Shown: positions 1-64,000 of the stretch, piece by piece | Layout of the letters: every line of letters starts with the position of its first letter | How positions within the stretch are numbered: position 1 is the first letter of the stretch | Source of the DNA: Halopelagius inordinatus | Lineage (GTDB): Archaea > Halobacteriota > Halobacteria > Halobacteriales > Haloferacaceae | Length of the DNA stretch: 64,000 bases | Assembly (NCBI RefSeq): GCF_900113245.1 | Contig: NZ_FOOQ01000001.1 | Coordinates: 1,178,001-1,242,000 of the forward strand | Reading direction: 5' to 3' | The notes under the pieces: generated by a model | Seen by the model: the letters and a program-made list of their open reading frames with translations, nothing else | What the model was told of the DNA's origin: nothing | Databases searched by the model: none | Position numbers and translations under genes: made by a program

Positions 1-18
1 GACGCGCGGGGTCGCCGT

Positions 19-723
19 TCAGCCGAGTTCGGCCAGCGCCGAATCGACGAGAGCGGCGTCGTAGGTCCAGACGCCGTAGAACGTCCCCTCCGTCCGTTGT
101 TCGGCGACGAGCGCGTTCTTTCTGTCGTCGTCGCCCCCGCCGTCGAAGACGAGAAACCAGTATCGCCCCACGCCGTCCCGGGAGACTGGGTGAAGCGTCA
201 CCTCGCAGTCCGAAAACTCGTCAGTCGCGCCGTCGAAGTCGCAGTAGACGTGGATGTCGAGGTCGGTCTCCGCGGCCATCTGACGGTAGAGCGGCGCCTG
301 CGCGCGGAACGCCGAGAGCGACTGGAAGCCGACGTGGAACGCTCCGCGGCCCGTGCGCCAGGCGCGGTCCTCGAACTCCCGAGAGGTGGCGAGAAGTTGC
401 CGCCGCGTCAGCGAAGCGAACACCGTGTCGTCCAGCAACTCGAAAAGAGCCCGGTACTCCGGGGAGAGTTCCGTCACGTCGTACGGGTGGGTAATCGGCG
501 GCCAGAGAAACGTCTCGAGGTTTTCGAGGGTTATCGCGCCGCGAAACTGCCCGTCTTCGAGAATCGTCAGAAACGGCTCGGGGCCCCCGTTCGGAATCTT
601 CCTGAACTCGACGTCGACGTTCCGCACGTCGAACTGCTCTCTGAAGTCACCCGGCTCTGGAGCGTGGTAGACCACCGTCTTCCGGCGGTTCTCGGCTTCT
701 TCGAGTATCGATGCGAGAGTCAT
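19..723 (-). CDS. DICT-domain sensory protein
   Basis: This 234-residue soluble acidic protein looks like the haloarchaeal DICT sensory family, a predicted ligand-sensing fold found with diguanylate cyclases and two-component proteins. Most of the chain matches the general pattern I recall for DICT: an N-terminal helix, the central F-A-S-L-T-R-R-Q segment near residue 105, and a C-terminal strand/helix ending in a YDAALVD-like segment. There is no membrane segment or signal. The gene lies 42 bp behind an HTH regulator on the same strand, so a sensor/regulator pair in one transcript is likely. Ligand and output are unknown. Confidence 0.72.
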   Translation of the reverse strand: MTLASILEEAENRRKTVVYHAPEPGDFREQFDVRNVDVEFRKIPNGGPEPFLTILEDGQFRGAITLENLETFLWPPITHPYDVTELSPEYRALFELLDDTVFASLTRRQLLATSREFEDRAWRTGRGAFHVGFQSLSAFRAQAPLYRQMAAETDLDIHVYCDFDGATDEFSDCEVTLHPVSRDGVGRYWFLVFDGGGDDDRKNALVAEQRTEGTFYGVWTYDAALVDSALAELG

Positions 724-765
724 GGTTCGTGCCAGCGCTGAACCGTCGTCGCCGAAACGCCGTCG

Positions 766-1170
766 CTACGGGGCCCCCGTCACCTGTTCGTATCGGTAGC
801 CGAGTCGAATCAGGTCGCGGACCGGTTCGGAGAGCGCAGACAGTCGTATCTCGCCGTCGTCGGAGTCGAACCGAACGAGGCCGCTGTCTTCGAGTATCGG
901 CAGGTGGACGTGAAACAGCGCCGTCGCGACTCGCTCTCGGTCCTCGGGGGCGACGACGGCGTTCTCTGTGGCCCACCACCCGACCAGCGTGTCCGCCAAC
1001 TCCGATACCGTCGTCCGGGGGTCGTCCAAGAGCAACCACAGCGTCCGTCGTCTCGTAGTGTTTGCGAGCACTTTGAACAACTGGTCGGTCGGCGGCGCGT
1101 CGTCAGTGACGGTGTCTCCCCACCGTTCGACGTTCACGGGTGCTCCGTCTGAGTCGTTCGTCCCTGTCAT
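766..1170 (-). CDS. Winged-HTH protein of haloarchaeal DUF7344/ArsR-like type
   Basis: This 134-residue DNA-binding protein carries a winged-helix region at about residues 25-80, with the typical 'F-x-V-L-A-N-T-x-R-R-R-T-L' first helix and a 'T-V-S-E-L-A' second helix. It fits the haloarchaeal DUF7344-type regulators that often accompany DICT or HalOD1 sensors. I chose the ATG at 1170; a longer frame reaching 1290 adds 40 residues of Tyr/His-rich, unconserved-looking sequence. The downstream DICT gene (19-723) is the probable partner. Targets are not visible from sequence. Confidence 0.72.
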   Translation of the reverse strand: MTGTNDSDGAPVNVERWGDTVTDDAPPTDQLFKVLANTTRRRTLWLLLDDPRTTVSELADTLVGWWATENAVVAPEDRERVATALFHVHLPILEDSGLVRFDSDDGEIRLSALSEPVRDLIRLGYRYEQVTGAP

Positions 1171-1327
1171 AGATTCCTCCGCGGTCGGGGCGATTACCCC
1201 AGTACTGTATCGAACGTCACCGTATTGATGTTTCGGGTGGGCGGGAGAGACGTGTACGAACGGATATTTTGACATCCCCCATCCGAACAAACCGCCCGTT
1301 CGGCCACAGCTATGGCGAACGAAGCGG

Positions 1328-2530
1328 TCAGTCGTCCGCCGAGAGCGACTGCCCGCCGGTCCGCGAGGGTGCGAGTCGACTGACCGCCCGCGCGGCGACG
1401 AGGGCGATGGCGACTTCGGAGAGCCCGACGGCGAGAAACGCCGCGAGGTAGCCCGCCGTGCTGGTGGCGACGCCCCCGACGACGAACCCGGCGAGAAAGC
1501 CGAGACTGCCGAAGACGTTGAAGCCGCCGAGCGCCGCCCCGCGTTCCTCGGGGGCGGCCACGTCGGTGACGAGCGCCATCGTCGCCGGGGCGACGAGTGC
1601 GCCGAACCCGCCGACGACGACCATCGCGGCCACGGCGAGTCCGAGCGTCGGCGCGAGTCCGACGGCGACGATGGAGAGCCCGAAACAGACGGAGCCGACG
1701 ACGACGGGCGTGAACCGACCGATGCGGTCCGAGAGGATACCGGACGGATACTGTAGGAGTGCGAAGGGTAGGAAGAACGCCGCGAGTGCGAGGCCCGCCC
1801 CGAACGCGTCGAGTCCGAACGTCTCGCGGAAGTAGTAGACGCCGACGAGCGCGAAGAATCCGGCCGTCATGCGGTCGATGAACCCGAACGCGTAGGGGAC
1901 AGCGAGCACTGGCTTCTCGCTCAGTCGGGACAGCGCGGGACCGAGCCGAATCCGGACGCCGTCGGGCGTCCGGTCGGGGGCCGTCGCGACCACCACCGCG
2001 GTGGCAAAGAGGAGAAACGTCGCGCCGTACAGCGGATAAAACGGGTCTACGTCGGCGAGTAGCCCACCGACGACGGACCCGAGCGCCGCCCCGAGACCGA
2101 TGGCGATGCCCGCCGCGCCCATGTTGCGGCCGTTGCCGCCCGAGAGGTCCGCGAGCGCGGTCATAGACAGCGAGAACGCGCCGATAGTCATCGCTCCGCC
2201 GAGGGCGCGAATCAGGAGTATCGCGGAAAACGGGAGTCCGAGAGCGGAGGCGGCGACGAGGAGGAGATAGCCGCCCGCCCCGCCGAGTGCGCCGAGGACG
2301 ACGAGCGGTTTACGCCGTCCGAGAGCGTCGCTCGCGGCCCCCCAGACGCCGGCGAAGACGACGAACGCCGCGAACTCCGCCACGAGAAACCACATCCCCG
2401 CGTTCACGTCACCCGACCCGCCGAGGGCGACGACGAGGTCAGAGACGCCGGGGTAGACGAGCACCTGCGAGACCAACACCGCCCACACGGCGAGGGCAAG
2501 ACGCACGCGTTCGCTCCGTCGTCCGTCCAT
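1328..2530 (-). CDS. MFS transporter
   Basis: A 400-residue polytopic membrane protein with about 12 hydrophobic segments. It has the major-facilitator signature in the loop after TM2 (G-x3-D-A-L-G-R-R-K near residues 62-72) and its half-repeat in the second half (S-D-R-I-G-R). Length and topology match the 12-TM drug/metabolite efflux branch. The substrate cannot be inferred. It is divergent from the Dyp-like lipoprotein gene, with 86 bp between the two start codons. Confidence 0.85.
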   Translation of the reverse strand: MDGRRSERVRLALAVWAVLVSQVLVYPGVSDLVVALGGSGDVNAGMWFLVAEFAAFVVFAGVWGAASDALGRRKPLVVLGALGGAGGYLLLVAASALGLPFSAILLIRALGGAMTIGAFSLSMTALADLSGGNGRNMGAAGIAIGLGAALGSVVGGLLADVDPFYPLYGATFLLFATAVVVATAPDRTPDGVRIRLGPALSRLSEKPVLAVPYAFGFIDRMTAGFFALVGVYYFRETFGLDAFGAGLALAAFFLPFALLQYPSGILSDRIGRFTPVVVGSVCFGLSIVAVGLAPTLGLAVAAMVVVGGFGALVAPATMALVTDVAAPEERGAALGGFNVFGSLGFLAGFVVGGVATSTAGYLAAFLAVGLSEVAIALVAARAVSRLAPSRTGGQSLSADD

Positions 2531-2616
2531 ACGGACACGTCGGCGTCACCGACCAAAAACCGGTCGTTCGCGGGTCGCACCAGAACCCCTTTTTCTCGCA
2601 GTTCCCTACGCTGGGT

Positions 2617-3924
2617 ATGTTCGACGGAGGCGGGACGTCCAGACGCGAGTTCGTGAAGGCAGCCGTCGCCGTCGGCGGCGCGACGGCGCTGTCGGCCTGT
2701 ACGAGCCGCCTCGACGACCGAGAGCCGATTCCGCGAGGGACGACCGACTCCGACTCGCTCCCGAGCAGACAGCACGCGTGGAACGACGTCGTCCGCCGAG
2801 ACGACGACGGCAACGTGGAACTGCCGCGCCATCAGGTGTTTCTGTATCTGACGCTCCCGGGCGACGGGCCGCCGAGCGACGAGGACCGACGCACCGTCGA
2901 GTCCGCCTTCCGAACGCTCGACGAGGCGTACGAACGGAGCAACGAAGGCGTCGTCTACTCCGTCGCTTACTCGCCGCGGTACTTCTCGCGGTTCGACGCT
3001 CCCCTTCCGGAGGGCATCGACCTGCCCGAACCGCGGTCGCTATCGTCGTTCGAGACGCCCGAGTTCGACCGACAGGACGCCCTCGTCCACCTCGCCTCGG
3101 ACCGCGCGGACGCCGTCCTCGAAGCCGAGCAAGCCCTCCGCGGGGAGTCCGAGACGGCCAACGGAATCGAGGTCGAATCGACGTTGACCGACGTGTTCGA
3201 CGTCGATTCGCGCCGGACGGGGTTCGTCGGGCCGGGGATGCCCGCCGAGAGACAGGACGGGCTGAAGGGGATTCCGGACACCAACCCGGTGCCCGAGGAG
3301 TCGCCGCTGTTCATGGGGTTCAAAGCCGGGTTCGCGAAGACGCAGGCGACAGAAGACTACGTCACGATAGGCGAGGGGCCGTTCGCCGGCGGGACGACGA
3401 AGCACGTCTCGAACGTCCGCCAACGCCTGCAGGACTGGTACGTCGAACAGGACTTCGACGACCGGGTGTCCGAGATGTTCTCGCCCGTCCACGCGTCGGA
3501 GGGACTCGTCGAGGGCGTCGGCGAGAACCTCGGTGACGACAGCGGAGTGACCGACGAGATGGTGGACGACATCCGAGACCACGCGATGGAGTTCGGACGC
3601 GTCGGCCACGCGCAGAAGGCCGCGCGAGCGAACCGCGACGAGGAGGGGAACGTCCGCATCCTGCGCCGCCACGTCGAGTCCACGGACGACGACACGGCGA
3701 GTCTTCACTTCCCGACGCTCCAACGGCGTATCTCCGACTTCGAGGAGGTCCGAGCGGCGATGAACGGCGACGACCTGACGGACGTGCCCACCATCCGCCA
3801 GCGAGTGAACAACGGTATCTTGGAGTATATCTTCGTGAAACACCGCGGGAACTTCCTCGTCCCGCCGCGAGAACTCAGGGCGCTTCCGACGCCGACGGGC
3901 GACGTTCCGGGACTGGACGGCTGA
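2617..3924 (+). CDS. Tat-exported Dyp-type peroxidase-like lipoprotein
   Basis: A 435-residue protein with a twin-arginine signal (R9-R10) and a lipobox ending at Cys28, so it is predicted to be exported folded and lipid-anchored. The body resembles Dyp-type/EfeB heme peroxidases: a G-G-T strand followed by an R-x-R-L-x-x-W helix, a G-H-A-Q-K-A-A-R-A-N segment resembling the proximal His 'H-I-R-K-x-x-P-R' motif, and a terminal L-H-F-x-x-L-Q-R strand. The usual distal G-F-x-D-G motif is changed to G-F-V-G-P-G, so peroxidase activity is uncertain. I chose the ATG at 2617 because it begins the Tat signal; the upstream extension is Arg-rich shadow of the opposite MFS gene. Confidence 0.72.
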   Translation: MFDGGGTSRREFVKAAVAVGGATALSACTSRLDDREPIPRGTTDSDSLPSRQHAWNDVVRRDDDGNVELPRHQVFLYLTLPGDGPPSDEDRRTVESAFRTLDEAYERSNEGVVYSVAYSPRYFSRFDAPLPEGIDLPEPRSLSSFETPEFDRQDALVHLASDRADAVLEAEQALRGESETANGIEVESTLTDVFDVDSRRTGFVGPGMPAERQDGLKGIPDTNPVPEESPLFMGFKAGFAKTQATEDYVTIGEGPFAGGTTKHVSNVRQRLQDWYVEQDFDDRVSEMFSPVHASEGLVEGVGENLGDDSGVTDEMVDDIRDHAMEFGRVGHAQKAARANRDEEGNVRILRRHVESTDDDTASLHFPTLQRRISDFEEVRAAMNGDDLTDVPTIRQRVNNGILEYIFVKHRGNFLVPPRELRALPTPTGDVPGLDG

Positions 3925-4013
3925 ACCGCGACCCGCGAGAGCAGCCGGTGGTCTCGAAACCGTCCTCGGAGCGACTCAGCGTCGAGTGAGCGAATCGACT
4001 GCCGTCCGCGACG

Positions 4014-4436
4014 CTACCGGGCGTCTGTTTCGGCCGGCGGCCGAGTGTACCAGAGCGCCCACAGAATCAACACGCCCTGGAGCGGAAGCCGTCCCCACCG
4101 AACGAGGCCGGATGGGTCGCCGCCGCCCGGCATTCCCTCTACGACGACTCCGTGGGTCGCCATGTAGACGTTCGCCGGGAAGACTGCGACGAGCAACGCG
4201 ACCGTTCCCCACGCCGCGTACCGTCGGGTCCGGGGAATCAACAGCCCGATTCCGACGGCTATCTCCGCGAGGCCGGACAGATACACGAGTGCGAGTGCGG
4301 CCGGAAAGACCGGCGGGACTATCTGGACGTACAACTCCGGGACGACGAAATGCAGTACGCCCGCGACGACGTACGCCGGAGCCATCAGGTAGAGCAACGG
4401 CCGCTTGAGACGGCGTAGAATATCGCCGAGTTCCAT
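4014..4436 (-). CDS. DoxX-family membrane protein
   Basis: A 140-residue integral membrane protein with four hydrophobic segments and a DoxX-like 'L-x-G-L-A-E-I-A-V-G-I-G-L-L-I-P' stretch in the middle. DoxX proteins are subunits or partners of quinone and thiol redox systems. It starts 15 bp after the stop of a DsbA-like thiol oxidoreductase gene, so the two probably form an operon. A role in reoxidising the DsbA partner is inference. Family assignment is fairly firm. Confidence 0.78.
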   Translation of the reverse strand: MELGDILRRLKRPLLYLMAPAYVVAGVLHFVVPELYVQIVPPVFPAALALVYLSGLAEIAVGIGLLIPRTRRYAAWGTVALLVAVFPANVYMATHGVVVEGMPGGGDPSGLVRWGRLPLQGVLILWALWYTRPPAETDAR

Positions 4437-4451
4437 CGAAATCTCCCCCGC

Positions 4452-5111
4452 TTACAGCTTGCGTTCGATGGCCGACGAGATGGCGTCGTAGCTGTAGGCG
4501 TCCAACGCCTCGCCGCCGACGACGACGGTGGGCGTCGAACTGTAGCCGTTCTCGGTGGCGCGGGTTCGACCCGCCTCGACGACCGGTCGGTACGTGTCCT
4601 GTTCGACGGCGGCCATGACCTGACAGCCGTCCACGTCGTGGTCCTCCGCGGCGTCGTGGACGAGTTGGTGGCCCGAACTCGTGAGTTGGTCCTGCTCTTC
4701 GAACAGCGACTCGGCGTACTCGAAGAACGTCTCCGAGTCGGTCCGGTCTTGGACGGCCCGCGCGGCGACGGCACCGCCCCACGACCACTGCTCGTTCACT
4801 GGAAGCGGGAAGTCGAAAAAGCGGTACTGGACGTCGCCCGAGGCGACGTAGTCTTCGCGTATCTGCGGGAAGATGTCGGTGCTGTACGTCGCGCAGTGCG
4901 GGCACGCGAAGTCCTCGTAGGCGTCCACCGTCACGGGCGCGTCGTCGGGTCCGAGCGTCGGGTGCGGGAGTTCCTGCACCGTCTCTTGCTCTCCGACGTC
5001 GCAGGAGGGCTTTGCGCCGCCCGACGAACCGGGGAGGCTTCCGAGGCAACCGGCCGTGGCAGCGAGTGCGCCACCCGTCGCGGCGAGGAGGGCGCGTCGA
5101 CTCGTTCGCAT
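4452..5111 (-). CDS. DsbA-family thioredoxin-fold lipoprotein
   Basis: A 219-residue exported thiol-disulfide oxidoreductase. The N-terminus carries R5-R6 and a lipobox ending at Cys22; the thioredoxin fold follows with the active site C70-P-H-C73 after an 'A-Y-E-D-F' strand, as in haloarchaeal DsbA/DSBA oxidoreductases. A cis-Pro segment 'S-S-T-P-T-V-V-V' lies near the C-terminus. It probably forms disulfides in surface proteins. The TATA-like element at 5133-5140 lies 22-30 bp upstream, suggesting a leaderless message. The DoxX gene follows immediately. Confidence 0.88.
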   Translation of the reverse strand: MRTSRRALLAATGGALAATAGCLGSLPGSSGGAKPSCDVGEQETVQELPHPTLGPDDAPVTVDAYEDFACPHCATYSTDIFPQIREDYVASGDVQYRFFDFPLPVNEQWSWGGAVAARAVQDRTDSETFFEYAESLFEEQDQLTSSGHQLVHDAAEDHDVDGCQVMAAVEQDTYRPVVEAGRTRATENGYSSTPTVVVGGEALDAYSYDAISSAIERKL

Positions 5112-5132
5112 ACCCGACAGGAAGGAGTCCCG

Positions 5133-5140
5133 CTATTTAG
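5133..5140 (-). promoter_or_regulatory. TATA-like box for the DsbA-like gene
   Basis: The sequence reads ctaaatag on the minus strand and sits 22-30 bp upstream of the ATG at 5111, the spacing expected for a leaderless haloarchaeal transcript. Seen in sequence; function inferred. Confidence 0.45.
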
Positions 5141-5195
5141 GCCCACCGAGGCGTCGCGAGACACGCCTTTACGCCCGGCGCGCGTACTCGAATAT

Positions 5196-5552
5196 ATGCC
5201 AGTCATTGACTATCGAGGTACGGAGATAGAGTGCGAGCGGGGAGAGGTCCTCCGGGATGCCCTGTTAGCGGCCGGTGAGACGCCGCACAACGGGGGGTCG
5301 AAGCTGCTCAACTGCCGCGGCCACGCGACGTGCGGGACGTGCGCCGTCTCGGTCGAAGGCGAGGTGTCGGACCCCGACTCCCGCGAACGGAGGCGTCTGT
5401 CCGCGCCGCCGCACGACGCCGACTCGGGGGTGCGACTCGCCTGTCAGACGCGCGTTCTCGGCGACGTGACGGTCACGAAGCACCCCGGCTTCTGGGGTCA
5501 ACACGTGGACGACGCGGAGACGGCGGCGGGCGGAGACCAAAGCCCGGAGTGA
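5196..5552 (+). CDS. Plant-type [2Fe-2S] ferredoxin
   Basis: A 118-residue one-electron carrier. Four cysteines follow the plant/halobacterial spacing: C40-x5-C46-x2-C49-x33-C83, in the contexts N-C-R-G-H-A-T-C-G-T-C and L-A-C-Q-T. Unlike the main haloarchaeal ferredoxin it lacks the long acidic N-terminal insertion, so it is an accessory ferredoxin, resembling the 2Fe-2S proteins often called Fer2/Fdx paralogues. The ATG at 5196 starts the beta-grasp fold; a Cctttac TATA-like element lies about 25 bp upstream. The electron partner is not evident. Confidence 0.88.
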   Translation: MPVIDYRGTEIECERGEVLRDALLAAGETPHNGGSKLLNCRGHATCGTCAVSVEGEVSDPDSRERRRLSAPPHDADSGVRLACQTRVLGDVTVTKHPGFWGQHVDDAETAAGGDQSPE

Positions 5553-5564
5553 GTCGGAGTCGCG

Positions 5565-6128
5565 TCACGTCCGCGCGCGTTCGCGCCACGCGAGGATGTC
5601 GTCTCGGTCGCGGGTGCCGTCGGGCAGGTCGGAGAGAGGGAACCACTCGGCCGCCGAAATCTCGCCGTCGGGGTCGCGAACCGACAGGTCGAGTTGGGTC
5701 GCCGCGGCCTCGAAGACGGGAAGGACGCCCCACGTCGAGTGGTCCTCGCAGGCGATGTCGATTCGGTTCGCCATAGCGAGTCCGCGGTAGTCCGCCGAGA
5801 CGCCCGCCTCCTCTTCGAGTTCGCGTTCCGCCGCCTCGCGGTAGGTCTCTCCCCGCCGCAGTTCGCCGCCAGGTAACACCCACATGCCGGCGCCCTCGTG
5901 TCTGACGAGGAGTACCTCCCCGGTGTCGCGGTGGACGATGGTCTGTGCGCCGTAGGGTGTCCCGGTGGATTTCACTCGCCGCGCGAGCGTTCGAAACCGA
6001 CGCCTGCCGACGCGGCGGGTGTGCGTCCGCCGGAGAAAGTCCGAATGCCGCTGTCTGAGTCTGTGGTACGCCTGTTCCGCGCTCTGTGTCGCCTCGTCGG
6101 CGAGAAACCAGAGGCCGTCGACCGTCAT
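5565..6128 (-). CDS. NUDIX hydrolase
   Basis: A 187-residue hydrolase of nucleoside diphosphate-linked compounds. The complete Nudix box, G88-x5-E94-x7-R102-E-L-x-E-E-x-G109-V, is present and provides the Mg-binding glutamates. An N-terminal helical extension of about 50 residues precedes the Nudix fold; this extension is common in haloarchaeal homologues that I recall. Substrate is unknown. It converges with the ferredoxin gene (12 bp between stops). Confidence 0.88.
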   Translation of the reverse strand: MTVDGLWFLADEATQSAEQAYHRLRQRHSDFLRRTHTRRVGRRRFRTLARRVKSTGTPYGAQTIVHRDTGEVLLVRHEGAGMWVLPGGELRRGETYREAAERELEEEAGVSADYRGLAMANRIDIACEDHSTWGVLPVFEAAATQLDLSVRDPDGEISAAEWFPLSDLPDGTRDRDDILAWRERART

Positions 6129-6376
6129 CTATCGGCGGCGAACCGAACGCGGTTCGCCGGCGGGACTGCGTCTCGCTCCGTCGGAGGGACGACTCTGTCG
6201 AACGTCCGTGGTCTGCATGGGCGCGATTCGACCCGGTCGATAAAGGAGGCTTCGTTCGGGACGCCCGGCGGGTCGGCGGCAGTCTCGGCGACGCAGTCGT
6301 CGTCCACGTCGGGAAGCCAACGGCGGGCAGTCGTCGAATCAGTCCATTTTTGACCGTTCGGAGCGACCGTTTGGCC

Positions 6377-6568
6377 ATGTCCTTCGAAAAAGAAGACACC
6401 GTCGTCCTGCACGACAAACACAGCGAGTTCGACGGCGAAGTCGGAACCATCACGCAGGTCGTAGAGACGATGTTCGGCGACCCGACGTACACCGTGAGCT
6501 TCGACGACGGACAGGAAGTCGGCATCTCCGAGGACCAACTCGACGCGGCCGACGAAGACGAAGAATAA
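6377..6568 (+). CDS. DUF1918-like small beta-barrel protein
   Basis: A 63-residue acidic protein. It reads as a small SH3/KOW-like barrel: V-V-L-H-D near the start, a G-x-V-G-T-I turn, then a T-Y-T-V-S-F-D-D-G-Q-E strand pair and an acidic tail. I recall haloarchaeal homologues labelled DUF1918. Function is not established; KOW-like folds often bind RNA or proteins. The ATG at 6377 is favoured because the upstream part of the frame is shadow of the NUDIX gene. Confidence 0.7.
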   Translation: MSFEKEDTVVLHDKHSEFDGEVGTITQVVETMFGDPTYTVSFDDGQEVGISEDQLDAADEDEE

Positions 6569-6607
6569 GCGGGCTTTTCCGCGCGCGGTGCGAACCCACA
6601 ACGAAGA

Positions 6608-7054
6608 ATGCCGCGCGTCCCGTTCCACTACGTAGACCTTCGCACGTTCTGCTACGCGACCGAAGACGAGAAGCGCGTCGAAGACGCGCTTCGAGCCTTT
6701 CTCCCCGAGGAGTTCGAGGTCGAACGCACCGTCAGCACCGGCCACCACGGTGACCGAATCGTGGTCCTCTCGGCGCGCGTCGAGAACGCCACCGACGTTC
6801 GCCACGTCCTCGCGCGACTCTCGGACCTGCCCGACTTCGAGGGGCTTCTCGACGAACTCGACGACCGAGTCACCGAGAACTGCGAACTGTTCATGCGGTT
6901 GGACAAACAGGCCGCGTTCAAAGGCGACGTCCGCCGCGGCGGCGGACTCACGCTCCGCGCGAAAGTCGAAGCCTACCCGGCGAAAAAAGAGACTGCCGTC
7001 GAGAGCGCCCGCGAGGCCCTCGAACAGGCTTCGGAGTTGGACTCGGACGACTGA
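6608..7054 (+). CDS. Archaeal RNA-binding protein of the predicted exosome-subunit family (COG1325-like)
   Basis: A 148-residue protein with the composition and layout of archaeal COG1325/PF01877 proteins: an N-terminal 'Y-V-D-L-R-T-F-C-Y-A-T-E-D' strand, a G-H-H-G-D turn, then an L-F-M-R-L-D-K-Q-x-A segment and a V-x-A-Y-P-A-K strand. The family is predicted to bind RNA and is often found near exosome or ribosome genes in other archaea. It follows the DUF1918-like gene by 39 bp and may be co-transcribed. The role is predicted, not proven. Confidence 0.75.
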   Translation: MPRVPFHYVDLRTFCYATEDEKRVEDALRAFLPEEFEVERTVSTGHHGDRIVVLSARVENATDVRHVLARLSDLPDFEGLLDELDDRVTENCELFMRLDKQAAFKGDVRRGGGLTLRAKVEAYPAKKETAVESAREALEQASELDSDD

Positions 7055-7618
7055 TCACTCGTCGCGCCACTTGATCGAACAGCCCTGCGAGGGCGTCTCC
7101 TCTACGGGTATCTCCTCGTCTCTCAGCACCGCTTCGACGGCGGTTCGCATCTCGTACTCCGTCGGTTCCTCGTCGGGGGACATCGCGTCGTCGATGCGCG
7201 AGTGAAAGACGAGTTCGAAGCCCTCGTCGGTGCGTTCGAAGAGGAACGGGTCGGGCGTACAGACCGCACCGTACTCTCGGGCGACGGTTTGGGACTCGTC
7301 GCGGAGGTAGGCGGTGAATCGAACCTCGCCCTCCTCGACGCGTTCGCGCATCGCCTCGTAGGAGTCGTCCGGGTACTCCTCGGCGTCGTTCGGGTTGATG
7401 CCGACGACGGCGAGTCCGTCGTAGGAGTCCGCGAGGTGGTTCAACTCCTCGCGTTTCGCCTCCGCGTACGGGCAGTGGTTGCAGGTGAACACGACGAGCA
7501 ACGCCTCCGCGTCGGCGAAGGAGTCGAGCGAGTACGTCCGCCCGTCCGCGCCCGGAAGCGAGAAGAACGGCGCGTCGTCGCCGCGGGACAGTTCGGAGTC
7601 TGACCGTTTCAAGACCAT
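7055..7618 (-). CDS. Thioredoxin/AhpC-TSA-like redox protein
   Basis: A 187-residue redoxin. The active site reads F-T-C46-N-H-C49-P-Y-A, followed by the E-x-x-x-L helix and a V-G-I-N-P-N-D strand; a 'V-C-T-P-D-P-F-L-F' segment supplies the cis-Pro region. The pattern matches AhpC/TSA-type thioredoxin family proteins that reduce peroxides or disulfides in the cytosol. There is no export signal. The ATG at 7618 is chosen; the longer frame upstream is Arg-rich shadow of the next gene. Its stop touches the stop of the RNA-binding protein gene (convergent). Confidence 0.82.
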   Translation of the reverse strand: MVLKRSDSELSRGDDAPFFSLPGADGRTYSLDSFADAEALLVVFTCNHCPYAEAKREELNHLADSYDGLAVVGINPNDAEEYPDDSYEAMRERVEEGEVRFTAYLRDESQTVAREYGAVCTPDPFLFERTDEGFELVFHSRIDDAMSPDEEPTEYEMRTAVEAVLRDEEIPVEETPSQGCSIKWRDE

Positions 7619-7656
7619 ACCCGCGGGTTGGCGCGCCGGACAAAAAGTCGTTGCCG

Positions 7657-8082
7657 CTACTCGACGCTGACGAGGTAGACGGCGACGAGAGCGAGACCGA
7701 TTCCGAGCATCTTGCGGGCGGTGAGCGACTCGTTCAGGAAGACGATTCCGATGACGGAACTGAGAACGAGGAACATCCCGAAGACGGGCGAGACGATACT
7801 CACGGGCCCCATCGAGAGGGCGCGGTAGTACGCGAGTATGCCGACGGTGAGGCAGATGCCCGCAAAGAGGACGTACTTCGCTTTCGGATGTGAGAGATAC
7901 GAGACGGCGTCGCTGTCGTTGTAGACGACGACGCCGACGGTGGCGGCGACGAGAACGGTGTTCGCCATCAACGCGGCGACGTTGCTCGGTATCTTCGGCG
8001 ACCCCGTCGTAGCGATGCTCATCAGGGGCGCGACGAGTGAGTAGGCGACGAGAGCGAGAACCGCCCACAGCATATAGTTCAT
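7657..8082 (-). CDS. EamA/DMT-type small membrane transporter
   Basis: A 141-residue protein with four or five predicted TM segments, equal to one EamA repeat of the drug/metabolite transporter superfamily. The segment 'L-S-M-G-P-V-S-I-V-S-P-V-F' is typical of the repeat's end, and the tail 'F-L-N-E-S-L-T-A-R-K-M-L-G-I' is the EamA signature. Half-size members act as dimers. The ATG at 8082 is chosen over an upstream start (8163) that adds a basic, unlikely N-terminus. Substrate unknown. It sits 38 bp upstream of the redoxin gene on the same strand. Confidence 0.8.
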   Translation of the reverse strand: MNYMLWAVLALVAYSLVAPLMSIATTGSPKIPSNVAALMANTVLVAATVGVVVYNDSDAVSYLSHPKAKYVLFAGICLTVGILAYYRALSMGPVSIVSPVFGMFLVLSSVIGIVFLNESLTARKMLGIGLALVAVYLVSVE

Positions 8083-8212
8083 CGACCGGGTCGTTCGGAC
8101 CCTCGGGGGTTGACCGTTTCGAACCGCTCTGCGGACCAGACGCGGACGTACGTATATATACATGCAGATATTCTACGAGAATCTAACGGATTATGCCGAA
8201 TAGTGGCCTACA

Positions 8213-8218
8213 CTTATA
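8213..8218 (+). promoter_or_regulatory. TATA box for the small zinc protein gene
   Basis: CTTATA lies 25-30 bp before the ATG at 8243 in an otherwise AT-rich 160-bp divergent spacer (8083-8242). Position fits a leaderless transcript. A second run, gtatatatac at 8150-8159, may serve the divergent EamA gene. Confidence 0.5.
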
Positions 8219-8242
8219 CCAAAAGAACGCGTATATGTGTGT

Positions 8243-8440
8243 ATGTCCGAGTCAGAAACTCCCTCGGTGGTGGCGTACAGTTGGGACGACCCGAGCGTCT
8301 GTCCGTTCTGTCGGACCGAGTTGGACGACCCCGGAGAGGGGTTCGTGACTCACATCGGAGAGAGCCCCGTCTGCCGGGAGGGGTTCGACCAGTGGCGAAG
8401 TTCCGTCTCGAACGACATCGGCGGCGAGTGGTCCGGATAG
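8243..8440 (+). CDS. Small haloarchaeal zinc-finger-like protein (DUF7501-like)
   Basis: A 65-residue protein with a C-P-F-C pair and a third Cys in 'S-P-V-C' preceded by H-I, giving a C-x2-C...H-x6-C set that could bind zinc. It ends with a conserved-looking 'D-I-G-G-E-W-S-G' tail. From memory it resembles haloarchaeal family DUF7501; this name is not verified. Function is unknown. A TATA box sits 25-30 bp upstream of the ATG at 8243. Confidence 0.68.
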   Translation: MSESETPSVVAYSWDDPSVCPFCRTELDDPGEGFVTHIGESPVCREGFDQWRSSVSNDIGGEWSG

Positions 8441-8531
8441 CGCGTTTCTGGCGGTCCGCCGGACTCCCGAACCGCGCGCTCCGACGAGCCCTCACGGGTC
8501 AGGTCCCTCGCCGGTTCGAGTCACGTCGCCC

Positions 8532-9782
8532 TCAGTCGTCGCCCGCGGGCGCGGCGGCGGTGACGGTCGCGGGCGCGGTTCGGAGCGTCAAGCGGACGAC
8601 GACGATGGAGACGAGCGCGATACCGGAGACGACGCCGAACGCGGCGGCGACTCCCGAGAGGTCGATGAGATAGCCGAACGCGGGGGGCGCGACGGTGCCG
8701 CCGAGCGAGATGCCGATGGTGACGAGCGCGAAGTTCTTCCCCAAATCGCTCCGCGCGGAGAAGCGGTCCGCGAGCGTCGAGCGCGCGGGGCGAGAGAGGC
8801 TGATGGTGCCGCTGAACGGCAGTACCAGCGCGAGCGCAGCGAGCGGAAGTGAGAGCGTCGCGAGCGTCGCCGCGATGACCGCGAGCGCCGCGTACCCCCC
8901 GTAGACCACCGTCGGCGGCCCCACCCGGTCGGTGAGCGACCCGCCGAAGATGATGAGTCCCGCGCCGACGACGAGCATCGCGGAGACGAGGAGGTTCGCC
9001 GTCCCGCCGTCGACGCCGTACCCCGCCGTCAGCAGTTCCGGCGTGTACGTCCGGATGCACCACGCCGCCGCCGAGGTGAGAAAGGCGAGAACGGTCAGTC
9101 CGAGGATGCCCCGCGAACTGACGAGCGCGCGACAGACGCCCGCGACGCGCCCCGGAACCGACCGGAGCGTGGGTCGCTCCGTCTCTCTGTCCTCCGGCGC
9201 GGGGCGCGTTATCTCGTCGCCGACGCCGCGAAAGAGCGCGAGCGAGACGACGGTGTAGAGCGCTCCGACGGCGGCGACGACGCCGACGGCGACGCGCCAC
9301 GACAGCGAGAGCGCGGAGGTGGCCGCGACGACGGCGTACGGCGCAGCGAAGCCGACGGACCCGCCGAACGCGTGCGCGCTGTACGCTCTCCCCCGCGTGG
9401 CGTCCGAGGAGGCGACGGCCAAGAGCGGGTAGTGCGCGGGGTGGTGTCCCGCGATGCCGACGCCGAGAAGCACCTGCGCCGCGAGGAGCCACTCGTAGGA
9501 GGGCGCCAGCGCCGTCGCCGCGACGCCGGCCGTCCCGACGACGAGCGAGATAGCGAGGACGAGCGTCCGACTGCGCGTGTCCGAGACGTAGCCGAACGGA
9601 AGCTGAAGCGAGAGGACCACCGCGTTCTGGACGCCGATGGCGAGACCGATCGCGCCGATGCCCACGCCGAACTCCGACGCGAGAACGCCCACGAGCGGAG
9701 CCAACACCACGAGGTACGCGTGGTTGACGAAGTGCGACCCCGAGACGAGAGCGACGACGCGGCGGCCCTGGTCGTGTGACAC
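8532..9782 (-). CDS. MFS transporter
   Basis: A roughly 416-residue, 12-TM major facilitator. The motif 'G-Y-V-S-D-T-R-S-R-T' follows TM2 and 'G-S-L-T-D-R-V-G-P' the seventh segment. The N-terminal 'S-H-F-V-N-H-A-Y' helix is typical of haloarchaeal MFS members. No ATG is well placed: a GTG at 9782 starts the protein just before the first helix and is preferred; a TTG at 9809 would add nine residues. A TATA-like ctattt lies about 20-25 bp upstream of the GTG. Substrate unknown. Confidence 0.82.
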   Translation of the reverse strand: MSHDQGRRVVALVSGSHFVNHAYLVVLAPLVGVLASEFGVGIGAIGLAIGVQNAVVLSLQLPFGYVSDTRSRTLVLAISLVVGTAGVAATALAPSYEWLLAAQVLLGVGIAGHHPAHYPLLAVASSDATRGRAYSAHAFGGSVGFAAPYAVVAATSALSLSWRVAVGVVAAVGALYTVVSLALFRGVGDEITRPAPEDRETERPTLRSVPGRVAGVCRALVSSRGILGLTVLAFLTSAAAWCIRTYTPELLTAGYGVDGGTANLLVSAMLVVGAGLIIFGGSLTDRVGPPTVVYGGYAALAVIAATLATLSLPLAALALVLPFSGTISLSRPARSTLADRFSARSDLGKNFALVTIGISLGGTVAPPAFGYLIDLSGVAAAFGVVSGIALVSIVVVRLTLRTAPATVTAAAPAGDD

Positions 9783-9843
9783 GCTCCACCGTCGCACGCC
9801 GAGACCCAAATAGTCGCGGGATGCGGTCAGCTCCGTCCGGAAC

Positions 9844-10890
9844 TCATCTCACCGCCGCCTCGGCGAACGCGCGCAACTCCGCGGCGGTTCCGGTGCCGCC
9901 CGTCGCGACGCGGTAGGTGGCGCAGAGATTTCCGAGCGCGAGGGCCTCCGCCGTCGGCCACCCCGCCGCCAGCGCGCGTCCCAGTCCCGCGGAGAACCGG
10001 TCGCCCGCGCCCGTCGTCGTCACGACGCGGTCCGCCTCCGCGTTCGGAACCGCCGTCACCGTCTCGGCGCTTTCGCCGTTCGTCTCGTCTCCGCCGCTCA
10101 CAGCGACGGCCCGAGACGGGTCGTGCAGGACGGCGAGACGGAGGGCGGCGGCGCGACTGACGGCGGCGAGTCCGGCGGTGTCGTCGTCCGCTTCCTCGTC
10201 GAGGTGGTCCACGAGGGCGGAGAGTTCCCGTCCGTTGAGGCTCAAAACGACCTCGTTCGCCGACGAGAGCGACCGAAGCGCCGAAAGCAGGCCCTCGACG
10301 CGTTCGCCGGACAGATCGGAGACGGGGCCGGGGTCGACGACGACGAGCGTCTCCGTCACCTCCTCGGCCAACGCGTCGAACGCCGCTTCGAGTCCCGGAA
10401 CCGACGCCCAGTTGCCGACGCAGACGGCGTCGGCGTCGCGAAGTGCCGCGAGCGGTCGGTCCTCTCGGAGGGCCGACCCGGACCACGACTCCAGTTCGCT
10501 CGACTCCGCGACGAGCATCAGGTCGCTCTCCTCGAAGCGAAGCACGTCCACCGCGGAGGGCGCACCGAACGACAGCGTCTCTATCGACGGGTCGAGACGC
10601 TCGAACGCGTCGTGGTCGAGGTGGCCGAAGAGAGTCACCTCGTCGCCGAGTGCGGCGGCCTGTCGGGCGGCGTTGACCGCCTGTCCGCCCGGTTCTCGGG
10701 CGACGCGTCGCCGGGGGAGAGACCCCCTCCCGTTCGCGACGGCCCGGGCGAACGCCCGCCGCGAGGCGACTCGCCCCCCGTCGGGGCCCAGTTCGTAGTG
10801 GTCGTCTACGCTCCCGTCGGGGAGACAGCAGACGGAGACGGGGTCGAGGTCCGCGAGGTTCGCCGCGACGCTCTCGTACGGTCGTCTCAC
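9844..10890 (-). CDS. PfkB/ribokinase-family carbohydrate kinase
   Basis: A kinase of about 348 residues that phosphorylates a sugar or nucleoside. It has the PfkB N-terminal 'E-P-G-G-Q-A-V-N-A-A-R-Q-A-A-A-L-G' sugar-binding motif and the C-terminal 'T-T-G-A-G-D-R-F-S-A-G' motif with the catalytic Asp and anion hole. The substrate cannot be chosen. There is no ATG near the 5' end; GTG at 10890 is preferred over TTG at 10917. It lies 49 bp downstream of the DUF58 gene, on the same strand, and may be read through from that operon. Confidence 0.85.
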   Translation of the reverse strand: MRRPYESVAANLADLDPVSVCCLPDGSVDDHYELGPDGGRVASRRAFARAVANGRGSLPRRRVAREPGGQAVNAARQAAALGDEVTLFGHLDHDAFERLDPSIETLSFGAPSAVDVLRFEESDLMLVAESSELESWSGSALREDRPLAALRDADAVCVGNWASVPGLEAAFDALAEEVTETLVVVDPGPVSDLSGERVEGLLSALRSLSSANEVVLSLNGRELSALVDHLDEEADDDTAGLAAVSRAAALRLAVLHDPSRAVAVSGGDETNGESAETVTAVPNAEADRVVTTTGAGDRFSAGLGRALAAGWPTAEALALGNLCATYRVATGGTGTAAELRAFAEAAVR

Positions 10891-10939
10891 GCCGGAGACG
10901 TCGGCCGCGGCGGACAAAAGCGCGCGGGCGGCCGACGGG

Positions 10940-11800
10940 TCACCCGACCCACACCGACGTGAACGCCTCGAAGTAGTCCTCGCCCGTATCGAGCAGTGCG
11001 TAGTCCGCCCGAAGGTCTCTGGCTCGTTCGGCCACGTCGTCGGTGTGTCTCTCCAACCGGCTTCGGTACTGTCGCGCCAGCGACCCCCCGAAGTACGACC
11101 GGCGCGTGTCGTGCGATTCGGGGTCTTCGAAGATGGTGTCGCCCGTCACGCCGGGGTCGAGTTCGTCCGGCGCGAGGACGTGGACGAGGAGGACATCGTT
11201 GTCGCCGAGGGCGGCCACCGCCTCCGCCACCTCCTCTGGGTCCACGAGGAAGTCGCTGACGAGGACGACGAGCGACCGAGAGCGGATGGTCTCTTCGTAC
11301 TCCTCCACCGCGGCGGCGAGTTCCGCCTCGCCGTCCAGCGTCGTCTCGTTCAACCGGTCTATCACCGAGAGGAGTTCGCCGCGGTTCGACCGGCCGGTGT
11401 CGAGGCGGTACGGTCTGTCGCGGACGGTCGAAAACCGGAAGTCGTTGTTCTCCTCGGCGGTGAGGTACGCGAATCCGAGCCCTATCTTCGCGCCGAACTC
11501 GAACTTGTGAGCGTCGCCCTCGCCGTAGTCCATCGACGCCGACGAGTCCACGAGGACGTGGACGGTGAGGTTTCGTTCGGCCTCGAACTGTTTGACGAAG
11601 TACTCCTCGGTCCGCGCGTAGACGCGCCAGTCGATGAGACGGGTGTCGTCACCGGGGGCGTACCGTCGGTAGTCGCTGAACGTCAACCCCTCGCCGACGC
11701 TGTCCGAGTCCTGTTGGCCCTGCAACGGGGAGTCGGACTGCCGTTTCAGCGACGCGTCGAGATGGGCGAGTTCGTCGAGGAAGTTGGGGTCGATAGTCAT
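10940..11800 (-). CDS. DUF58 domain protein, last gene of the MoxR/vWA operon
   Basis: A 286-residue protein. The DUF58 core is clear: 'F-S-D-Y-R-R-Y-x-P-G-D-D-x-R-x-I-D-W-R-x-Y-A-R' then 'V-K-Q-F-E-A-E', followed by a vWA-like strand with the D-S-S-A-S-M metal site. DUF58 proteins accompany MoxR ATPases and vWA proteins and probably help assemble or activate a target complex. No TM segment is seen, so it is cytoplasmic. The ATG at 11800 is 2 bp after the MoxR stop; the upstream frame is shadow. Confidence 0.9.
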   Translation of the reverse strand: MTIDPNFLDELAHLDASLKRQSDSPLQGQQDSDSVGEGLTFSDYRRYAPGDDTRLIDWRVYARTEEYFVKQFEAERNLTVHVLVDSSASMDYGEGDAHKFEFGAKIGLGFAYLTAEENNDFRFSTVRDRPYRLDTGRSNRGELLSVIDRLNETTLDGEAELAAAVEEYEETIRSRSLVVLVSDFLVDPEEVAEAVAALGDNDVLLVHVLAPDELDPGVTGDTIFEDPESHDTRRSYFGGSLARQYRSRLERHTDDVAERARDLRADYALLDTGEDYFEAFTSVWVG

Positions 11801-11802
11801 CG

Positions 11803-12747
11803 TCAGACGTCCGCGAGCAGCGTTTCGACCGCTTCGTCGGGGGTGACGCCCTCTCGTTCGGCGCGGAAGTCGAGGATGATTCGGTGCCGGATGACGGGCG
11901 GGGCCATCTCTCGGACGTCCTCCCAACTCACGTGTGACCGACCGGCGAGGAACGCCCGCGCCTTCGCCGTCGAGACGAGAGCCATGCTCGCTCTGGGACT
12001 CGCGCCGTACTCGATGGTGTCGGCCGTCCGCGTCGCGCGGACGAGTTCGACGGCTCTGTCGCGGATATCGTCGGCGATGGGCATCTGTCGCGTCAGGGCC
12101 TGCGCCCGCGTGAGTTCGCCGCGACTCAGGATGCGTTCGACGTCCGGCGTCGCCGCGCCCATCGCGTAGCGGTTGACTATCTCGCGTTCCTCGTCGAACG
12201 AGGGGTAGTCGACGACTATCTTCATCAGAAAGCGGTCCGTCTGCGCCTCCGGGAGGGGGTACGTCCCGCCTTGGTCGATGGGGTTCTGCGTCGCGAGGAT
12301 GAAGAAGGGCCGTGGCAGGTCGTACGTCTCGCCCGCGGCGGTCACCTGCTTTTCCTGCATCGCTTCGAGTAGGGCCGCTTGCGTCTTCGGCGTCGCGCGG
12401 TTTATCTCGTCCGCGAGGACGATGTTTGCGAACACCGGTCCCTTCTCGAAGACGAACTCCCGTCCCGCCTCGGACTCGCGGATTATCTCGGTGCCCGTGA
12501 TGTCAGACGGCATCAGGTCCGGGGTGTTCTGGATGCGCGAAAACGAGAGGTCTGTCACCTCGGCGACGGTGCGCACGAGCGTCGTCTTCCCGAGGCCGGG
12601 GTTCGACTCCAAGAGGGCGTTGCCGTCCGCGAGGACGCAGACGAGGAGGCGTTCGACCACGTCGGATTGGCCGACCATGCGCTTGCCGATTTCGCCGCGG
12701 ACGCGGGAGAGTTTCGCCTGCAGTCTGTCGATGTCGTCAGGATTCAT
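11803..12747 (-). CDS. MoxR-family AAA+ ATPase
   Basis: A 314-residue AAA+ ATPase. The Walker A loop is E-S-N-P-G-L-G-K-T-T (about 47-56), Walker B is V-L-A-D-E-I-N-R-A near residue 110, and 'A-T-Q-N-P' (sensor 1) and 'E-A-Q-T-D-R-F' follow. MoxR ATPases work with vWA proteins as metal-insertion or complex-maturation chaperones. It overlaps the upstream membrane protein gene by 11 bp and is followed by DUF58 after 2 bp. The client of this system is unknown. Confidence 0.93.
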   Translation of the reverse strand: MNPDDIDRLQAKLSRVRGEIGKRMVGQSDVVERLLVCVLADGNALLESNPGLGKTTLVRTVAEVTDLSFSRIQNTPDLMPSDITGTEIIRESEAGREFVFEKGPVFANIVLADEINRATPKTQAALLEAMQEKQVTAAGETYDLPRPFFILATQNPIDQGGTYPLPEAQTDRFLMKIVVDYPSFDEEREIVNRYAMGAATPDVERILSRGELTRAQALTRQMPIADDIRDRAVELVRATRTADTIEYGASPRASMALVSTAKARAFLAGRSHVSWEDVREMAPPVIRHRIILDFRAEREGVTPDEAVETLLADV

Positions 12748-13747
12748 TGTCTTCGTCGTCTCTGTCGTCTCGTATCTGTAGGTTGTACTCGCGAATCAGG
12801 TCGGCGTCTTCGAGTTGCTCGTCGGGCGCAAAGCCCGCCTGTTGGCTCTCGACCGCATCGCCGGAGAACCCGCCGCTATCGTAGGAGGCTGGCGACCCCG
12901 AACCGCCGCCGGACCCGACTCCGCCGCCGGTGCCTTCGAGCGTCGCGTTCATCACCTCGTCGCCCGCCGAAACGTCCTCCGCGTCGCCGAGAATCTGGGC
13001 GCCGTCCTGCAGGTCGGACGGGTCGTCCGCCTCGCGCGGGTCGTCGGTCCGCGGGTCGTCCTCGACGTCGCCGCCGCCGAGGCTTCCGACGGCGTCCGTG
13101 AGGTCCAAATCGACGACGGCGACGTGGATGCTCGCGACGCTGACGAGGACGACGAGGAGCGTCGTCGTCACGACGCGCCGCGTCCGCAGGAGTTCGACGC
13201 TCGACGTCTCGCGGAGGCGGTCCAACACGTCGTCGTACAGGCAGCGGGCCATCTCCGTGTTCGCCCCGTCGTCTGCGGCGTCGCCGGACCGCGTCCGACT
13301 GCTCGTCACGCGTCGTTCGACGGTGTCTCTCGCGGTCCGAAGCGCCTCCGTCACCGCGGGGTTCGCCGCCTCGAACTGCTCGACGAGGGGCCGTCGCGTC
13401 CGGAGGGCGTACTCGGCGCAGAACGCGACGATACCGAGGACGGCGCCCGCAAGCGAGGGGAACGCGAGCGACCCGGGGACGACGCCGCCCGCGCCCGCGA
13501 CGGCGGACGGAAGCGCCACCGCCTCCGGGAGTGCGGCGGGGCGGTAGACGCGAAAGAGGAGGTTCGTCAACAGGGCGAGAAGCGCCGCGTCGACTGCGGC
13601 GTAGACGACGGCCGCCTTCCGCGCCTCGCCGCGAACCTCCGCGAGGGCGGCGCGCATCTTCGCGGCGGCGTCGTCGCTCCCGTCGTCGGTCGTCCCGAAC
13701 CCGGAGTCAGCGTCGAACTCGCGGTTCGCGCCCGAATCCTCTGTCAT
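12737..13747 (-). CDS. Haloarchaeal membrane protein of the MoxR/vWA operon
   Basis: A 336-residue protein. After an acidic N-terminus it has TM segments near residues 45-70 and 75-110, a soluble helical stretch, one more TM near residue 195-215, then a Gly/Asp-rich extracellular-looking tail. I recall haloarchaeal homologues labelled DUF7502, unverified. It is probably a membrane partner of the vWA proteins. The ATG at 13747 overlaps the preceding coiled-coil gene by 4 bp; the longer frame to 13792 is unsupported. Confidence 0.75.
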   Translation of the reverse strand: MTEDSGANREFDADSGFGTTDDGSDDAAAKMRAALAEVRGEARKAAVVYAAVDAALLALLTNLLFRVYRPAALPEAVALPSAVAGAGGVVPGSLAFPSLAGAVLGIVAFCAEYALRTRRPLVEQFEAANPAVTEALRTARDTVERRVTSSRTRSGDAADDGANTEMARCLYDDVLDRLRETSSVELLRTRRVVTTTLLVVLVSVASIHVAVVDLDLTDAVGSLGGGDVEDDPRTDDPREADDPSDLQDGAQILGDAEDVSAGDEVMNATLEGTGGGVGSGGGSGSPASYDSGGFSGDAVESQQAGFAPDEQLEDADLIREYNLQIRDDRDDEDNES

Positions 13748-14373
13748 CCGGGGCACTCCTCGGGTTTGGGTCCCTGCTCTGCCTCGTCCCACTGGTTGCA
13801 GACGCGGCGGAGGTCAGACTGTAGCTCGCTGTTCTCGTCTTCGAGCGTCGTCACCTGCGTCTCTAACTCGCCCACCGTCTCGTCCAGTTCGCGGTTGTCG
13901 CGTTGCAGGTCGTCCACCTCGTCTTCGAGTTCGGCGTTCTCAGATTCGAGCGTCTCTACCTCCTCTTCCAGTTCGGAGATTCGCTCGCGGGCGTCCGCGA
14001 GGTTCGTCTGCGCCTCGTCGAGTTGCTCCTCTGTCGTCTGCAGTTCCGATTCGGTGTTCGCGAGTTCGGTCTCAGTCGCGTTGAGGAGTTCTTCGGTCCG
14101 TTCGAGGCTGTTCGACACCTGCCCGACGTCGCCGCGCGTCTGCGAGAGGCTCCGGTTCAACTCTCTGACCCGCGTTCGGAGGGCGCTGACGTTCTCTCTG
14201 GCCGCCGATAGGTCGGTTCGCAACTCCTCGTTCCGTTCGCGCAACTGTTCGTTCTGCCGTTCGAGACCCCCCGCCGACGACTGGTAGAACATCGTCGCTC
14301 CGACCGTCCCCGTCAGAAGCAAGCAGACGACGGCGACGAGAGCGACGTTCAGCGGGCGACCGATGAAACTCAT
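13744..14373 (-). CDS. Membrane-anchored coiled-coil protein
   Basis: A 209-residue protein with one N-terminal TM (about residues 8-28) followed by about 150 residues of continuous heptad-rich Glu/Leu coiled coil (for example L-E-R-Q-N-E-Q-L-R-E-R-N-E-E-L). The C-terminal end carries C-N-Q-W and E-E-C-P-G. It probably forms an extended rod outside the membrane, perhaps scaffolding the vWA proteins. It overlaps both neighbours by 4 bp, which implies translational coupling. The sequence is low in family-specific information, so homology is hard to judge. Confidence 0.8.
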   Translation of the reverse strand: MSFIGRPLNVALVAVVCLLLTGTVGATMFYQSSAGGLERQNEQLRERNEELRTDLSAARENVSALRTRVRELNRSLSQTRGDVGQVSNSLERTEELLNATETELANTESELQTTEEQLDEAQTNLADARERISELEEEVETLESENAELEDEVDDLQRDNRELDETVGELETQVTTLEDENSELQSDLRRVCNQWDEAEQGPKPEECPG

Positions 14374-16790
14374 GTCAGTCCTCCTTCAGCAGTCGTACCG
14401 CTGCGACGGACTTTAACCCGCCGGTAGACGACTTCGGCGGTGAAGACGAGGGCGGCCAAGAGGAGTGCGAGCCACGTCCACTCGTCTCTGACCGGACGGA
14501 CGCGAGTGGACTGCTCGCGGGCGAACTCGGCTATCTGCCCGCCCTCCGAGGGGCGGAACACCCGCCCGCCGGTTCCGGTGGCCAGCGACTCCAACTCGGG
14601 GTCCGGGCCGAATCCGGCGTACTCGGCGCGGTAGTTGGCGGCGTAGGACGCCGAGAGAACGTCGTGATAGCCCGCTTCGTCGGGCGTGACGCTCGCTTCG
14701 TATCGCCCCTCGCCGACCTGTCTGAACTGCGCGCCCTCGGCGGTCGGTCGCTCCTCGCCGCGGACCGTCACCGTCGTCGGCGACCCGACGCGGGTATCGG
14801 AGACGGCGGTGACGCCCGTCGCCTTTCGCTCCGGGTCGCCGATGACGTAGTTCGTCGATTTCGTCAAGAGCAGCGAGTCCGGGCGGGTCAACAGACCGTC
14901 GAGCGTTCCGTCCGACCCGTAGGCGGTGATAGTCCCGACGCGTCCGAGACCGTACCGCCACGTCGCGACGGCGGGCGTCCCGTCGTCGGCGGCGACGAGA
15001 AAGTCCGCGCCGCGGCGCATCGACACGTCGTTCACCTCGCCGGGGTTCGACGTGAGTTCGACGCCCGAGGTGACAAAGGAGTCGGAGTCCACGACGGTGA
15101 GTCCGGAGCCCTCGTACCGCTTTCCCCCGCCGAACAGGAGGCCGAGGCGGTTCGTCTCCGTCGCGCGGAAGTAGCTTCCGCCGCCGGAGCGAGCGATGGT
15201 CCGGAGTTTCCCCTCGTTCGGGTTCTTCCCCGCGCCGACGGTGATGACTTGGACGCCGCGGGCGCGGAGTCGTTGGGCGACGGCCGAGGGCGGCCCGACC
15301 GTGTCGTGGCCGTCGCTGACGAGGACGACCGTTCCGGGGTCGTCGCCGAGCATCTCGCCCGCGCCGCGCAGACCGCCCGCGATGTCCGTCGCGCCGCCGC
15401 TTTCGAGTCGCCGCACCCTGTCTTCGAGCGACCCCCTGTTTTTCCCGAGCGACTGGATGGGTGCCACCGCGTACGCGTTGTGGTTGAAGCCGACGAGTCC
15501 GACGCGGTTCTCGTCGCCGAGTTGGTCGAGAGCCGAGAGCGTGACCGCCTTCTGGACGCGCATCCCGTCTTGGGAACTCCCGGAGACGTCGATGGCGAAG
15601 ACGAGGTTCGTGCTCCGACTCGTCCCCTCGCCCATCGAGACGGGCAGCATCGACGCGAGCGACGACCCTTCGTACCCGCCGCGTTCGAAGGAGTTGCGCC
15701 CGCCGACGACGAGGAGGCCGTTCCCGTCGATGACGAACTCTTGGAGGGCGTCCGTGTCGCCGACGCTCCCCGCGGCCACGTCCTGCAGGACGACGGCGTG
15801 ATACGGCGAGAGGTCCGCGGGCACCGACGACGCGGTGTCTACGTCGTACACCTCGCCGAGGTACTCGCGGAACGGGTAGTCGCCGGGCGAGACGTAGAGT
15901 ATCGTCGGCTTCTCCACCACCCGAACCGTCTTGTAGAACACGTCGTTCCGCGAGTAGACGTCGTCCGCGCCCTCGATTCGCGCGGTGACGCGGTGCGTGC
16001 CGGTGTCCTCGAACGTGTGAGAGAACTCGAACGCGCCGGTTCCGTCCCGTATGGTCCGCTCCGTCACCCGTTCGCCGTCCACGGAGACCGTTACCGTCGT
16101 CGCCGCGTCGCCGACGCGAACGCCGTCTATGCTCGCGAGGAATCGGTTGTCGACGCCGACGCTCGTCTTCGAGGGGCCGTTCAGCGAGACGTACTGCTCT
16201 CTGTCGGTCGGCGACGGCGAGACGACGGAGACGCTGGCGTTCAGCGAACGCGCCAGTTCCGCCACCTCGGCGAGACTGCGGCCCTCGGTCACCCGGCCGT
16301 CGCTGACGAGGACGACGCTCCCGTTCTCGCGGAGGTTGGCCGCGACGGCGTCGCCGACGGGCGAGGAGTCGCCGCTTCCGATGGTCGTCGTCGTCACCGG
16401 GACGCCCGCGCCCTCGATGCCGTTCGTCAGTCGGTCCGTCACTCGCGACGAGACGGCGGTGCTGTCGGACCGGTCCGCGAGCAGCGTCACCCGCGGGTCG
16501 CCGGCCGTCTCCCGCGAGGCGACGGTGTACGGCCCCGCGGCGGCGAGAACGACGAGAGCGACGACGAGGAGGCGCGCCGCGAAGAACCACCGCCTGCTTC
16601 GCTCGGAGGCGGTTCCGGTCGCGCCGCGCCAGACGAGTCCCCAAAGCAGGAGGACGCCCACCGGGAGTGCGAGGAGGGCGAGCGGTCGTTCCAGTCCCGC
16701 AGAGAGCCCCGTCGGAAGGTCGAACGAGACCTGCAGGGCGGTCGAAAGCGAGGCGAAGACCGCTGGTGCGGCCCCGAACGCGGGAGGCAT
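14370..16790 (-). CDS. Large vWA-domain membrane protein
   Basis: An 806-residue protein with two N-terminal TM segments (about 30-50 and 68-88), an N-terminal vWA-like region beginning at 'L-L-A-D-R-S-D-S-T', a central vWA domain with the intact MIDAS D-V-S-G-S-S near residue 400, a glutamine-amidotransferase-like strand region between them, and a C-terminal TM. This is the BatA/BatB-like class of surface proteins. Its gene overlaps the next by 4 bp and its start codon by 1 bp with the stop of the upstream gene (tgATG junction). Function is probably complex assembly or envelope homeostasis. Confidence 0.85.
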   Translation of the reverse strand: MPPAFGAAPAVFASLSTALQVSFDLPTGLSAGLERPLALLALPVGVLLLWGLVWRGATGTASERSRRWFFAARLLVVALVVLAAAGPYTVASRETAGDPRVTLLADRSDSTAVSSRVTDRLTNGIEGAGVPVTTTTIGSGDSSPVGDAVAANLRENGSVVLVSDGRVTEGRSLAEVAELARSLNASVSVVSPSPTDREQYVSLNGPSKTSVGVDNRFLASIDGVRVGDAATTVTVSVDGERVTERTIRDGTGAFEFSHTFEDTGTHRVTARIEGADDVYSRNDVFYKTVRVVEKPTILYVSPGDYPFREYLGEVYDVDTASSVPADLSPYHAVVLQDVAAGSVGDTDALQEFVIDGNGLLVVGGRNSFERGGYEGSSLASMLPVSMGEGTSRSTNLVFAIDVSGSSQDGMRVQKAVTLSALDQLGDENRVGLVGFNHNAYAVAPIQSLGKNRGSLEDRVRRLESGGATDIAGGLRGAGEMLGDDPGTVVLVSDGHDTVGPPSAVAQRLRARGVQVITVGAGKNPNEGKLRTIARSGGGSYFRATETNRLGLLFGGGKRYEGSGLTVVDSDSFVTSGVELTSNPGEVNDVSMRRGADFLVAADDGTPAVATWRYGLGRVGTITAYGSDGTLDGLLTRPDSLLLTKSTNYVIGDPERKATGVTAVSDTRVGSPTTVTVRGEERPTAEGAQFRQVGEGRYEASVTPDEAGYHDVLSASYAANYRAEYAGFGPDPELESLATGTGGRVFRPSEGGQIAEFAREQSTRVRPVRDEWTWLALLLAALVFTAEVVYRRVKVRRSGTTAEGGLT

Positions 16791-18586
16791 CAGAGGTCAC
16801 CCCGCCTGCGGAGGTAGGCGACTTCTCCGAGCACCCCGACGAGTGCGGCCAGCGCCGCCCAGTGCGTCAGCGGTTTCGGGACGGTTCGGGACTCCTCGCG
16901 GGCGACGACGCCGCCCTCCTCGGAGGACTCGATGTCGTCGGCGACGACGGCGGATTCGGATTCGCTGAGAAGCGACGCGCTGTATCGGGTCCCGTCGGCG
17001 CGGTAGAACCCGGCGTCGTCCAGGCGAACCGACGACGCCGTCACCGCGCCGTCGGGCGTCTCCACCGTCGTCTCGCCGCCGAACTGGAGTCTCCCGCCGG
17101 TTTCGGCGTTCAGTTGGCTCAACGGGGGCCGACCCGCGAGGTGGTAGACGGCGCGCTTCCAAAACACCGGGTACTGGTAGTCGTACTTGAACGCCGAGCG
17201 CTGTTCGATGTAGCCGTAGTAGAGCAATCGCCCCTCGCCGCGGCGGGCCGTCGCGAGGATGGGCGTCCCCTCGGTGGTCGAAACCAGCGCTCTGCCGTCG
17301 CGGAGCGTTCCGTTGACGTACGCCTCCGGCGGCGGGAACCCGATGCCGCGCGTGAGCGTGTCGTCCGCGGGTCGGTCGAGCGTCGGGTTCGACCGGACGC
17401 CGTCGGGGTTCACGAGGAGCAGGTCGCCGTAGGTGCCGGGCATCGACTCTTGGGCCTGAATCGCGACGCCGCCGCCGTCCGCGAGGAGTGCGCGCCCCGC
17501 CTCGATGTTTCCGGCCAGCAGTCTGTCGCCCTCGACGTTGCTGTAGACGATGACGTCGTAGTCGCCCTCGACGGTCGTCGGCGGGTTGTCCACCGTGAGT
17601 TTGACGGCGTCGACGACCGAGAGCGCGGTCGTGAGATACGTGTTCTCGTCGTTCGTCAGCACCAACACGTCGACGCTGGCGTCGTCCGGCGCGGCGACGT
17701 ACGAGGTATCGTCCGCGGGAAAGGAGTCGCCCGGCGAGAGTTCGAGTTCGCCGCCGCCCGCGGGGACGGGGAGCGTGACCGAGCGAACGTCTCCGCCCGA
17801 GAGCGTGACCGACCGCCGTTCGCCGCCGAGAGAGACGGTCCGCGTCGCTTCGCTGTCGCCGTAGTTCTTCACCGAGACGGTCACCTCGGCGCCGGAGAAC
17901 GACCGGCCGACGACCCCGACGTTGTCGTCGCCGCCCGCGGCGAACTGCCGGAGGTCGACCGTCAATCCGCGACTCCGGGCGACGCGGACGGCGTCGCGCC
18001 ACGGGCCGTCGTCGGCGAAGTCGCTCGCGACGACGATTCGCGCGTCCGACCCGGCGACTGCGGTGGCCGTCGAGATGGCCGACCGGAGGTCGCCGGGCGA
18101 CTCCGTGACAGACAGGTCCGTCACGGTCGTTCGCGCCTCGCCTGGGTCGCCCCGACGGAGGGCGACGGTGCTCTGGCCGTCGGCGACGACGACGGACGTG
18201 GTGCCGGTCACCTCCTCGCGGGCGGCGTCGACGGCGCGAGCGAAGCGAGTGGTCCCGTCGGACTGGACGCCCATGCTGGCGCTCGCGTCCACGACGAGGA
18301 CCGTCTCCTCGACGGTCGAACTCTCGGAGACGGGGACGTACGGCGTCGCGAGCGCCGTCGCAAAGAGGAGGACCGCGAGCAGTTGCAGGAGCAACAGGAC
18401 GCTCCGTTGGAGTCGCTCGAAGAGGGGGTTCGATGCGTCTTCGCGCCGGTCCTCCGCGAGAAAGCGAAACGTCGGGAGTTTCACCTTGCGGGGGTCCGGG
18501 CGGACGAGGTACAGGACGACGATTGGGACCGCGAGAAGGAGGGCCGCGAGTCCAAGCGGGGTGAGAAAGACGTCGGAGAGGGCCAT
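16790..18586 (-). CDS. BatA-like vWA membrane protein, first gene of the operon
   Basis: A 598-residue protein. The first 85 residues hold two TM segments in a BatA/aerotolerance-type N-terminus ('P-L-F-E-R-L-Q-R-S-V' between them). A vWA domain follows with D100-A-S-A-S-M. A beta-rich CARDB-like segment and a second alpha/beta region come next, with a final TM near residue 575. It starts the six-gene 18586-10940 operon. The ATG at 18586 is chosen; the frame upstream to 18652 is extension without support. Confidence 0.85.
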   Translation of the reverse strand: MALSDVFLTPLGLAALLLAVPIVVLYLVRPDPRKVKLPTFRFLAEDRREDASNPLFERLQRSVLLLLQLLAVLLFATALATPYVPVSESSTVEETVLVVDASASMGVQSDGTTRFARAVDAAREEVTGTTSVVVADGQSTVALRRGDPGEARTTVTDLSVTESPGDLRSAISTATAVAGSDARIVVASDFADDGPWRDAVRVARSRGLTVDLRQFAAGGDDNVGVVGRSFSGAEVTVSVKNYGDSEATRTVSLGGERRSVTLSGGDVRSVTLPVPAGGGELELSPGDSFPADDTSYVAAPDDASVDVLVLTNDENTYLTTALSVVDAVKLTVDNPPTTVEGDYDVIVYSNVEGDRLLAGNIEAGRALLADGGGVAIQAQESMPGTYGDLLLVNPDGVRSNPTLDRPADDTLTRGIGFPPPEAYVNGTLRDGRALVSTTEGTPILATARRGEGRLLYYGYIEQRSAFKYDYQYPVFWKRAVYHLAGRPPLSQLNAETGGRLQFGGETTVETPDGAVTASSVRLDDAGFYRADGTRYSASLLSESESAVVADDIESSEEGGVVAREESRTVPKPLTHWAALAALVGVLGEVAYLRRRGDL

Positions 18587-18870
18587 CGACCGTGTACGCG
18601 TCGCCCCACCTAATGGGTCTTTTCCAACCTCGCGTCTCGCAGATAGTGGCACCGAAGCGGTCGGACGTTCGGGAACCGCGAGGACGGGTCCGGGACCGCG
18701 GGCGAGAGCGAGAATCGGACCTGCGGCCGAAAACTAGTTCTCCCGCCGGACCGTACACTAGTTGACCGCGCTATCGCCGGTGAGGTGCGACGAACCGCGT
18801 CCGGTAATCCCCTCCTAACGCACATTATGGACTCAAGGACTATACACCACACAATGGTAATAAAGCACCA
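18587..18870. other. Divergent spacer with duplicated ACTAGTT motif
   Basis: This 284-bp spacer separates the vWA operon from the phosphoribosyltransferase fusion. I see no gene. It holds two copies of ACTAGTT (18733-18739 and 18757-18763) about 24 bp apart, and a TATA-like CTATAC at 18840-18845, 26-31 bp before the ATG at 18871. Confidence 0.4.
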
Positions 18871-19842
18871 ATGAACTATCGGAGTGTCTCGCAACTCAAC
18901 GAGGACATCCGACAGCTAGCACAGGAACTGCCCTCGGACATAGACGTGGTCGCCGCGATTCCGAGAAGCGGACTGTTGGCGGCGGAACTGCTCTGCCTCC
19001 GCCTTGACGTTCCGATGACGGACATCAACGGTCTCTGCGAAGGGACGGTCTACGAGACGGGCAATCGACACGACGGATCGCTGGCACTCGACGACGCCGA
19101 CACGGTCCTCGTCATCGACGACTCGGTCAACTCGGGGACACAGATGAGAGAAACGCAACAGCGTCTCGACGAGGCCGACCTGCCGTTCGATATCCGGTAC
19201 GCGGCGGCGTACATCTCCGCTCACGGGCACGAATACGTCGATTACTGGAGCGAGGTGATCGAACCGCCGCGAGTGTTCGAGTGGAACCTGATGCACCATC
19301 CGATTCTCGAAAACGCCTGCGTCGACATCGACGGCATCCTCTGTCGCGACCCGACGCGAGAGGAGAACGACGACGGAGAGCGGTACCAGGAGTTCCTCTC
19401 GCGGGTAGAACCGAGGACGATTCCGAACCAGAAGGTCGGATGGCTCGTCACCTGCCGGTTAGAGAAGTATCGCGAAGAGACGGAAGCGTGGTTAGCGAAA
19501 CACGGCGTCGAGTACGACCGACTCGTGATGATGGACCTCCCGGACAAAGAGACGCGACAGGAACTGGGCAACCACGCCGCGTACAAAACCAAGGTGTACG
19601 AATCGACCGGTGCCGAACTGTTCATCGAGAGCTCAGAACGGCAGGCCGCGAAGATATGCGACGAGACGAGCAAGGCGGTGTTCTGCTACGACACGAACGA
19701 GATGATGCAACCGGGCCGACTCAACTACACGTACCGCAAGGGTAGCGACTACCTCTCGCGACTCGCGGAGAACCCGGCCGGGTTCACGGCCAGGGCGGGA
19801 AAGTACGTTCTGACGCGCGGATACCACGGACTCAAGCGGTAA
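18871..19842 (+). CDS. Phosphoribosyltransferase-HAD fusion protein
   Basis: A 323-residue two-domain protein. Residues 1-130 form a type I phosphoribosyltransferase: 'A-A-I-P-R-S-G' near 28-34 and the PRPP loop V-L-V-I-D-D-S-V-N-S-G-T at 79-90. Residues 145-280 look like a HAD phosphatase: D152-I-D154-G motif I, a T194 in motif II context, K240 and an acidic 'F-I-E-S-S' motif IV. Such fusions are rare and I recall them near nucleotide-sugar or polysaccharide genes. The substrate is unknown; one domain may make and the other cleave a phosphorylated ribosyl compound. It is monocistronic here. Confidence 0.75.
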   Translation: MNYRSVSQLNEDIRQLAQELPSDIDVVAAIPRSGLLAAELLCLRLDVPMTDINGLCEGTVYETGNRHDGSLALDDADTVLVIDDSVNSGTQMRETQQRLDEADLPFDIRYAAAYISAHGHEYVDYWSEVIEPPRVFEWNLMHHPILENACVDIDGILCRDPTREENDDGERYQEFLSRVEPRTIPNQKVGWLVTCRLEKYREETEAWLAKHGVEYDRLVMMDLPDKETRQELGNHAAYKTKVYESTGAELFIESSERQAAKICDETSKAVFCYDTNEMMQPGRLNYTYRKGSDYLSRLAENPAGFTARAGKYVLTRGYHGLKR

Positions 19843-19975
19843 CGCGCAGTCGCCTGACGCCCCCTCGGCGTCGGGCGAGTCGTCCGGGCAGAGACGGCGA
19901 CGCGGGTCGGCGGAGGCGGTCCGAACCGCGCTTCGCCGACGAGAACGCTATCCTCGCGGGCGACGTACGGCACTC

Positions 19976-20437
19976 GTGAGAGACGAATCGACGCCCCGGA
20001 GTTCAACCCGCGACAGACCGGAGACAGAGGCGGGGTACGGCATCCCGACGACGGGTGAGGGGTTGCTCCCGCGGTCGTCCGTCGAACGGCGACTGACCGA
20101 CGACCGGACGTTCTGGGTGGTGACGACGCGCCCCGACGGCGCGCCGCGCGCCCGGCCCGTCTGGGGCGTCTTCGTGGACGGAACGTTCCACTGCGGGGGC
20201 GGCGAGCGAACCCGGTGGGTCCGGAACCTCGGCGACGACCCGCGCGTGACGGTCCACGGCGAAAGCGGCGAGGACGCCGCCGACAGACTGGACCGCGTCG
20301 ACGACGCCTAGGAGGAGAAGTACGGCGTGAGACACGGGACGCCGGTGTTCGCCGTCCGTCAGAGTCGGGTGTTGGCGTGGTCCGACTATCCGACCGACGC
20401 GACTCGGTGGACGTTCGAGACGCCGACCGAGGCGTAG
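19976..20437 (+). pseudogene. Pyridoxamine 5'-phosphate oxidase-like protein, interrupted by an in-frame TAG
   Basis: The frame starts with GTG at 19976 and encodes a FMN-binding PPOX-type split barrel: 'L-T-D-D-R-T-F-W-V-V-T-T-R-P-D-G' then 'A-R-P-V-W-G-V-F-V-D-G'. TAG at 20309-20311 stops it after 111 codons, yet the same frame continues for 41 sense codons (E-E-K-Y-G-V-R-H-G-T-P-V-F) with clear family character and ends at TAG 20435. The position of the stop corresponds to a Tyr in relatives I recall (A-Y-E-E-K-Y), so a TAC-to-TAG change is likely. The barrel also appears shortened before the stop. It may be a decaying gene; a sequencing error is possible. Confidence 0.72.
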
Positions 20438-20457
20438 AGATATGCCCCCGCGGGCCT

Positions 20458-20895
20458 ATGGGAGAGGCAGTGGTGCAGATTTCGATACACGGGTTCTCGG
20501 TCGAACTCGACGAGTCGTACGTGGGGGCGTCCCGCGCCAGCGTCGAGTCGCAGGTGCGCGAGTACGAACGCGGCGAGAGGACGCGGTTCGACGTCGCCGT
20601 CGCCTACCCCGAGTCGTTCGACGGGCGGGTCATGCGCGCGATGGCGGCCATCCCGTACGGAGAGACGCGCACGTACGGTGACCTCGCGTCGGAACTGGAC
20701 ACGAGTCCCGTCGCCGTCGGTGGGGCCTGCGGCCGCAACCCGATTCCTCTCGTGGTCCCCTGTCACCGCGTCGTCGGCGCGGACTCACTCGGCGGGTTCT
20801 CCGCCGACGGCGGCGTCGGACTGAAACGGCGACTGCTGGCCGCGGAAGGAGCGACCGCGGGCGGCCGACAGACCGACCTCGCGGCGTTCGACTGA
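20458..20895 (+). CDS. ogt: Methylated-DNA--protein-cysteine methyltransferase
   Basis: A 145-residue suicide DNA-repair protein that removes alkyl groups from O6-alkylguanine onto its own cysteine. The helix-turn-helix-like 'I-P-Y-G-E-T-R-T-Y-G-D-L' and the active-site 'I-P-L-V-V-P-C-H-R-V-V' with acceptor Cys are intact, followed by 'G-G-F-S'. The N-terminal domain is short, as in haloarchaeal Ogt. The ATG at 20458 is 20 bp after the PPOX pseudogene. Confidence 0.93.
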   Translation: MGEAVVQISIHGFSVELDESYVGASRASVESQVREYERGERTRFDVAVAYPESFDGRVMRAMAAIPYGETRTYGDLASELDTSPVAVGGACGRNPIPLVVPCHRVVGADSLGGFSADGGVGLKRRLLAAEGATAGGRQTDLAAFD

Positions 20896-20911
20896 GAGCG
20901 GTCCGCGACCG

Positions 20912-22315
20912 CTACCGGAACTGTCGGACGCCGCGCCGGACGCCGCCGACGACGCGCCGACGGTGAGAGACGAGTTCCGCGACGGCCCAGGGCAGTCCGA
21001 CGACGAGAGCCACGGAGACGAACACGAGCGTCCACGGAGCCATCCACACCGGCTTGACCCACTGCGAGAGGCTCTTCCACGTGTCCGCGAGGTCGGTCGC
21101 GGGTCCTCCGACCGGCGTCTCGCCGAACGTCGCGGTCAGCCACTCGGGGAACGTCCGTTCGTCGCCCGTGCCGGGCGTCTCGCCCGCACTTCCGGAGAGT
21201 TCGTACGACCCCGAGACGTTCTGCTCTTGCATCGTCGGGCCGCCCGGTTCGTTGCCGTATTCGCCGCGTTCGGCGTCGAACGGCGCCCACGGCGTGTACG
21301 CTTCCCAGACGATTTCGCCCTCCGGCGTCACCTCGATGACGCGGTGATTCATCGAGTCGACGATGAGCGTGTTGCCGTTCGGGAGTCTGTCGGCGTCGCG
21401 CGGCCAGTTGAGTTGGTCCTCGCCGACGGTCCACACTCGCTCCCAGTCGCACTCCCCGCCAGACCGGTCGGTGCAGGCGTACTCGACGACTCTGTCGTTC
21501 TCGCTGTCGGCGACGAGTATCGTCGGCGTCCCGTTCTCGGACTCCAGATACTGCGGGTTGTGCTGTTCGTTCATCACGTCGTAGTCGTCGTCTTCGCCGA
21601 GTCGCATCGTGATGTTGCCCGTCGACCGGTTGACGACGGCGACTTGGTCGAAGTTCCGCGGCGAGATGAGGTACTCGCCGTCGCCTATCTTGTCCACGTC
21701 GTTGACGTGCGACCAGTCATCTGAGCTAATTCCGTTGTCGGTGTCGTTCGGGTAGTGGTCCTTGAAGTGCCACTCCCAGACTATCTCGTCCTCGCCGAGG
21801 TCGTAGACGAAGATGCGGTCGTTGCTCGTCCCGTTCTCGGTGTTTCGCATGTTCGCGACGAGCAGTTGGTCGTCGTTTATCAGGTCCACGTCGTGGGTGT
21901 CTTCGATGCTGAAGTTCTGCTGCCAGACGCGTTCTCTCGTGTCGGGGTCGAGTTCGTACACCATCGTCTCGCCGGGCGCGGTGTTGACAACGAGGAGGTT
22001 CCCGTTCTCCAACGGGTCGACGCTGTAGAACCAACTCGCGCCGTACTTCGACCCGTTGTATATCCACTCGGGTTGGGCGTTGGGGCCGGCCGCGACGAGG
22101 CGCGCCGGTTTCTTCCCCGCGTCCTCGCCTTGGAAGTGGAACCCTTGGACGGCGACGTACGTCGTCCCGTTGGCCTGCTTTTCGACCGTTCCGGACTGTA
22201 TCTCCGGCGGTTCGTACGCGGCGGTGAGTGCGGCACCGGCCACCAGCGAACCGACGACGACGAGTGCGAGAACCGCGCGCAGAATCCACCGTGGTGTAAG
22301 AGAGAGCCGAGGCAT
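20912..22315 (-). CDS. Arylsulfotransferase-like membrane beta-propeller protein
   Basis: A 467-residue protein with an N-terminal TM/signal anchor (about 10-33) and a C-terminal TM (about 420-442). The central region repeats propeller blades with the 'H-D-V-D-x-I-x-x-x-x-x-L-V-A-N' and 'N-G-N-T-L-I-V-D-S' motifs seen in PF05935/PF14269-type arylsulfotransferases. It carries N-x-S/T sequons, consistent with an extracellular N-glycosylated domain. Possible roles are sulfotransfer or ligand binding; the catalytic residues cannot be confirmed by eye. It converges on ogt (16 bp between stops). Confidence 0.75.
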   Translation of the reverse strand: MPRLSLTPRWILRAVLALVVVGSLVAGAALTAAYEPPEIQSGTVEKQANGTTYVAVQGFHFQGEDAGKKPARLVAAGPNAQPEWIYNGSKYGASWFYSVDPLENGNLLVVNTAPGETMVYELDPDTRERVWQQNFSIEDTHDVDLINDDQLLVANMRNTENGTSNDRIFVYDLGEDEIVWEWHFKDHYPNDTDNGISSDDWSHVNDVDKIGDGEYLISPRNFDQVAVVNRSTGNITMRLGEDDDYDVMNEQHNPQYLESENGTPTILVADSENDRVVEYACTDRSGGECDWERVWTVGEDQLNWPRDADRLPNGNTLIVDSMNHRVIEVTPEGEIVWEAYTPWAPFDAERGEYGNEPGGPTMQEQNVSGSYELSGSAGETPGTGDERTFPEWLTATFGETPVGGPATDLADTWKSLSQWVKPVWMAPWTLVFVSVALVVGLPWAVAELVSHRRRVVGGVRRGVRQFR

Positions 22316-22475
22316 GTGAGAGAGGAGTTGGCCGCGCGTGTAAAGTGTATTCTGTTCGCCGACGCCGAGTGTTCGCTCGCGCGAAACTCTCGCGGACGCG
22401 TTCGACTCTCGGCGACGCGTCCGAACCGCGTCACTCCGTTTTCGGCGCGCCTAATAATCGAAACGGTTTTGTGTA

Positions 22476-22491
22476 TTTAGGTGAGCCTAAA
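22476..22491. promoter_or_regulatory. DtxR-type iron operator upstream of the first substrate-binding protein
   Basis: TTTAGGTGAGCCTAAA is an inverted repeat with six-base arms, matching the TTAGGNNNNCCTAA form bound by haloarchaeal DtxR/SirR/Idr-type iron repressors. It lies 5-20 bp before the ATG at 22496, over the presumed initiation site, suggesting repression when iron is plentiful. Confidence 0.82.
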
Positions 22492-22495
22492 TCTC

Positions 22496-23686
22496 ATGGA
22501 ACGCGGTTCCCCGGAAGACGAGACACCGACGCGGCGCGAGTACGTGAGGTACGCCGGCGCAGTCGCCGGAGGCGGGTTACTCGCGGGCTGTACCGGCGGT
22601 AGCGGCTCCGAGTCGACGCCGAACGCGACCGAGACAGAGGCCGACGACGCGACGGGGACCGAGGCGGGCGACCCCACCGAAACCGCGCCGGACGCGTCGC
22701 ACTCGGTTGCGATGGAACCCGTCGGAACCGTCGAGTTCGACGGCGTCCCCGAAACGTGGGTCCCCTACACGGGAGATTACGCGGACATGGGCGTCGCACT
22801 CGGACGGGCCGACGGCCTCGCGGCTATCGGCGTCCGGGCCCGGTTCGGGTCGCACCTGTACGAGGAACTGCCCGGCGTCGCAGTCGAGAAAGACGACCTC
22901 ACGCAGTTGTGGCAGGACGGCACCGGCAAAGAGGTGTACTACGAACTCGACGCCGACGTCCACGTCACCGACCCGAACTTCGTGGAGAACCGCCTCGGTT
23001 GGAGTCGAGCGGACGTCGAGGAAGTCGGAGCGAACGTCGGGCCGTTCTTCGGAAACACGGTGTTCTCGCGGGCCTACGACTGGCACGACTACCGCTACTA
23101 CACGCTGTACGAGGCGTTCGAGAAGGTCGCAGAGATGTTTCAGGAACGGGAGCGTTACGAGGCGTTTTCGGACCTTCACGACGAAGTTCTCGACGACGTC
23201 GAGTCGCGTCTCCCGAGCGAGACGCCCGATATCGCGGTTCTCTACCCCGCCGACGTTCCGCCTGAGTCGTTCTATCCGTATCTCGTCGACGAGGGGACCC
23301 AGTCCAAACACTGGAACGACCTGAACGTCGGCGACGCTCTCGCCCGAAACGGCGTCACGGACGCGCAGGCGGGCGGCGGCACCATCGACTACGAGACCCT
23401 CTTGGAGATAGACCCCGACGCCGTCGCGATACGGCTCCAAGGCGAGATTACGCCGGAGTACTTCGAGGAGAACATCGTCTCGCACCTCAGAGACCACGAC
23501 GTCGCGAGCGAACTCACGGCGGTACAGAACGGCCGCGTCGTCTACGGCGGCCTGACGTACCAAGGGCCGATACTCCATCTCTTCCAACTCGAACGAGCGG
23601 CACAGGGCCTCTATCCCGAGGAGTTCGGCGACGAGCGGTTGTTCGACAGAGAGCGCGTCGCGGGCATCGTAAACGGGGAGTTCTGA
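22496..23686 (+). CDS. Iron/siderophore ABC transporter substrate-binding lipoprotein
   Basis: A 396-residue exported solute-binding protein. Twin arginines R13-R14 and the lipobox G-L-L-A-G-C32 mark a Tat lipoprotein. A Thr/Glu/Asp-rich linker follows, then a TroA/FepB-like two-lobe fold. The segment Y-D-W-H-D-Y-R-Y-Y-T-L-Y-E-A is shared with the paralogue at 24691. A DtxR box overlaps the start, pointing to iron control. ATG at 22496 is preferred to GTG at 22481, which lies within the operator. No permease or ATPase gene is near, so these genes must lie elsewhere. Confidence 0.86.
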   Translation: MERGSPEDETPTRREYVRYAGAVAGGGLLAGCTGGSGSESTPNATETEADDATGTEAGDPTETAPDASHSVAMEPVGTVEFDGVPETWVPYTGDYADMGVALGRADGLAAIGVRARFGSHLYEELPGVAVEKDDLTQLWQDGTGKEVYYELDADVHVTDPNFVENRLGWSRADVEEVGANVGPFFGNTVFSRAYDWHDYRYYTLYEAFEKVAEMFQERERYEAFSDLHDEVLDDVESRLPSETPDIAVLYPADVPPESFYPYLVDEGTQSKHWNDLNVGDALARNGVTDAQAGGGTIDYETLLEIDPDAVAIRLQGEITPEYFEENIVSHLRDHDVASELTAVQNGRVVYGGLTYQGPILHLFQLERAAQGLYPEEFGDERLFDRERVAGIVNGEF

Positions 23687-23688
23687 CC

Positions 23689-24612
23689 GTGAGTTCCGAA
23701 CCCACCTCCCGAGGAGAGGGCGCGTTCGACTACGACGTCGCCGTCGTCGGCGGCGGTCCCGCGGGATGCTCCGCGGCCGTCTTCACCGCCCGCTACGGGC
23801 TGGAGACGGCCGTGTTCGACCGCGGCCGGTCGTCGCTTCGGCGGTGCGCGTATCTGGAGAACTACCTCGGATTCCCGGCGGGCATCGACGTCGAGACGCT
23901 GTACGGGTTGTTGCACGACCACGCCGAGGAAGCGGGCTGTGAGGTGGTCTCCGACCTCGTCGAGTCCGTCGAGGTGACGGACGACCCGGAGGGGTTCGCC
24001 GTCGAAACCCAAGAGAGCGGCCGCGTCACCGCCCGACGCGTCGTCGCCGCCACGCGCTACGACGGCGAGTACATGCGCGGACTCGACGACGACGCGGAGA
24101 TGTTCGTGACCCACGACCACGGCGGCGAGGAACACGAACACTTCGACAGGGAGTACTCCGAACGCGACGGAACCACGCCGGTCGACGGTCTCTACGTCGC
24201 GTCGCCCGCAGAGGAGGCGGACCACCAAGCGATACTGGCCGCGGGCCGCGGCGCGCGAGTCGGTCTAACGGTCGTCGCAGACGCTCGCCGGGGCGACGGC
24301 TACCCCGACGCGGTTGCGAGACACTACGACTGGGTGCGCCGGGAGGCCGAACTCGACGACGAGTGGCGTTCCCGGGACCGGTGGCGCGAGTGGTTCGACG
24401 ACCGCCTCCCCGACGAAATCGACCGCGGAGCCGAGCGACTGGACGAACTCCGCGAACGGGAGATAGACCGCAGACTCGACGCGTACCTCTCGGAGGAGGA
24501 GCGAAACCGACGCACCGAACGCGGCCAGCGCCGACTGCTCGAACATCTCGACGACGAACTCGTCCTCGAAGCGGCGCGCGAAATCGAATCCGAGCGAGGG
24601 TCGACCGACTGA
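23689..24612 (+). CDS. Thioredoxin-reductase-like FAD oxidoreductase
   Basis: A 307-residue flavoprotein starting with GTG 2 bp after the substrate-binding gene. The FAD motif V-V-G-G-G-P-A-G is at about 19-26, and the 'L-E-N-Y-L-G-F-P' segment is characteristic of thioredoxin reductase. The redox-active C-x-x-C is missing, so it is not a true thioredoxin reductase; it may reduce or release ferric chelates. The C-terminal half is a charged helical extension rich in Arg, Glu and Asp, unusual for the family. Co-transcription with the iron-binding gene supports an iron role. Confidence 0.75.
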   Translation: MSSEPTSRGEGAFDYDVAVVGGGPAGCSAAVFTARYGLETAVFDRGRSSLRRCAYLENYLGFPAGIDVETLYGLLHDHAEEAGCEVVSDLVESVEVTDDPEGFAVETQESGRVTARRVVAATRYDGEYMRGLDDDAEMFVTHDHGGEEHEHFDREYSERDGTTPVDGLYVASPAEEADHQAILAAGRGARVGLTVVADARRGDGYPDAVARHYDWVRREAELDDEWRSRDRWREWFDDRLPDEIDRGAERLDELREREIDRRLDAYLSEEERNRRTERGQRRLLEHLDDELVLEAAREIESERGSTD

Positions 24613-24634
24613 ACGAGGAGGAGACGCGCATACG

Positions 24635-24652
24635 TTTTAGGGTCGCCTAAAA
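24635..24652. promoter_or_regulatory. DtxR-type iron operator, distal
   Basis: TTTTAGGGTCGCCTAAAA has perfect seven-base arms around GTCG. It lies 39-56 bp before the ATG at 24691 and just upstream of the TATA box at 24663-24668, so it could block TBP/TFB binding with the proximal box. Confidence 0.78.
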
Positions 24653-24670
24653 ATCGGTGCAGTTATATCG

Positions 24671-24688
24671 TTTTAGGCTAGCCTAAAA
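24671..24688. promoter_or_regulatory. DtxR-type iron operator, proximal (perfect 18-bp palindrome)
   Basis: TTTTAGGCTAGCCTAAAA is a perfect 18-bp palindrome ending 2 bp before the ATG at 24691. A TATA box (TTATAT, 24663-24668) lies just upstream at -28 to -23. The operator therefore covers the likely leaderless start site. It matches the haloarchaeal iron-repressor consensus. Confidence 0.85.
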
Positions 24689-24690
24689 CC

Positions 24691-25866
24691 ATGCCGAGAG
24701 AGAACGCGGTTCGCGAGTCTCAGTCGCGACGCGACTACGTCAAGTACGCTGGTGTGGTAGTCGGCGGCGGACTACTGGCGGGGTGTACCGGGGGCGCAGA
24801 CGACAGTGGGAACCAGTCGCCGACCCGAACGACCGAATCGACGACCGGAGCAGAGTCGTACACCGTCTCGATGGAACCGGTCGGCGAGGTGACGTTCGAC
24901 TCCGCGCCCGAACGGTGGGTGCCGTACGACGGCGGGTACGCCGACATGGGCGTCGCACTCGGACGGGCCGACGGATTGGCGGGTATCGGCGGCGCGGACC
25001 GCTACTACACCGACGTGTACGACGAACTACCGGGCGTGACCGTCGACCACGACCGAATCGAGGAGAACCCGGAGGTTCGAACGAAAGAACACTTCTACGA
25101 ACTCGACGCCGACGTCCATCTGTACGACCCGAAGATGCTCGAACACTGGTTCGACTGGGGACAGTCCGACGTAGACGAGATAGCCGACAACGTCGCGCCG
25201 TTCGTCGGCAACCTCATCTTCCGGCGGTCCGACGAGTGGCACGACTACCGCTACTACACGCTGTACGAGGCGTTCGAGAAGATGGCCGAGGTGTTCGACG
25301 AACGGGACCGCTACGAGGCGTTCGCGGACCTTCACGACGAGTTCGTCGCGGACATCCAGCGTCGACTGCCGCCGGAGGACCAGCGACCGAACGTGTTTCT
25401 CACCTTCGAGGGGACGGACGAACCGGAGACGTTCTCGCCGTACCGCCTCCACGACGAGGGGACGAGCAAGAAACAGTGGCGCGACTTGGGCGTTCACGAC
25501 GCCCTCTCTGGGACCGACATCGAGAACCTCAGCACCGCGAACCGCGGCGAACTCGACTACGAGACGCTCCTCGAAGTCGACCCCGAGGTGATTCTCGTCC
25601 GCGGACACGAGCGAAAGTCCGCCGCCGAGTTCCGCGAGACGGTTCTCGGCTACATGCGTGACCACCCCGTCGGCAGCGAACTCGCCGCCGTACGGAACGG
25701 GCGCGTCTACCGCGGCGGCTATCTCCACCAGGGACCCATCCACAACCTGTTTTTGACCGAACGCGCGGCACAGCAGATGTTCCCCGATATCTTCGGAGAC
25801 GTGACCGGCGACGAACGACTGTTCGACCGACAGCGAGTCGCCGACATCGTCGCCGGAGAGTTCTGA
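24691..25866 (+). CDS. Iron/siderophore ABC transporter substrate-binding lipoprotein, paralogue
   Basis: A 391-residue Tat lipoprotein (R13-R14; G-L-L-A-G-C32) clearly paralogous to the protein at 22496: both carry M-E-P-V-G, 'Y-A-D-M-G-V-A-L-G-R-A-D-G-L-A' and 'W-H-D-Y-R-Y-Y-T-L-Y-E-A-F-E-K'. It lacks the long acidic linker. The C-terminal lobe ends in the same 'D-E-R-L-F-D-R' motif. Two DtxR-type palindromes precede it. The pair may bind different ferric chelates. A permease/ATPase pair is absent from the neighbourhood. Confidence 0.86.
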   Translation: MPRENAVRESQSRRDYVKYAGVVVGGGLLAGCTGGADDSGNQSPTRTTESTTGAESYTVSMEPVGEVTFDSAPERWVPYDGGYADMGVALGRADGLAGIGGADRYYTDVYDELPGVTVDHDRIEENPEVRTKEHFYELDADVHLYDPKMLEHWFDWGQSDVDEIADNVAPFVGNLIFRRSDEWHDYRYYTLYEAFEKMAEVFDERDRYEAFADLHDEFVADIQRRLPPEDQRPNVFLTFEGTDEPETFSPYRLHDEGTSKKQWRDLGVHDALSGTDIENLSTANRGELDYETLLEVDPEVILVRGHERKSAAEFRETVLGYMRDHPVGSELAAVRNGRVYRGGYLHQGPIHNLFLTERAAQQMFPDIFGDVTGDERLFDRQRVADIVAGEF

Positions 25867-26049
25867 TTCGGTGACCGGCGAGGGGTCGCCGCACCGGCGG
25901 TAACATCCCCGAAAAGGGTCTTTGCGTCGGTCCGAGAATTTAGTTCAGACATAGATACATTCGGTATCGTCGCATGCGATTTACCCGCGGGTGAGTATCC
26001 GTCGCGCGGTTGGGTAAACCCTATCACCGGGGACCGCAACCAGTGGCGT

Positions 26050-26538
26050 ATGGACGAGAAGCGGGAACTACTCGACCTGTTGCTTCGCAACGCTCGCGAG
26101 AGCGTCGACGACCTCGCGCGACAGACCGGTCTCGAAGCGGCGGAGGTCGAAGCACTCGTCGAGGAGTTAGAAGACGAGGGCGTCATCCGGGGCTATCAGG
26201 CCATCGTCGATTGGGACCGAGTCGACGAGGAGTACGTGCAAGCTGAGGTGGAACTGAACGTCGAACTCGACCGAGAGACGGGGTACGAGGAGATCGCCCG
26301 TCGAATCGGCAAGTTCCCCGAAGTGGCGTCGCTCCGTCTGGTCTCCGGCAACTACGACTTTGCGGTCGACGTGGTCGGCGACTCGATGCAGGACGTCTCT
26401 AACTTCGTCTCCGAGCAGATTGCGCCCGTCCCGGAGGTCACCCAGACGGTGACGCACTTCGTCATGGAGACGTACAAAGAACGGGGCGTCGAACTCGGCG
26501 ACGGCGACGAAGACGACCGATTGACGTTCTCGCCATGA
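26050..26538 (+). CDS. Lrp/AsnC-family transcriptional regulator
   Basis: A 162-residue regulator with an N-terminal winged HTH (about 1-50; 'S-V-D-D-L-A-R-Q-T-G-L') and a C-terminal RAM ligand-binding domain (about 60-150; 'V-A-S-L-R-L-V-S-G-N-Y-D-F-A-V-D-V'). It overlaps the aminotransferase gene by 4 bp (ATGA), a coupling seen in haloarchaea where the Lrp protein senses an amino acid and controls its own aminotransferase. The ligand is unknown. Confidence 0.9.
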   Translation: MDEKRELLDLLLRNARESVDDLARQTGLEAAEVEALVEELEDEGVIRGYQAIVDWDRVDEEYVQAEVELNVELDRETGYEEIARRIGKFPEVASLRLVSGNYDFAVDVVGDSMQDVSNFVSEQIAPVPEVTQTVTHFVMETYKERGVELGDGDEDDRLTFSP

Positions 26539-27698
26539 CGGACCGCATCGCCGCGCGGGTTCGGGAGACGCCACCGTCGGGTATCCGCCGCTTTTTCGAG
26601 TTGGCCGAGGAGATGGACGACGTCATCTCGTTGGGCGTCGGCGAACCGGACTTTTCGGCCCCGTGGGCCGCCCGAACCGCCGCCATCGACTCGCTGGAAC
26701 GCGGTCGGACCTCGTACACCGCCAACCGAGGGATGCGCGAACTCCGCGAGGCCATCGCCGACCGTGTGACGAGGTACGACCTCGAATACGACCCGGACGA
26801 GGAGATACTCGTCACCGCGGGCGCGAGCGAAGCCGTGGACTTGGCGATGCGCGCGTTGGTGGACCCCGGCGACACCGTCGCCGTCCCCCAACCGTCGTAC
26901 ATCTCGTACGTCCCGACGGTCACGTTCGCCGGCGGCGACGCTCTCCCCGTTCAGACCTCGGTGGAGAACGACTTCGCTCTCACGCCCGCGGACTTGGAAC
27001 GGGCGGGGGCGGAAGACGCCGACGTGTTGGTCCTCTGTTACCCGAACAACCCGACCGGTGCGGTGATGAACGAACGGCAACTCCGAGACGTCGCGGCGTT
27101 CGCTCGCGAACACGACCTGTTCGTGCTCTCAGACGAGATTTACGCCGCCCTCCGCTACGAGGACGACCACGTCTCCATCGCGACGTTTCCGGAGATGAGA
27201 GAGCGAACCGTGGTGTTCAACGGGTTCTCGAAGGCGTACGCCATGACCGGCCTGCGTCTGGGGTACGCACTCGGACCGGCGGACGTCGTCGGCGCGATGA
27301 ACCGCATCCACCAGTACACGATGCTCTCGGCGCCGACGACGGCGCAGTACGCCGCCCTCGAAGCCCTCGACTCCTGTGAGGACGACGTAGAGGAGATGCG
27401 CCGCGCCTACGACAGACGGAGACGGTACGTCATCTCGCGGTTCAACGACATCGGGATGGACTGCTTCGAGGCGAAAGGCGCGTTCTACGTCTTCCCCGAG
27501 TGTCCGCCCGGGTGGGAGGACGACGAGGTGTTCGCCGAGGAACTCCTCCACGCTCAGAACGTCGCTCTCGTCCCCGGAAGCGCGTTCGGTGACGGCGGGA
27601 GCGGACATCTCCGCGTCTCCTACGCCACCGGGATGTCGGAACTGAAAGAAGCACTCTCGCGAATCGAGACGTTCGTCGAGAACGCCGGCGAGCGGTAA
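26535..27698 (+). CDS. PLP-dependent class I/II aminotransferase
   Basis: A 387-residue aminotransferase. It has 'P-N-N-P-T-G' near residue 175, the PLP-binding 'S-K233-A-Y-A-M-T-G-L-R' motif and the final 'R-V-S-Y-A-T' strand, matching archaeal aspartate/aromatic aminotransferases. It converts an amino acid and 2-oxo acid into the exchanged pair. It is translationally coupled to the preceding Lrp regulator. Substrate specificity cannot be set by eye; amino-acid catabolism or interconversion is likely. Confidence 0.9.
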   Translation: MTDRIAARVRETPPSGIRRFFELAEEMDDVISLGVGEPDFSAPWAARTAAIDSLERGRTSYTANRGMRELREAIADRVTRYDLEYDPDEEILVTAGASEAVDLAMRALVDPGDTVAVPQPSYISYVPTVTFAGGDALPVQTSVENDFALTPADLERAGAEDADVLVLCYPNNPTGAVMNERQLRDVAAFAREHDLFVLSDEIYAALRYEDDHVSIATFPEMRERTVVFNGFSKAYAMTGLRLGYALGPADVVGAMNRIHQYTMLSAPTTAQYAALEALDSCEDDVEEMRRAYDRRRRYVISRFNDIGMDCFEAKGAFYVFPECPPGWEDDEVFAEELLHAQNVALVPGSAFGDGGSGHLRVSYATGMSELKEALSRIETFVENAGER

Positions 27699-27737
27699 AC
27701 CGCCGTTTGCGATATCGATTCGGCCGCCGTTCGAACG

Positions 27738-29036
27738 TCACTCGTTTTCGCCCGCCTTCGAGAACGGGTCGAGAAACGACCGACGAGTAGCGACCGACTC
27801 TTCGACCTGCGTCCAGACGAGAACCGCACCGACCACCGCGAGGGCGGACCCGAAGGCGAAGGGGACGGCGAAGCCGAACGCGACGAGAAAGCCCGAGGCC
27901 AACGGACCGAGAGCGACGCCGAAGCCGAAGGCCATCGTCAACACAGACAGCGTGCTCCCCGACTGCCCCGCGGGCGCGAGGTCACCCGCGAGAGCGAGTG
28001 CCGGCGCGAACACCATCGCCCCGGCGATACCCTGTGCGAACCGGGCTCCGAACATCAGCCACGAGTCGAGGACGAACCCCTGGACGAACGTCGTCGGGAC
28101 GAGAAGCACCATCCCGAGGACGATGAACGGCTTGCGACCGAAGAAGTCCGTCGCCCGCCCGATGGGCGCTTGCAGGAAAATCTGCGCGAGGACGAACGCC
28201 GCAAACTGGAGGCCGAACATCGTCGCGTCCTGGGCGAGACGTTCGTTGACTATCTCGCCGAGAGTCGCGAACAGCGCGATACCGACGGCCATGAAGAAAC
28301 TCGCGAGTCCGAGCGTGAACACGGGGTCGAGGACGTGCCCGGACGACCGGTCGCGAACCGAGAGGCTCCCGAGAAGCGCGTCGCCCGCGTCGGCTTCGGG
28401 AACCTCGGGGTCACGGACGAACGCCGAGACGAGGCCGAAACTGAGGGTGGCGGTCAACGTCGCGATGTAGAAGGCGGCGTCGAAGCCGTTGATACGCAGC
28501 GCGACCGTCCCGACGTCGAACGCGAAGGGACCGCTGGCGACGACGGCGCCCGCGGCGATGGGGCCGACGCCGAACCCGAGGAGCCGAAAGGTGTTGTACG
28601 TCCCCATGTTCCCCCCGCGATTCGACTCGGAAGCCAGGTCGTTGACGAGGGCGACGGTGGTCGGGATGATCAACGCGCCCGCGATACCCTGAACGACGCG
28701 AAGTCCGAGCAGGTGCCAGTACGTAGAGGCGAACGAGTACGAGAAACTGGCGACGCCGATGAGGACCAGTCCGACGAGGACGAACACCTTCCGACGGCGG
28801 GCGCGGTCGGAGAGTCGGCCGGTGAACGGCTGTAACGGGCTGTTGACCAAGCCGAAAAGCGAGAGGATGATGCCCGTCACCGCCACCTCCGTCAACCCGA
28901 ACGTCGCTCCGGTGATGTACTGGCTTCCGATGAAAAGCGGGAGGACGACGACGAGAAACGAGTTGCCGACGGACTCGGTCATCCGCGCCACCGCGAGTGC
29001 GAGCACCTGCGGGTCGACGCCGAAGCGGTCCGCCAT
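27738..29036 (-). CDS. MFS transporter
   Basis: A roughly 432-residue 12-TM major facilitator. It has the motif G-R-L-S-D-R-A-R-R-R-K after TM2 and G-R-A-T-D-F-F-G-R-K after TM8. It resembles drug-efflux MFS proteins. The ATG at 29036 is preferred to a GTG at 29072, which would add 12 residues. It converges with the aminotransferase gene. Substrate unknown. Confidence 0.85.
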   Translation of the reverse strand: MADRFGVDPQVLALAVARMTESVGNSFLVVVLPLFIGSQYITGATFGLTEVAVTGIILSLFGLVNSPLQPFTGRLSDRARRRKVFVLVGLVLIGVASFSYSFASTYWHLLGLRVVQGIAGALIIPTTVALVNDLASESNRGGNMGTYNTFRLLGFGVGPIAAGAVVASGPFAFDVGTVALRINGFDAAFYIATLTATLSFGLVSAFVRDPEVPEADAGDALLGSLSVRDRSSGHVLDPVFTLGLASFFMAVGIALFATLGEIVNERLAQDATMFGLQFAAFVLAQIFLQAPIGRATDFFGRKPFIVLGMVLLVPTTFVQGFVLDSWLMFGARFAQGIAGAMVFAPALALAGDLAPAGQSGSTLSVLTMAFGFGVALGPLASGFLVAFGFAVPFAFGSALAVVGAVLVWTQVEESVATRRSFLDPFSKAGENE

Positions 29037-29230
29037 CAGCCGTAACTCACCCGTGAGAGGACCATTAATCACGCGACGGACGCGCCGTCCAATACAGTTG
29101 CGAAACCCCGCGTCCGTTGCGGACTCTCGGCGGAGAGACCCGAGCGTGGGCGTCCCCGGAGACCACCCGCGTCCCGGTTCCGAACGGGGTGAGGTCCGCC
29201 TCCGACGGTGAACTCATCAGATACACAAAG

Positions 29231-29240
29231 TATTATTTAA
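29231..29240 (+). promoter_or_regulatory. TATA box for the DUF7504-like/CHAT genes
   Basis: TATTATTTAA sits 24-33 bp before the ATG at 29264, a good haloarchaeal TATA position, and stands out as AT-rich in a GC-rich spacer. It probably drives both the 29264 gene and, by read-through, the CHAT gene. Confidence 0.6.
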
Positions 29241-29263
29241 CGCGGTGTCGTGTCTCAAACAGA

Positions 29264-30028
29264 ATGGTTCAGGGAGGCGAAACGGGCCCCGCGGGCTCCG
29301 ACGGCGCGACGGATTTCGCGCGCGCACTCAACGAACTCAAGGGACGCGGGAGCACGTTGCTCGTCGTCGGGTCCGTGCCCGAGGAGATGTACGCGAGGAT
29401 ATCCGCGAAGATGCTCGGAGACGGCGACGCGTCGAACCGCCGCCGTCTCGTCGTGACTCCAGCGGGCGCCTCCCGCAGAGACACGAGATTGGAGGGCGTC
29501 TCCCGTCGGACGCCCGAGTGGGCGCGCATCGTCGAATACGAGACGCGCGCTCGAAGTCCCGCGGCGGCCGTAGAAAGCGGAACGTCCGCCGTCTCGTCGC
29601 CCGCCTCCCCGACGAACGGCGACGGAACCGCGGACGCGGGCGTTCGCGACCCCCTCGCGAACGTCGTCGACGGGGAGATAACCGAACTCGGCGTGGAGAT
29701 AGCAAAGACGATAGCGCAGTTCGACGGTATCGCCTCGGGTCTCGCCCCGGCGGAACTCCGCGTGGCGTTCGACTGTCTCCCCTCGTTGCTCTCGGAGTAC
29801 GACCGCCGGACGGTGTTTCGGTTCCTCCACGTCCTCGGAAACAACGTTCGGTCGGTCGGCGGGATGGGCCACTTTTGGCTCCCGCAAGACCGAGAGACGG
29901 AGGTAGTGCGACTCTTCGAACCGCTGTTCGACGCCACGGTCGAACTCCGACTCGACGGCCACGAACTCGCACAACGGTGGCATTTCCGCGACGCGGAGAT
30001 ATCCTCTGAGTGGCTCTCGGTCGGGTGA
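29264..30028 (+). CDS. Degenerate KaiC/RecA-like P-loop protein (DUF7504-like)
   Basis: A 254-residue protein. 'S-T-L-L-V-V-G-S-V-P-E-E-M-Y' has the place of a Walker A loop but lacks the G-K-S/T, and the C-terminal part ('R-T-V-F-R-F-L-H-V-L', then 'L-F-D-A-T-V-E-L-R') looks like the last strands of a RecA/KaiC-type fold. A Pro/Ala/Thr-rich linker (about residues 95-130) splits it. I recall haloarchaeal family DUF7504 for such proteins, from memory only. It ends 61 bp before the CHAT gene, so the two are probably linked in function. The likely job is sensing or scaffolding, not ATP hydrolysis. Confidence 0.72.
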   Translation: MVQGGETGPAGSDGATDFARALNELKGRGSTLLVVGSVPEEMYARISAKMLGDGDASNRRRLVVTPAGASRRDTRLEGVSRRTPEWARIVEYETRARSPAAAVESGTSAVSSPASPTNGDGTADAGVRDPLANVVDGEITELGVEIAKTIAQFDGIASGLAPAELRVAFDCLPSLLSEYDRRTVFRFLHVLGNNVRSVGGMGHFWLPQDRETEVVRLFEPLFDATVELRLDGHELAQRWHFRDAEISSEWLSVG

Positions 30029-30089
30029 GCGTCGTCCCGGCGGGCGTTCACCCATACGCTTTTAGTCGAGAACGAAGACTGGTGAGATA

Positions 30090-32246
30090 ATGGACCAGTT
30101 CGGCGGTCGGACCGAGACGGGGGCGTCGAACGAGCACCTCCAACTCTCGTTTCGGACGACCGACGAGGGGACTGGACTCCTCGCGGCGGACCCGATAGAG
30201 CGACACCAGTTTCGGCTCTCGACGCCGAATCCCGTCTCGCCGACCGCTTCCGACCCCTCGGAGTTTTCGTTTCCCGCCGACGCCGCCGTCCGTATCCGAA
30301 CCGATAGAATCGACCTGCAGACGGTCGTTTCCGTCTGCGTCAGAGACGACGCCGGAGAGATGCTGGCCCGGACCGAACACTTCGCCGAGGAGTCGTTCGG
30401 CCCGGGGACGTACAGCGTCGAACTGTTCGCGCCGATAAAGCTGTATCTGCGGGTCACCGGGCCGTTCTCCGTCTCCTCTGACGCCGACCGGACGACCATC
30501 GACTTCGGCGAGGAGACGGCGGTTCTCGTCGGCGGCCGGTCGAACCACGAGCGACCGGCGGCGACGATTACGACGCCCGACGACCCGCGGGCGGTGATGG
30601 ACGCGATGTCGTATCTCGGCTCCGCGCTCAAAACGACCACCGTAGAGCGGTCGTACCCCACGCTCCGGGGACACCCGCCGCTTATCGAACGCGGCGACCG
30701 TTTCGAGGTTCCGGACGGACTGGAAGCGCCCGACACCGGCGTGACCGTGGAACTCCCCGCCGAGTACAGCTATCTCTACGTCGCAGCGCCGTTGGTGTAC
30801 TATCTCGGTGCGACGGTGAAGGAGGGCCAGACGCCGCGAATCGTCACGGACGAGGGGTTCGTCTACGACCTCGACACCCCCGCGGGATTCGAAGTCGAGG
30901 TCGAACGAGTGCTGAAACGGGCGTTCTTCCTCGACTGCCTGACGCGGACGGAGGGGTACTACGAGGTGGACCTCCACGAACGCCGGGCCGTCGAGGACGA
31001 ACTCGACGTGGAGTTCGCCGAGTTGTACGACCGGTCGCTCCCCGCGCAGTTGGAGACGTATCTCGGCGTCTCCCACGGCGTCGTCGCGGACCACGTCCCC
31101 GAGTGGAAGTTGACGGCTCACATCGCCCCGACCGCCGAAAACGTCGAAGTCGTCCCGTTCGCGGCCAACGACCTCGCGGTAGTCCGGACGCCGCGTTCGA
31201 CCCCGACGACGAGTCCGGCGGCGCAGGCGTCGGCGGTCGACGAGTTCCTGCGCACTGCCGGACCCACCGGCGGACGAGCGAGTCCGGTCGGCGACTTCAC
31301 TCGGAGCGCGACTCCCCCCGGTGCCGCGCCCGACAGAGAGTACGTCCGGCCCGAACGGACCGACTCCATAGAGCAGGCGTGGATAGGCGAGGGGACGCCC
31401 GTCGGGGCGAGCAAGGCGTCGCTGCAGGCGTACCGAAACCGCCTCGACCGCGAACCGAACGAGGGCGACATCGGCATCACCGTCGTCTGCAACGACCCGA
31501 AGATGGCCGAGGAACGCGACGTCGTCGAAGGCGTCTACGGCTCTCGCGAGGAACTCCCGTTCGACGTGCGGATGCACTACGACCTGTCGGTGGCGGAACT
31601 CCGCGACGTACTCGCGGCCGACACGGAGTTTCTCCACTACATCGGCCACATCGACGACGGCGGGTTCCAGTGTGCCGACGGCGCGTTAGACGTCTCCGCG
31701 GTGGACGACGTCGGCACCGACGCGTTCCTCCTCAACGCCTGTCAGTCGTACGAACAGGGTACCCACCTCGTCGACGCGGGCGCGATAGCGGGCATCGTGA
31801 CGCTCAACGACGTGGTGAACGGCGGAGCGGTGAAGATCGGACAGAACCTCTGTCGACTGCTCAACTCCGGCTTTCCGGTCCGGAGCGCGCTCGAAATCGC
31901 GCGAGACGATAGCGTGATCGGAAACGACTACATCGTCGTCGGCGACGGCAGTTTTTCCGTGACGCAAGTTCAGGCCGCGTTCCCCAACTCCTGTACGATC
32001 ACGCGGCGCGCAGAGAACAGAGTCGCCGTTGACTATCGAATATATCCCGGTTCGGCCAACGGGATGGGAGCACTCGTCAAACCGTTTCTGCCGGGGAACG
32101 AACAGCACTACATCGCGTCCGGGAGCGTCGACGTGTTCGAGTTGACGGAGTCGGAACTGGCCGAGTTCCTCTCTTTAGAGAACGTGCCGATTATCTCTGA
32201 CGGAGGTCTGCGGTGGAGTTCGACCACCTCGGTCGAGGATATCTGA
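30090..32246 (+). CDS. CHAT-domain (caspase-like) protein
   Basis: A 718-residue soluble protein. Residues 430-700 look like a CHAT peptidase: 'F-L-H-Y-I-G-H520-I-D-D-G' carries the His and 'L-L-N-A-C551-Q-S-Y-E' the nucleophile Cys, in the right order and spacing. The first 400 residues are beta-rich and unrecognised; a Ser/Thr/Pro linker runs about 365-420. CHAT proteins are caspase relatives in prokaryotic signalling and immunity (for example gRAMP-associated Csx29). The gene follows a degenerate P-loop protein and is convergent, by 0 bp, with a 47-residue membrane peptide. A role in controlled proteolysis is inference; substrate unknown. Confidence 0.8.
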   Translation: MDQFGGRTETGASNEHLQLSFRTTDEGTGLLAADPIERHQFRLSTPNPVSPTASDPSEFSFPADAAVRIRTDRIDLQTVVSVCVRDDAGEMLARTEHFAEESFGPGTYSVELFAPIKLYLRVTGPFSVSSDADRTTIDFGEETAVLVGGRSNHERPAATITTPDDPRAVMDAMSYLGSALKTTTVERSYPTLRGHPPLIERGDRFEVPDGLEAPDTGVTVELPAEYSYLYVAAPLVYYLGATVKEGQTPRIVTDEGFVYDLDTPAGFEVEVERVLKRAFFLDCLTRTEGYYEVDLHERRAVEDELDVEFAELYDRSLPAQLETYLGVSHGVVADHVPEWKLTAHIAPTAENVEVVPFAANDLAVVRTPRSTPTTSPAAQASAVDEFLRTAGPTGGRASPVGDFTRSATPPGAAPDREYVRPERTDSIEQAWIGEGTPVGASKASLQAYRNRLDREPNEGDIGITVVCNDPKMAEERDVVEGVYGSREELPFDVRMHYDLSVAELRDVLAADTEFLHYIGHIDDGGFQCADGALDVSAVDDVGTDAFLLNACQSYEQGTHLVDAGAIAGIVTLNDVVNGGAVKIGQNLCRLLNSGFPVRSALEIARDDSVIGNDYIVVGDGSFSVTQVQAAFPNSCTITRRAENRVAVDYRIYPGSANGMGALVKPFLPGNEQHYIASGSVDVFELTESELAEFLSLENVPIISDGGLRWSSTTSVEDI

Positions 32247-32390
32247 TCAGGGGCCGTAGATACCGGTGTGGTTCCCCGCCGCCACCGCGCCCGCCTGCGA
32301 CAGCAAGACGAGAGCGGAGAACAGGACGCCCATCATGCGCGGGTGTTCGGAGAGGTACTGTGCGACCGCATTGTTGTCGTCTTCGGACAT
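32247..32390 (-). CDS. 47-residue single-span peptide (DUF7503-like)
   Basis: Reading the minus strand from the ATG at 32390 gives 47 codons: a charged N-terminus with A-V-A-Q-Y-L-S-E-H-P-R, a hydrophobic stretch M-M-G-V-L-F-S-A-L-V-L-L (about 19-38), then a short tail ending N-H-T-G-I-Y-G-P. I recall similar haloarchaeal peptides (E-H-P-R-M-M-G-V-L-F, ending in G-P) as family DUF7503, not verified. It is predicted to insert in the membrane. It ends on the base after the CHAT stop. An AT-rich TATA-like region (about 32415-32425) precedes it. Confidence 0.72.
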   Translation of the reverse strand: MSEDDNNAVAQYLSEHPRMMGVLFSALVLLSQAGAVAAGNHTGIYGP

Positions 32391-32600
32391 CACAAATATA
32401 ACAACACTCGCCGATGAAATAAATATTTCCGAGTATATCTGATACGTAGACAGATCAATTAATTCGCCCTACAGGTTAACAAAACTATAAATTCTACCGA
32501 CAGGTATCCTACGGAGACGTAACGCCGCGAGAGACGGTGTGCGAACGTATCCGTCGATAGCGCGTGTGACGAGTCGGTGAGAACGGAGAGACGCCGCGAC
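32391..32600. other. AT-rich spacer between the membrane peptide and the response regulator
   Basis: This 210-bp spacer is strikingly AT-rich at 32391-32510 (runs such as aaataaatatttcc and aaaactataaatt) against the GC-rich background. It should hold the promoter of the 47-residue peptide. I see no gene or clear repeat in it. Confidence 0.5.
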
Positions 32601-33200
32601 CTACGTTTCGTCGAACTCTTCGAACTCCACGTCGGCCCCGAGATCGCGATAGACGGCCTCGATGTCGTCGTCGTCGTCGAGATTCTGGAGCGTCTCGTCG
32701 AGTTCGGCTCTGAGTTCTTCGAGGCGTCCGTCGAGTTCGGTGTACTCCTCGCTGCTTTCGAGCGACGTCGCGTCTTTCTCCGATTCGAGAAGCGCCTTCT
32801 TCGAGGCGAGCGAGAACAGTTCCTTCACGCCGTCGTCGTAGGAGTTGCGCAAGAGGAGATTCGATACCGTCTCTTCCAGTGAATCCTTCGAGACGGGCTT
32901 TACGAGGTAGTCGTCGAAGCCCATGGCGACGATGTCGAAGTCCGGTTCGACTGCGGTCACCATCGCCACGCGGCACTCGAAGCCGCGATTCCGAATCTCG
33001 GTCAACGCTTCGTCGCCCGAGAGATCGGGCATCCGACGGTCCAAGAGCACCACATCTACGGCTTCGTCGAGTGCCTCGAGCGCCTCGCGGCCGCCGTAGG
33101 CGACGCGGACTCGATACTCGTCCTTGAGCCATGTTGCGTACAGGTCGGCGAGGTCCGGCTCATCTTCGACGATGAGCACGAGCGGCTGGTCAGCACTCAT
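32601..33200 (-). CDS. HalX-type response regulator
   Basis: A 199-residue response regulator. The receiver domain (1-120) has the acidic pocket E12-D13, the phosphoacceptor D54 in V-V-L-L-D-R-R-M-P, and the L-V-K-P-V lysine. Residues about 125-185 form the HalX output domain, a coiled helical hairpin found in haloarchaea ('L-x-S-K-K-A-L-L-E-S-E-K' and 'E-L-D-G-R-L-E-E-L-R-A-E-L'). No DNA-binding domain is seen, so it relays phosphoryl signals. The partner kinase is not nearby. A dyad at 33214-33228 overlaps its promoter. Confidence 0.9.
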   Translation of the reverse strand: MSADQPLVLIVEDEPDLADLYATWLKDEYRVRVAYGGREALEALDEAVDVVLLDRRMPDLSGDEALTEIRNRGFECRVAMVTAVEPDFDIVAMGFDDYLVKPVSKDSLEETVSNLLLRNSYDDGVKELFSLASKKALLESEKDATSLESSEEYTELDGRLEELRAELDETLQNLDDDDDIEAVYRDLGADVEFEEFDET

Positions 33201-33213
33201 ATGTATGTTTGTG

Positions 33214-33228
33214 GTGTTCCGAGAACAC
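33214..33228. promoter_or_regulatory. Inverted repeat upstream of the HalX regulator
   Basis: GTGTTC-CGA-GAACAC is a perfect dyad with six-base arms, 14-28 bp before the ATG at 33200. Its place over the promoter suggests an operator, but no regulator can be named. Confidence 0.4.
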
Positions 33229-33390
33229 TCACGTCACGGAATGTTTCGCGGGGGCATATGAATATACCCCTTAGTCCGGGGCTGGTGAGCGGTTCGGAGG
33301 GCGGGCGGTTTCTCACCACTATCTGTCAAAGAGCGCCGCCAGTTGGTATAGGTTCCGGCATCGGACGGCGACGGAGAACCGACGCGTTCG

Positions 33391-34464
33391 TCACCGAGCG
33401 TAGTCGAGGACGGTGATTCGGGTCGCTTCGACGTCTTCGAGGATCGCTCCCCAACCGCCGACGGTGTACCGCTCTCGGGCGCCGTCCGTCTCGACGGTCA
33501 GACAGACCTGTCCGGCGAGTTGCGATAGCGGCGGCGAACCGTCCGTCTCGCCCGCCCCGGCGTAGTTCACGTCGACGATTTCTCCGACCAGTTCGGCGGT
33601 GTCGCCCGTCTGCGTGTCGAACCCCTCGATGCGAGCGCGGACTCCGACGCCCTCCGCGAGACACGGTTCGACGTCTCGGACGCACCGCCTGAGGTCCGCG
33701 TAGACGAACGGCGGGTCCGTCGGGCGGACGCTGTACACCTCGTCCCACACCTCCCACAGGCAGGTCTGGAAGTACCAGTGAAACACGTACGTGAGAGAGT
33801 AGTCGTCGGCGAGAACGCCGTACTGGTTGAGCGAGTGCGAGTGCGGCGCGAAACAGGTTCCGGTGCGGTCGACGAGGGCGAGGAACGGCGTCGGCAGCGT
33901 TCGGTGTCGTGCCTCCGTGACGACGCCGTCGAACTCCACGTCGTCTACGGCCGCGTCCGGGTCGGTGTGGAGCGTCGCCTTCACGACCGCGCCGTTCGAG
34001 AGCGCTTCGCTGAGCGCCGGTTTCAGCGTCTCGTACTGCTCCGGGGTCGCGGCGAGTTGGACCTCGGTTTCGGCGTCGCGGACGAGCGACGCGGCGCGTT
34101 GCAGCACCGTCTCGAAGCGCTTGACGATGCTCAGTTTGTGCTGGTCGACCTCCGGTTCGTTCCACCGATGTTCTATCTCGTCTGCGGCGTCTTCGAGCAT
34201 CGACGCTCGCCCCCTGAGGTCGTCGAGGACGACGGCGGGGTCGCACGCGCGGGCTTTGAGACTCTCCTGTTCGTACGTCTCGATGTAGCCTTTCGTCTCC
34301 AAGTCTCGGAGCACGTCGTAGATGCGCGCCGACGGCACGGCACACGAGTCGGCCAGTTCGGTCGCACTCGCCGTCCCGAGTCGGAGGAGCGTGTTGTACG
34401 CCTCCGCTTGGTACTGCGAGAGACCGGCGTCTTCGAGTGCGTCGCGCAACTCCGTGGAATCCAT
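33391..34464 (-). CDS. TrmB-family transcriptional regulator
   Basis: A 357-residue regulator. The N-terminal winged HTH ('A-x-E-L-A-D-S-C-A-V-P-S-A-R-I-Y-D-V-L-R-D-L') is the TrmB signature; a coiled helix (about 75-105) and a PLD-like middle domain follow ('L-A-A-T-P-E-Q-Y'), with a C-terminal beta-rich effector domain (about 245-355). TrmB proteins of haloarchaea control sugar and amino-acid metabolism. The start ATG 34464 is preferred over an upstream frame. Effector and targets are unknown. Confidence 0.88.
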   Translation of the reverse strand: MDSTELRDALEDAGLSQYQAEAYNTLLRLGTASATELADSCAVPSARIYDVLRDLETKGYIETYEQESLKARACDPAVVLDDLRGRASMLEDAADEIEHRWNEPEVDQHKLSIVKRFETVLQRAASLVRDAETEVQLAATPEQYETLKPALSEALSNGAVVKATLHTDPDAAVDDVEFDGVVTEARHRTLPTPFLALVDRTGTCFAPHSHSLNQYGVLADDYSLTYVFHWYFQTCLWEVWDEVYSVRPTDPPFVYADLRRCVRDVEPCLAEGVGVRARIEGFDTQTGDTAELVGEIVDVNYAGAGETDGSPPLSQLAGQVCLTVETDGARERYTVGGWGAILEDVEATRITVLDYAR

Positions 34465-34571
34465 CGTACGACCCGATATCCAGCCCAATTAATCAATAAC
34501 CTTTGGGACCGGACGGCTCTCGGAGCGGTCTCTCGGCTCCGACGCGTCGAAGAAGGAAGGAAAGCGGGTCG

Positions 34572-36077
34572 TTACTCGCTTTGGGGGCTGTAGTTCGGCG
34601 CTTCGTCGGTGATCATCACGTCGTGGGGGTGACCCTCGGTCTGTCCCGCACTGGAGACGCGGACGAACCGCGCCTCGCGCTTGAACTCCGGAAGCGTCTC
34701 CGACCCGACGTAGCCCATGCCGGAGCGCATCCCGCCGACGAGTTGGTGCAGTTCGGAGGCGAGCGTTCCCTTGAACGGCGTCGCCGCCTCGACGCCCTCG
34801 GGGACGAACTCCTCTTCTTGGTCCTCGTCTACGTCCTTCAGATAGCGGTCGCCGCCGCCGGATTTCATCGCGCCGACCGACCCCATGCCGCGGTACTGCT
34901 TGTACTTCTTGCCGTTCATCGTGATGACGCGGCCGGGCGCTTCCTCCGTGCCCGCGAAGTACGACCCGAGCATGACGGCGTCCGCGCCCGCGGCGATGGC
35001 CTTGATGGCGTCGCCGGAGTAGCGGATGCCGCCGTCTGCGATGACGGGGACGCCCTGTTCTGCGGCGACGTCAGCGACTTGTGCGACGGCCGTGATCTGA
35101 GGCATGCCCGCGCCGGTGACGACGCGCGTGGTGCAGATGGAACCGGGGCCGATGCCGACTTTCAGTCCGTCCGCGAAGTCGACGCAGGCCTCCGCCGCCT
35201 CGCGCGTCCCGATGTTGCCGACGACGACGTCCGCGTCGACGGACTCCTTTATCTCGCGGGCGCTTTCGAGGACGTTGAGGTTGTGCGCGTGAGCGCAGTC
35301 GATAAAGAGCACGTCGGCACCGGCTTCGTCCGCGGCGGTGGCGCGGTCCATCTCGAACGGGCCGACGGCGACGCCGGCGCGGAGGCGTCCATCCTCGTCG
35401 CGCGCGGCGTTCTCGTGTTCGCGGCGTTGGAGGATACCCTGCATCGTCACGAGTCCGACGAGACGCTTGTCGTCGTCGACGATGGGGACGCGCTCTATCT
35501 TGTGGTCGTACATGAGTTCGAGGGCGTCGCGCGCGGTGACGTCGCGCGGGGCGGTGATGACTTCGTCGGTCATCGCCTCGCGGACTTCGTCGGACTCGCC
35601 GACTTCGAGGTACGGGCGGATGTCCGTCCCGGAGATGATGCCGAGGACGGTGTCGTCTTCGTCGACGACGGGCGCGCCGGAGACGCCGCGGCGTTCCATC
35701 ATCTCGTCTACGTCGTTTATCGTCTGGCCGGGGCGCGCGGTTACGACGTTGTCGCGCCGGATGACGAGTTCGTCGGCTCGCTTCACGCGCTCTATCTCGG
35801 TGACCATCCGCTCTACGTCCATGTTGCGGTGGAGGACGCCGAGTCCCCCCTCGCGGGCCATCCCGATGGCCATGCCGCTCTCCGTGACGGTGTCCATCGC
35901 CGCCGAGAGAACCGGGACGTTGAGTTCGACGTTCTTCGAGACGCGCGTAGACACGTCCGCGTCGTCGGGTTCGACGCGGCTCTCGGCCGGTCTGAGCAGC
36001 ACGTCGTCGAACGTCAGCGCTTCTGGCACCTGCAGTTTCTCCGAGAAAGACTCTCGCTCGGGAACGTCGTTCGCCAT
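34572..36077 (-). CDS. guaB: Inosine-5'-monophosphate dehydrogenase
   Basis: A 501-residue enzyme oxidising IMP to XMP with NAD+, the first step of GMP synthesis. The TIM barrel is interrupted by two CBS domains (about 95-215). The catalytic loop G-S-I-C315-T-T-R carries the active-site Cys, and 'D-G-G-I-R-Y-S-G-D' and the flap 'Y-R-G-M-G-S' follow. Length matches bacterial/archaeal GuaB. ATG 36077 chosen; the upstream frame is not conserved. A TATA-like ttttgtcg lies near -26. Confidence 0.95.
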
Positions 36078-36159
36078 GTAAATCGTCCATAGTCCTTCGA
36101 CAAAAGGGTTCCGAGATGGCACGCCTGTGCAGAACGTTGCCACGTAGTCGCGCCGATAT

Positions 36160-36177
36160 ATACACAATTATGTGTAT
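36160..36177. promoter_or_regulatory. Inverted repeat in the guaB divergent spacer
   Basis: ATACACA-ATTA-TGTGTAT has perfect seven-base arms. It lies in the 198-bp spacer between guaB (start 36077) and the small membrane protein (start 36276), 83-100 bp from guaB. It could be an operator, but its distance makes that only a possibility. Confidence 0.35.
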
Positions 36178-36275
36178 CGTTGGCGAGTTACTCTCTCGAA
36201 CGGACGTATTCGGCGGTGACGGTCCGACAGCGACACTCCGCAAACGCTATTCGGGCGAAGGCGCTACTGACTGGC

Positions 36276-36563
36276 ATGCGCGTTCCCGATATCCCCGACC
36301 GCCTCGTCGTCGTACTCATCGGGGTCTCAGTCCTCTTCTTACCGCTGGTGTTACTCGGACTCACGCTCGGGTTCCTCGCGTTCGTCGGGGAGCTAGTTCC
36401 CGGTCGTCTGAGTCTCGTCGAACTGCTGGAACTGTACGTCATCGAGTTACTCGTGCTTACGGTGTTCTCGTACGGTCTGTACCGCCTGGTTCGGATACTG
36501 GTCGTCCACAAACTTCCGGAGTCGCTCGACTCTCTGGACGAGGACGACTCGACGGAGAGATAG
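36276..36563 (+). CDS. Small two-TM haloarchaeal membrane protein
   Basis: A 95-residue protein with two TM spans (about 13-40 and 50-75) and a short acidic tail. A longer frame to 36180 is unlikely because it runs into the guaB spacer and starts with a non-hydrophobic extension; ATG 36276 begins just before the first span. No family recognised. It is convergent with the FNT channel gene (21 bp). Confidence 0.6.
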   Translation: MRVPDIPDRLVVVLIGVSVLFLPLVLLGLTLGFLAFVGELVPGRLSLVELLELYVIELLVLTVFSYGLYRLVRILVVHKLPESLDSLDEDDSTER

Positions 36564-36584
36564 CGGGCGCGAACCGTTCGACCG

Positions 36585-37532
36585 TTACTCCTCGTCGTGG
36601 TGCTGTATCGGCACGTACGACCGACCGGCGCGTTCGCCGAGCAACCACTCTCTGTCCGTCAGTTTCCGATCGGAGCCGTCCTTGCGCGCGATGTCGAGGC
36701 GTTCCTCCGTCGTCTGGAAGTAGTTGACGACGGTCACGAGGAGGACGCCTCCGAGCGTGTTACCGAGGAGGACGGGCAACACGAACCCGTACAGTCCCTG
36801 CAGGAGGACCCCGTGTCCGGTGAAAACGAGATACATCAACTCCGTGAACGAGACGACGGAGTGAAACAGGTTCCCGAACGGAATCGCGAGAAACGCGAGA
36901 TAGACCACGAGCAATCGAGTGAGGCTGTCGGTGACGGCGTAGACGAGCCAGACGACGCCCGCGACGATGAGGCCCGCGAAGGCCGCCTTGTAGAAGAGAC
37001 TCCAGAACGGGGTTTCGATGCCTTTCGTGGCGAGATACGTCGCGGCTTCGGCTTCCGCCGGAGAGAGCATCCCGGAGCGAGCGAGTACGAACGCCCCGAA
37101 CCCGCCGCCGGTGAAGTTACCGAGGATGACCACAGACCAGATGACGAGCAGACGGGGGAGACTCATCAACCGCTCTAACAGTAAGACCACGGGCGGGAGC
37201 GTGTTCTCGGTGTACAGTTGGTAGCCGCCGAGGATGATGAAGATGAATCCGAGCGGGTAGAGTATCGCGCTGAGTATCGGGTCGCTATCGGTGGCCGCGG
37301 TCATCGTCGCGTACAGCAGATACGTGACCGTGATGGCGAATCCGGCGGCGAGAGAGCTGAAGAACAGTTCCCGCGTCCCAAGCGTCGCCTCCTCGTCGGC
37401 GGCGGCGACGATGCGCTGGAACACCTCGTGGGTCTCGAACTGGTCGCGGACGACGGACCCAACGGCGGGTGCGCCGCGTTGTGACCGCTCTATCGCCTCG
37501 CGAACCGTCTCGTCGTCGGGCGTCTGGTCCAT
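36585..37532 (-). CDS. Formate/nitrite transporter (FNT) family protein
   Basis: A 315-residue polytopic membrane protein with about six TM segments. FNT hallmarks are the 'L-G-N-F-T-G-G' loop motif and its counterpart 'L-G-N-T-L-G-G', which line the pentameric anion channel. It would move formate, nitrite or a related monovalent anion. An N-terminal cytosolic helix (about 50 residues) precedes the channel. ATG 37532 chosen over a GTG two codons upstream. The substrate is uncertain, as no nitrate or formate genes are close. Confidence 0.88.
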   Translation of the reverse strand: MDQTPDDETVREAIERSQRGAPAVGSVVRDQFETHEVFQRIVAAADEEATLGTRELFFSSLAAGFAITVTYLLYATMTAATDSDPILSAILYPLGFIFIILGGYQLYTENTLPPVVLLLERLMSLPRLLVIWSVVILGNFTGGGFGAFVLARSGMLSPAEAEAATYLATKGIETPFWSLFYKAAFAGLIVAGVVWLVYAVTDSLTRLLVVYLAFLAIPFGNLFHSVVSFTELMYLVFTGHGVLLQGLYGFVLPVLLGNTLGGVLLVTVVNYFQTTEERLDIARKDGSDRKLTDREWLLGERAGRSYVPIQHHDEE

Positions 37533-37803
37533 CACCACCGTATAGATATTCGGGAGACAAAATGCCTCTCGTTCGCGAGTCCGTCGGCCACCCGGTCACA
37601 GACGAGCGCACGGCCCGACAGCACCGAGTGGACGACCGTGCAATATTCGCCCGATACGCTACTCCTGATCGACGATTCGTCGATTTATCTCCCGTTCACC
37701 GAAGACATGTAGCCACTTTTTAAGTAGTGACGGTGAAGATACTCTGTACCGTGTTGTCCTTTCCCACACAACGTTTAATAGTTTCGTGGGTTTGATTTCA
37801 GGT
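37533..37803. other. Intergenic region before the DUF5794-like gene cluster
   Basis: This 271-bp spacer lacks a convincing gene. It contains a TTTAATA TATA-like element at 37774-37780, 24-30 bp before an ATG at 37804, and short AT-rich runs (cactttttaagtagtg near 37717-37732). No terminators or repeats stand out. Confidence 0.4.
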
Positions 37804-38019
37804 ATGGACTCCGAGTGTCCCGCCGCATCGCGCATCGCCGGTCAGGAAATCGTCGACTCCGGCAGCCTCTTTATTACAGCGATGTGGCGAACATTTAAAT
37901 TCGGGACCAAACTCCTCCCGAATCTCGACCTCCTCGGAGTGCGCGAACTCACCGGATGCGACGACGCCTCGTCCGGCTTGCGTTCGTATCGCCAGTTGGC
38001 CGATGGTGACGGCCGCTAG
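37804..38019 (+). CDS. Hypothetical small protein, doubtful
   Basis: A 71-codon frame with GC-rich third positions, a TATA-like TTTAATA 24-30 bp upstream and a stop 6 bp before the DUF5794-like gene. The product has no recognised motif and two to three scattered Cys. It may be a real leader gene co-transcribed with the next, or simply untranslated leader. An 81-codon frame on the opposite strand overlaps it. Confidence 0.35.
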   Translation: MDSECPAASRIAGQEIVDSGSLFITAMWRTFKFGTKLLPNLDLLGVRELTGCDDASSGLRSYRQLADGDGR

Positions 38020-38025
38020 ATCCGA

Positions 38026-38931
38026 ATGAGTGTCTCTCGACATCCGGTCGCCCTCCGGTTAGAACAGCATGTGGGCGGAGCCACGCGCCTGTTGGCGACG
38101 GTGATGGCTCTGCCCCTCGTAGACGGTATCTTCCCCGCACTCATCATCGCGGGGGCGTTGAGCAGTCCCGCCAGCATCCTGGAGACGGGGCTTCTCATCT
38201 TCGGGGGGTCCGCCACGGTGGCGGTCATCCTCGCCGAGATGGAGGGCACTCGCCGCGAACAGATCACCTCCGTGCTCCTCATCGGAGCGTTCATCATCCC
38301 CATCGCCGGCATCGAAGCGGTGTTCGCGGAGACGTTGCAGACGCTGTTGGCGTTCGAGGTGTTCCACCGCTTCGCCGGGTTGGTCATCCTCGCCGTCGCC
38401 GCGAAGACGGCGTCCTCGAAGGTGGGCGAGTATCTCCCCTCCCCGAGCATCATCGTCGGACTCGGCCTCGTGGCGAGTTTCGACCCGTCGGGTGCCCGCC
38501 TCATCGTCGACCCCAACGTGACGACGATACTGCACGCCGCCGCGGCGGCCGGGACGGGCGTCGGATTCGCCCTCCTGGTCGCTCTCTTCGCGCCGCGTCT
38601 CCGCGGCGCGGTGGACATAGACCGCTTCCGCTTCGGGAGTTCGGTCGCCCTCGGCATGCTCGCGATAGACGTGTTGGGTCTTCTCCCGACGGACCGACCC
38701 ATCGCCCTCGGCGTCTTGGCCGTCACGGCCCTGTTCGCCTTCGACCCGAACGCCGGCGACGCGGACGCCGAAACCGCCGTCGGAGAACCGGACGCGTCCA
38801 GTGCGGCACTCGCGGACGGCGGCGACTCCGACTCCGTGTCGGAGCCGGCGAACGCCGCCGACGCCGACGCCGACTCGGACGCCGGGTACGGCTACCCCGG
38901 CGAGGACGAGTCGCGCGCGCCGTGGCTCTGA
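38026..38931 (+). CDS. DUF5794-like integral membrane protein
   Basis: A 301-residue membrane protein with seven or so hydrophobic segments ('D-G-I-F-P-A-L-I-I-A-G-A-L' in the first, 'G-L-L-I-F-G-G-S-A-T-V-A-V-I-L-A-E-M-E-G' in the second) and an acidic, low-complexity Asp/Ala-rich tail from about residue 245. I recall the haloarchaeal family DUF5794 for this pattern. A paired DUF5795-like protein lies 540 bp downstream on the same strand. Function is unknown. Confidence 0.75.
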   Translation: MSVSRHPVALRLEQHVGGATRLLATVMALPLVDGIFPALIIAGALSSPASILETGLLIFGGSATVAVILAEMEGTRREQITSVLLIGAFIIPIAGIEAVFAETLQTLLAFEVFHRFAGLVILAVAAKTASSKVGEYLPSPSIIVGLGLVASFDPSGARLIVDPNVTTILHAAAAAGTGVGFALLVALFAPRLRGAVDIDRFRFGSSVALGMLAIDVLGLLPTDRPIALGVLAVTALFAFDPNAGDADAETAVGEPDASSAALADGGDSDSVSEPANAADADADSDAGYGYPGEDESRAPWL

Positions 38932-39002
38932 CCCCCGCGGACGCCGTCTCGACTGCTCACCGCTGACGCACTCTTTTGCCGGTTCCCCTCGTTCGTTCGA
39001 CC

Positions 39003-39404
39003 ATGGGAGACGCCCGATTCCGCGTCGAGACGGACGCTCGCCTCGACGTCGTCGACGTGACGGACCGAGTCGAAGACGCGCTTGCCGACGGCGCCGGACC
39101 CGACGACGACGCCGTCTGTACGGTGTTCGTCCGGCACACGACGGCGGGACTCGTCTGCAACGAGAACGAACGCCGACTGCTCTCGGACGTCGAGGAACTG
39201 CTCTCGTCTGCAGTCCCGGACGAGGGGTGGGCGCACGACGAACTGGACGGAAACGCCGACTCGCACCTCCGAGCGATGCTTCTCGGCAACGGCGTCACCG
39301 TCCCACTCGCGGACGGGGAGTTGGACCTCGGGACGTGGCAGTCGCTTCTCCTCGTCGAGTGCGACGGCCCGCGGACGCGAACCGTCTCGGTGGTGACGCA
39401 CTGA
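39003..39404 (+). CDS. YjbQ/UPF0047-family protein
   Basis: A 133-residue protein of the UPF0047 fold, with the usual 'V-F-V-R-H-T-T-A-G-L-V-C-N-E-N' segment (His near 52 binds metal or phosphate in family members) and a C-terminal 'Q-S-L-L-L-V-E-C-D-G-P-R' strand. Members are linked to thiamine-phosphate chemistry in bacteria, though the physiological role is unsettled. ATG 39003 fits the conserved start. It sits between the DUF5794-like and DUF5795-like genes. Confidence 0.85.
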   Translation: MGDARFRVETDARLDVVDVTDRVEDALADGAGPDDDAVCTVFVRHTTAGLVCNENERRLLSDVEELLSSAVPDEGWAHDELDGNADSHLRAMLLGNGVTVPLADGELDLGTWQSLLLVECDGPRTRTVSVVTH

Positions 39405-39466
39405 CGCGGTGGCGGCCCGTCGGACGACGACGGAGGACTTACGCCGCTTCGTATCCACGACCGACC

Positions 39467-39688
39467 ATGAGCAATCGCGTCGTGCAAGGTCGGATGGTGA
39501 CGCCCGAAACGCTCGCGGAACTCGTCGAGGGGGAACGCCCGATGGAGGCCGAAGATATAGAGGACGCGGACAGAGACTGTCCCGACTGCGGGGGCGACGT
39601 CCTCTCTGTCGGATACATGCCGAGCGTCACCGAGTTCGTGACGGCCTACAAATGCCAAGACTGCGATTGGGGCGAGACGGACCGCTGA
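39467..39688 (+). CDS. DUF5795-like zinc-ribbon protein
   Basis: A 73-residue protein with two C-x2-C pairs (C-P-D-C and C-Q-D-C) that should bind zinc, and a conserved-looking 'D-V-L-S-V-G-Y-M-P-S-V-T-E-F-V-T' middle. I recall this as haloarchaeal DUF5795. Function is unknown; the proximity to DUF5794-like membrane protein in this and other haloarchaea suggests a functional link, an inference. Confidence 0.78.
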   Translation: MSNRVVQGRMVTPETLAELVEGERPMEAEDIEDADRDCPDCGGDVLSVGYMPSVTEFVTAYKCQDCDWGETDR

Positions 39689-39749
39689 CCGACCGCCGTC
39701 AATCGAAATTCCTTTAAGTTGTATCGACTAACGCCTGAGTGCACACACA

Positions 39750-39928
39750 GGGGCCGTGGCCAAGCCCGGCATGGCGACTGACTCCAGAGGCTTGGCGCCC
39801 GGTGACGACACTCCAGACTGATATACCGAGCGACCGACTGATCATCGGTCGTGTTGACGACCCTCTGGAGTACCGAGGCGCGTACCGGAGATATCAGTCG
39901 ATCGGGGGTTCAAATCCCTCCGGCCCCA
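39750..39928 (+). tRNA. tRNA-Trp(CCA) with a 105-nt intron
   Basis: Exon 1 (39750-39787) gives the acceptor strand GGGGCCG, a D arm and the anticodon CCA at 39784-39786. Exon 2 (39893-39928) gives the U-C-A-G-U anticodon 3' strand, the T arm (ggttcaaatcc) and CGGCCCC plus discriminator A. The intron (39788-39892) lies at the canonical archaeal position after nucleotide 37, where a splicing endonuclease recognises a bulge-helix-bulge. The 3' CCA is not encoded. Acceptor and anticodon arms pair fully. Confidence 0.93.
39788..39892 (+). ncRNA. tRNA-Trp intron carrying a box C/D guide RNA
   Basis: The 105-nt intron holds UGACGA at 39803-39808 (box C) and at 39855-39860 (box C'), and CCGA at 39826-39829 (D') and 39873-39876 (D). 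The guide before D is complementary to exon bases 39781-39789, and its fifth base upstream (39868) pairs with C34 (39784). The guide before D' (39816-39824) is complementary to 39891-39899, and its fifth base (39821) pairs with U39 (39894). This matches the known haloarchaeal tRNA-Trp intron that guides 2'-O-methylation of C34 and U39. Confidence 0.85.
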
Positions 39929-39973
39929 CTTTCTCTCAGAACTCACCACCGAGCGAGCGCTCCGTCGCTCGCG
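39907..39973. repeat. tRNA-Trp 3' end and flank, first copy of a direct repeat
   Basis: The T-arm and acceptor end of tRNA-Trp plus its 45-bp flank (ttctctcagaac...gctccgtcgctcgcg) recur at 40046-40113. This copy contains the functional tRNA end. Such a duplication is typical of att sites left by integrative elements at tRNA genes. Confidence 0.65.
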
Positions 39974-40004
39974 AACAGCGTGAGTTCCGCGCGTAGTGAA
40001 CGCT

Positions 40005-40017
40005 GGAGGGATTTGAA
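40005..40017 (-). repeat. Inverted copy of the tRNA-Trp T-arm
   Basis: ggagggatttgaa is the exact reverse complement of 39909-39921 in the tRNA T arm/acceptor. It sits between the two direct copies, so the region has been rearranged at least once. Confidence 0.6.
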
Positions 40018-40045
40018 TCGGGGAGCGAACGGAGTGAGCGACCGA

Positions 40046-40113
40046 GGTTCGAATCCCTCCGCCCCACTTTCTCTCAGAACTACCGCTCAGAGCAGACGCT
40101 CCGTCGCTCGCGG
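40046..40113. repeat. tRNA-Trp 3' end and flank, second copy
   Basis: ggttcgaatccctccgcccc followed by the same ttctctcagaac flank, with one base missing from the acceptor strand and a G for A in the T loop. It has no 5' tRNA half, so it is not a gene. It lies about 140 bp after the first copy. Confidence 0.65.
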
Positions 40114-40227
40114 GCGGACGTCCTCTTTCCGACGCGTTCCGAGGGCGTGCAGTACACCGATTAGAACCCGTCGGCGCCACCCATCGGGCACCACGTTTAG
40201 CCCCTCCGCCTGCGTACCATTCGTCGA

Positions 40228-40437
40228 ATGACATCCTCCCCACCACGACGATGGGAGTATCGGACGCTGAAACCGCCGCGCGAGGCCACCCAAAAGGAGG
40301 CGCGGGACCCGACCGAAGAGTTGAACGAACTCGGTCGGGAGGGGTGGGAACTGGTCGATACCATCGACTTCACCGGCGGCGGGACGAAACTGCTCGTCCT
40401 GAAGCGACCCCGAGACGAGGGGGACGGAGATGAGTAA
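40228..40437 (+). CDS. DUF4177-like small protein
   Basis: A 69-residue protein. 'W-E-Y-R-T-L-K' at the start, 'L-N-E-L-G-R-E-G-W-E-L-V' in the middle and 'K-L-L-V-L-K-R' near the end are the DUF4177 signature. The function is unknown. It overlaps the next membrane-protein gene by 8 bp, so the two are translationally coupled. Confidence 0.85.
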   Translation: MTSSPPRRWEYRTLKPPREATQKEARDPTEELNELGREGWELVDTIDFTGGGTKLLVLKRPRDEGDGDE

Positions 40438-41452
40438 CGAAGGAACCGACAACATCGGGACGGCGAACACGATGCGGAGACGGGCGGGCGACAGTCGGGT
40501 GAAGCTCTGGTTCCTCTTGGACGCGAACCGTTTTGCCGTCGTCGCCGCCCTGGCACTCGGCGTCTTCACGTCTCTCATCGTGGCCAGCATGGTGCTGCAT
40601 CCGTCGCTCCAAGCGAGGATACAGAGGACGGACACCATCGAGACTATCTTCTCGGCTATGATCGGCGTCGTCGTCACCGGGACGACGCTCGTCGTCACCA
40701 TCAACCAACTCGTGCTCTCCCAAGAGACGGGTCCGCTGGGCGACCAACGCAAGCGGATGAGCGACGCGATGGACTTTCGGACGTACGCGGCGGAACTGTT
40801 CACAGACACCCCGCCCGCGTACCCCTCGCTTTTCCTCCAGCAGATAGTCGAGACGAGCGAGCAACGGGCGAATGCCCTCGACAGAATCGTCGCCGACAAC
40901 GACGACGATGAACTCCGCAGACAGGTCGAGGAGTTCGTCGATAGTCTCCGCGGGAACGCGGACGAAGTCACCGACGAACTCGAGAACGCGACGTTCGGGG
41001 AGTTCGACGTGATGAGCGCCGCGTTGGACTTCAACTACTCGTGGAAGGTGTATCAGATAGAGCGGATGACCGAGACGTTCGGAGGGAGTCTGAGCGACGA
41101 CGAACGGGAGGCGTTCGATAGACTGCAGAAGGCGCTTTCGATGTTCGGCCCGGCGCGCGAACACATCAAGACGCTCTACTTCCAGTGGGCGTTGGTCGAC
41201 CTCTCGCAGTACATCCTCTACATGGCGGTTCCGGCCATCGTCGTCTCGGGAATCATGCTCACCTTCGTGGGGGCGGGGACGTTCCCGGGGTCGACGTTCA
41301 CCATCGACAACATCGTCTGGGTCACCGCCGGGGCGTTCACCGTCACGGTTCTGCCGTTCCTCCTGTTTACCTCCTACATCCTCCGCGTCGCGACGGCGGC
41401 GAAGCGAACGCTCGCCGTCGGTCCCCTCATCCTTCGGGAACCCAAGGAGTGA
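40430..41452 (+). CDS. Four-TM haloarchaeal membrane protein
   Basis: A 340-residue protein with two TM segments near 35-55 and 72-92, a long helical cytosolic or external region (about 110-245), and two TM segments near 255-280 and 290-315. The sequence is acidic and I do not recognise a named family. It follows the DUF4177-like gene with an 8-bp overlap. No catalytic motif is visible. Confidence 0.75.
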   Translation: MSNEGTDNIGTANTMRRRAGDSRVKLWFLLDANRFAVVAALALGVFTSLIVASMVLHPSLQARIQRTDTIETIFSAMIGVVVTGTTLVVTINQLVLSQETGPLGDQRKRMSDAMDFRTYAAELFTDTPPAYPSLFLQQIVETSEQRANALDRIVADNDDDELRRQVEEFVDSLRGNADEVTDELENATFGEFDVMSAALDFNYSWKVYQIERMTETFGGSLSDDEREAFDRLQKALSMFGPAREHIKTLYFQWALVDLSQYILYMAVPAIVVSGIMLTFVGAGTFPGSTFTIDNIVWVTAGAFTVTVLPFLLFTSYILRVATAAKRTLAVGPLILREPKE

Positions 41453-41521
41453 GGAACGGACGACTCCGACCCGCGCCCGTAACGCCATCTCGCGGGCGGA
41501 CGTACGCACCGGGCGAGCAGC

Positions 41522-41686
41522 ATGGACCCACCGACGGAGGGCGACGCGTACGAGTTCGAGCGAACGTTCACCGTCGCGGAGGTGCGGCAGTTCGCGTCGC
41601 TTTCGGCGACGCTGACACAGAGCGGTCACGCGGCGTCGGACGGGTCGTCGGCGTTCGCCGCTCTCAGAGACGAGGAGCGACGACCC
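41522..41686 (+). pseudogene. Truncated MaoC-like dehydratase N-terminus (remnant)
   Basis: The frame from the ATG at 41522 begins 'E-F-E-R-T-F-T-V-A-E-V-R-Q-F-A-S-L-S', which matches the N-terminal strand and helix of MaoC/hot-dog dehydratases ('Y-E-R-T-F-T-x-E-D-V-x-x-F-A-x-L-S-G-D'). Homology fades after about residue 25 and the frame runs into the 3' end of the glycosyltransferase on the other strand (stop at 41749). The hydratase core is absent. It is best read as a gene remnant; a small real protein cannot be excluded. Confidence 0.45.
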
Positions 41687-42748
41687 TCAGACGAGCGTCG
41701 CGAGGAAATCTCGGACGCGCGCGGCCGTCTCGTCCCACGTCGGATGTGAGCGGTGCGTCTCCCGCGCGGCGACGCCCATCGCGGCCAGTCGCGTGCGGTT
41801 CCGCGCGAGAACCGAGATGGCGTCGGTCACGTCGCTCGGTTCCGCGGGGTCCACGAGAAAGCCGTCTCGTCCGTCTGTGACGAGTTCCGACGCGCCCCCG
41901 GCCTGGGAGGCGACGACGGGGAGGCCGAACCCCATCGCCTCCGCGTAGACGATACCGAACCCCTCGTACGTGGAGGGAAGCGCGAACACGTGACTTCGCT
42001 CGAAAACCGACGCGAGTTCGGCGTCGGCGAGTCGTCCGGCGAACCGGACGCGGTCGGACGTGCCCGTCTCGGCGACGAGGCGTCGGAGGCGAGCGACGTG
42101 TCCGGGAGCGACAGAGAGGTCACCGACGACTGTCAGTTCCCACGGCGACGAGACGCGCGAGAGGCCGCGGACGAGCGTTTCGACGTTCTTCCGCGGCGTC
42201 ACGGAGCCGACGGCGACGACCCGAAGCGGGTCGGCGGACGCTCGCGCCCGGACGCGCCCGGGAGTCACGTCCGCGTCGAACCGGTCACCCGCGGGGTACG
42301 CGACGACGGACGGGTTCGGGTCCGTGAGTTCCGAGATGGTTCGGCGAGTCGCCTCGCTACTGCAGACGAACGCGTCGACGCCCCGCAGATACCGCGCCTC
42401 TACGGTTCGGTAGAGATTCGTCCGCAACCCGTGGTGCGGTTCCGCAGAGCGGAGGTGGTGGACGAGGGAGACGACGGGGTAGTCGAAGTCGACGCGGCGG
42501 TTCGTCCACAGGAGCGAGGGGTGACAGAGTTCGTCCTGTACGAGGACGTCGAAGTCGGCGGCGGCGAGACGGCGGCGAAGCGTCCGCGAGGCGTTGTCCG
42601 CGAAACGCCGGGCGTACGAGCGTTCGGGGAGCGACACCACCTCGACGGCGTCGCCGTCCGCCCGAAGGCGCGTTGCGAGTTCCAAGTCGTAGCGGTAGCC
42701 CCCCGACCGGCCGTCGAGCGGTCCGTATATCAGGAGGCCGACGCGCAT
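41687..42748 (-). CDS. GT4-family glycosyltransferase
   Basis: A 353-residue GT-B glycosyltransferase. The donor-binding half has 'V-G-S-V-T-P-R-K-N-V-E-T-L', 'P-S-T-Y-E-G-F-G-I-V-Y-A-E-A-M-G-F-G-L-P-V-V' (E-x7-E-type motif) and 'G-G-A-S-E-L-V'. It transfers an activated sugar to an unknown acceptor. It is the last gene of an operon with GTP cyclohydrolase III, a dehydrogenase and a PTPS-like protein; PTPS stops 4 bp upstream. That context hints at modification of a pterin- or flavin-type product, which is inference. Confidence 0.85.
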   Translation of the reverse strand: MRVGLLIYGPLDGRSGGYRYDLELATRLRADGDAVEVVSLPERSYARRFADNASRTLRRRLAAADFDVLVQDELCHPSLLWTNRRVDFDYPVVSLVHHLRSAEPHHGLRTNLYRTVEARYLRGVDAFVCSSEATRRTISELTDPNPSVVAYPAGDRFDADVTPGRVRARASADPLRVVAVGSVTPRKNVETLVRGLSRVSSPWELTVVGDLSVAPGHVARLRRLVAETGTSDRVRFAGRLADAELASVFERSHVFALPSTYEGFGIVYAEAMGFGLPVVASQAGGASELVTDGRDGFLVDPAEPSDVTDAISVLARNRTRLAAMGVAARETHRSHPTWDETAARVRDFLATLV

Positions 42749-42752
42749 CAGT

Positions 42753-43130
42753 TCAGAGCGCAGATTCGTAGGACGCCCACGCCTCGTCGTCCTCCCAGAG
42801 AGTGAGTTCGACCCGTTCTGCGGTGCCGGTGTCGCACTCGTCTACGAACGCTCGACAGAAGGCGCGCGCGAACCGTTCGACGCTCGGATTCTGTCCTTCG
42901 AACTCCGGGAGGTCGTTGAGCGTCGCGTCGCGGAAGTAGTCGAGGCAGGCGTCGATACCGGATTTCACCTCGTCGATATCGACGAGGTAGCCGTACTCGC
43001 CGAGTTCGGAGCCCGAGAGCGAGACTTCCAACTCGAAGGCGTGAGAGTGTAGTTCCCCCTCCGGGCCGGGGTCGGGAACCGTCAGGTAGTGTTGCGCGAC
43101 GAACGACCGCGTGACGGCGACGGAGTACAT
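42753..43130 (-). CDS. 6-pyruvoyl-tetrahydropterin synthase-like protein, lacking the catalytic Cys
   Basis: A 125-residue PTPS/QueD-family protein. Zn ligands seem intact: His14 (F-V-A-Q-H) and the His pair L-H-S-H near residue 33-35. 'N-P-S-V-E-R-F-A-R' matches the conserved 'P-T-x-E-N-x-A' region. The usual Cys four residues before the H-G-H motif is missing. This places it with the atypical PTPS members whose chemistry differs. ATG 43130 is preferred to an upstream start. It is in an operon with GTP cyclohydrolase III. Confidence 0.82.
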   Translation of the reverse strand: MYSVAVTRSFVAQHYLTVPDPGPEGELHSHAFELEVSLSGSELGEYGYLVDIDEVKSGIDACLDYFRDATLNDLPEFEGQNPSVERFARAFCRAFVDECDTGTAERVELTLWEDDEAWASYESAL

Positions 43131-43173
43131 GACACCACGTTGCGCACGTCGCGACAATAGCGTTCCGCCGCCC

Positions 43174-44193
43174 TCAGTACTCGAAGAGCACCTGCACGAC
43201 GCCGTCGGACCGGTCAGACAGCAGTTCGTACGCGTCGGGCGCGTCCGAGATATCGACGCGGTGCGTGAGAAACTGCGCCGTGTCGACCGACGAAAGCAGG
43301 TCCCACGCCGTATCGAGACGACGCTGTTTGTCCCACCGCCCGCGGAGCGACGGGTCGACGGTACTGACCTGACTGCTCTGCAGTTCGATTCGGCTCCGGT
43401 GATAGCGCCCGCCGAGTTCCAAGGGGGCGCGTTTCGTTCCGTACCACGACCCGACGACGACTCGCGAGTCGTACCCCGCGACGCCGACGGCGTCGTCTAA
43501 GGCCTCCGGGTCGCCCGACACCTCGACCGAGAGGTCGACTCCCTCGCCCGTCGCCGTGGCCGGTCCCGTCGGAGCGAGTTCGGCGCGCGCGTCCGCCGGC
43601 GCGTACGCCTCGTCGGCCCCGAGTTCGAGGGCGCGTTCGCGGCGCTTCCGGTCGGGTTCGACCGCCGCGAGCGACGCGAGGGGAAACCGCGACAGCACCG
43701 CCGTCGTCGCGAGTCCGACCGGTCCCTGCCCGAAGACGGCGACGCGTTCGCCGAGACGGGGTCGGCCGTCCATGACGAGATTCGCCGCCGTCTCGACGGT
43801 CGGAAGCAGCGTCGCTTGGGCGGGCGAACAGCCGTCGGGGACGACGTGCAACTCCTCGGGACGGGCGAGGAACCGACTCTCGTGGGGGTGAAACACGAAC
43901 ACCGTCCGCCCGACCCAGTCGTCGTCGACGTCGGCGCCCGTCTCAGTCACCTCGCCGACGCAGGCGTAGCCGTACGTCATCGGGTAGGAAAACGAGCCGT
44001 CGAGCGCGGGAATCGTCTCGTCTACCGCCATCTCCTCGGGCACCTCGTCCCGGTAGACGAGGAGTTCGGTGCCCGGACTGACCGCAGAGAACAGCGTGTC
44101 GACCAGAACTTCGTCGGCGTCGGGCCCCGGAACCGGTCGCTCGCGGAGTTCGACCCGTTCGGGTCCCACGAAGAAAAGCGAGCGAGCAGCCAT
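43174..44193 (-). CDS. Medium-chain dehydrogenase/reductase
   Basis: A 339-residue MDR-superfamily oxidoreductase. The N-terminal GroES-like domain has 'L-F-S-A-V-S-P-G-T-E-L-L-V-Y', the Rossmann motif is 'V-A-V-F-G-Q-G-P-V-G-L-A', and there is no four-Cys structural zinc loop. The usual G-H-E zinc motif reads Y-G-Y-A-C-V-G-E, so zinc dependence is doubtful. It resembles BchC-type and related dehydrogenases. ATG 44193 starts 5 bp after the GTP cyclohydrolase stop. Substrate may be a pathway intermediate of this operon. Confidence 0.82.
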   Translation of the reverse strand: MAARSLFFVGPERVELRERPVPGPDADEVLVDTLFSAVSPGTELLVYRDEVPEEMAVDETIPALDGSFSYPMTYGYACVGEVTETGADVDDDWVGRTVFVFHPHESRFLARPEELHVVPDGCSPAQATLLPTVETAANLVMDGRPRLGERVAVFGQGPVGLATTAVLSRFPLASLAAVEPDRKRRERALELGADEAYAPADARAELAPTGPATATGEGVDLSVEVSGDPEALDDAVGVAGYDSRVVVGSWYGTKRAPLELGGRYHRSRIELQSSQVSTVDPSLRGRWDKQRRLDTAWDLLSSVDTAQFLTHRVDISDAPDAYELLSDRSDGVVQVLFEY

Positions 44194-44198
44194 CGTAC

Positions 44199-44990
44199 TC
44201 AGTCCTCTGCGAGTTCGACGTCCGGACGCGGCGTCTCTATCTCGACGACCGTCCCGCGGTGGCGGCATTCTTCGAGGGCGTGTTTCGCGACCATTCCGGC
44301 CTCTTGGACGTCGTCTGCCACGCCGACGCCGACTTTGAGTTCGACGCCGACGTCGCCCTCGACGTGGTCGATAGCCGACCGGTAGGCTTCCTCTCGCATC
44401 TCCGGGCAGACCGAGATGATGTTGTCGCCGCCGACGAAAAACGAGAGCGCGCCGTGTTCCTCGCGGAGGTGGCGCATCAGCGAGGCGTACCCCTGCTCTA
44501 TGTGGATGAACGAGTCGAACTCGTTGAGTTGGTCCGTGTACTTACCAGTCGCGTCGTTGACGTCGAAGTGGGCTATCTGGAGGTCCGTCGGCGTGCGTTC
44601 CCGTTCTGCGAGCGTCGTTCCGGCGAGCACTTCTCTCCTGTCGCCGTCTTGGGCGCTTCCGGCGCGTTGCAGACCCGTCGTTGCCGTCTCCAGTGCGTCG
44701 ACGGGCGACGGATCGACGCCGATACCGAGACTGATGCTCACGGGGTATCGGTTGCCGATGGACTCTTGCATGAGTTCGTGGTCGCTCTCGTCTAACCCGT
44801 TCGTGACGGCGACCATGTTGTCGAACCGCGTAAAGAAGACGTACCCATCCCGACTTCCGACGAACTGCGCGAGGTCCGCGAACAGCCGCGATTGGAGCGT
44901 CTGCAGGTCCATCTCCCGTCGCGGTTCCGGGGTGACCGTCCACGGACCGTAGTTGTCTATCTGGATGAGCGAAAGCTGCGTGTTCGTCAC
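44199..44990 (-). CDS. arfA: GTP cyclohydrolase III (IIa)
   Basis: A 263-residue enzyme that opens GTP to 2-amino-5-formylamino-6-ribosylaminopyrimidinone phosphate, the first archaeal riboflavin and F420 step. Two related nucleotidyl-cyclase-like halves are seen: 'Y-V-F-F-T-R-F-D-N-M-V-A-V-T' in the first and 'S-F-F-V-G-G-D-N-I-I-S-V' in the second, and 'V-S-I-S-L-G-I-G-V' and 'L-K-V-G-V-G-V'. The GTG at 44990 is the start (typical for the family). It leads a four-gene operon. Confidence 0.92.
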   Translation of the reverse strand: MTNTQLSLIQIDNYGPWTVTPEPRREMDLQTLQSRLFADLAQFVGSRDGYVFFTRFDNMVAVTNGLDESDHELMQESIGNRYPVSISLGIGVDPSPVDALETATTGLQRAGSAQDGDRREVLAGTTLAERERTPTDLQIAHFDVNDATGKYTDQLNEFDSFIHIEQGYASLMRHLREEHGALSFFVGGDNIISVCPEMREEAYRSAIDHVEGDVGVELKVGVGVADDVQEAGMVAKHALEECRHRGTVVEIETPRPDVELAED

Positions 44991-45061
44991 ACCCGCTCAA
45001 AAGGGAGACTCGCATATCGTTCTTTGGTTCTTGTACGTCGCGGGGGATGCGGGAGCGTCGG

Positions 45062-45289
45062 CTAAGCGGCCGCCTGCTGATTGAGCCAGATGAGCGCCGC
45101 GTCGAACACCAACCAGAGGACGACCCACGTCACGATGCCGACGAACGCGATAGCCGTCGTAGAGAGGAGGGGAACGAGGCTCGCGACGGCCACCAACACG
45201 GAGTACGCGAGAAACATCGCCAACAGGGCGGCACCCAACCCCAACACGCCGCAGGCGTAGTGACCCCTCCCGAGAGTCGCGTCCCGCAT
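45062..45289 (-). CDS. Small two-TM membrane protein
   Basis: A 75-residue protein with two TM spans (about 17-40 and 47-68; 'A-F-V-G-I-V-T-W-V-V-L-W-L-V-F-D-A-A') and no motif. ATG at 45289 is my choice; another ATG at 45349 adds 20 residues and sits next to the AT-rich catatatgg motif, so the start is uncertain. It is head to head with the HAD phosphatase gene. Family unknown. Confidence 0.6.
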   Translation of the reverse strand: MRDATLGRGHYACGVLGLGAALLAMFLAYSVLVAVASLVPLLSTTAIAFVGIVTWVVLWLVFDAALIWLNQQAAA

Positions 45290-45432
45290 CGCCGTATCCG
45301 GCGTTCTCCCTCTCGGCCCCGCACCGCCGGAGTGGATGAGGAACAGCATATATGGACATATGGTACCGTGTGACATAATTCTTCGCCTCGGCGGCATCGG
45401 ATTCAACACCGCACCGTCCGAACGAGTCACCG

Positions 45433-46227
45433 ATGAACTACCGCGGAGCCATCTTGGACGTAGACGGGACGGTGGTGCGGGGCGACGAACCGATAGCCGG
45501 TGCGGGCGACGGACTCAGCGCCATCGAGTCGGCGGGACTCGGGCGCGTCTTCGTCTCGAACAACCCGACTAAACGGCCGACGGCGTACGAAGAACGGTTC
45601 GCGCGTGCGGGCTTCGAGGTGGACGAGACGGAAGTCGTCACCGCCGGAACCGTGACGGCGCGGTACTTCGCCGAGGAACGCCCCGACGCGGCGGTGTACG
45701 TCGTCGGCGAGGGCGGACTCGTAGAGATACTCGACGAGGCGGGCGTCTCCGTCGTCGAGGACGCCGACGACGCCGACGTCTATCTCGTCTCCATCGACCG
45801 GTCGTTCGACTACGACACCCTCTGTGACGCCCTCGACATCCTCGCGGACGACGGCGTCGCGTTCGTCGGTACCGACCCCGACATGGTCATCCCGGGGGCG
45901 GAACGCGACGTGCCGGGGTCCGGAGCGGTCATCAACGCCGTCGCGGGCGTCTCCGAGAGGGAACCCGACGCCGTGTTGGGAAAGCCCTCCGAGACGGCGC
46001 GGACGATGGCTCTCGAACGATTGGGAACCGACCCCGAGGAGACAGTCGTCGTCGGGGACAGACTCGACACCGACATCGCCCTCGGCGAACGCTTCGGGAT
46101 GACCACCGTCCTCGTCAGAACCGGAATCACGGACGAGGAGACGCTCTCTCGGTCGTCTATCGAACCCGACTACGTCCTCGACTCGTTGGGCGATATCGGC
46201 CGCGTCCTCGACGGGTCGGCGAACTGA
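45433..46227 (+). CDS. HAD-family (NagD/Pgp-like) phosphatase
   Basis: A 264-residue haloacid-dehalogenase phosphatase. Motif I is I-L-D-V-D-G-T-V (Asp9, Asp11), motif II is V-S-N-N-P-T, and motif III/IV are L-G-K-P-S and 'V-V-V-G-D-R-L-D-T-D-I'. The NagD-type C2 cap follows. Substrates of the group include phosphoglycolate and nucleotide monophosphates; the natural one is unknown. Confidence 0.9.
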   Translation: MNYRGAILDVDGTVVRGDEPIAGAGDGLSAIESAGLGRVFVSNNPTKRPTAYEERFARAGFEVDETEVVTAGTVTARYFAEERPDAAVYVVGEGGLVEILDEAGVSVVEDADDADVYLVSIDRSFDYDTLCDALDILADDGVAFVGTDPDMVIPGAERDVPGSGAVINAVAGVSEREPDAVLGKPSETARTMALERLGTDPEETVVVGDRLDTDIALGERFGMTTVLVRTGITDEETLSRSSIEPDYVLDSLGDIGRVLDGSAN

Positions 46228-46279
46228 CAGCACGCAATCGTTATCCGCTCTCGCCGAGACCGGACGGTGGGTGATACCG

Positions 46280-46870
46280 ATGAGCAAGCGAATCCTGATG
46301 ATAGTCGGCGACTTCGGCGAAGACTACGAGATAATGGTGCCGTACCAGGCGCTGACGATGGTCGGACACGAGGTAGACACCGTCTGCCCGGAGAAGGAGG
46401 CGGGTGAAACGGTGAAGACGGCGATTCACGACTTCCGCGGGGACCAGACGTACGTGGAGTCCCGCGGGCACGACTTCGAGTTGAACGCGACGCTCGACGA
46501 CGTCGACCCGTCCGAGTACGACGCACTCGTCGTTCCCGGCGGGCGCGCGCCCGAGTACCTCCGGACGCACGAGGAGGTTCTCGACGCCGTCCGGCATTTC
46601 TTCGACGAGGAGAAACCGGTGGCGTCGCTCTGTCACGGCCCGCAGATTCTCGCCGCCGCGGGCGTCTTAGACGGGTACGAGATGACCGCCTACCCCGCCG
46701 TGCGCGCCGAGGTGGAGGCTGCGGGCTGTTCGTGGGTGGACGAGGTGACGGTGGACCGCAACCTCGTCACCGGACAGGCGTGGCCCGACCACCCCGAGTG
46801 GTTGGCGGCGTTCTTGGACCTCCTCGGCACCGACGTCTCCGAGACGGAACCCGCCGCCGCGGACGACTGA
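46280..46870 (+). CDS. DJ-1/PfpI-family protein
   Basis: A 196-residue class I glutamine-amidotransferase-like protein. The nucleophile elbow 'V-A-S-L-C-H-G-P-Q' is intact, with a following His, and 'G-D-F-G-E-D-Y-E' carries the acidic residue near the active site. Family members deglycate proteins or act as chaperones or peptidases. ATG 46280 is preferred over a GTG three codons before. Its role here is not evident. Confidence 0.9.
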   Translation: MSKRILMIVGDFGEDYEIMVPYQALTMVGHEVDTVCPEKEAGETVKTAIHDFRGDQTYVESRGHDFELNATLDDVDPSEYDALVVPGGRAPEYLRTHEEVLDAVRHFFDEEKPVASLCHGPQILAAAGVLDGYEMTAYPAVRAEVEAAGCSWVDEVTVDRNLVTGQAWPDHPEWLAAFLDLLGTDVSETEPAAADD

Positions 46871-46926
46871 CTCGCCGACAGTACGTTTCTTTCGAACCGA
46901 GCGTGCGTGGGACTGTCTGACAAAGA

Positions 46927-46933
46927 TTTATAT
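46927..46933 (+). promoter_or_regulatory. TATA box of the 57-residue protein gene
   Basis: TTTATAT lies 24-30 bp before the ATG at 46957, with an AT-rich flank (gacaaagattta), as expected for a leaderless transcript. Confidence 0.6.
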
Positions 46934-46956
46934 CGTGGAGTGTGCTACCAGTGGGT

Positions 46957-47130
46957 ATGCAAGGACAGCCGAACAGCCCGTACGTCTTCGACGAAGACGT
47001 GCAAGAACTCCACGGTCCGCGCCTGTCGAACGACGAGATAGAAGAATTCACCCTCCACGACCCCGAGGAACGGGAGGTCGTCATCGTAGACGGAGAGGCG
47101 ATGAGTTACCGGGCGTACCATCGCCGCTGA
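46957..47130 (+). CDS. Small acidic haloarchaeal protein
   Basis: A 57-residue acidic protein, with 'Y-V-F-D-E-D-V-Q-E-L-H-G', 'D-P-E-E-R-E-V-V-I-V-D-G' and a short tail. No family is recognised and there is no TM segment. The ATG at 46957 has a strong TATA element 24-30 bp upstream, good evidence that it is expressed. Confidence 0.65.
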   Translation: MQGQPNSPYVFDEDVQELHGPRLSNDEIEEFTLHDPEEREVVIVDGEAMSYRAYHRR

Positions 47131-47252
47131 GGCGGACCACCGTCGGTCGCCTCGTCCGCGCGGGGCGTTCGACTCTCCGTACCGGAGACTCTCCGAAAGC
47201 GGACGCGGCCGAACTCGTCTCCGAAAAAATCGGGGTGTACGACTCGTCGTCC

Positions 47253-47651
47253 TCAGAACGCGCCGCCGTGCACTTCGATGTCGGCGTGGAGACCCTCGCG
47301 GAGGGCCGCGTGGACGTGGCAGATGCCCTCTGCGCGTTCGACGATCTCGTCGAACTCGTCGTCCTCTAAGTCGGCCTCCACGTGGATGGCGAAGCTAATG
47401 CGTTCGAGGTCGTCGTCGTCGTCGATGTCGGCGTCGGCGTCGATCTGAACCTTACCGAGGTCGTCGTGGCCCGTCTGTTGGCCGCCGACGCGGAACGCGG
47501 GCAGGAAACAAGACGCGTAATCCGCGACGAGTACCTCGTTCGGGTTCGGACCCTCCTCGTTCGTGGCGTCGATTGTGAGTTCGAAGTCGCCGACTTGACT
47601 CGTGGACGCGAAACCTTCTTCGCTGACGGTGGACGTTTGGATGTCGCTCAT
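47253..47651 (-). CDS. OsmC-family peroxidase-like protein
   Basis: A 132-residue OsmC/Ohr family protein. The two redox cysteines are C48 (A-S-C-F) and C111 (G-I-C-H-V), at the usual spacing; 'E-G-P-N-P-N-E-V-L-V-A-D-Y-A-S' is the classic motif. It detoxifies organic hydroperoxides or handles thiols. It probably has its own promoter. Confidence 0.9.
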   Translation of the reverse strand: MSDIQTSTVSEEGFASTSQVGDFELTIDATNEEGPNPNEVLVADYASCFLPAFRVGGQQTGHDDLGKVQIDADADIDDDDDLERISFAIHVEADLEDDEFDEIVERAEGICHVHAALREGLHADIEVHGGAF

Positions 47652-47810
47652 TGCGTTCGTACACTGGGGTCCCGCCGTCCTAAAGGTTGCTCAAACTCGC
47701 GGTCGAAAGTCACCTCCGTCGCTCGATTCGGAGTTCGACGCGCCGAAGAAATACTGCCAGAGGAGATTGTCTAGCGACGCGGCTCGTGTCGCCGCCGGTC
47801 GGGCGGCGCG

Positions 47811-48533
47811 TTACTCCAGCGTGAACGTCTCGTCGCCGTCGAGGACGTGTACGTCGGCGTCCGACCCCGTCGCCTTCACCTCGTTGACGAAGTCTTCGAC
47901 GTCGATTTCGACGGGCGGGAACGTGTCGTAATGCATCGGGAACACGTGGTCGACGCCCAACCAGTCGGCGGCGACGGCGGCCTGCCACGGACCCATCGTG
48001 AAGTGGTCGCCGCACGGCAACGCGGCGGCGTCGGGTTCGAGGAACGGTGCGATGACGTCTATCATCTCCGACATGAGCGCCGTGTCCCCGGCGTGGTAGA
48101 ACGCCGTCGCGTCCTGGTCCGAGGCCTGCGTCGGTTTCTGGTCGCTGATGACGAACCCGGCGGGCATCCCGATGTCGTGTTCGTACCCCGTGTTGAGGCC
48201 GTTCGTGTGGTCCGCGCGGTGCATCGTCACGAACGCGTCGCCGCATTCGACGGTGCCGCCGAGGTTCATGCCGATGGCGTCGTCGAAGCCGTGTTCGTCC
48301 TGCATGAACGCCGTCATCTCGGGGACGGCGACGAGTGTCGCGTCCGTGAACGCGCCGGCGTCGGCGATGTGGTCGGCGTGGCCGTGCGTCAACAGCAGGT
48401 AGTCGGGCGTCTCCACGTCGTCGGGTTCGAGGTCGGTGAAGGGGTTGTCGAAGAACGGGTCGATGAGGAACGTCGTTCCGTCGACGTCGACGTGCCACGT
48501 GGAGTGGCCGTGCCAAGTGAGTTCCATCGTCAT
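47811..48533 (-). CDS. UPF0173 metal-dependent hydrolase
   Basis: A 240-residue metallo-beta-lactamase-fold hydrolase. The zinc motif L-T-H50-G-H52-A-D54-H55 is intact and a second His/Asp set (H-A-G-D-T, then H-Y-D-T) follows. It matches UPF0173 proteins of unknown substrate. The start at 48533 (M-T-M-E-L) is chosen; ATG 48527 is also possible. It is divergent from the next small membrane protein (73 bp between starts). Confidence 0.88.
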
Positions 48534-48606
48534 GAGTCGGGGAGAACTACTCACGACAGCGCCATAAAAGATGCCGACCGACGGCGTCCTCGCGGACGAC
48601 AGACAT

Positions 48607-48993
48607 ATGCTCCGAACGTCCGTTCCGGGGGATATGTCGCCCTCCCTCCCGTTCGGTGGCGGAATCAGTCGCTACCGCGCAGTCGTCGCGGCCGTCTTCA
48701 CCGCCTTGGTCGTACTCTGGGTCGCGTTCGTCCCGCTTTCGCCGGTCGCCGTCGCGTTGGCGGCCGTTTCGGTGGTGTACTTCGTCGCGAACGCGTTCGA
48801 TAGCGTCCGTTCGCACCCGTTGTACGACCTCGCGTCGGCGGCGTTCGTCGCTCTGTTGTTCGCGCTCTGGTATTCGATTTCCGACGCCGACAGCGCGTTC
48901 CTCGCGGCGTTGACGGTTCTCGCCGCCCTCGGCGTCGTCGTCGAGGCGTACAACTACCGACACGGCACGTCGCATCTCCGATTCGACTTCTGA
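48607..48993 (+). CDS. Small haloarchaeal membrane protein
   Basis: A protein of about 128 residues with four hydrophobic segments (about 33-50, 50-70, 80-100, 100-120). ATG 48607 is chosen; 48571 and 48634 are alternatives. A TATA-like cataaaag at 48561-48568 lies 39-46 bp before 48607. No family is recognised. Confidence 0.6.
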
Positions 48994-49082
48994 GCCGCCG
49001 CGGAGACGGAGTCGTTCTCGTCTGCGCGACGTTCCCTCCGAGGCGTAGTGACACTCTTTCTCCGACGCGCCGACGGGTGGAT

Positions 49083-49766
49083 ATGGAGTACGACATCACT
49101 CACCGTCCGTCCGACTCGCTTCTGACCGTCTCTCTCGACGCGGGCGAGGAGATACGGGCCGAGGGCGGCGCGATGGTCTCTCACGACGCCAGCGTCGAGA
49201 TGGAGACGAACGCCACGGGCGGCTTTCTGAAGTCGATTCGTCGGTCGTTCGGCGGCGAGAGCTTCTATCAGAACACGTTTCGCGCGACGGAGGCGGGCGG
49301 CGTCTCCTTCGCGCCGCCCCTCCCCGGCGACGTGACGCACGTCGAACTGACAGACGAGACGGTGTACGTCCAGTCGGGGTCGTACCTCGCGGGCGACACC
49401 GCCCTCGACGTGGACACGAAGTTCGGCGGGTCCCGTTCGTTCTTCGGCGGGGAGGGACTGTTCCTCTTGAAAATCGCGGGCACGGGACCAACGTTCCTGT
49501 CGAGTTACGGAGCGATAGAGGAGGTGGACGTGGGCGCGGCGGACCCGTTCGTCGTCGATACGGGCCACATCGTCGCGTTCGAGGAGTCCGTCGATTTCAC
49601 CGTGCGGCGCGTCGGCGGCCTGAAATCGACGGTTCTCAGCGGTGAGGGACTCGTCTGCGAGTTCCGCGGCGACGGGAAGGTGTGGCTGCAGACGCGGAGC
49701 GCCGACGCGTTCCTCTCGTGGCTGATACCCAAGCTACCGGCGCGGCCGCCGTCGTCGGGACCGTAG
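49083..49766 (+). CDS. TIGR00266/AIM24-family protein
   Basis: A 227-residue beta-rich protein. 'G-E-E-I-R-A-E-G-G-A-M-V-S' near the start, 'F-T-A-T-E-A-G-G'-like strand, 'G-E-G-L-F-L-L-K-I-A-G-T-G' and 'G-G-L-K-S-T-V-L-S-G-E-G-L-V' near the end are TIGR00266 hallmarks. The fold is related to tryptophan RNA-binding attenuator-like proteins and AIM24. Function is unknown. ATG 49083 chosen over a GTG two codons before. Confidence 0.88.
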   Translation: MEYDITHRPSDSLLTVSLDAGEEIRAEGGAMVSHDASVEMETNATGGFLKSIRRSFGGESFYQNTFRATEAGGVSFAPPLPGDVTHVELTDETVYVQSGSYLAGDTALDVDTKFGGSRSFFGGEGLFLLKIAGTGPTFLSSYGAIEEVDVGAADPFVVDTGHIVAFEESVDFTVRRVGGLKSTVLSGEGLVCEFRGDGKVWLQTRSADAFLSWLIPKLPARPPSSGP

Positions 49767-49818
49767 CGGGATTTCCGCGAGGGAAAGAACGAAGCCGAGG
49801 GACCGAGACGGACCGGTC

Positions 49819-50565
49819 ATGCATCAGGTACGGTTTCGGGACCCTGCGGGGTCCGTCCGGCGCGGCGAGTGGCACGACGACGTTGACGAGACGCATCGCA
49901 TCTCGTTCGGCGGCGAGACGTACGCGGTAGACGAGGTGGACGTGCTTCCGCCGGCCGAACCGACGAAGATAGTCTGCGTCGGGCGCAACTACGCGAAACA
50001 CGCAGCAGAGCGAAACGAGGACGTGCCGGACCGACCGCTCCTGTTTCTCAAACCGCCGAACGCGCTGGCCGCCCACGGTGATACCGTGACGCTCCCCGCC
50101 GGTAAAGAACGGGTCGAGTGGGAGGCGGAACTGGCCGTCGTCGTCGGCGAGCAGTGCCGAAACGTCACGGAGGACGAGGCGATGGACTACGTCGCCGGCG
50201 TCACCTGCATGAACGACATCTCGAACCGAGACGACCAAGCAAGAGAGCAAAACTGGGTCCGCGGGAAGGCGTTCGACAACAGCGCTCCCCTCGGCCCGGT
50301 TCTCGCGACGCCCGACGAGGTACCCGACGACGCGAGCGTCGAACTGCGCGTGAACGGCGAGACGAAGCAGTCCTCCTCCATCGACGCGTTCATCTTCTCG
50401 ATTCCGGAGTTGATAGCGGAGATTACGGAGTACGTGACGCTCGAACCCGGCGACGTCATCTCGACGGGGACGCCCGAGGGCGTCGGCCCTCTCTCGGACG
50501 GCGACAGGGTCGAAGTCGAAGTCGAAGGCGTCGGCGTCCTCGAACACGACGTGCGCGTTCCGTAA
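49819..50565 (+). CDS. Fumarylacetoacetate hydrolase-family protein
   Basis: A 248-residue FAH-family enzyme. 'V-C-V-G-R-N-Y-A-K-H' and 'F-L-K-P-P-N' are followed by metal ligands in 'E-W-E-A-E-L-A-V-V' and 'M-N-D-I-S-N-R-D', and 'S-T-G-T-P-E-G-V-G' near the end. It hydrolyses or decarboxylates a beta-diketo-acid-like compound. The substrate is not predicted by context. Confidence 0.9.
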   Translation: MHQVRFRDPAGSVRRGEWHDDVDETHRISFGGETYAVDEVDVLPPAEPTKIVCVGRNYAKHAAERNEDVPDRPLLFLKPPNALAAHGDTVTLPAGKERVEWEAELAVVVGEQCRNVTEDEAMDYVAGVTCMNDISNRDDQAREQNWVRGKAFDNSAPLGPVLATPDEVPDDASVELRVNGETKQSSSIDAFIFSIPELIAEITEYVTLEPGDVISTGTPEGVGPLSDGDRVEVEVEGVGVLEHDVRVP

Positions 50566-50617
50566 CGCGAGACAGTACCGTCACAGAACTCATCTGTCCG
50601 CGCGGCGTACGCCGACT

Positions 50618-51010
50618 ATGACCCCCCGCCAGTACGACGCCCTCAGCGTCGCCGTCCTCGCCGCCAGCGCGGTTCTCGGCGTCGTCCTCCTCTCTTCGCT
50701 TCCGGACCGGTTCGCCATCCACTTCGGCACCTCCGGCGCGCCCGACAGTTTCACCTCGCCTCTCGTCGGCGTCTTCCTCCTCCCTGTCGTCGGAGCCGGA
50801 ACGCTCGTGTTCGTCCGCGGCGTCTCCTCCGTCGCGGGAACCGAAGACGTTCCGCCGGCGTTCGGCCTCCTCCTCTCGTCGTTTCTCGCCTACGTCCAAG
50901 TCGTCGTCCTCGCGTGGAACCTCGGCTATCCCGTGGACGTCGGCGTCGCCGTCCTCCCGGGCGTCCTCGTCCTTCTCGTGGCGGGTCTGGCGATAGACCG
51001 ACTGTACTGA
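50618..51010 (+). CDS. DUF1648-like membrane protein
   Basis: A 130-residue protein with four TM spans. The motif 'L-P-D-R-F-A-I-H-F-G-T-S-G-A-P-D' is characteristic of DUF1648 (SdpI-type) proteins. Members in bacteria include immunity or signal-transducing proteins. The role in archaea is unknown. It has a short intergenic region after the FAH gene. Confidence 0.78.
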   Translation: MTPRQYDALSVAVLAASAVLGVVLLSSLPDRFAIHFGTSGAPDSFTSPLVGVFLLPVVGAGTLVFVRGVSSVAGTEDVPPAFGLLLSSFLAYVQVVVLAWNLGYPVDVGVAVLPGVLVLLVAGLAIDRLY

Positions 51011-51024
51011 CCGCCCGTCCGGAC

Positions 51025-51042
51025 GTAACCGACGTCGGTTAC
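51025..51042. promoter_or_regulatory. 18-bp perfect palindrome upstream of the tungstate-type binding protein
   Basis: GTAACCGACGTCGGTTAC is a perfect palindrome 55-72 bp before the ATG at 51097 and just upstream of an aaatacac TATA-like run (51063-51070). It is probably an operator for an oxyanion-responsive regulator. No regulator is encoded nearby. Confidence 0.6.
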
Positions 51043-51096
51043 TACACTCCCGTATCGAAACCAAATACACTTGTCCTCTCCGTCGCACCTCGTCGT

Positions 51097-52035
51097 ATGC
51101 GACGACGCCGGTATCTCGAAACGCTCGGAGCGTCCGGAGTCGTCTCGGCGGCGGGATGTCTCGGTGACGACGGCGGAAGCCGGTCGAACGACCTCTCGGG
51201 CGGGTCGAAGACGGACGAGAGCGCGGAGGCGCGCACGCTGACGCTGACGCTGGCGACGGCGACGACGGCGTACGATACGGGCCTCTTGGACGCCCTCCAC
51301 CCGACGCTCCGAGAGCGGTTCGGTCTCCGGGTGAAAGTGCTCTCTCTCGGGACGGGGGCCGCCCTTCGGCGGGGGCGCGACGGCGACGCGGACGTGGTTC
51401 TGGCCCACGCCAGAGGGGCCGAAGACGACTTTCTCCGGGCGGGCCACGGCGTCAACCGCCGGTCTCTGATGCACAACGACTTTCTCGTCGTCGGTCCCGC
51501 GGCGGACCCCGCCGGTCTCTCCGGAGTCGAGGGCCCCGTCGCCGCGTTCGAGCGAATCGCCCGCACGGAGTCGCTGTTTCTCTCTCGGGGCGACGAGTCG
51601 GGAACCCACCGGCGAGAGAGGAGCATCTGGGACCGGAGCGACGCCGCGCCGGGCGGACAGTGGCACCAAGCGACGGGCGACGGGATGGGCGACACCCTCA
51701 GGCAGGCCGGACGGCGCGGCGCGTACACGCTGACCGACCGGGGGACGTACCGCGTCTTTCGGGAGGACACCGGCCTCGACGCGTTCGTGGAGGGGCCACT
51801 CGGCGGCGGGGCGGAACTCCTCAGAAACGAGTACGGCGTCGTCCCGGTCAACCCCGCGGAACACGACGCTCGGTACGAACTCGCCATGCTGTACGTCGGC
51901 TTTCTCACCGGCCCGACCGGACAGCGACTGATCGGCGAGTTCCGACCCGGCGGCGACCCGCTTTTCGTTCCCGACTCCCTCTCGTCTGCCCCGCAGTTCG
52001 GCCAGTACGTCCCCGCGTCGTACCGCGAGGAGTAG
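51097..52035 (+). CDS. TupA-like tungstate/molybdate-binding lipoprotein
   Basis: A 312-residue exported binding protein with an Arg-rich Tat-like N-terminus and a lipobox ending at Cys21. Its pattern fits the PBP_like_2/TupA family: 'L-A-T-A-T-T-A-Y-D-T-G-L-L-D', 'G-A-A-L' and 'D-V-V-L-A-H-A' then 'F-L-S-R-G-D-E-S-G-T-H'. The oxyanion Ser/Thr/Gly sites seem kept. The cognate permease and ATPase genes are absent from the window. An 18-bp palindrome precedes it. Confidence 0.82.
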   Translation: MRRRRYLETLGASGVVSAAGCLGDDGGSRSNDLSGGSKTDESAEARTLTLTLATATTAYDTGLLDALHPTLRERFGLRVKVLSLGTGAALRRGRDGDADVVLAHARGAEDDFLRAGHGVNRRSLMHNDFLVVGPAADPAGLSGVEGPVAAFERIARTESLFLSRGDESGTHRRERSIWDRSDAAPGGQWHQATGDGMGDTLRQAGRRGAYTLTDRGTYRVFREDTGLDAFVEGPLGGGAELLRNEYGVVPVNPAEHDARYELAMLYVGFLTGPTGQRLIGEFRPGGDPLFVPDSLSSAPQFGQYVPASYREE

Positions 52036-52091
52036 CACCGCGCGTCCGGTGTAAGCATCCTTAAGAACCGCCGGAAGTATCGTTCGACCAT

Positions 52092-53189
52092 ATGATGCCG
52101 AGGGACCTCTCCGCGCACGAGGCGTACGTCCCCGGGCGCGGGGCCGAGGAGGTGGCCCGCGAACTCGGGATGGACGCGGCGGAGTTGACGAAACTATCGT
52201 CGAACGAGAACCCGCGGGGGCCGTCGCCCGCCGCGGTGGCCGCAGTCGAGGACGCCGCCCCCGCCGTGAACGTCTACCCGAAGACGTCGCACACCGACCT
52301 CACGGACCGACTGGCGGCGACGTGGGACGTCACGCCGGAACAGGTGTGGGTGAGTCCGGGCGCGGACGGCGCACTCGACTACCTATCGCGGGCGTTTCTC
52401 GAACCGAACGACCGCGTCCTGACGCCGACGCCCGGGTTCGCGTACTACGCGATGTCGGCGCGGTACCACCACGGCGACGTCGCCGAGTACACAGTCTCGA
52501 AGGCCGACGACTTCGCTCAGACAGCCGCCGCCGTTCTCGACGCCTACGACGGCGAACGAATCGTCTACGTGACGACGCCGCACAACCCGACGGGGTCCGT
52601 ACTGCCCCGCGAGGAACTGGTCGAACTGCTCGACTCCGTCGCGGACCACACCCTCGTCGTCGCGGACGAGGCGTACGGCGAGTACGCCGAAGAACCGTCG
52701 TCGATAGACCTCCTCTCGGAGTTCGACAACCTCGCGGTCACGCGCACGTTCTCGAAGGCGTACGGCCTCGCGGGACTGCGAATCGGCTACGCCGTCGTCC
52801 CGGAGGCGTGGGCCGACGCCTACGCGCGGGTGAACACCCCCTTCGCGGCGAACGAACTGGCCTGCCGCGCCGCCCTCGCGGCCCTCGACGACGACGAACA
52901 CGTCGAGAAGACGGTCGAGACGGCGGCGTGGGCGCGGGAGTACTACCGCGAGGAACTCGACGCGCCGACGTGGCCCTCCGGCGGGAACTTCGTCCTCGCG
53001 GACGTCGGCGACGGGACGGCCGTCGCGGAGGCGGCGAAACGCCGCGGCGTCATCGTCCGCGACACCACCAGTTTCGGACTCCCCGACTGCGTCCGCGTCT
53101 CCTGCGGCACGCGCGAGGAGACGAGGCGGGCCGTCGACGTGCTGAACGACGTAATCGAGGACGTTACCGCGGGGGAGACGCGGGCGTGA
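52092..53189 (+). CDS. hisC: Histidinol-phosphate aminotransferase
   Basis: A 365-residue PLP enzyme that transaminates imidazoleacetol phosphate in histidine synthesis. It has 'L-S-S-N-E-N-P-R-G-P-S', 'T-T-P-H-N-P-T-G' and the PLP-Lys 'F-S-K222-A-Y-G-L-A-G-L-R'. It may alternatively be a related aminotransferase, but HisC family is the best fit. The next gene overlaps by 4 bp. ATG 52092 or 52095. Confidence 0.9.
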   Translation: MMPRDLSAHEAYVPGRGAEEVARELGMDAAELTKLSSNENPRGPSPAAVAAVEDAAPAVNVYPKTSHTDLTDRLAATWDVTPEQVWVSPGADGALDYLSRAFLEPNDRVLTPTPGFAYYAMSARYHHGDVAEYTVSKADDFAQTAAAVLDAYDGERIVYVTTPHNPTGSVLPREELVELLDSVADHTLVVADEAYGEYAEEPSSIDLLSEFDNLAVTRTFSKAYGLAGLRIGYAVVPEAWADAYARVNTPFAANELACRAALAALDDDEHVEKTVETAAWAREYYREELDAPTWPSGGNFVLADVGDGTAVAEAAKRRGVIVRDTTSFGLPDCVRVSCGTREETRRAVDVLNDVIEDVTAGETRA

Positions 53190-53698
53190 CCCGCGTCGCA
53201 CTCACCGGCACGCCCGGAACCGGGAAGACGACGGTCGGCGAGATAGTCGCCGAACGGACCGGGGTCGACGTGATTCACCTCAACGACGCCATCCGCGAGG
53301 AGGAACTGTACACCGAACGCGACGCGGAACGGGATTCGCTCGTCACCGACCTAGACGCCGTCGAAGAGTGGTTGGGCGAGTGGGACGGCGTCCTCGAATC
53401 GCACCTCGCACACCATTTCGACGCCGATATCGCAGTCGTCCTGCGCTGTCATCCGGAGGAACTCGAACGCCGACTCCGAGAACGCGGCGAGAGCGAGGCG
53501 AAAGCCCGAGAAAATGCGGAGAGCGAAGCGCTCGACGTTGTCCTCGCGGAGACGGTCGAACGGTTCGGCGGGGACACGATCTACGAGATAGACACGACCG
53601 ACAGAGACCCCGAGGACGTCGCGACGGACGTCGTCGCCGCAATCGAGGGCGAGTCCGAACCGCGCGTCGGCGTCGTCGACTTCATCGAGTACCTATGA
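53186..53698 (+). CDS. Archaeal adenylate kinase-like NMP kinase (Fap7/AK6 type)
   Basis: A 170-residue P-loop kinase. The GTG at 53186 overlaps the hisC stop; the Walker A G8-T-P-G-T-G-K-T-T is at the N-terminus and 'L-R-C-H-P-E-E-L-E-R-R-L-R-E-R' is the family lid/ATP signature. The Fap7/AK6 group works as adenylate kinase and in small-subunit maturation. It is in an operon between hisC and the CDP-alcohol phosphatidyltransferase. Confidence 0.88.
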   Translation: MTRVALTGTPGTGKTTVGEIVAERTGVDVIHLNDAIREEELYTERDAERDSLVTDLDAVEEWLGEWDGVLESHLAHHFDADIAVVLRCHPEELERRLRERGESEAKARENAESEALDVVLAETVERFGGDTIYEIDTTDRDPEDVATDVVAAIEGESEPRVGVVDFIEYL

Positions 53699-54291
53699 CG
53701 CTCGACCAGTACCGCTCGGTCGCGGACCGACTGCTCGACCCGTTCGTCACCGCCGCGGACCGACTCGGTCTCTCGCCGGACGGCGTGAGCGTCGTCGCGT
53801 TCGGGTTCGCCGTCGCCGCGGGGGGCGCGTTCGCCGTCGCGGAACCGCTTTGGTACGCCCTCGGCGGCGTGTTCGTCTTTCTCAACGGCTGGCTTGACCT
53901 CGTGGACGGCGCACTCGCGCGAGCACAGGGCGTCGATAGCAAAGGCGGTGACCTCTTGGACCACGTCCTCGACCGATACGCCGACATCGCCATGCTCGTC
54001 GGCCTCGCCGCCGGTATCGGAACGTGGGCCCTCGGACTCGCCGCCGTCACGGGCGTCCTGATGACCTCCTATCTCGGGACGCAGATACAGGCGGTCGGAC
54101 TCGGCCGGGAGTACGGCGGACTCGTCGGACGCGCCGACCGCTTGGCTCTCATCGGCATCGCCGGGTTCGTCGCCGCGGCGGTCCAAAGCGTCGGCGGCGT
54201 TCACGTCGTCGAACTGCTGTTGGGCTTTTTCGCGATCATCGGCCACTTTACCGCGCTCCAGCGTTTTTGGGGCGCGATGAGCGACCTCTGA
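53695..54291 (+). CDS. CDP-alcohol phosphatidyltransferase
   Basis: A 198-residue integral membrane enzyme of polar-lipid synthesis. The full motif D68-x2-D71-G-x2-A-R76-x8-G85-x3-D89-x3-D93 is present. It likely makes an archaetidyl phospho-alcohol from CDP-archaeol; the exact head group (inositol-P or glycerol-P) is uncertain. ATG overlaps the preceding stop (ATGA). Six TM segments. Confidence 0.9.
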   Translation: MTLDQYRSVADRLLDPFVTAADRLGLSPDGVSVVAFGFAVAAGGAFAVAEPLWYALGGVFVFLNGWLDLVDGALARAQGVDSKGGDLLDHVLDRYADIAMLVGLAAGIGTWALGLAAVTGVLMTSYLGTQIQAVGLGREYGGLVGRADRLALIGIAGFVAAAVQSVGGVHVVELLLGFFAIIGHFTALQRFWGAMSDL

Positions 54292-54322
54292 GACCGCAGG
54301 TCGGAACGTCCCGCGTCGTGCC

Positions 54323-54330
54323 TTTTATAT
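54323..54330 (+). promoter_or_regulatory. TATA box of the aMBF1 gene
   Basis: TTTTATAT lies 24-31 bp before the ATG at 54354, a textbook haloarchaeal position. Confidence 0.6.
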
Positions 54331-54353
54331 CGCGCCCTCGGCTATGAGAGGGT

Positions 54354-54881
54354 ATGCCCCAATGCGAGATGTGCGGCAAGGAGCGACCGTCGCTGAAGAC
54401 GGTCAAGGTAGAAGGGGCCGAACTCGAACTCTGTGACGACTGCGCCGAGTTCGGTACTGAGGTCCGCACTGAGTCGAGTTCGTCCTCGGCGTCGACGAAG
54501 TACTCCACGTCGAGTTCGTCGTCCACCTCGTCCGGTTCCTCAGGCGGAACCGCGAGCAGTTCCGGCGGGTCGAACCGCCGCCGCCGGGACATGTTCGACG
54601 ACATGGACGAAATCGCGGCGGATTACGACGACAGAATCCGGGAGGCCCGCGAGGGACGCGGCCAAAGTCAAGAGGAACTCGCGAGTTCGCTCAACGAGAA
54701 GGCGAGTCTCATCCGCAAACTCGAACGCGGCGACATCCTCCCTCCGGACTCCGTCCGAAAGAAACTCGAACAGAAACTCGGAATCTCTCTGGTCGAGGGC
54801 TCCGACGACGACGAAGAAGAGTGGTCCGGCGGGTCCTCGACGACGACGACGCTCGGCGACGTGGTCAAACGCAAGGACTGA
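54354..54881 (+). CDS. Multiprotein bridging factor 1 (aMBF1)
   Basis: A 175-residue protein that contacts the ribosome or TBP. An N-terminal zinc ribbon uses C4, C7, C27 and C30; a Ser/Thr/Gly-rich linker (about 38-75) follows; the HTH_3 core (about 90-150) has 'S-Q-E-E-L-A-S-S-L-N-E-K-A-S-L-I-R-K-L-E'. This matches archaeal MBF1. Length is slightly longer than average because of the linker. Confidence 0.93.
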   Translation: MPQCEMCGKERPSLKTVKVEGAELELCDDCAEFGTEVRTESSSSSASTKYSTSSSSSTSSGSSGGTASSSGGSNRRRRDMFDDMDEIAADYDDRIREAREGRGQSQEELASSLNEKASLIRKLERGDILPPDSVRKKLEQKLGISLVEGSDDDEEEWSGGSSTTTTLGDVVKRKD

Positions 54882-55055
54882 CGCGGCGGTTCGGCGTCGG
54901 TGTCTTCTTTCGGTACTCGACTCCTCGGAGAGCGACGTCGACGTCGCCGGCGCGAACGAGGCGGGCGGAGTGGCCGGACCGCGTGTGTTGATTCTGCGGG
55001 TAAACGCCGCCGATGAAGTGCGTGGCGCAGGAGTGTTCCGCCAGATGGATGTCCG

Positions 55056-55193
55056 ATGACCTACGTGGTTACTTGCTCCGAGTGTAGTGTCAGATGGAAG
55101 ATGGAGGAGATAGAGGACGTCCTCGATTACCAAGAAAAGCACCAGGCGGCGAACGACGAACGGCACCTCATCGAATTCGAACTGATCCGGTAG
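55056..55193 (+). CDS. Small CxxC protein
   Basis: A 45-codon frame from ATG 55056: an N-terminal beta hairpin with C-S-E-C, then a helix ('M-E-E-I-E-D-V-L-D-Y-Q') and a final strand 'H-L-I-E-F-E-L-I-R'. It resembles haloarchaeal small zinc-finger proteins and has coding-type third positions. No TATA is clear. The gene lies between aMBF1 and tpiA. Confidence 0.6.
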   Translation: MTYVVTCSECSVRWKMEEIEDVLDYQEKHQAANDERHLIEFELIR

Positions 55194-55285
55194 CGAGGTG
55201 ACGCGGCGGCGGACGGCCGACATCTCGGCCGCGAGTCCGGCGGCGAAGCTTAACCTATTTCTCGGCGGAGACGGGACTAGCGTAC

Positions 55286-55930
55286 GTGTTCATCCTCGTC
55301 AATCTCAAGGCGTACCCGTGTGACCCCGTCGAAGTAGCCACCGCGGCCCGCGAAGTGTCCGAGGAGTCCGGCGTCCGCATCGCCGTCTCCCCGCAGGCAG
55401 CGGATATCGCGCGCGTCGCCGAGACGGGCGTCGAGACGTGGGCCCAACACGTCGACCCGAACGACTACGGAAGCCACACCGGAAGCACCCTCTCGGAGGC
55501 AGTCGCGGAAGCCGGTGCGGAGGGAACGCTCGTCAACCACTCCGAGAAGCGTCTGAAACTCGCCGACATCGACGGCTCCGTCCGCGCCGCCGAACGCGCG
55601 GGACTCGAAACCTGCGTCTGTGCGAACAACCCGGCGCAGATAGGTGCCGCCGCGGCCCTCGGCCCCGACGCCGTCGCCGTCGAACCGCCGGAACTCATCG
55701 GCGGCGACGTCTCCGTCTCCTCTGCGGACCCGGACATCGTCGAGGACGCCGTCGCCGCGGCCGGACACGTCGACGAAGACGTCGAGGTGTTCTGCGGCGC
55801 GGGCATCTCCTCCGGCGACGACGTGGACGCCGCCGGTGACCTCGGTGCGACCGGTATCCTACTCGCCTCGGGCGTCGCGAAGGCCGACGACCCACGCGCG
55901 GCCCTCGAAGACCTGGTCGAACCGCTGTAG
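55286..55930 (+). CDS. tpiA: Archaeal triosephosphate isomerase
   Basis: A 214-residue enzyme that interconverts DHAP and glyceraldehyde 3-phosphate. N6-L-K8 opens the barrel, the catalytic H85 is in 'V-N-H-S-E-K-R' and E133 in 'A-V-E-P-P-E-L-I-G', and the phosphate loop 'G-A-G-I-S-S' follows. Shorter than bacterial TIM, as in archaea. The GTG at 55286 starts it. Confidence 0.95.
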
Positions 55931-56048
55931 ACGGACATCGACCGCTCTCGGTCTCTCCGCCCCGTTTCGGAGCGAACGGAGATTCCGGTGCGGTGCGACG
56001 CGAATTATACAACGGATACAACACGAGAACAGAACGTCTGACGTAGCC

Positions 56049-56054
56049 TTATAT
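56049..56054 (+). promoter_or_regulatory. TATA box of the HalOD1-like gene
   Basis: TTATAT lies 25-30 bp before the ATG at 56079, supporting a leaderless transcript. Confidence 0.55.
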
Positions 56055-56078
56055 CCCGATAGATGTACTGGCTGTAGT

Positions 56079-56336
56079 ATGTCAACAGTCGACAGTTCGT
56101 CGACATCCGCGGCCGATGGAGAGACATCGGTGAGTTTCGCAGTCGTCGAGGCGGTCAGCGCCGCGGTCGAAACGCCACCGCTCGAACTTCCGCCGTTGGC
56201 CCGTGCGATCGACCCCGACGCTCTGAACGCGCTCTTTACGGACTCTCGACCGGGTAGTCAGGTAGAGTTCCGGTACGCGGGATGCGTCGTGACCGTCCGA
56301 TCGGACCGGACGGTTACCGTCTCGGCCGACGACTGA
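56079..56336 (+). CDS. HalOD1-domain protein
   Basis: An 85-residue single-domain protein. 'F-A-V-V-E-A-V-S-A-A-V-E', 'L-P-P-L-A-R-A-I-D-P-D-A-L-N-A-L-F' and 'V-E-F-R-Y-A-G-C-V-V-T-V' make the HalOD1 output domain found in haloarchaeal signalling proteins. Here it stands alone, probably as an effector module. TATA box at -25 to -30. It is convergent with the HerA-like ATPase gene. Confidence 0.85.
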   Translation: MSTVDSSSTSAADGETSVSFAVVEAVSAAVETPPLELPPLARAIDPDALNALFTDSRPGSQVEFRYAGCVVTVRSDRTVTVSADD

Positions 56337-56354
56337 ACGACCGAATGGCCGCGG

Positions 56355-58109
56355 TCAGTCGTCCGCCTCGGCGTCGGCGGCGTCGCTCTCCTCGCCGTCC
56401 TCCGCCGCGGCGACGAACGACCGTTCGACGGCGGTGACGACGTCGCGGAGTTCCTCGTCGTCCAACCGGTCGGCGAACTCCTCTCGGACGAGGTCCGGAA
56501 GCGCGTAGGCGTAGCGTCCGCGACCGACGTGTTCGACGAACCCGGCGCGTCGGAGGGGACCGTTCCGACCGTACGCGAGGTGTTTGTTGCCCACCTGCCC
56601 GGCGGCGACGTGGGCGTCCACCGGGTCGCAGGCGTCGGCCTCTCGGTAGAACGCGAGCATCCGGCGGGAGACGGGATGCATCGAACGCACGACGCTTCGG
56701 AGACGGTCGATAACGTCCTGTCGGCCGGTCAGGCCCGCGAGGTTCTCGTGGGCTCGTTCGGGGTCGACGTCGCCGGAGGCGGTCTGGCGGGCCGACGAAC
56801 GCGGTTCGTCGCCGCCGAACTCGGTCTCGGAGTCGCCGCCCGCCGTCGCGTCGAGTCCGGGATAGGCACCGGCGGCCGCGGACGCGACGACGTCGTCTTC
56901 GACCGCCTCGGCGTCCGAGGCGTCCGGTTCTTCGTCTACCGACTCCGCATCCGTCGCCTCCGTCGAGTCGTCCGATCCCTCGTACTCACCGAGTGCGGCC
57001 TGGTGGTCCGTCGGTCGGTTCAGATTCCGACCCTCGCCGCCGCGGTACGGCGCTTCCGCCTTCTGGAACATCGCCTGCGCGAACTGGTCGGCCATGTTCG
57101 AGAGGTCCCGGGCCTCTTCGAGTTCCCGTTCGAGTTCGCGAATCCTCGCTTCCTTCTTCTCTATCTCTTTTTCGAGGTCCGCGAGTCTGCTCTCTCGGCG
57201 CGCCTTCTCGTCCGAGATGTGTTCGAGTTCCGAGACGAGGTCGCCGTCGACGGACTTCAGGTCGGGTCGTTCGAAGTCGTCGAGTCCGGGCGTCGCCCCG
57301 GCGTCGAACGTCCGCTTTTTCCGGAACTGGACGCGGCGGATGGTCTCGGACCAGTCCGTCACGAGAAAACCCTCGCCGTTGCCCATCTCCTCTATCGCGT
57401 CGGCGTACTCCGAGCCCAAGATTCGCCCGACGACTTTCGTGTCGTTTTGCCACGTCAGTCGGTGCCACACGAGCCAGTCGCACTGGGTGATAAAGTCCTT
57501 CTTGACGTCGGCGGGCCGTTGACTGATTCCGACGATGCCGAGGCCGTGTTTGCGGCCCCGCTTGCCTATCTTGATGAGCATCTTCCCCGCTTCGTCCATC
57601 CCTCCGCCCTCGGGGATGTACTCGTGGCACTCCTCTACGAGCATCAAGAACGGCTTTTTCAGCTTCTTCTCTTTCGCAAAGAGGTTCTTCGCAACCTCGG
57701 TGACGAGTTCCTTGCCGTCGCTCTCGTCGAGGTAGCCCGACACGTCGAGGATGATAGGGACGTTCTGTTCGAGCGCCAACGCCGCTATCTTCTCGGCGTG
57801 TTCGGCGCTCACTTGGATGTCGCACTCGTCGTCCGCGCCGGCGTGGAGCAACTCGAACTGCTCTTTGAGACCGTAGTACTCCCCGTCCGTGTCCACGATG
57901 AGCACGGGGAAGTTGTTCGACAGCAGTTTCTCTATCATCACCGACGCGGTGTTCGACTTCCCGGACCCGGACTTTCCGGTCACGAACCCGCGGCCCGTGA
58001 GGATGTCCACGACCGGGAGATCGACCTCGGTTCCCGGTTCGGCGTCCCCCTTGCCGCCGGGGCCCTCGCTTATGTCCGCGACGGTGATGGTCTCGGTATC
58101 CTCCGTCAT
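56355..58109 (-). CDS. HerA-like ATPase
   Basis: A 584-residue ATPase of the HerA/DUF87 clade. Walker A is G45-K-S-G-S-G-K-S; Walker B is F-L-M-L-V-E-E about 154-160; 'G-I-S-Q-R-P' follows as in HerA. A coiled coil (about 300-345) and an acidic Asp/Ala/Ser linker lead to a C-terminal winged-helix-like region (about 480-560). HerA works with the NurA nuclease in end resection; the partner is not nearby, so this may be a paralogue of the main HerA. It is 72 bp downstream of the DNA polymerase IV gene on the same strand. Confidence 0.82.
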   Translation of the reverse strand: MTEDTETITVADISEGPGGKGDAEPGTEVDLPVVDILTGRGFVTGKSGSGKSNTASVMIEKLLSNNFPVLIVDTDGEYYGLKEQFELLHAGADDECDIQVSAEHAEKIAALALEQNVPIILDVSGYLDESDGKELVTEVAKNLFAKEKKLKKPFLMLVEECHEYIPEGGGMDEAGKMLIKIGKRGRKHGLGIVGISQRPADVKKDFITQCDWLVWHRLTWQNDTKVVGRILGSEYADAIEEMGNGEGFLVTDWSETIRRVQFRKKRTFDAGATPGLDDFERPDLKSVDGDLVSELEHISDEKARRESRLADLEKEIEKKEARIRELERELEEARDLSNMADQFAQAMFQKAEAPYRGGEGRNLNRPTDHQAALGEYEGSDDSTEATDAESVDEEPDASDAEAVEDDVVASAAAGAYPGLDATAGGDSETEFGGDEPRSSARQTASGDVDPERAHENLAGLTGRQDVIDRLRSVVRSMHPVSRRMLAFYREADACDPVDAHVAAGQVGNKHLAYGRNGPLRRAGFVEHVGRGRYAYALPDLVREEFADRLDDEELRDVVTAVERSFVAAAEDGEESDAADAEADD

Positions 58110-58181
58110 CTACCGACGCGTCACCGTCGCGCCTCATAGTTCCTCCCTTCCCGTCTGCCGCCCGTCAGACGCGCCGGGGCG

Positions 58182-59564
58182 CTACTCGAACCGACCCAAC
58201 GACGCCTGTCCGTCGCGCGAGTCCGCCTCCGCCGCGCCGTCTGCGTCCTCGCCCCCGTCCGCGTTCGCGTCGCCGTCCGCCTCGGCGTCGAAGTCGGTCA
58301 GCGTCGGCGGCGATTCGGCCGAGTCGTCGAACTCCGTTCGGTCTTTCTCCGTGCCGGTCGAACGTTCGCCGTCCGACGCCGACTCCGCCGCGGCAGACTC
58401 CCACCCGTCGAGACTCGACTGGTCCGCGTCGGTAAACGAGAGGTTCGAGACGCGGACGCCCACTTTCCGCGCGGCGTCGTCTTCGAACTCCGAGAGCAAG
58501 TCGAACGCGACGTCCTCGACGAGTGCCGGTTCGTCCACCGGCCCCGAGAGCGACCGTTCGCGCGTGTTCACGTCGTACGGCGGGACGATTACCTTGATGC
58601 CGATGGTGCGGTACATCGCGCCGCGGTTCCGGGCGCGTTCGGCCACGTCCGCCGCGAGAGCCGACACCACCTCGCGTTTCTTCTCGTCGTCCGCCGTCGC
58701 CTCGGCGAACGCGGACTCCCGCGAGAGACTCTTCGGCCGCCCCGCGGGCGTCACCTCCCTGTCGTCGACGCCGCGGGCGCGACTGTGGAGTTCCCTGCCG
58801 CGGGCCCCGAACGTCGACGCTATCTCCTCTGGGTCCGCCGCCGCGAGGTCACCGGCCGTCTCGACGCCCATCTCGTCGAGTGCGCGGGCCGTCACCGGGC
58901 CGACGCCGTGTACCTCCTCGACGGACAGGGGGTCGAGAAACGAGCGGACGTCGCCGGGTTCGACGACGACGAGTCCGTCGGGTTTGTCGTGGTCGCTCGC
59001 CACCTTCGCGGCGGACATGTTCGGCGCGACGCCGACGCTCGCGGTGACGCCCACCTCTCGCCCGATTCGCTGTTTCACGTGTCGGGCAAAGCCCTCCGCC
59101 AGCGTCCGGTCGCCGTCGGGCGTCGTCTGCCACGACGTTCTGTCGGTCACGTCGAGGTACGCCTCGTCGACGCTCACCTCCCGAACCACGTCCGCGCAGT
59201 CGTGGAGAATCTCCTTTACCTCCGCCGCGACGGACTCGTAGTAGTCGATGTCGACGGGGCGGTAGTAGCCCGCTTCCGCCGGGTTCGACGCCGCCTCGAC
59301 GCGCGGCAGTCGGTCGAGAGCCTGAGAGATGGGTTGGGCGCTCTCGACGCCGTACTCGCGGGCCTCGTAACTCGCCGTCGCCACCGCGCCGAACGTCTCG
59401 CCGGACTCGTACCCCATCCCGACGACGAGGGGTTCCCCGCGGAGTTCGGGTTCCCGGAGGCGTTCGCAGGCGGCGTAGAAACAGTCCATATCCACGTGGA
59501 GGACGACGCGCGGGTCCTCGCGCGCGCGGCCGTCGTCCACACCGGGAAGCGTCTCGCCCGCCAT
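58182..59564 (-). CDS. dinB: DNA polymerase IV (Y family)
   Basis: A 460-residue translesion polymerase. The catalytic acids are D25 (V-D-M-D) and D133-E134 (S-V-D-E-A-Y). The little finger (about 265-380) and an acidic tail (about 385-450) precede the C-terminal Q453-x2-L-x2-F459, a PCNA-interacting peptide. It synthesises DNA opposite lesions. Start ATG 59564 is firm. The acidic tail is a halophilic insertion. Confidence 0.93.
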   Translation of the reverse strand: MAGETLPGVDDGRAREDPRVVLHVDMDCFYAACERLREPELRGEPLVVGMGYESGETFGAVATASYEAREYGVESAQPISQALDRLPRVEAASNPAEAGYYRPVDIDYYESVAAEVKEILHDCADVVREVSVDEAYLDVTDRTSWQTTPDGDRTLAEGFARHVKQRIGREVGVTASVGVAPNMSAAKVASDHDKPDGLVVVEPGDVRSFLDPLSVEEVHGVGPVTARALDEMGVETAGDLAAADPEEIASTFGARGRELHSRARGVDDREVTPAGRPKSLSRESAFAEATADDEKKREVVSALAADVAERARNRGAMYRTIGIKVIVPPYDVNTRERSLSGPVDEPALVEDVAFDLLSEFEDDAARKVGVRVSNLSFTDADQSSLDGWESAAAESASDGERSTGTEKDRTEFDDSAESPPTLTDFDAEADGDANADGGEDADGAAEADSRDGQASLGRFE

Positions 59565-59702
59565 TATCTGCCGGTCCGTCCCGGAGGGTACTGAGCGTTC
59601 CCAAAGCGGAGTGAAAGTGGTCGCTCGGAACTCGGCTGCGTCGTCGCGGGCGAACGCGGGGTCTGCGTCGGGGTCAAGCGAGACGGCGCGGACGTCGGCC
59701 CG

Positions 59703-60131
59703 TCATTTCAGACGTTCTTGCAGGAACGACGGATGGGCGGCGGTGACGCCATCTATATCGAGTATCGACTCCGAAATCACGTCGCCGAGGGCGTCGCCGT
59801 CCGCCGCGCGGACTTCGGCCATCAGCATGTGGTCGCCAGACGAGGTGTAGAGAGCGTCTACGGACTCTAACTCCTTCAGTTCGCGCGTCGCTTCGACGTA
59901 ACTGTCCGAGGAGACGTCGATGCCGACGATGGCGATAGACTGCCCGGAGAGTTTCTTCGGGTCCACGTCGGCGGAGTAGCCGACGATGACGCCCTCGTCT
60001 TCGAGTTGCTGGATGTACTTTCGCACCGTCGGTTTCGAGACGTCCGCCCTGTCGGCTATCTCGGCGTACGACGCCTGGGCGTCGTCCTCCAAGACGGAGA
60101 GAATTCGCCCCTGCGTAGATGTGGCTTCCAT
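59703..60131 (-). CDS. Lrp/AsnC-family regulator next to porAB
   Basis: A 142-residue Lrp regulator with an N-terminal wHTH ('S-Y-A-E-I-A-D-R-A-D-V-S-K-P-T-V-R-K-Y') and a C-terminal RAM domain ('A-L-Y-T-S-S-G-D-H-M-L-M-A-E-V'). A TATA-like attttttacg sits 25-35 bp upstream. Close to haloarchaeal LrpA1 from memory, which controls amino-acid metabolism. It lies 106 bp after porB and is probably its regulator or a linked sensor. Confidence 0.88.
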   Translation of the reverse strand: MEATSTQGRILSVLEDDAQASYAEIADRADVSKPTVRKYIQQLEDEGVIVGYSADVDPKKLSGQSIAIVGIDVSSDSYVEATRELKELESVDALYTSSGDHMLMAEVRAADGDALGDVISESILDIDGVTAAHPSFLQERLK

Positions 60132-60237
60132 GCCATCGAATTTCGCGCCACGTAAAAAATATCTTGCGAATGCGAAAGCGGTTCTGCATCCGACGGAAAA
60201 CGGTTCTCCGAGGGCGGCGACGCCCCGAACCGCGCCG

Positions 60238-61176
60238 TTACTTGTGCTTGTCGAGGAACATGTCGTGGGAACGTTCCCACTCGTAGTCCTCGTCGAAGTA
60301 GCGCTCTGCGAGCGGTTCTTCGGGCATCTCGCCGATGCGACGTTTCTCCTGTTGGTAGGAGGGTCGGTCTTCGTCGACGTAGTACCGACCGGTGAGGACG
60401 GTACCCTCGTTGAGCGCGTTCTCCGTCTCGTACATCATCTCGGAGGCGGACTGCCGGTCGTTGACGTCGATGTCGTAGTCCTCGGACTCGTTGATGTCGA
60501 TGTACGGGACGTACTGCTTTGCGTCCTTGTTCCACGTCGGACACTGCGTCAGGAAGTCGATGTGGCTGAAGCCGTCGTGTTCGATAGCTTCGACGATGAT
60601 GTCCTTGGCCTGGTTCGGGTTGACCGCGGCGGTGCGGGCGATGTAGGACGAACCCGCGTTCAGGGACATAGAGAGCGGTCGGATGGGGTCCTTCGCCGAG
60701 CCGTGAGGCTGGGTTTTGGACTTGTGACCCTTCGGCGACGTGGGGGACGTCTGCCCCTTCGTCAGGCCGAAAATCTCGTTGTTGAACACGATGTGGGTCA
60801 TGTCGTGGTTCTCACGAGCGGTGTGCATGAAGTGGTTCCCACCGATGCCGTAGTTGTCGCCGTCCCCGCCCGCGGCGACGACGGTCAGACCGTCGTTTGC
60901 CAGTTTGGCGGCGCGGGCGATGGGGAGTTCGCGTCCGTGGATGGTGTGGAACCCGTAGCTCTCGAAGTAGCTGTTCAACTTACCCGAGCAGCCGATGCCC
61001 GTCGCGACGAGCATCTCCTCGGGCGAGAGGCCGAGTTCCGCCGCGGCACCCTTCAGGGCCTTCAGGACCCCGAAGTCGCCGCAGCCCGGACACCACGTGG
61101 GTTGCGGTTCCACGCCGGGCGTGTACTCGTTTCGGTCTCTCTCGGTTTCCTCTCCGATGGCGCTGAATGCACTCAT
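60238..61176 (-). CDS. porB: Pyruvate:ferredoxin oxidoreductase, beta subunit
   Basis: A 312-residue TPP-binding subunit. C29-P-G-C32-G begins the cluster-binding region, and 'G-G-D-G-D-N-Y-G-I-G-G-N-H-F-M-H' is the TPP/Mg site, with 'F-N-N-E-I-F-G-L-T-K-G-Q' next. The 312-residue length fits haloarchaeal PorB rather than KorB (about 285). It decarboxylates pyruvate with PorA and reduces ferredoxin. It starts 3 bp after the porA stop. Confidence 0.9.
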   Translation of the reverse strand: MSAFSAIGEETERDRNEYTPGVEPQPTWCPGCGDFGVLKALKGAAAELGLSPEEMLVATGIGCSGKLNSYFESYGFHTIHGRELPIARAAKLANDGLTVVAAGGDGDNYGIGGNHFMHTARENHDMTHIVFNNEIFGLTKGQTSPTSPKGHKSKTQPHGSAKDPIRPLSMSLNAGSSYIARTAAVNPNQAKDIIVEAIEHDGFSHIDFLTQCPTWNKDAKQYVPYIDINESEDYDIDVNDRQSASEMMYETENALNEGTVLTGRYYVDEDRPSYQQEKRRIGEMPEEPLAERYFDEDYEWERSHDMFLDKHK

Positions 61177-61179
61177 TGT

Positions 61180-63078
61180 TTAGTCACTCGCTGCGGGGAC
61201 GAACTTGGTTTCGTGGCCGGAGAGCTCTCCGCCCTCGACGATACTCGTGACGAACCCGCCGACGATGTCTTCGGGTTCGAAGGGGTTGCCGTTGTACTTC
61301 AGGAGACTCGACATCTTCTCGCCGAAGCGTCCGGTCTCCTTTTGCGTCAGACCGCGGAACTGCGCCGAGGCGTTCATCTCGACGACGAGACACTCGTCGA
61401 CGCTCTCTAAGAACTCGCTGACCTGATCGACCGGATACGGAGCCATCTCGGAGACGCCGAGCGCCTTCACCGAGTGACCTCGTTCGTTGAGTCGGTCGAC
61501 GGCCTCCTCGACGGTTCCCTGCTGGGAGCCGAACGTCATGATACCGTACTCGGCCTCGTCGGGGCCGTAGTAGGTGTTCGCGCTCCACTCGTCGTCGTCG
61601 AGTTCGGCGCGGATGTGGTCGAGTTTCTCCATCCGGCGACCCATCTGGTAGACGCGGTTGTCCGGGTCCTCGGAGATGTGTCCGGCGGGCATGTGCTCGT
61701 TGCCCGTCGCGAGGTATCGACCGCCCTTCTGTCCGGGGATGGAACGGGGGCTGACCCCGCTTTCGCCCTCGTGTTGGAACCGGTTGTACTTGCCCGAGGG
61801 GTCGTGGGGAGCGTCCGCGAGTTCCGCTTCCGTCAGGACCGACCCGAGGTCCGGGTTCGGCTCCTCGTCGAAGACGCTGGCGGAGACGTTCCGCAGTTCG
61901 CCGCCGTTCTTCTGGTCGTAGAGGACGATGGACGGAATCTGGTACTCGTAGGCGATTTGGAACGCGCGCCGCGTCTGTCGGTACGCCTCTTCTGCGTCTG
62001 CGGGCGCGAAGACGACGCGGTGGGAGTCGCCCTGCGACGTGTACAGGACGTGTTCGAGGTCGCCCTGTTCGGGCTTCGTCGGCATCCCCGTCGAGGGACC
62101 GGCCCGCATCGCCTCTACGAGGACGACCGGCGTCTCGGTCATCTCAGCGAGGCCGAGCGGTTCCGACATCAGCGCGAACCCGCCGCCGGACGACCCGGAC
62201 ATCGCCTTGACGCCCGCGTGGGACGCGCCGATGGCGAGTGCCGCCGCGGCGATCTCGTCTTCGACCTGTTCGGAGATGCCGCCGACCTCGGGGAGGTTCT
62301 GCGACATGATCGTGAACACTTCGGTCCACGGTGTCATCGGGTAGCCCGCGATGAAGCGACACCCTTCGTCGAGTGCGCCGTACGCGATGGCGTCGGAACC
62401 CGAAAGCAGGACCTGCTCTTCGTCGTGTTCGCCGTCCGGAACCGAGATGTCCGGCGCGTCGACGTCGTACTCCTCTTGAACGAGTTCGTACGCGTCGTCG
62501 AAGACGGTCATGTTCGGTTCGAGAATCTTGTCGGGCATCGCGTCCGCCATCAGGTCCTTGATGACGTGCGGTTCGATGTCCGCGATAGCGCACGTGACCG
62601 CGACACCGGCCGTGTTACGCATGACCTCGCGCCCGTGTTCGCGCGCGATGGTCCGCAGGTCGATGTCGTAGACGTGCCAGTCGTTCTCCTCGACTCGTTC
62701 GTCGAAGTCCTCTATCTCCGAGGTGTCGAGGAGTCCGGAGTCGTAGATGATGACGCCGCCCTCTCGGAGTTCGTCGAGGTTCTCCGAGAGCGGTTTGACC
62801 TCCTCGTTGCCGTAGTAGGCGTTCTCCTGGGGGTTCCGAGCGAACGAGTCGCCCAGAGCGAGGAGGAAGTTGTAGCCGTCGCCGCGCGACCGGACGGGTT
62901 CGTCCGATACCCGTACCTCGGTGTACGTGTGGCCACCGCGGATGCGCGACGGGTAGTGGCGGTGCGTGAATACGTGGAGCCCCGACCGCATCAGGGCTTT
63001 CGCGAAGTTCTGGCTGGTCGAGGCGATGCCGTCCCCAGAACCGCCTGCGATGCGCCAGATGAGTTCGTGGTCAGTCAT
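61180..63078 (-). CDS. porA: Pyruvate:ferredoxin oxidoreductase, gamma/alpha fused subunit
   Basis: A 632-residue subunit fusing the gamma domain (about 1-190; 'G-G-S-G-D-G-I-A-S-T') to the alpha domain (about 210-600; 'L-S-G-S-D-A-I-A-Y-G-A', 'Y-P-M-T-P-W-T-E'). The size (about 69 kDa) fits halobacterial PorA rather than KorA (about 585). It yields acetyl-CoA and reduced ferredoxin from pyruvate and CoA. TATA-like tttaat lies about 55 bp upstream. The por identity over kor rests on length and is fairly secure. Confidence 0.88.
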   Translation of the reverse strand: MTDHELIWRIAGGSGDGIASTSQNFAKALMRSGLHVFTHRHYPSRIRGGHTYTEVRVSDEPVRSRGDGYNFLLALGDSFARNPQENAYYGNEEVKPLSENLDELREGGVIIYDSGLLDTSEIEDFDERVEENDWHVYDIDLRTIAREHGREVMRNTAGVAVTCAIADIEPHVIKDLMADAMPDKILEPNMTVFDDAYELVQEEYDVDAPDISVPDGEHDEEQVLLSGSDAIAYGALDEGCRFIAGYPMTPWTEVFTIMSQNLPEVGGISEQVEDEIAAAALAIGASHAGVKAMSGSSGGGFALMSEPLGLAEMTETPVVLVEAMRAGPSTGMPTKPEQGDLEHVLYTSQGDSHRVVFAPADAEEAYRQTRRAFQIAYEYQIPSIVLYDQKNGGELRNVSASVFDEEPNPDLGSVLTEAELADAPHDPSGKYNRFQHEGESGVSPRSIPGQKGGRYLATGNEHMPAGHISEDPDNRVYQMGRRMEKLDHIRAELDDDEWSANTYYGPDEAEYGIMTFGSQQGTVEEAVDRLNERGHSVKALGVSEMAPYPVDQVSEFLESVDECLVVEMNASAQFRGLTQKETGRFGEKMSSLLKYNGNPFEPEDIVGGFVTSIVEGGELSGHETKFVPAASD

Positions 63079-63297
63079 ATGTTGAGCTCACGGCCCGCGA
63101 GGGCCACTACCGAAAGTTTTCGCTACGAGGCGATTAAAGCCTTTGCTATGGATTGACAAGGAAAGATAATGAAAGACCTAATATGTCTACGTGAGACGCC
63201 CAGTTTGCCTCGAAAAGTAGACGTTCGTCTTCCCTCGTGTTACGAGTCCGAATTCGCTACTCGAAACCGAGTAACTATCTCGTGACGTTCGGGTCCG
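63079..63297. other. Spacer between porA and aroC
   Basis: A 219-bp spacer with no gene seen. It contains a cgattaaagcc element at 63131-63141, a plausible porA TATA on the minus strand, and an AT-rich run near 63155-63185. aroC ends at 63298. Confidence 0.4.
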
Positions 63298-64000
63298 TTA
63301 CTCGTCTCGCGGACTACTCGGGTGATAGTCGGTGTCGTATTCGCCGGGTCGGGCGTCCGTCCGGTCGGGGTTGATGCGCCCCGAGAGGAGCATGAAGTCG
63401 ACGATTGTGAGGTTCAGCATCGCCTCTACGACCGGGACGGCCCGCGGCGGCAAGACCGGGTCGTGACGGCCGACGACTTGGATCTCTTTCTCCTCGCCCG
63501 TCTCCCAGTCGACCGTCGTCTGCTCTTTCGGGATGGACGTGGGGGCGTGGAACGACACCTCGCCGTAGACGGGTTGTCCGGTCGTGATTCCGCCCTGGAG
63601 GCCACCGTGTTTGTTGCCGACCGGCGTCGGGTCGCTCTCCTCGTCGAACTCCCAGTCTTCGTTTCTGTCCTTGCCGGTCCACTCGCGGGCCTCGCGGCCG
63701 AGTCCGTACTCGACGCCCGTCGTCGCCGGGACCGCGAACATCGCCTGTCCGAGGCGCGCGGGGAACGAGTCGAACCGCGGCGACCCGAGTCCGCGAGGGA
63801 CGCCTCGGGCCTCGAAGTAGACGGACCCGCCGATGGAGTCGCCCGCCTTCTGGTACTCCTCTATCTTCTCTAACATCCGGTCTGCGGTCTCCGGGTGCGC
63901 GCAGCGAACGTCGTTTTCCTCGGCGTGTTCGAGCATCTCCTCGAACGTGACCGGCGGCGCTTCGATGTCGCCTATCTGGTTGACGTGCGCTTTGACCTCG
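63298..64000 (-). CDS. aroC: Chorismate synthase, 3' part (cut by window edge)
   Basis: About 234 C-terminal residues. 'R-C-A-H-P-E-T-A', 'G-S-P-R-F-D-S-F-P-A-R-L-G-Q-A', 'N-K-H-G-G-L-Q-G-G-I-T-T-G-Q' and 'G-R-H-D-P-V-L-P-P-R-A' are the conserved chorismate synthase segments (FMN-binding R-H-D-P). The enzyme makes chorismate from EPSP. The 5' end lies beyond 64000; the frame is open up to the edge. Confidence 0.95.
   Translation of the reverse strand, partial: EVKAHVNQIGDIEAPPVTFEEMLEHAEENDVRCAHPETADRMLEKIEEYQKAGDSIGGSVYFEARGVPRGLGSPRFDSFPARLGQAMFAVPATTGVEYGLGREAREWTGKDRNEDWEFDEESDPTPVGNKHGGLQGGITTGQPVYGEVSFHAPTSIPKEQTTVDWETGEEKEIQVVGRHDPVLPPRAVPVVEAMLNLTIVDFMLLSGRINPDRTDARPGEYDTDYHPSSPRDE

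What the first reader, a model, noticed from the sequence alone, without database searches (positions are those of the whole stretch)
29264..32390. CHAT (caspase-like) locus with a degenerate P-loop partner and a convergent single-span peptide
The 718-residue protein has a CHAT-type His520/Cys551 pair in its C-terminal third, behind about 400 unrecognised beta-rich residues. It follows a degenerate RecA/KaiC-like protein by 61 bp and abuts a convergent 47-residue peptide with one membrane span. Seen: the His-Cys motifs, the lost Walker A, the peptide's span. Known: CHAT proteins are caspase relatives in prokaryotic immunity (Csx29) and signalling. Inference: a sensor, a protease and a membrane effector or cleavage substrate form an undescribed haloarchaeal stress, death or defence system.
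Basis: partly seen in the sequence, partly recalled or inferred. Interest (0 to 1): 0.85.

Follow-up and report, generated by a model that had tools for sequence, protein, structure and literature searches.

The report
Caspase-like receptor with matched signal peptide
Almost all salt-loving archaea carry a caspase-like protein beside a tiny, signal-peptide-like gene, and the last ~95 residues of the protein and the last ~9 residues of the peptide change together as one block, the signature of a private lock-and-key such as a communication peptide and its receptor, which would be a first for archaea if experiments confirm it.

Summary
In detail: DUF7504 protein (29264-30028), CHAT protein (30090-32246) with His520/Cys551, and a convergent 47-aa DUF7503 peptide (32250-32390). 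The CHAT fold is supported by AlphaFold (pLDDT 87; Z 17.5 to SAVED-CHAT, 18 to separase), and the His-Cys pair is kept in 176 of 184 homologues. The real unit is CHAT plus peptide: the peptide lies convergent behind 144 of 162 distinct CHAT copies and is absent from all 20 CHAT-less genomes tested; DUF7504 is an optional, P-loop-less neighbour from a large family. New here: the peptide looks like a propeptide, a conserved signal-like core plus AxA and then 7-10 hypervariable residues ending in Gly-Pro. A contiguous hypervariable block (CHAT codons 625-718 plus peptide tail, window about 31962-32276) lies between conserved flanks. Tail divergence tracks that CHAT C-terminal domain (r 0.66, 57 independent pairs, p<0.001); the peptide core does not. 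Best reading: cognate ligand and receptor, inherited as a pherotype-like cassette, gating a caspase-fold protease. Recognition is strongly supported; export, cell-cell signalling and protease output are inferred. No described system matches it.

The parts
29264..30028 (+). DUF7504 protein (254 aa), KaiC-CI-like fold without Walker A; optional upstream partner
   Evidence: PF24336 E 6.5e-58; AF2 pLDDT 88, Foldseek KaiC CI; no GKT in family alignment; same-strand neighbour of 85/162 CHAT copies
30090..32246 (+). CHAT-fold protein, 718 aa, proposed peptide receptor and cysteine protease
   Evidence: AF2 pLDDT 87, Z 17.5 to SAVED-CHAT, 18.2 to separase; homologues in 179/194 class genomes
31647..31649 (+). 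His520 codon (catalytic His)
   Evidence: conserved in 176/184 homologues
31740..31742 (+). Cys551 codon (catalytic Cys)
   Evidence: conserved in 176/184 homologues
31962..32243 (+). CHAT residues 625-718: hypervariable C-terminal specificity domain
   Evidence: divergence jumps at codon ~625; co-diverges with peptide tail
32247..32390 (-). DUF7503 propeptide gene (47 aa plus stop), convergent, abutting the CHAT stop codon
   Evidence: PF24335 E 1.4e-21; convergent behind 144/162 CHAT copies
32277..32390 (-). Peptide residues 1-38: conserved acidic N-terminus, HPR, hydrophobic stretch and AVAA (AxA) motif
   Evidence: column statistics of 130 peptides; pN 0.034-0.059 in close pairs
32250..32276 (-). 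Peptide residues 39-47 GNHTGIYGP: hypervariable tail, proposed mature signal peptide, C-terminal Gly-Pro
   Evidence: tail entropy mostly 2.7-3.2 bits with GP ending; 116 different tails among 130
31962..32276 (.). Contiguous hypervariable specificity cassette (CHAT 3' end + peptide tail)
   Evidence: nucleotide divergence 0.37-0.40 inside, 0.12-0.18 on the CHAT side, 0.13 in the peptide core

Best explanation
A two-gene cognate recognition system. DUF7503 is a propeptide: a conserved signal-sequence-like core followed by an AxA site and a 7-10 residue hypervariable tail ending in Gly-Pro. The tail is recognised by the C-terminal domain (about 625-718) of its neighbouring CHAT protein, and binding controls the caspase-fold protease (His520/Cys551). 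The tail-to-tail gene order puts the codons of the ligand next to those of the ligand-binding domain, so a matched pair can be exchanged as one ~300-bp cassette, as in bacterial pherotype loci (ComQXP, agr). Shown: conserved pairing, co-variation, sharp cassette borders, conserved His-Cys. Inferred, in decreasing certainty: direct binding (about 0.85), export and cleavage after AxA (about 0.65), use as a private signal between cells with re-uptake or surface sensing (about 0.5), and the protease output (substrate unknown; DUF7504 or HalOD1-DUF7504 proteins, frequent neighbours, are candidates).
For: Pairing: 144/162 CHAT copies have the convergent peptide, mostly within 150 bp; 43/51 CHAT genomes but 0/20 CHAT-less genomes have DUF7503, Fisher p 1.4e-11. 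Propeptide form: HP[RK], hydrophobic stretch and [AV]xA in 114/130, C-terminal GP in 133/144, total mostly 42-48 aa, tail 9 aa in 96 of 128. Co-variation: on 57 non-overlapping pairs, corrected for overall CHAT divergence, tail divergence correlates best with CHAT 650-669 (r 0.66); all ten best windows lie in 645-709; 0 of 1000 permutations reach it. The peptide core, lying next to the tail, shows none (r about -0.15). The tail follows the nearest relative by C-terminal domain rather than by CHAT body (p 0.004), the core the reverse (p 0.005); the best corrected mutual-information pairs join CHAT 666, 664 and 699 to tail positions. Cassette: pS 0.70 in 625-718 against 0.35-0.37 elsewhere when tails differ. 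Where the peptide is lost the excess shrinks (0.185 against 0.431 at similar body divergence); DUF7504 shows no such C-terminal excess. Paralogues in one genome always had different tails (17 of 17 genomes).
Against: No wet evidence of export, cleavage, binding or proteolysis; SignalP was not available. The peptide core is more conserved than a mere export signal needs. A cytoplasmic receptor needs peptide re-uptake, and no dedicated transporter was found nearby. The tail has moderate pN/pS (0.3-0.5), so diversifying selection is not shown by that measure. CHAT end and tail are adjacent in DNA, so shared recombination explains part of the correlation (that is also part of the model). One group of peptides lacks the terminal GP. 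Pairs with identical tails also show some C-terminal excess (ratio 2.0 against 3.3, p 0.03). Peptide-less copies are few and mostly one clade.
Confidence: 0.55

Rival explanations
1. The peptide never leaves the cell or stays membrane-anchored and acts as a cognate inhibitor, anchor or activity switch of CHAT (lock-and-key safety catch in a stress or phage-abortive system); diversification is driven by viral antagonists rather than by communication.
For: Explains the strong conservation of the hydrophobic core, the one-to-one pairing and the co-varying tail and C-terminal domain; CHAT proteases are known in CRISPR-linked immunity (near folds 8tl0, Csx29).
Against: No PADLOC hit; no virus carries relatives of CHAT or peptide in the collections scanned; the positive residue before the hydrophobic stretch and the AxA site point to the tail leaving the cytoplasm, away from a cytosolic CHAT; presence in about 92% of class genomes is unusual for a defence system.
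Confidence: 0.25
2. Kin discrimination or self-poisoning: the peptide is a small membrane toxin or intercellular effector and the CHAT C-terminal domain is the matching immunity or trigger.
For: Private alleles, different in each paralogue, and exchange of matched pairs are typical of polymorphic toxin-immunity loci; hydrophobic ~45-aa peptide.
Against: Immunity would not need a strictly kept His-Cys protease; the peptide core is nearly invariant, while polymorphic toxins usually vary in the active part.
Confidence: 0.1
3. One reading: the peptide is the proteolytic substrate or downstream membrane effector released by CHAT, with DUF7504 as sensor, in a stress, death or defence system.
For: Conserved neighbourhood, active-site pair; the invariant Arg/Lys before the hydrophobic stretch (130/130) could be a P1 residue for a gingipain/separase-like protease; DUF7504 is next to about half of the CHAT genes.
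Against: The hypervariable part is the tail, which has almost no charged residues, and it tracks the C-terminal domain, not the catalytic domain; DUF7504 is dispensable and not specific.
Confidence: 0.1
4. No ligand-receptor link: the C-terminal domain and tail just lie in a recombination or mutation hot spot between two converging genes.
For: Synonymous divergence is raised too, and the two stretches are contiguous.
Against: The block ends sharply at the tail/core border and at codon ~625, both inside genes; amino-acid co-variation is much stronger than synonymous (0.55 against 0.18); invariant GP inside the block; excess weaker where the peptide is gone; within-genome tails always differ.
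Confidence: 0.06

Closest known systems
ComQXPA / agr pherotype loci of Gram-positive bacteria (PMC4408185 for ComQXPA; agr from own knowledge)
   Same: Peptide ligand and the ligand-binding part of its receptor are jointly polymorphic; matched alleles stay together.
   Different: Receptor there is a membrane histidine kinase, with a modifying enzyme for the peptide; here a caspase-fold protein, no modifying enzyme, genes convergent, in archaea.
RRNPP systems (Rap-Phr, PlcR-PapR, AimR-AimP; PMC10075063)
   Same: 21-50 aa propeptide with signal-like N-terminus, last 4-10 residues as the variable signal, adjacent intracellular receptor gene.
   Different: RRNPP receptors are 250-500 aa TPR proteins of Firmicutes; the CHAT protein is 718 aa with no TPR, and the peptide gene is convergent.
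SAVED-CHAT (8tl0) and Csx29/Craspase CHAT proteases
   Same: Same caspase-like fold (Z 17.5 and about 14), His-Cys pair.
   Different: No SAVED or TPR sensor and no CRISPR effector found; the ligand appears to be a small partner peptide read by a C-terminal domain.
Separase and gingipain (clan CD)
   Same: Best fold matches (Z 18.2 and 17.5).
   Different: No sequence similarity detectable; no cognate hypervariable peptide.
KaiC CI domain / DUF7504
   Same: The upstream protein has that fold.
   Different: No Walker A; DUF7504 is a large haloarchaeal family not tied to CHAT.
Haloferax volcanii quorum-sensing signal (PMC12240190) and caspase-like activity (PMC3615174)
   Same: H. volcanii has a DUF7503 peptide and all Haloferax genomes tested have one CHAT copy; the signal and the caspase-like protease both lack a known gene.
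   Different: The signal resists proteinase K and was read as a small molecule; no experiment links either to this locus. A lead only.

Membership tests
CHAT / caspase fold (clan CD) | Caspase-like fold of the C-terminal third | tested here: met
   Z 17.5 to SAVED-CHAT over 169 residues, 2.3 A
CHAT / caspase fold (clan CD) | His-Cys pair in the right motifs | tested here: met
   H520 and C551 in 176/184 homologues
CHAT / caspase fold (clan CD) | Match to Pfam CHAT PF12770 | tested here: inconclusive
   No hit for the window protein; 10 of 24 homologues hit, best E 2e-5
CHAT / caspase fold (clan CD) | Proteolytic activity | not testable with these tools
   needs an assay
RRNPP quorum sensing | Propeptide of 21-50 aa adjacent to the receptor gene | tested here: met
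   mostly 42-48 aa, convergent neighbour in 144/162
RRNPP quorum sensing | Sec signal in the propeptide | tested here: inconclusive
   HP[RK], hydrophobic core, [AV]xA in 114/130; SignalP not available
RRNPP quorum sensing | Receptor of 250-500 aa with TPRs | tested here: not met
   718 aa, no TPR in Pfam scan, CHAT fold; so not RRNPP
Pherotype locus (ComQXP/agr) | Contiguous hypervariable block of ligand and ligand-binding domain between conserved flanks | tested here: met
   (between species; within species not tested)
Pherotype locus (ComQXP/agr) | Histidine-kinase receptor and peptide-modifying enzyme | tested here: not met
   neither in the two-gene unit; so works like, not a member
CRISPR-associated CHAT systems (Craspase, SAVED-CHAT) | SAVED or TPR sensor domain | tested here: not met
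   no Pfam or PADLOC hit on the proteins
KaiC/RecA ATPase (DUF7504 protein) | RecA-like fold | tested here: met
   Foldseek KaiC CI E 3.8e-6
KaiC/RecA ATPase (DUF7504 protein) | Walker A motif | tested here: not met
   absent from the 36 aligned members

The most novel reading that the evidence does not exclude
A ribosomal peptide pheromone system of archaea: nearly all haloarchaea export short allele-specific peptides ending in Gly-Pro that are read by a caspase-fold protease serving as receptor, with specificity exchanged between lineages as a 300-bp cassette; paralogues give several private channels per cell.
Probability: 0.48. Interest if true: 0.95.

Novelty: categorically new. Interest (0 to 1): 0.87.

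Why it matters
No peptide-based communication system of archaea turned up in the papers searched, the quorum signal of Haloferax volcanii is unidentified (PMC12240190) and its caspase-like activity has no known gene (PMC3615174). This locus gives one concrete, single-copy candidate in every Haloferax genome tested (15/15) for both. It would also be, to my knowledge, the first caspase-fold protease whose trigger is a hypervariable partner peptide, which bears on how caspase-type signalling and self/non-self recognition arose.

Tried and rejected
DUF7504 as core component: rejected, 1-14 copies per genome including all CHAT-less genomes tested, and only about half of CHAT copies have it. Annotated defence system: no PADLOC or NCBIfam hit. 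Viral carriage or mimicry: no CHAT relative and no peptide in viral contigs, no peptide in phages. Positive selection on the tail by pN/pS: ratio 0.3-0.5, below 1, so not claimed. C-terminus simply evolving fast: rejected by raised synonymous divergence, the DUF7504 control and peptide-less copies. Peptide cut by a caspase-type enzyme in the tail: tail has almost no D, E, K or R. Profile search of PDB sequences found no relative. The folds of residues 20-160 and of 625-718 alone were not searched (no structure jobs left), so nothing is claimed about them. Donor lineages of the exchanged cassettes could not be named. Strains of one species are not in the collections, so within-species alleles were not tested.
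Full report
What is there. The upstream protein is DUF7504 (PF24336, E 6.5e-58), the 47-aa convergent peptide is DUF7503 (PF24335, E 1.4e-21), and the 718-aa protein has no family hit of its own, though 10 of 24 homologues touch Pfam CHAT, best E 2e-5. AlphaFold gives pLDDT 87 and the fold of residues ~456-626 is caspase-like: SAVED-CHAT Z 17.5 (2.3 A over 169 residues), separase 18.2, gingipain 17.5, Csx29 about 14. His520 and Cys551 are kept in 176 of 184 homologues; the exceptions are fragments and divergent copies. The DUF7504 model (pLDDT 88) is KaiC-CI-like; the Walker A is missing across the alignment.

What the unit is. The CHAT protein occurs in 125/148 genomes of the family and 179/194 of the class, up to ten copies each; in the wider phylum sample only one other family (4 genomes) had distant relatives, with no recognisable peptide. 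Of 162 distinct copies with enough flank, 144 have the DUF7503 peptide convergent directly behind them; two more have a diverged peptide of the same build ending in TGP. In 71 genomes scanned for PF24335, 43 of 51 with CHAT and 0 of 20 without CHAT have it (Fisher p 1.4e-11). DUF7504 stands upstream on the same strand in 85 of 162, sometimes fused to HalOD1, but it is a 1-14 copy family found in all 51 genomes tested, with or without CHAT. The core is therefore CHAT plus peptide.

The peptide is built like a propeptide. In 130 aligned peptides, Pro is invariant in [HN]P[RK], followed by a consensus MxGVLFTxxLLLSQAG, then [AV]xA (114 of 130), then a tail of 7-10 residues (9 in 96 of 128) with mostly 2.7-3.2 bits of entropy per position and a C-terminal Gly-Pro (133 of 144 peptides). 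There are 116 different tails among the 130, and in all 17 genomes checked with several copies every tail was different. The arrangement (basic residue, hydrophobic core, small-x-Ala, short variable end) is that of Gram-positive communication propeptides, whose last four to ten residues are usually the signal (PMC10075063). Export and cleavage were not tested.

The decisive pattern. On 57 non-overlapping nearest pairs, after removing overall CHAT divergence, tail divergence correlates with CHAT windows at 645-709 (best 650-669, r 0.66; 0 of 1000 permutations reach the maximum over windows), while the rest of CHAT averages about -0.1. The peptide core, encoded right beside the tail, shows no such relation (about -0.15), and synonymous divergence only a weak one (0.18). 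The all-pairs test gave the same region with within-cluster permutations. When the nearest relatives by CHAT body and by C-terminal domain differ (77 of 126), the tail follows the C-terminal domain (p 0.004) and the core follows the body (p 0.005); the best mutual-information pairs join CHAT 666, 664 and 699 to tail positions.

A cassette with sharp borders. In close pairs with different tails, nucleotide divergence is 0.12-0.18 up to CHAT codon 624, 0.37-0.40 from 625 to the stop, 0.33 in the tail, and 0.13 in the peptide core. Synonymous divergence doubles in the block (0.70 against 0.35-0.37), so whole divergent alleles have been exchanged or kept for long; this is not merely fast amino-acid change. 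In pairs with identical tails the excess is smaller (median ratio 2.0 against 3.3, p 0.03). In copies that lost the peptide the block loses much of its excess: at a body divergence of about 0.12-0.13 the C-terminal domain differs by 0.185 against 0.431; these are mostly one clade, so this is supportive only. DUF7504 shows no C-terminal excess. The window's own pair (this genome against its congener) shows it too: 0.58 in 625-718 against 0.16 elsewhere.

Interpretation. A ligand tail and its binding domain that vary together, privately per paralogue, and lie in one DNA block are the mark of specificity loci such as ComQXP pherotypes (PMC4408185). The tail-to-tail gene order makes sense: it makes the two halves of the specificity contiguous. 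I infer that the tail is the ligand of CHAT 625-718 and that binding sets the protease. Whether the peptide acts between cells, at the membrane or inside the cell is open; the signal-like core and AxA favour export. The main rival is a cognate inhibitor or anchor inside the cell.

Relation to known work. It is not RRNPP (no TPR receptor) and not ComQXP/agr (no kinase, no modifying enzyme), nor a CRISPR CHAT system (no SAVED or TPR domain); it works like the first two with a caspase-fold protein in the receptor's place. No paper in the library names DUF7503 or DUF7504, and none describes an archaeal peptide pheromone with the terms used. H. volcanii has a density signal of 3 kDa or less, resistant to proteinase K and read as a small molecule, and a strong caspase-like activity without a known gene. 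PF24335 rings in H. volcanii and all 15 Haloferax genomes have exactly one CHAT copy. These are leads, not evidence.

Limits. All evidence is sequence and prediction. Pairs share ancestry in part; loci are unevenly sampled; alignment in the most divergent blocks is less certain, though well-aligned close pairs show the same.

Noticed in passing
L209, L210, L212, L213, L221: A divergent CHAT-family branch keeps the N-terminal half (R187, P196, D282, R286, mostly W339) but has lost His520/Cys551 or the whole catalytic region, and no peptide was found: the N-terminal module may work with other C-terminal parts.
   Followed up: partly
L211:4998-11224: Three CHAT genes in tandem without any recognisable peptide, His-Cys pair kept but the Glu475 position replaced by Pro.
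   Followed up: no
L092, L093, L176, L180, L182, L192, L202: Several copies, two of them shown to have an upstream HalOD1-DUF7504 fusion (L092, L093), have peptide tails that end in TIG, TIS, TIR or similar instead of GP.
   Followed up: no
L086, L090: In two divergent long peptides the GP is followed by five more residues (GP-DPDQD, GP-EPIRD), as if trimmed back to GP.
   Followed up: no
L199:594-8201: Halorussus salinisoli has two complete CHAT-peptide units about 2.5 kb apart with different tails.
   Followed up: no
L216 (G034): A possible orphan DUF7503 peptide with no CHAT within the 11 kb fetched.
   Followed up: no
L157, L160 (Halococcus): Two peptide-less CHATs share a near-identical C-terminal domain (0.05) while their bodies differ by 0.13, and both differ by 0.60 there from peptide-bearing L162: possible 'listener' alleles.
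   Followed up: partly
window 32601-34488: Next to the locus lie a HalX response regulator and a TrmB-type regulator on the minus strand; not checked for conservation beside CHAT.
   Followed up: no

Follow-up and report, generated by a model that had tools for sequence, protein, structure and literature searches.

What would an ATPase-like protein that appears to have lost its nucleotide-binding motif do directly ahead of a caspase-like gene? Such a pair lies in Halopelagius inordinatus, within a window of 64,000 nucleotides (contig NZ_FOOQ01000001.1, positions 1,178,001 to 1,242,000, forward strand), in which all positions below are counted, apart from those that follow a locus label such as L160. 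The reading that we prefer, with a confidence of roughly 55%, is that the first gene codes for a pseudo-ATPase, a KaiC domain minus Walker A and the catalytic glutamates, and that this protein works as a regulator dedicated to the adjacent CHAT/separase-like protease. The first gene and its parts are as follows.

29233 to 29240, + strand: TATA-like element TTATTTAA, found by sequence, its centre about 27 bp upstream of the DUF7504 start codon
29264 to 30028, + strand: DUF7504 gene, 254 aa, KaiC-fold protein without Walker A
29366 to 29389, + strand: Walker A position, residues 35 to 42 (VGSVPEEM), without G-K-S/T, placed by profile and family alignments
29552 to 29653, + strand: length-variable, low-confidence loop, about residues 97 to 130 (pLDDT 51 to 61), its length differing among relatives
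29756 to 29779, + strand: Walker B strand LRVAFDCL, residues 165 to 172, with Asp170
29972 to 30013, + strand: C-terminal tail from QRW (237 to 239) to W250, mark of the CHAT-linked subfamily in the family alignment

The frame opens with an ATG at 29264 and its stop codon ends at 30028; TTATTTAA, which resembles a TATA motif, is its putative promoter element. The protein belongs to the Pfam family DUF7504 (PF24336), an entry without a stated function, with 196.6 bits against a curated cut-off of 27. This was the sole Pfam entry at E values up to 1, the KaiC profile (PF06745) giving no match, and neither NCBIfam nor a single-protein sequence search of solved structures was informative; a DUF7504 profile reached KaiC among the solved structures only at an E value of about 0.3. 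The genome also encodes a paralogue (L160, 6616 to 7191), a DUF7090 protein that matches DUF7504 as well, with 62.8 bits, and has a weak KaiC match (PF06745, E 0.0032, below the cut-off of that profile), which links the DUF7504 and KaiC families by sequence.

The fold is clearer. An AlphaFold2 model built from 36 sequences, the window protein and its relatives, reached a mean pLDDT of 86.8 and a pTM of 0.82. Its top Foldseek match in the PDB was KaiC (4tlc_B, E 8.3e-7), with BcsE also among the matches, and VIA-align superposed residues 17 to 254 of the model on KaiC 7s65_A (Z 17.0, rmsd 3.0, 184 residues). These matches rule out an unrelated fold, and by its model the protein is a complete KaiC/RecA-like domain, the fold of the active ATPases of this type. 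The sequence-only reading had named structure prediction and fold comparison as its check, and its RecA-like fold was borne out; its view that only the last strands of that fold remain understated the case, as the model extends over the entire KaiC domain. It had also described a long variable linker that splits the domain: the variable stretch is real, but it is a loop inserted within the domain, and the fold is complete around it.

In the model, residues V35 to M42 come after the first core strand. A profile-profile comparison with 21 haloarchaeal KaiC-like sequences pairs VGSVPEEM with GNPGTGKS, places GSTLLVVGSVPEEM on NAAVLISGNPGTGKS of KaiC and VAFDCL on VLDSL (E 2.9e-4, probability 40%, 175 columns); with a narrower DUF7504 alignment (A4) the match was partial (E 0.0026, probability 11.6%). 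In KaiC-type ATPases, a pair of glutamates after the second strand is catalytic. Here LEES of KaiC pairs with TPAGA at about residues 65 to 69, where the profile alignment has no Glu. Since this alignment sets the register, the Walker A Lys, the Ser/Thr and the downstream glutamates can all be called absent, and what is left of the ATPase motifs is the Walker B Asp170, kept in 33 of 36 CHAT-linked relatives. The loss of Walker A that had been read from the window alone thus holds, and it is a family trait rather than a sequencing slip, because columns 37 to 43 of the 36-member alignment of CHAT-linked DUF7504 proteins contain no conserved G-K-S/T. Sequencing error or a one-off loss is ruled out by this absence throughout the subfamily.

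DUF7504 as a whole is a mix of subfamilies with and without the G-K motif. Of 93 sampled members, 27 retain a G-x4-G-K core, most commonly as GPPLTGKR, with Arg where Ser/Thr would be expected, and a single sequence (L245) reads GKS. The same GPPLTGKR form, with the Walker A Lys retained and Ser/Thr replaced by Arg, is conserved across genera in one set of paralogues (L005 and relatives). In a tree of 107 rows, 44 of them on the CHAT side, all 27 G-x4-G-K rows are separated from all 27 CHAT-linked rows by a split with support 100/100, in a bootstrap that is not fully settled. This separation argues that the Walker A defect is old and common to the subfamily. Fourteen of the 107 rows had been taken from CHAT loci and were excluded from the comparison of gene neighbors, for which the family sample was drawn regardless of CHAT: a CHAT gene was present in the stretch read for 13 of 30 sequences on the CHAT side and for 0 of 63 on the other (Fisher 4.6e-8). 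On the CHAT side of the full tree, 17 of 44 rows lack CHAT in the stretch read, a number to be read with the flanks of L220 to L279 in mind, which are about 0.5 kb long, so that CHAT neighbors there may escape notice. The C-terminal tail follows the same division. Its residues Q237, W239 and W250 are each present in 36/36 CHAT-linked relatives, and the QRW...W pattern occurs in 22 of 30 sequences of the CHAT side and in none of the 63 of the other, which makes the tail a possible docking element.

The partner gene begins shortly downstream, and the features that matter for its activity are the following.

30060 to 30065, + strand: TATA-like element TTTTAG, found by sequence, about 27 bp upstream of the CHAT start codon
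30090 to 32246, + strand: gene for a CHAT/separase-like cysteine protease, 718 aa
31098 to 31973, + strand: caspase-fold part, residues 337 to 628, delimited by structure matches of the model
31635 to 31649, + strand: HYIGH with His516 and His520, from sequence conservation
31740 to 31742, + strand: Cys551 (in NACQS), likely the catalytic Cys, from sequence conservation

Sequence profiles see little of this protein. The 718-aa product has no match in Pfam or NCBIfam, its own profile found nothing informative among the sequences of solved structures, and the Pfam CHAT model (PF12770) misses the window copy, matching 14 of 51 members of the family at E up to 0.1 (best 7.2e-5). The structural model (pLDDT 85.8) is more telling, as residues 337 to 628 superpose on gingipain R (Z 20.7 to 20.9), SAVED-CHAT (Z 18.1, rmsd 2.3, 168 residues), separase (Z about 13 to 17, best 17.4) and Craspase/Csx29 (Z about 11 to 14). 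The product is therefore predicted to be a caspase-fold protease of the CHAT/separase/gingipain type, in agreement with the caspase-like neighbor first noted from the letters, even though the Pfam model overlooks it. His516, His520 and Cys551 are invariant in 26/26 relatives and in 37/37 paired relatives, counts that come from whole-protein searches (the corresponding 51/51 figures are biased, as the search patterns held both active-site motifs). By analogy with separase, His520 is presumably the catalytic His. The intact dyad speaks against a dead protease, so a predicted dead ATPase adjoins a protease that, by its residues, looks alive. Two relatives elsewhere (L008 and L047) are apparently broken, with the match split over two frames or an in-frame stop. 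For the N-terminal 336 residues (30090 to 31097), the matches listed in the whole-protein structure search include no clear one, which is not a sign of a new fold; the region is strongly conserved, with for example an invariant HPP around residues 195 to 197. TTTTAG, which resembles a TATA motif, lies at the right place for the CHAT gene to have its own promoter, as it may.

Both genes are widespread in the order sample of 145 genomes, 132 of which have CHAT relatives and 130 DUF7504 matches, and the CHAT family was haloarchaeal only among the 80 matches listed of 400 (the best include Halobellus and Halogeometricum). At these 80 listed loci, 12 of them from Haloferax, DUF7504 lies directly upstream, on the same strand and within 200 bp, in 36; in single cases it lies 1281 bp upstream, divergent, downstream with a weak score, or far off and abutting a second CHAT gene. 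The remaining 40, two of which end early upstream, have no DUF7504 nearby, and the wider DUF7504 family profile found no hidden partner in them; since they make up half of the loci, a CHAT gene need not have a partner beside it. Seen from the other gene, 19 of the 29 DUF7504 matches listed outside the own genome have CHAT in the 1.5-kb flank. All 15 Haloferax genomes carry both genes, with one match each at E 1e-20, adjacent by coordinates. One locus (L111, 1935 to 6003) has a CHAT gene with DUF7504 on both sides, all on the same strand. CHAT genes without DUF7504 (L117, L124, L128, L143 and similar loci) often stand between two conserved genes, the one directly upstream coding for about 225 aa and the downstream one for about 137 aa, neither with a Pfam match in the one of each that was scanned; these are possibly another set of CHAT partners.

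The two proteins also share their history. For 37 adjacent pairs, picked for adjacency from genome tables plus the window pair, the tree distances of DUF7504 and CHAT correlate with r 0.83, a value reached in none of 5,000 shuffles. Shuffling partners only within genomes gave 0/5000 as well (mean 0.45, maximum 0.80), which indicates that paralogous pairs within one genome keep their own partners. The pairing is not due to chance: chance neighbors are ruled out by the adjacency counts, the 13/30 versus 0/63 contrast and the matched trees, and the pairing proposed from this single locus proved, through the subfamily split, that contrast and the shuffles, to be non-random. Matched trees fit cognate pairs, but linked duplication or movement as a unit without contact would match too. 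We consider it possible but doubtful that the two proteins are simply neighbors within a common HalX/HalOD1 regulon that move together and act separately, DUF7504 perhaps on transcription. Linkage alone yields matched trees, many DUF7504 proteins have no CHAT neighbor, and 1 of 30 carries a DUF7344 domain, all of which this explanation accommodates; the CHAT link is nevertheless limited to one subfamily and persists on plasmids and in many contexts, which speaks against it.

The surroundings bear on the same question through one further gene.

32601 to 33200, - strand: REC-HalX response regulator, convergent with the pair, at the same place in Haloferacaceae relatives

Such a gene, which may be functionally linked to the pair, follows it in 21 of 40 DUF7504-bearing loci by script count, and also in the short locus L072, compared with 0 of 40 loci without DUF7504; the gene calls behind these counts come from a home-made codon-usage caller, which was also used for the CHAT loci without DUF7504 and for some of the DUF7504 loci without a CHAT neighbor, and the identity of REC-HalX was confirmed by Pfam in two loci. 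Where the locus extends far enough, IMP dehydrogenase comes next. The recurrence of REC-HalX beside the pair is what a shared regulon would predict, but the arrangement comes from closely related genera (Halobellus, Halogeometricum, Haloferax, Haloplanus, Salinigranum and one further Haloferacaceae archaeon), so common descent explains the block as well as function does. Elsewhere the pair is found in other contexts, including plasmids of Halorussus, Haladaptatus and Halostagnicola. In two loci directly upstream of CHAT (L280, 3543 to 4925, and L144, 4954 to 5901), HalOD1, described as an output domain of haloarchaeal signaling (PMC5847659), is fused N-terminally to DUF7504. Farther upstream in the window (22481 to 25866), a flavoprotein-like ORF lies between two ORFs that resemble each other and look like lipoproteins and binding proteins, as judged by eye.

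Plasmid copies of the pair, several in number, and the use of CHAT proteases in CRISPR systems (SAVED-CHAT, Craspase) could suggest an anti-virus module made of a sensor and a suicide protease. We regard this as improbable, given that the two DUF7504 and two CHAT proteins of two pairs found no PADLOC match at E up to 1, that the copy in the window belongs to a conserved housekeeping block that includes IMP dehydrogenase, and that CHAT is present in so many genomes (132/145). A virus-borne module is rejected, as searches of phage and viral collections turned up no relatives.

If the two proteins do act together, the pseudo-KaiC would most likely bind the protease, perhaps through the C-terminal QRW...W tail, and would keep it in the wrong state until the arrival of a signal let it act on its substrate; in some relatives the signal could come via the fused HalOD1 domain. 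The sequence-only reading had proposed a sensor or an inhibitor; that the pseudo-KaiC inhibits at rest is a guess, with activation through assembly almost equally probable. In the latter scheme the protein would be an activator or scaffold that forms oligomers as KaiC does and brings the protease together or into position, an alternative to inhibition that we treat as possible but doubtful. Activation by filaments and complexes is known for other CHAT proteases, the best structures matched by the protease model include an activated SAVED-CHAT filament, and DUF7504 has the KaiC fold (Z 17.0); against this, rings of the KaiC type usually require nucleotide at their interfaces. The N-terminal domain of BcsE, one of the fold matches, is degenerate and RecA/KaiC-like, lacks Walker A like DUF7504, and still oligomerizes and binds partners, serving protein interaction (PMC7439463). 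BcsE differs in that it works in cellulose secretion, binds c-di-GMP by another domain and has no protease.

Among the relatives of the protease, control by a regulatory part or partner is the common theme: SAVED in SAVED-CHAT, Cas7-11 with TPR for Craspase/Csx29, and securin for separase, none of these sensors being KaiC-like. In the literature searched, we found no mention of DUF7504 and none of the DUF7504-CHAT pairing; an earlier mention is possible in Makarova et al. 2017, reportedly the principal account of KaiC-like ATPases as hubs of signaling in archaea. The text of PMC6393860 contains neither CHAT nor caspase. Inactivated KaiC-like domains (iKaiC) have been described in archaeal signaling, with HalOD1-iKaiC proteins among the examples (Galperin et al. 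2018, PMC5847659), and DUF7504 resembles them in its KaiC fold with a lost ATPase motif and in the HalOD1-DUF7504 architecture found here. The available part of that paper gives other domain identifiers (PF06745, DUF835, MEDS), not DUF7504, and mentions no CHAT or caspase partner. A survey of prokaryotic metacaspases reported them in 5 of 114 archaeal genomes, its main text, where available, using neither "CHAT" nor a word starting with "Halo" (PMC3501461).

A bolder version of the regulatory reading makes the pair a core haloarchaeal stress switch, in which the pseudo-KaiC would sense salt or other stress, through a ligand in the emptied nucleotide pocket or through HalX/HalOD1 signaling, and would free the separase-like protease as the source of haloarchaeal caspase-like activity. 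We consider this very improbable. Separase and gingipains cut after basic residues, not after Asp, which lowers its probability. So does the distribution of the activity, which has been reported in Haloferax volcanii and other haloarchaea, where clear homologs are said to be lacking, but also in Methanosarcina, Pyrococcus and Sulfolobus (PMC3615174), whereas the CHAT family is only haloarchaeal among the matches listed.

"Inactivated KaiC" proteins were already known, and it is their pairing with CHAT that we have not found in print. A protease of caspase/separase fold with a KaiC-fold neighbor is present in most haloarchaea sampled and occurs once per genome in 15 Haloferax, which makes its function testable in an archaeon. 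If the regulatory reading is true, the pseudo-KaiC would represent a novel type of regulator for CHAT proteases; if the stress switch were true as well, it would tie the role of the "inactivated KaiC" proteins to the gene behind the haloarchaeal caspase-like activity.
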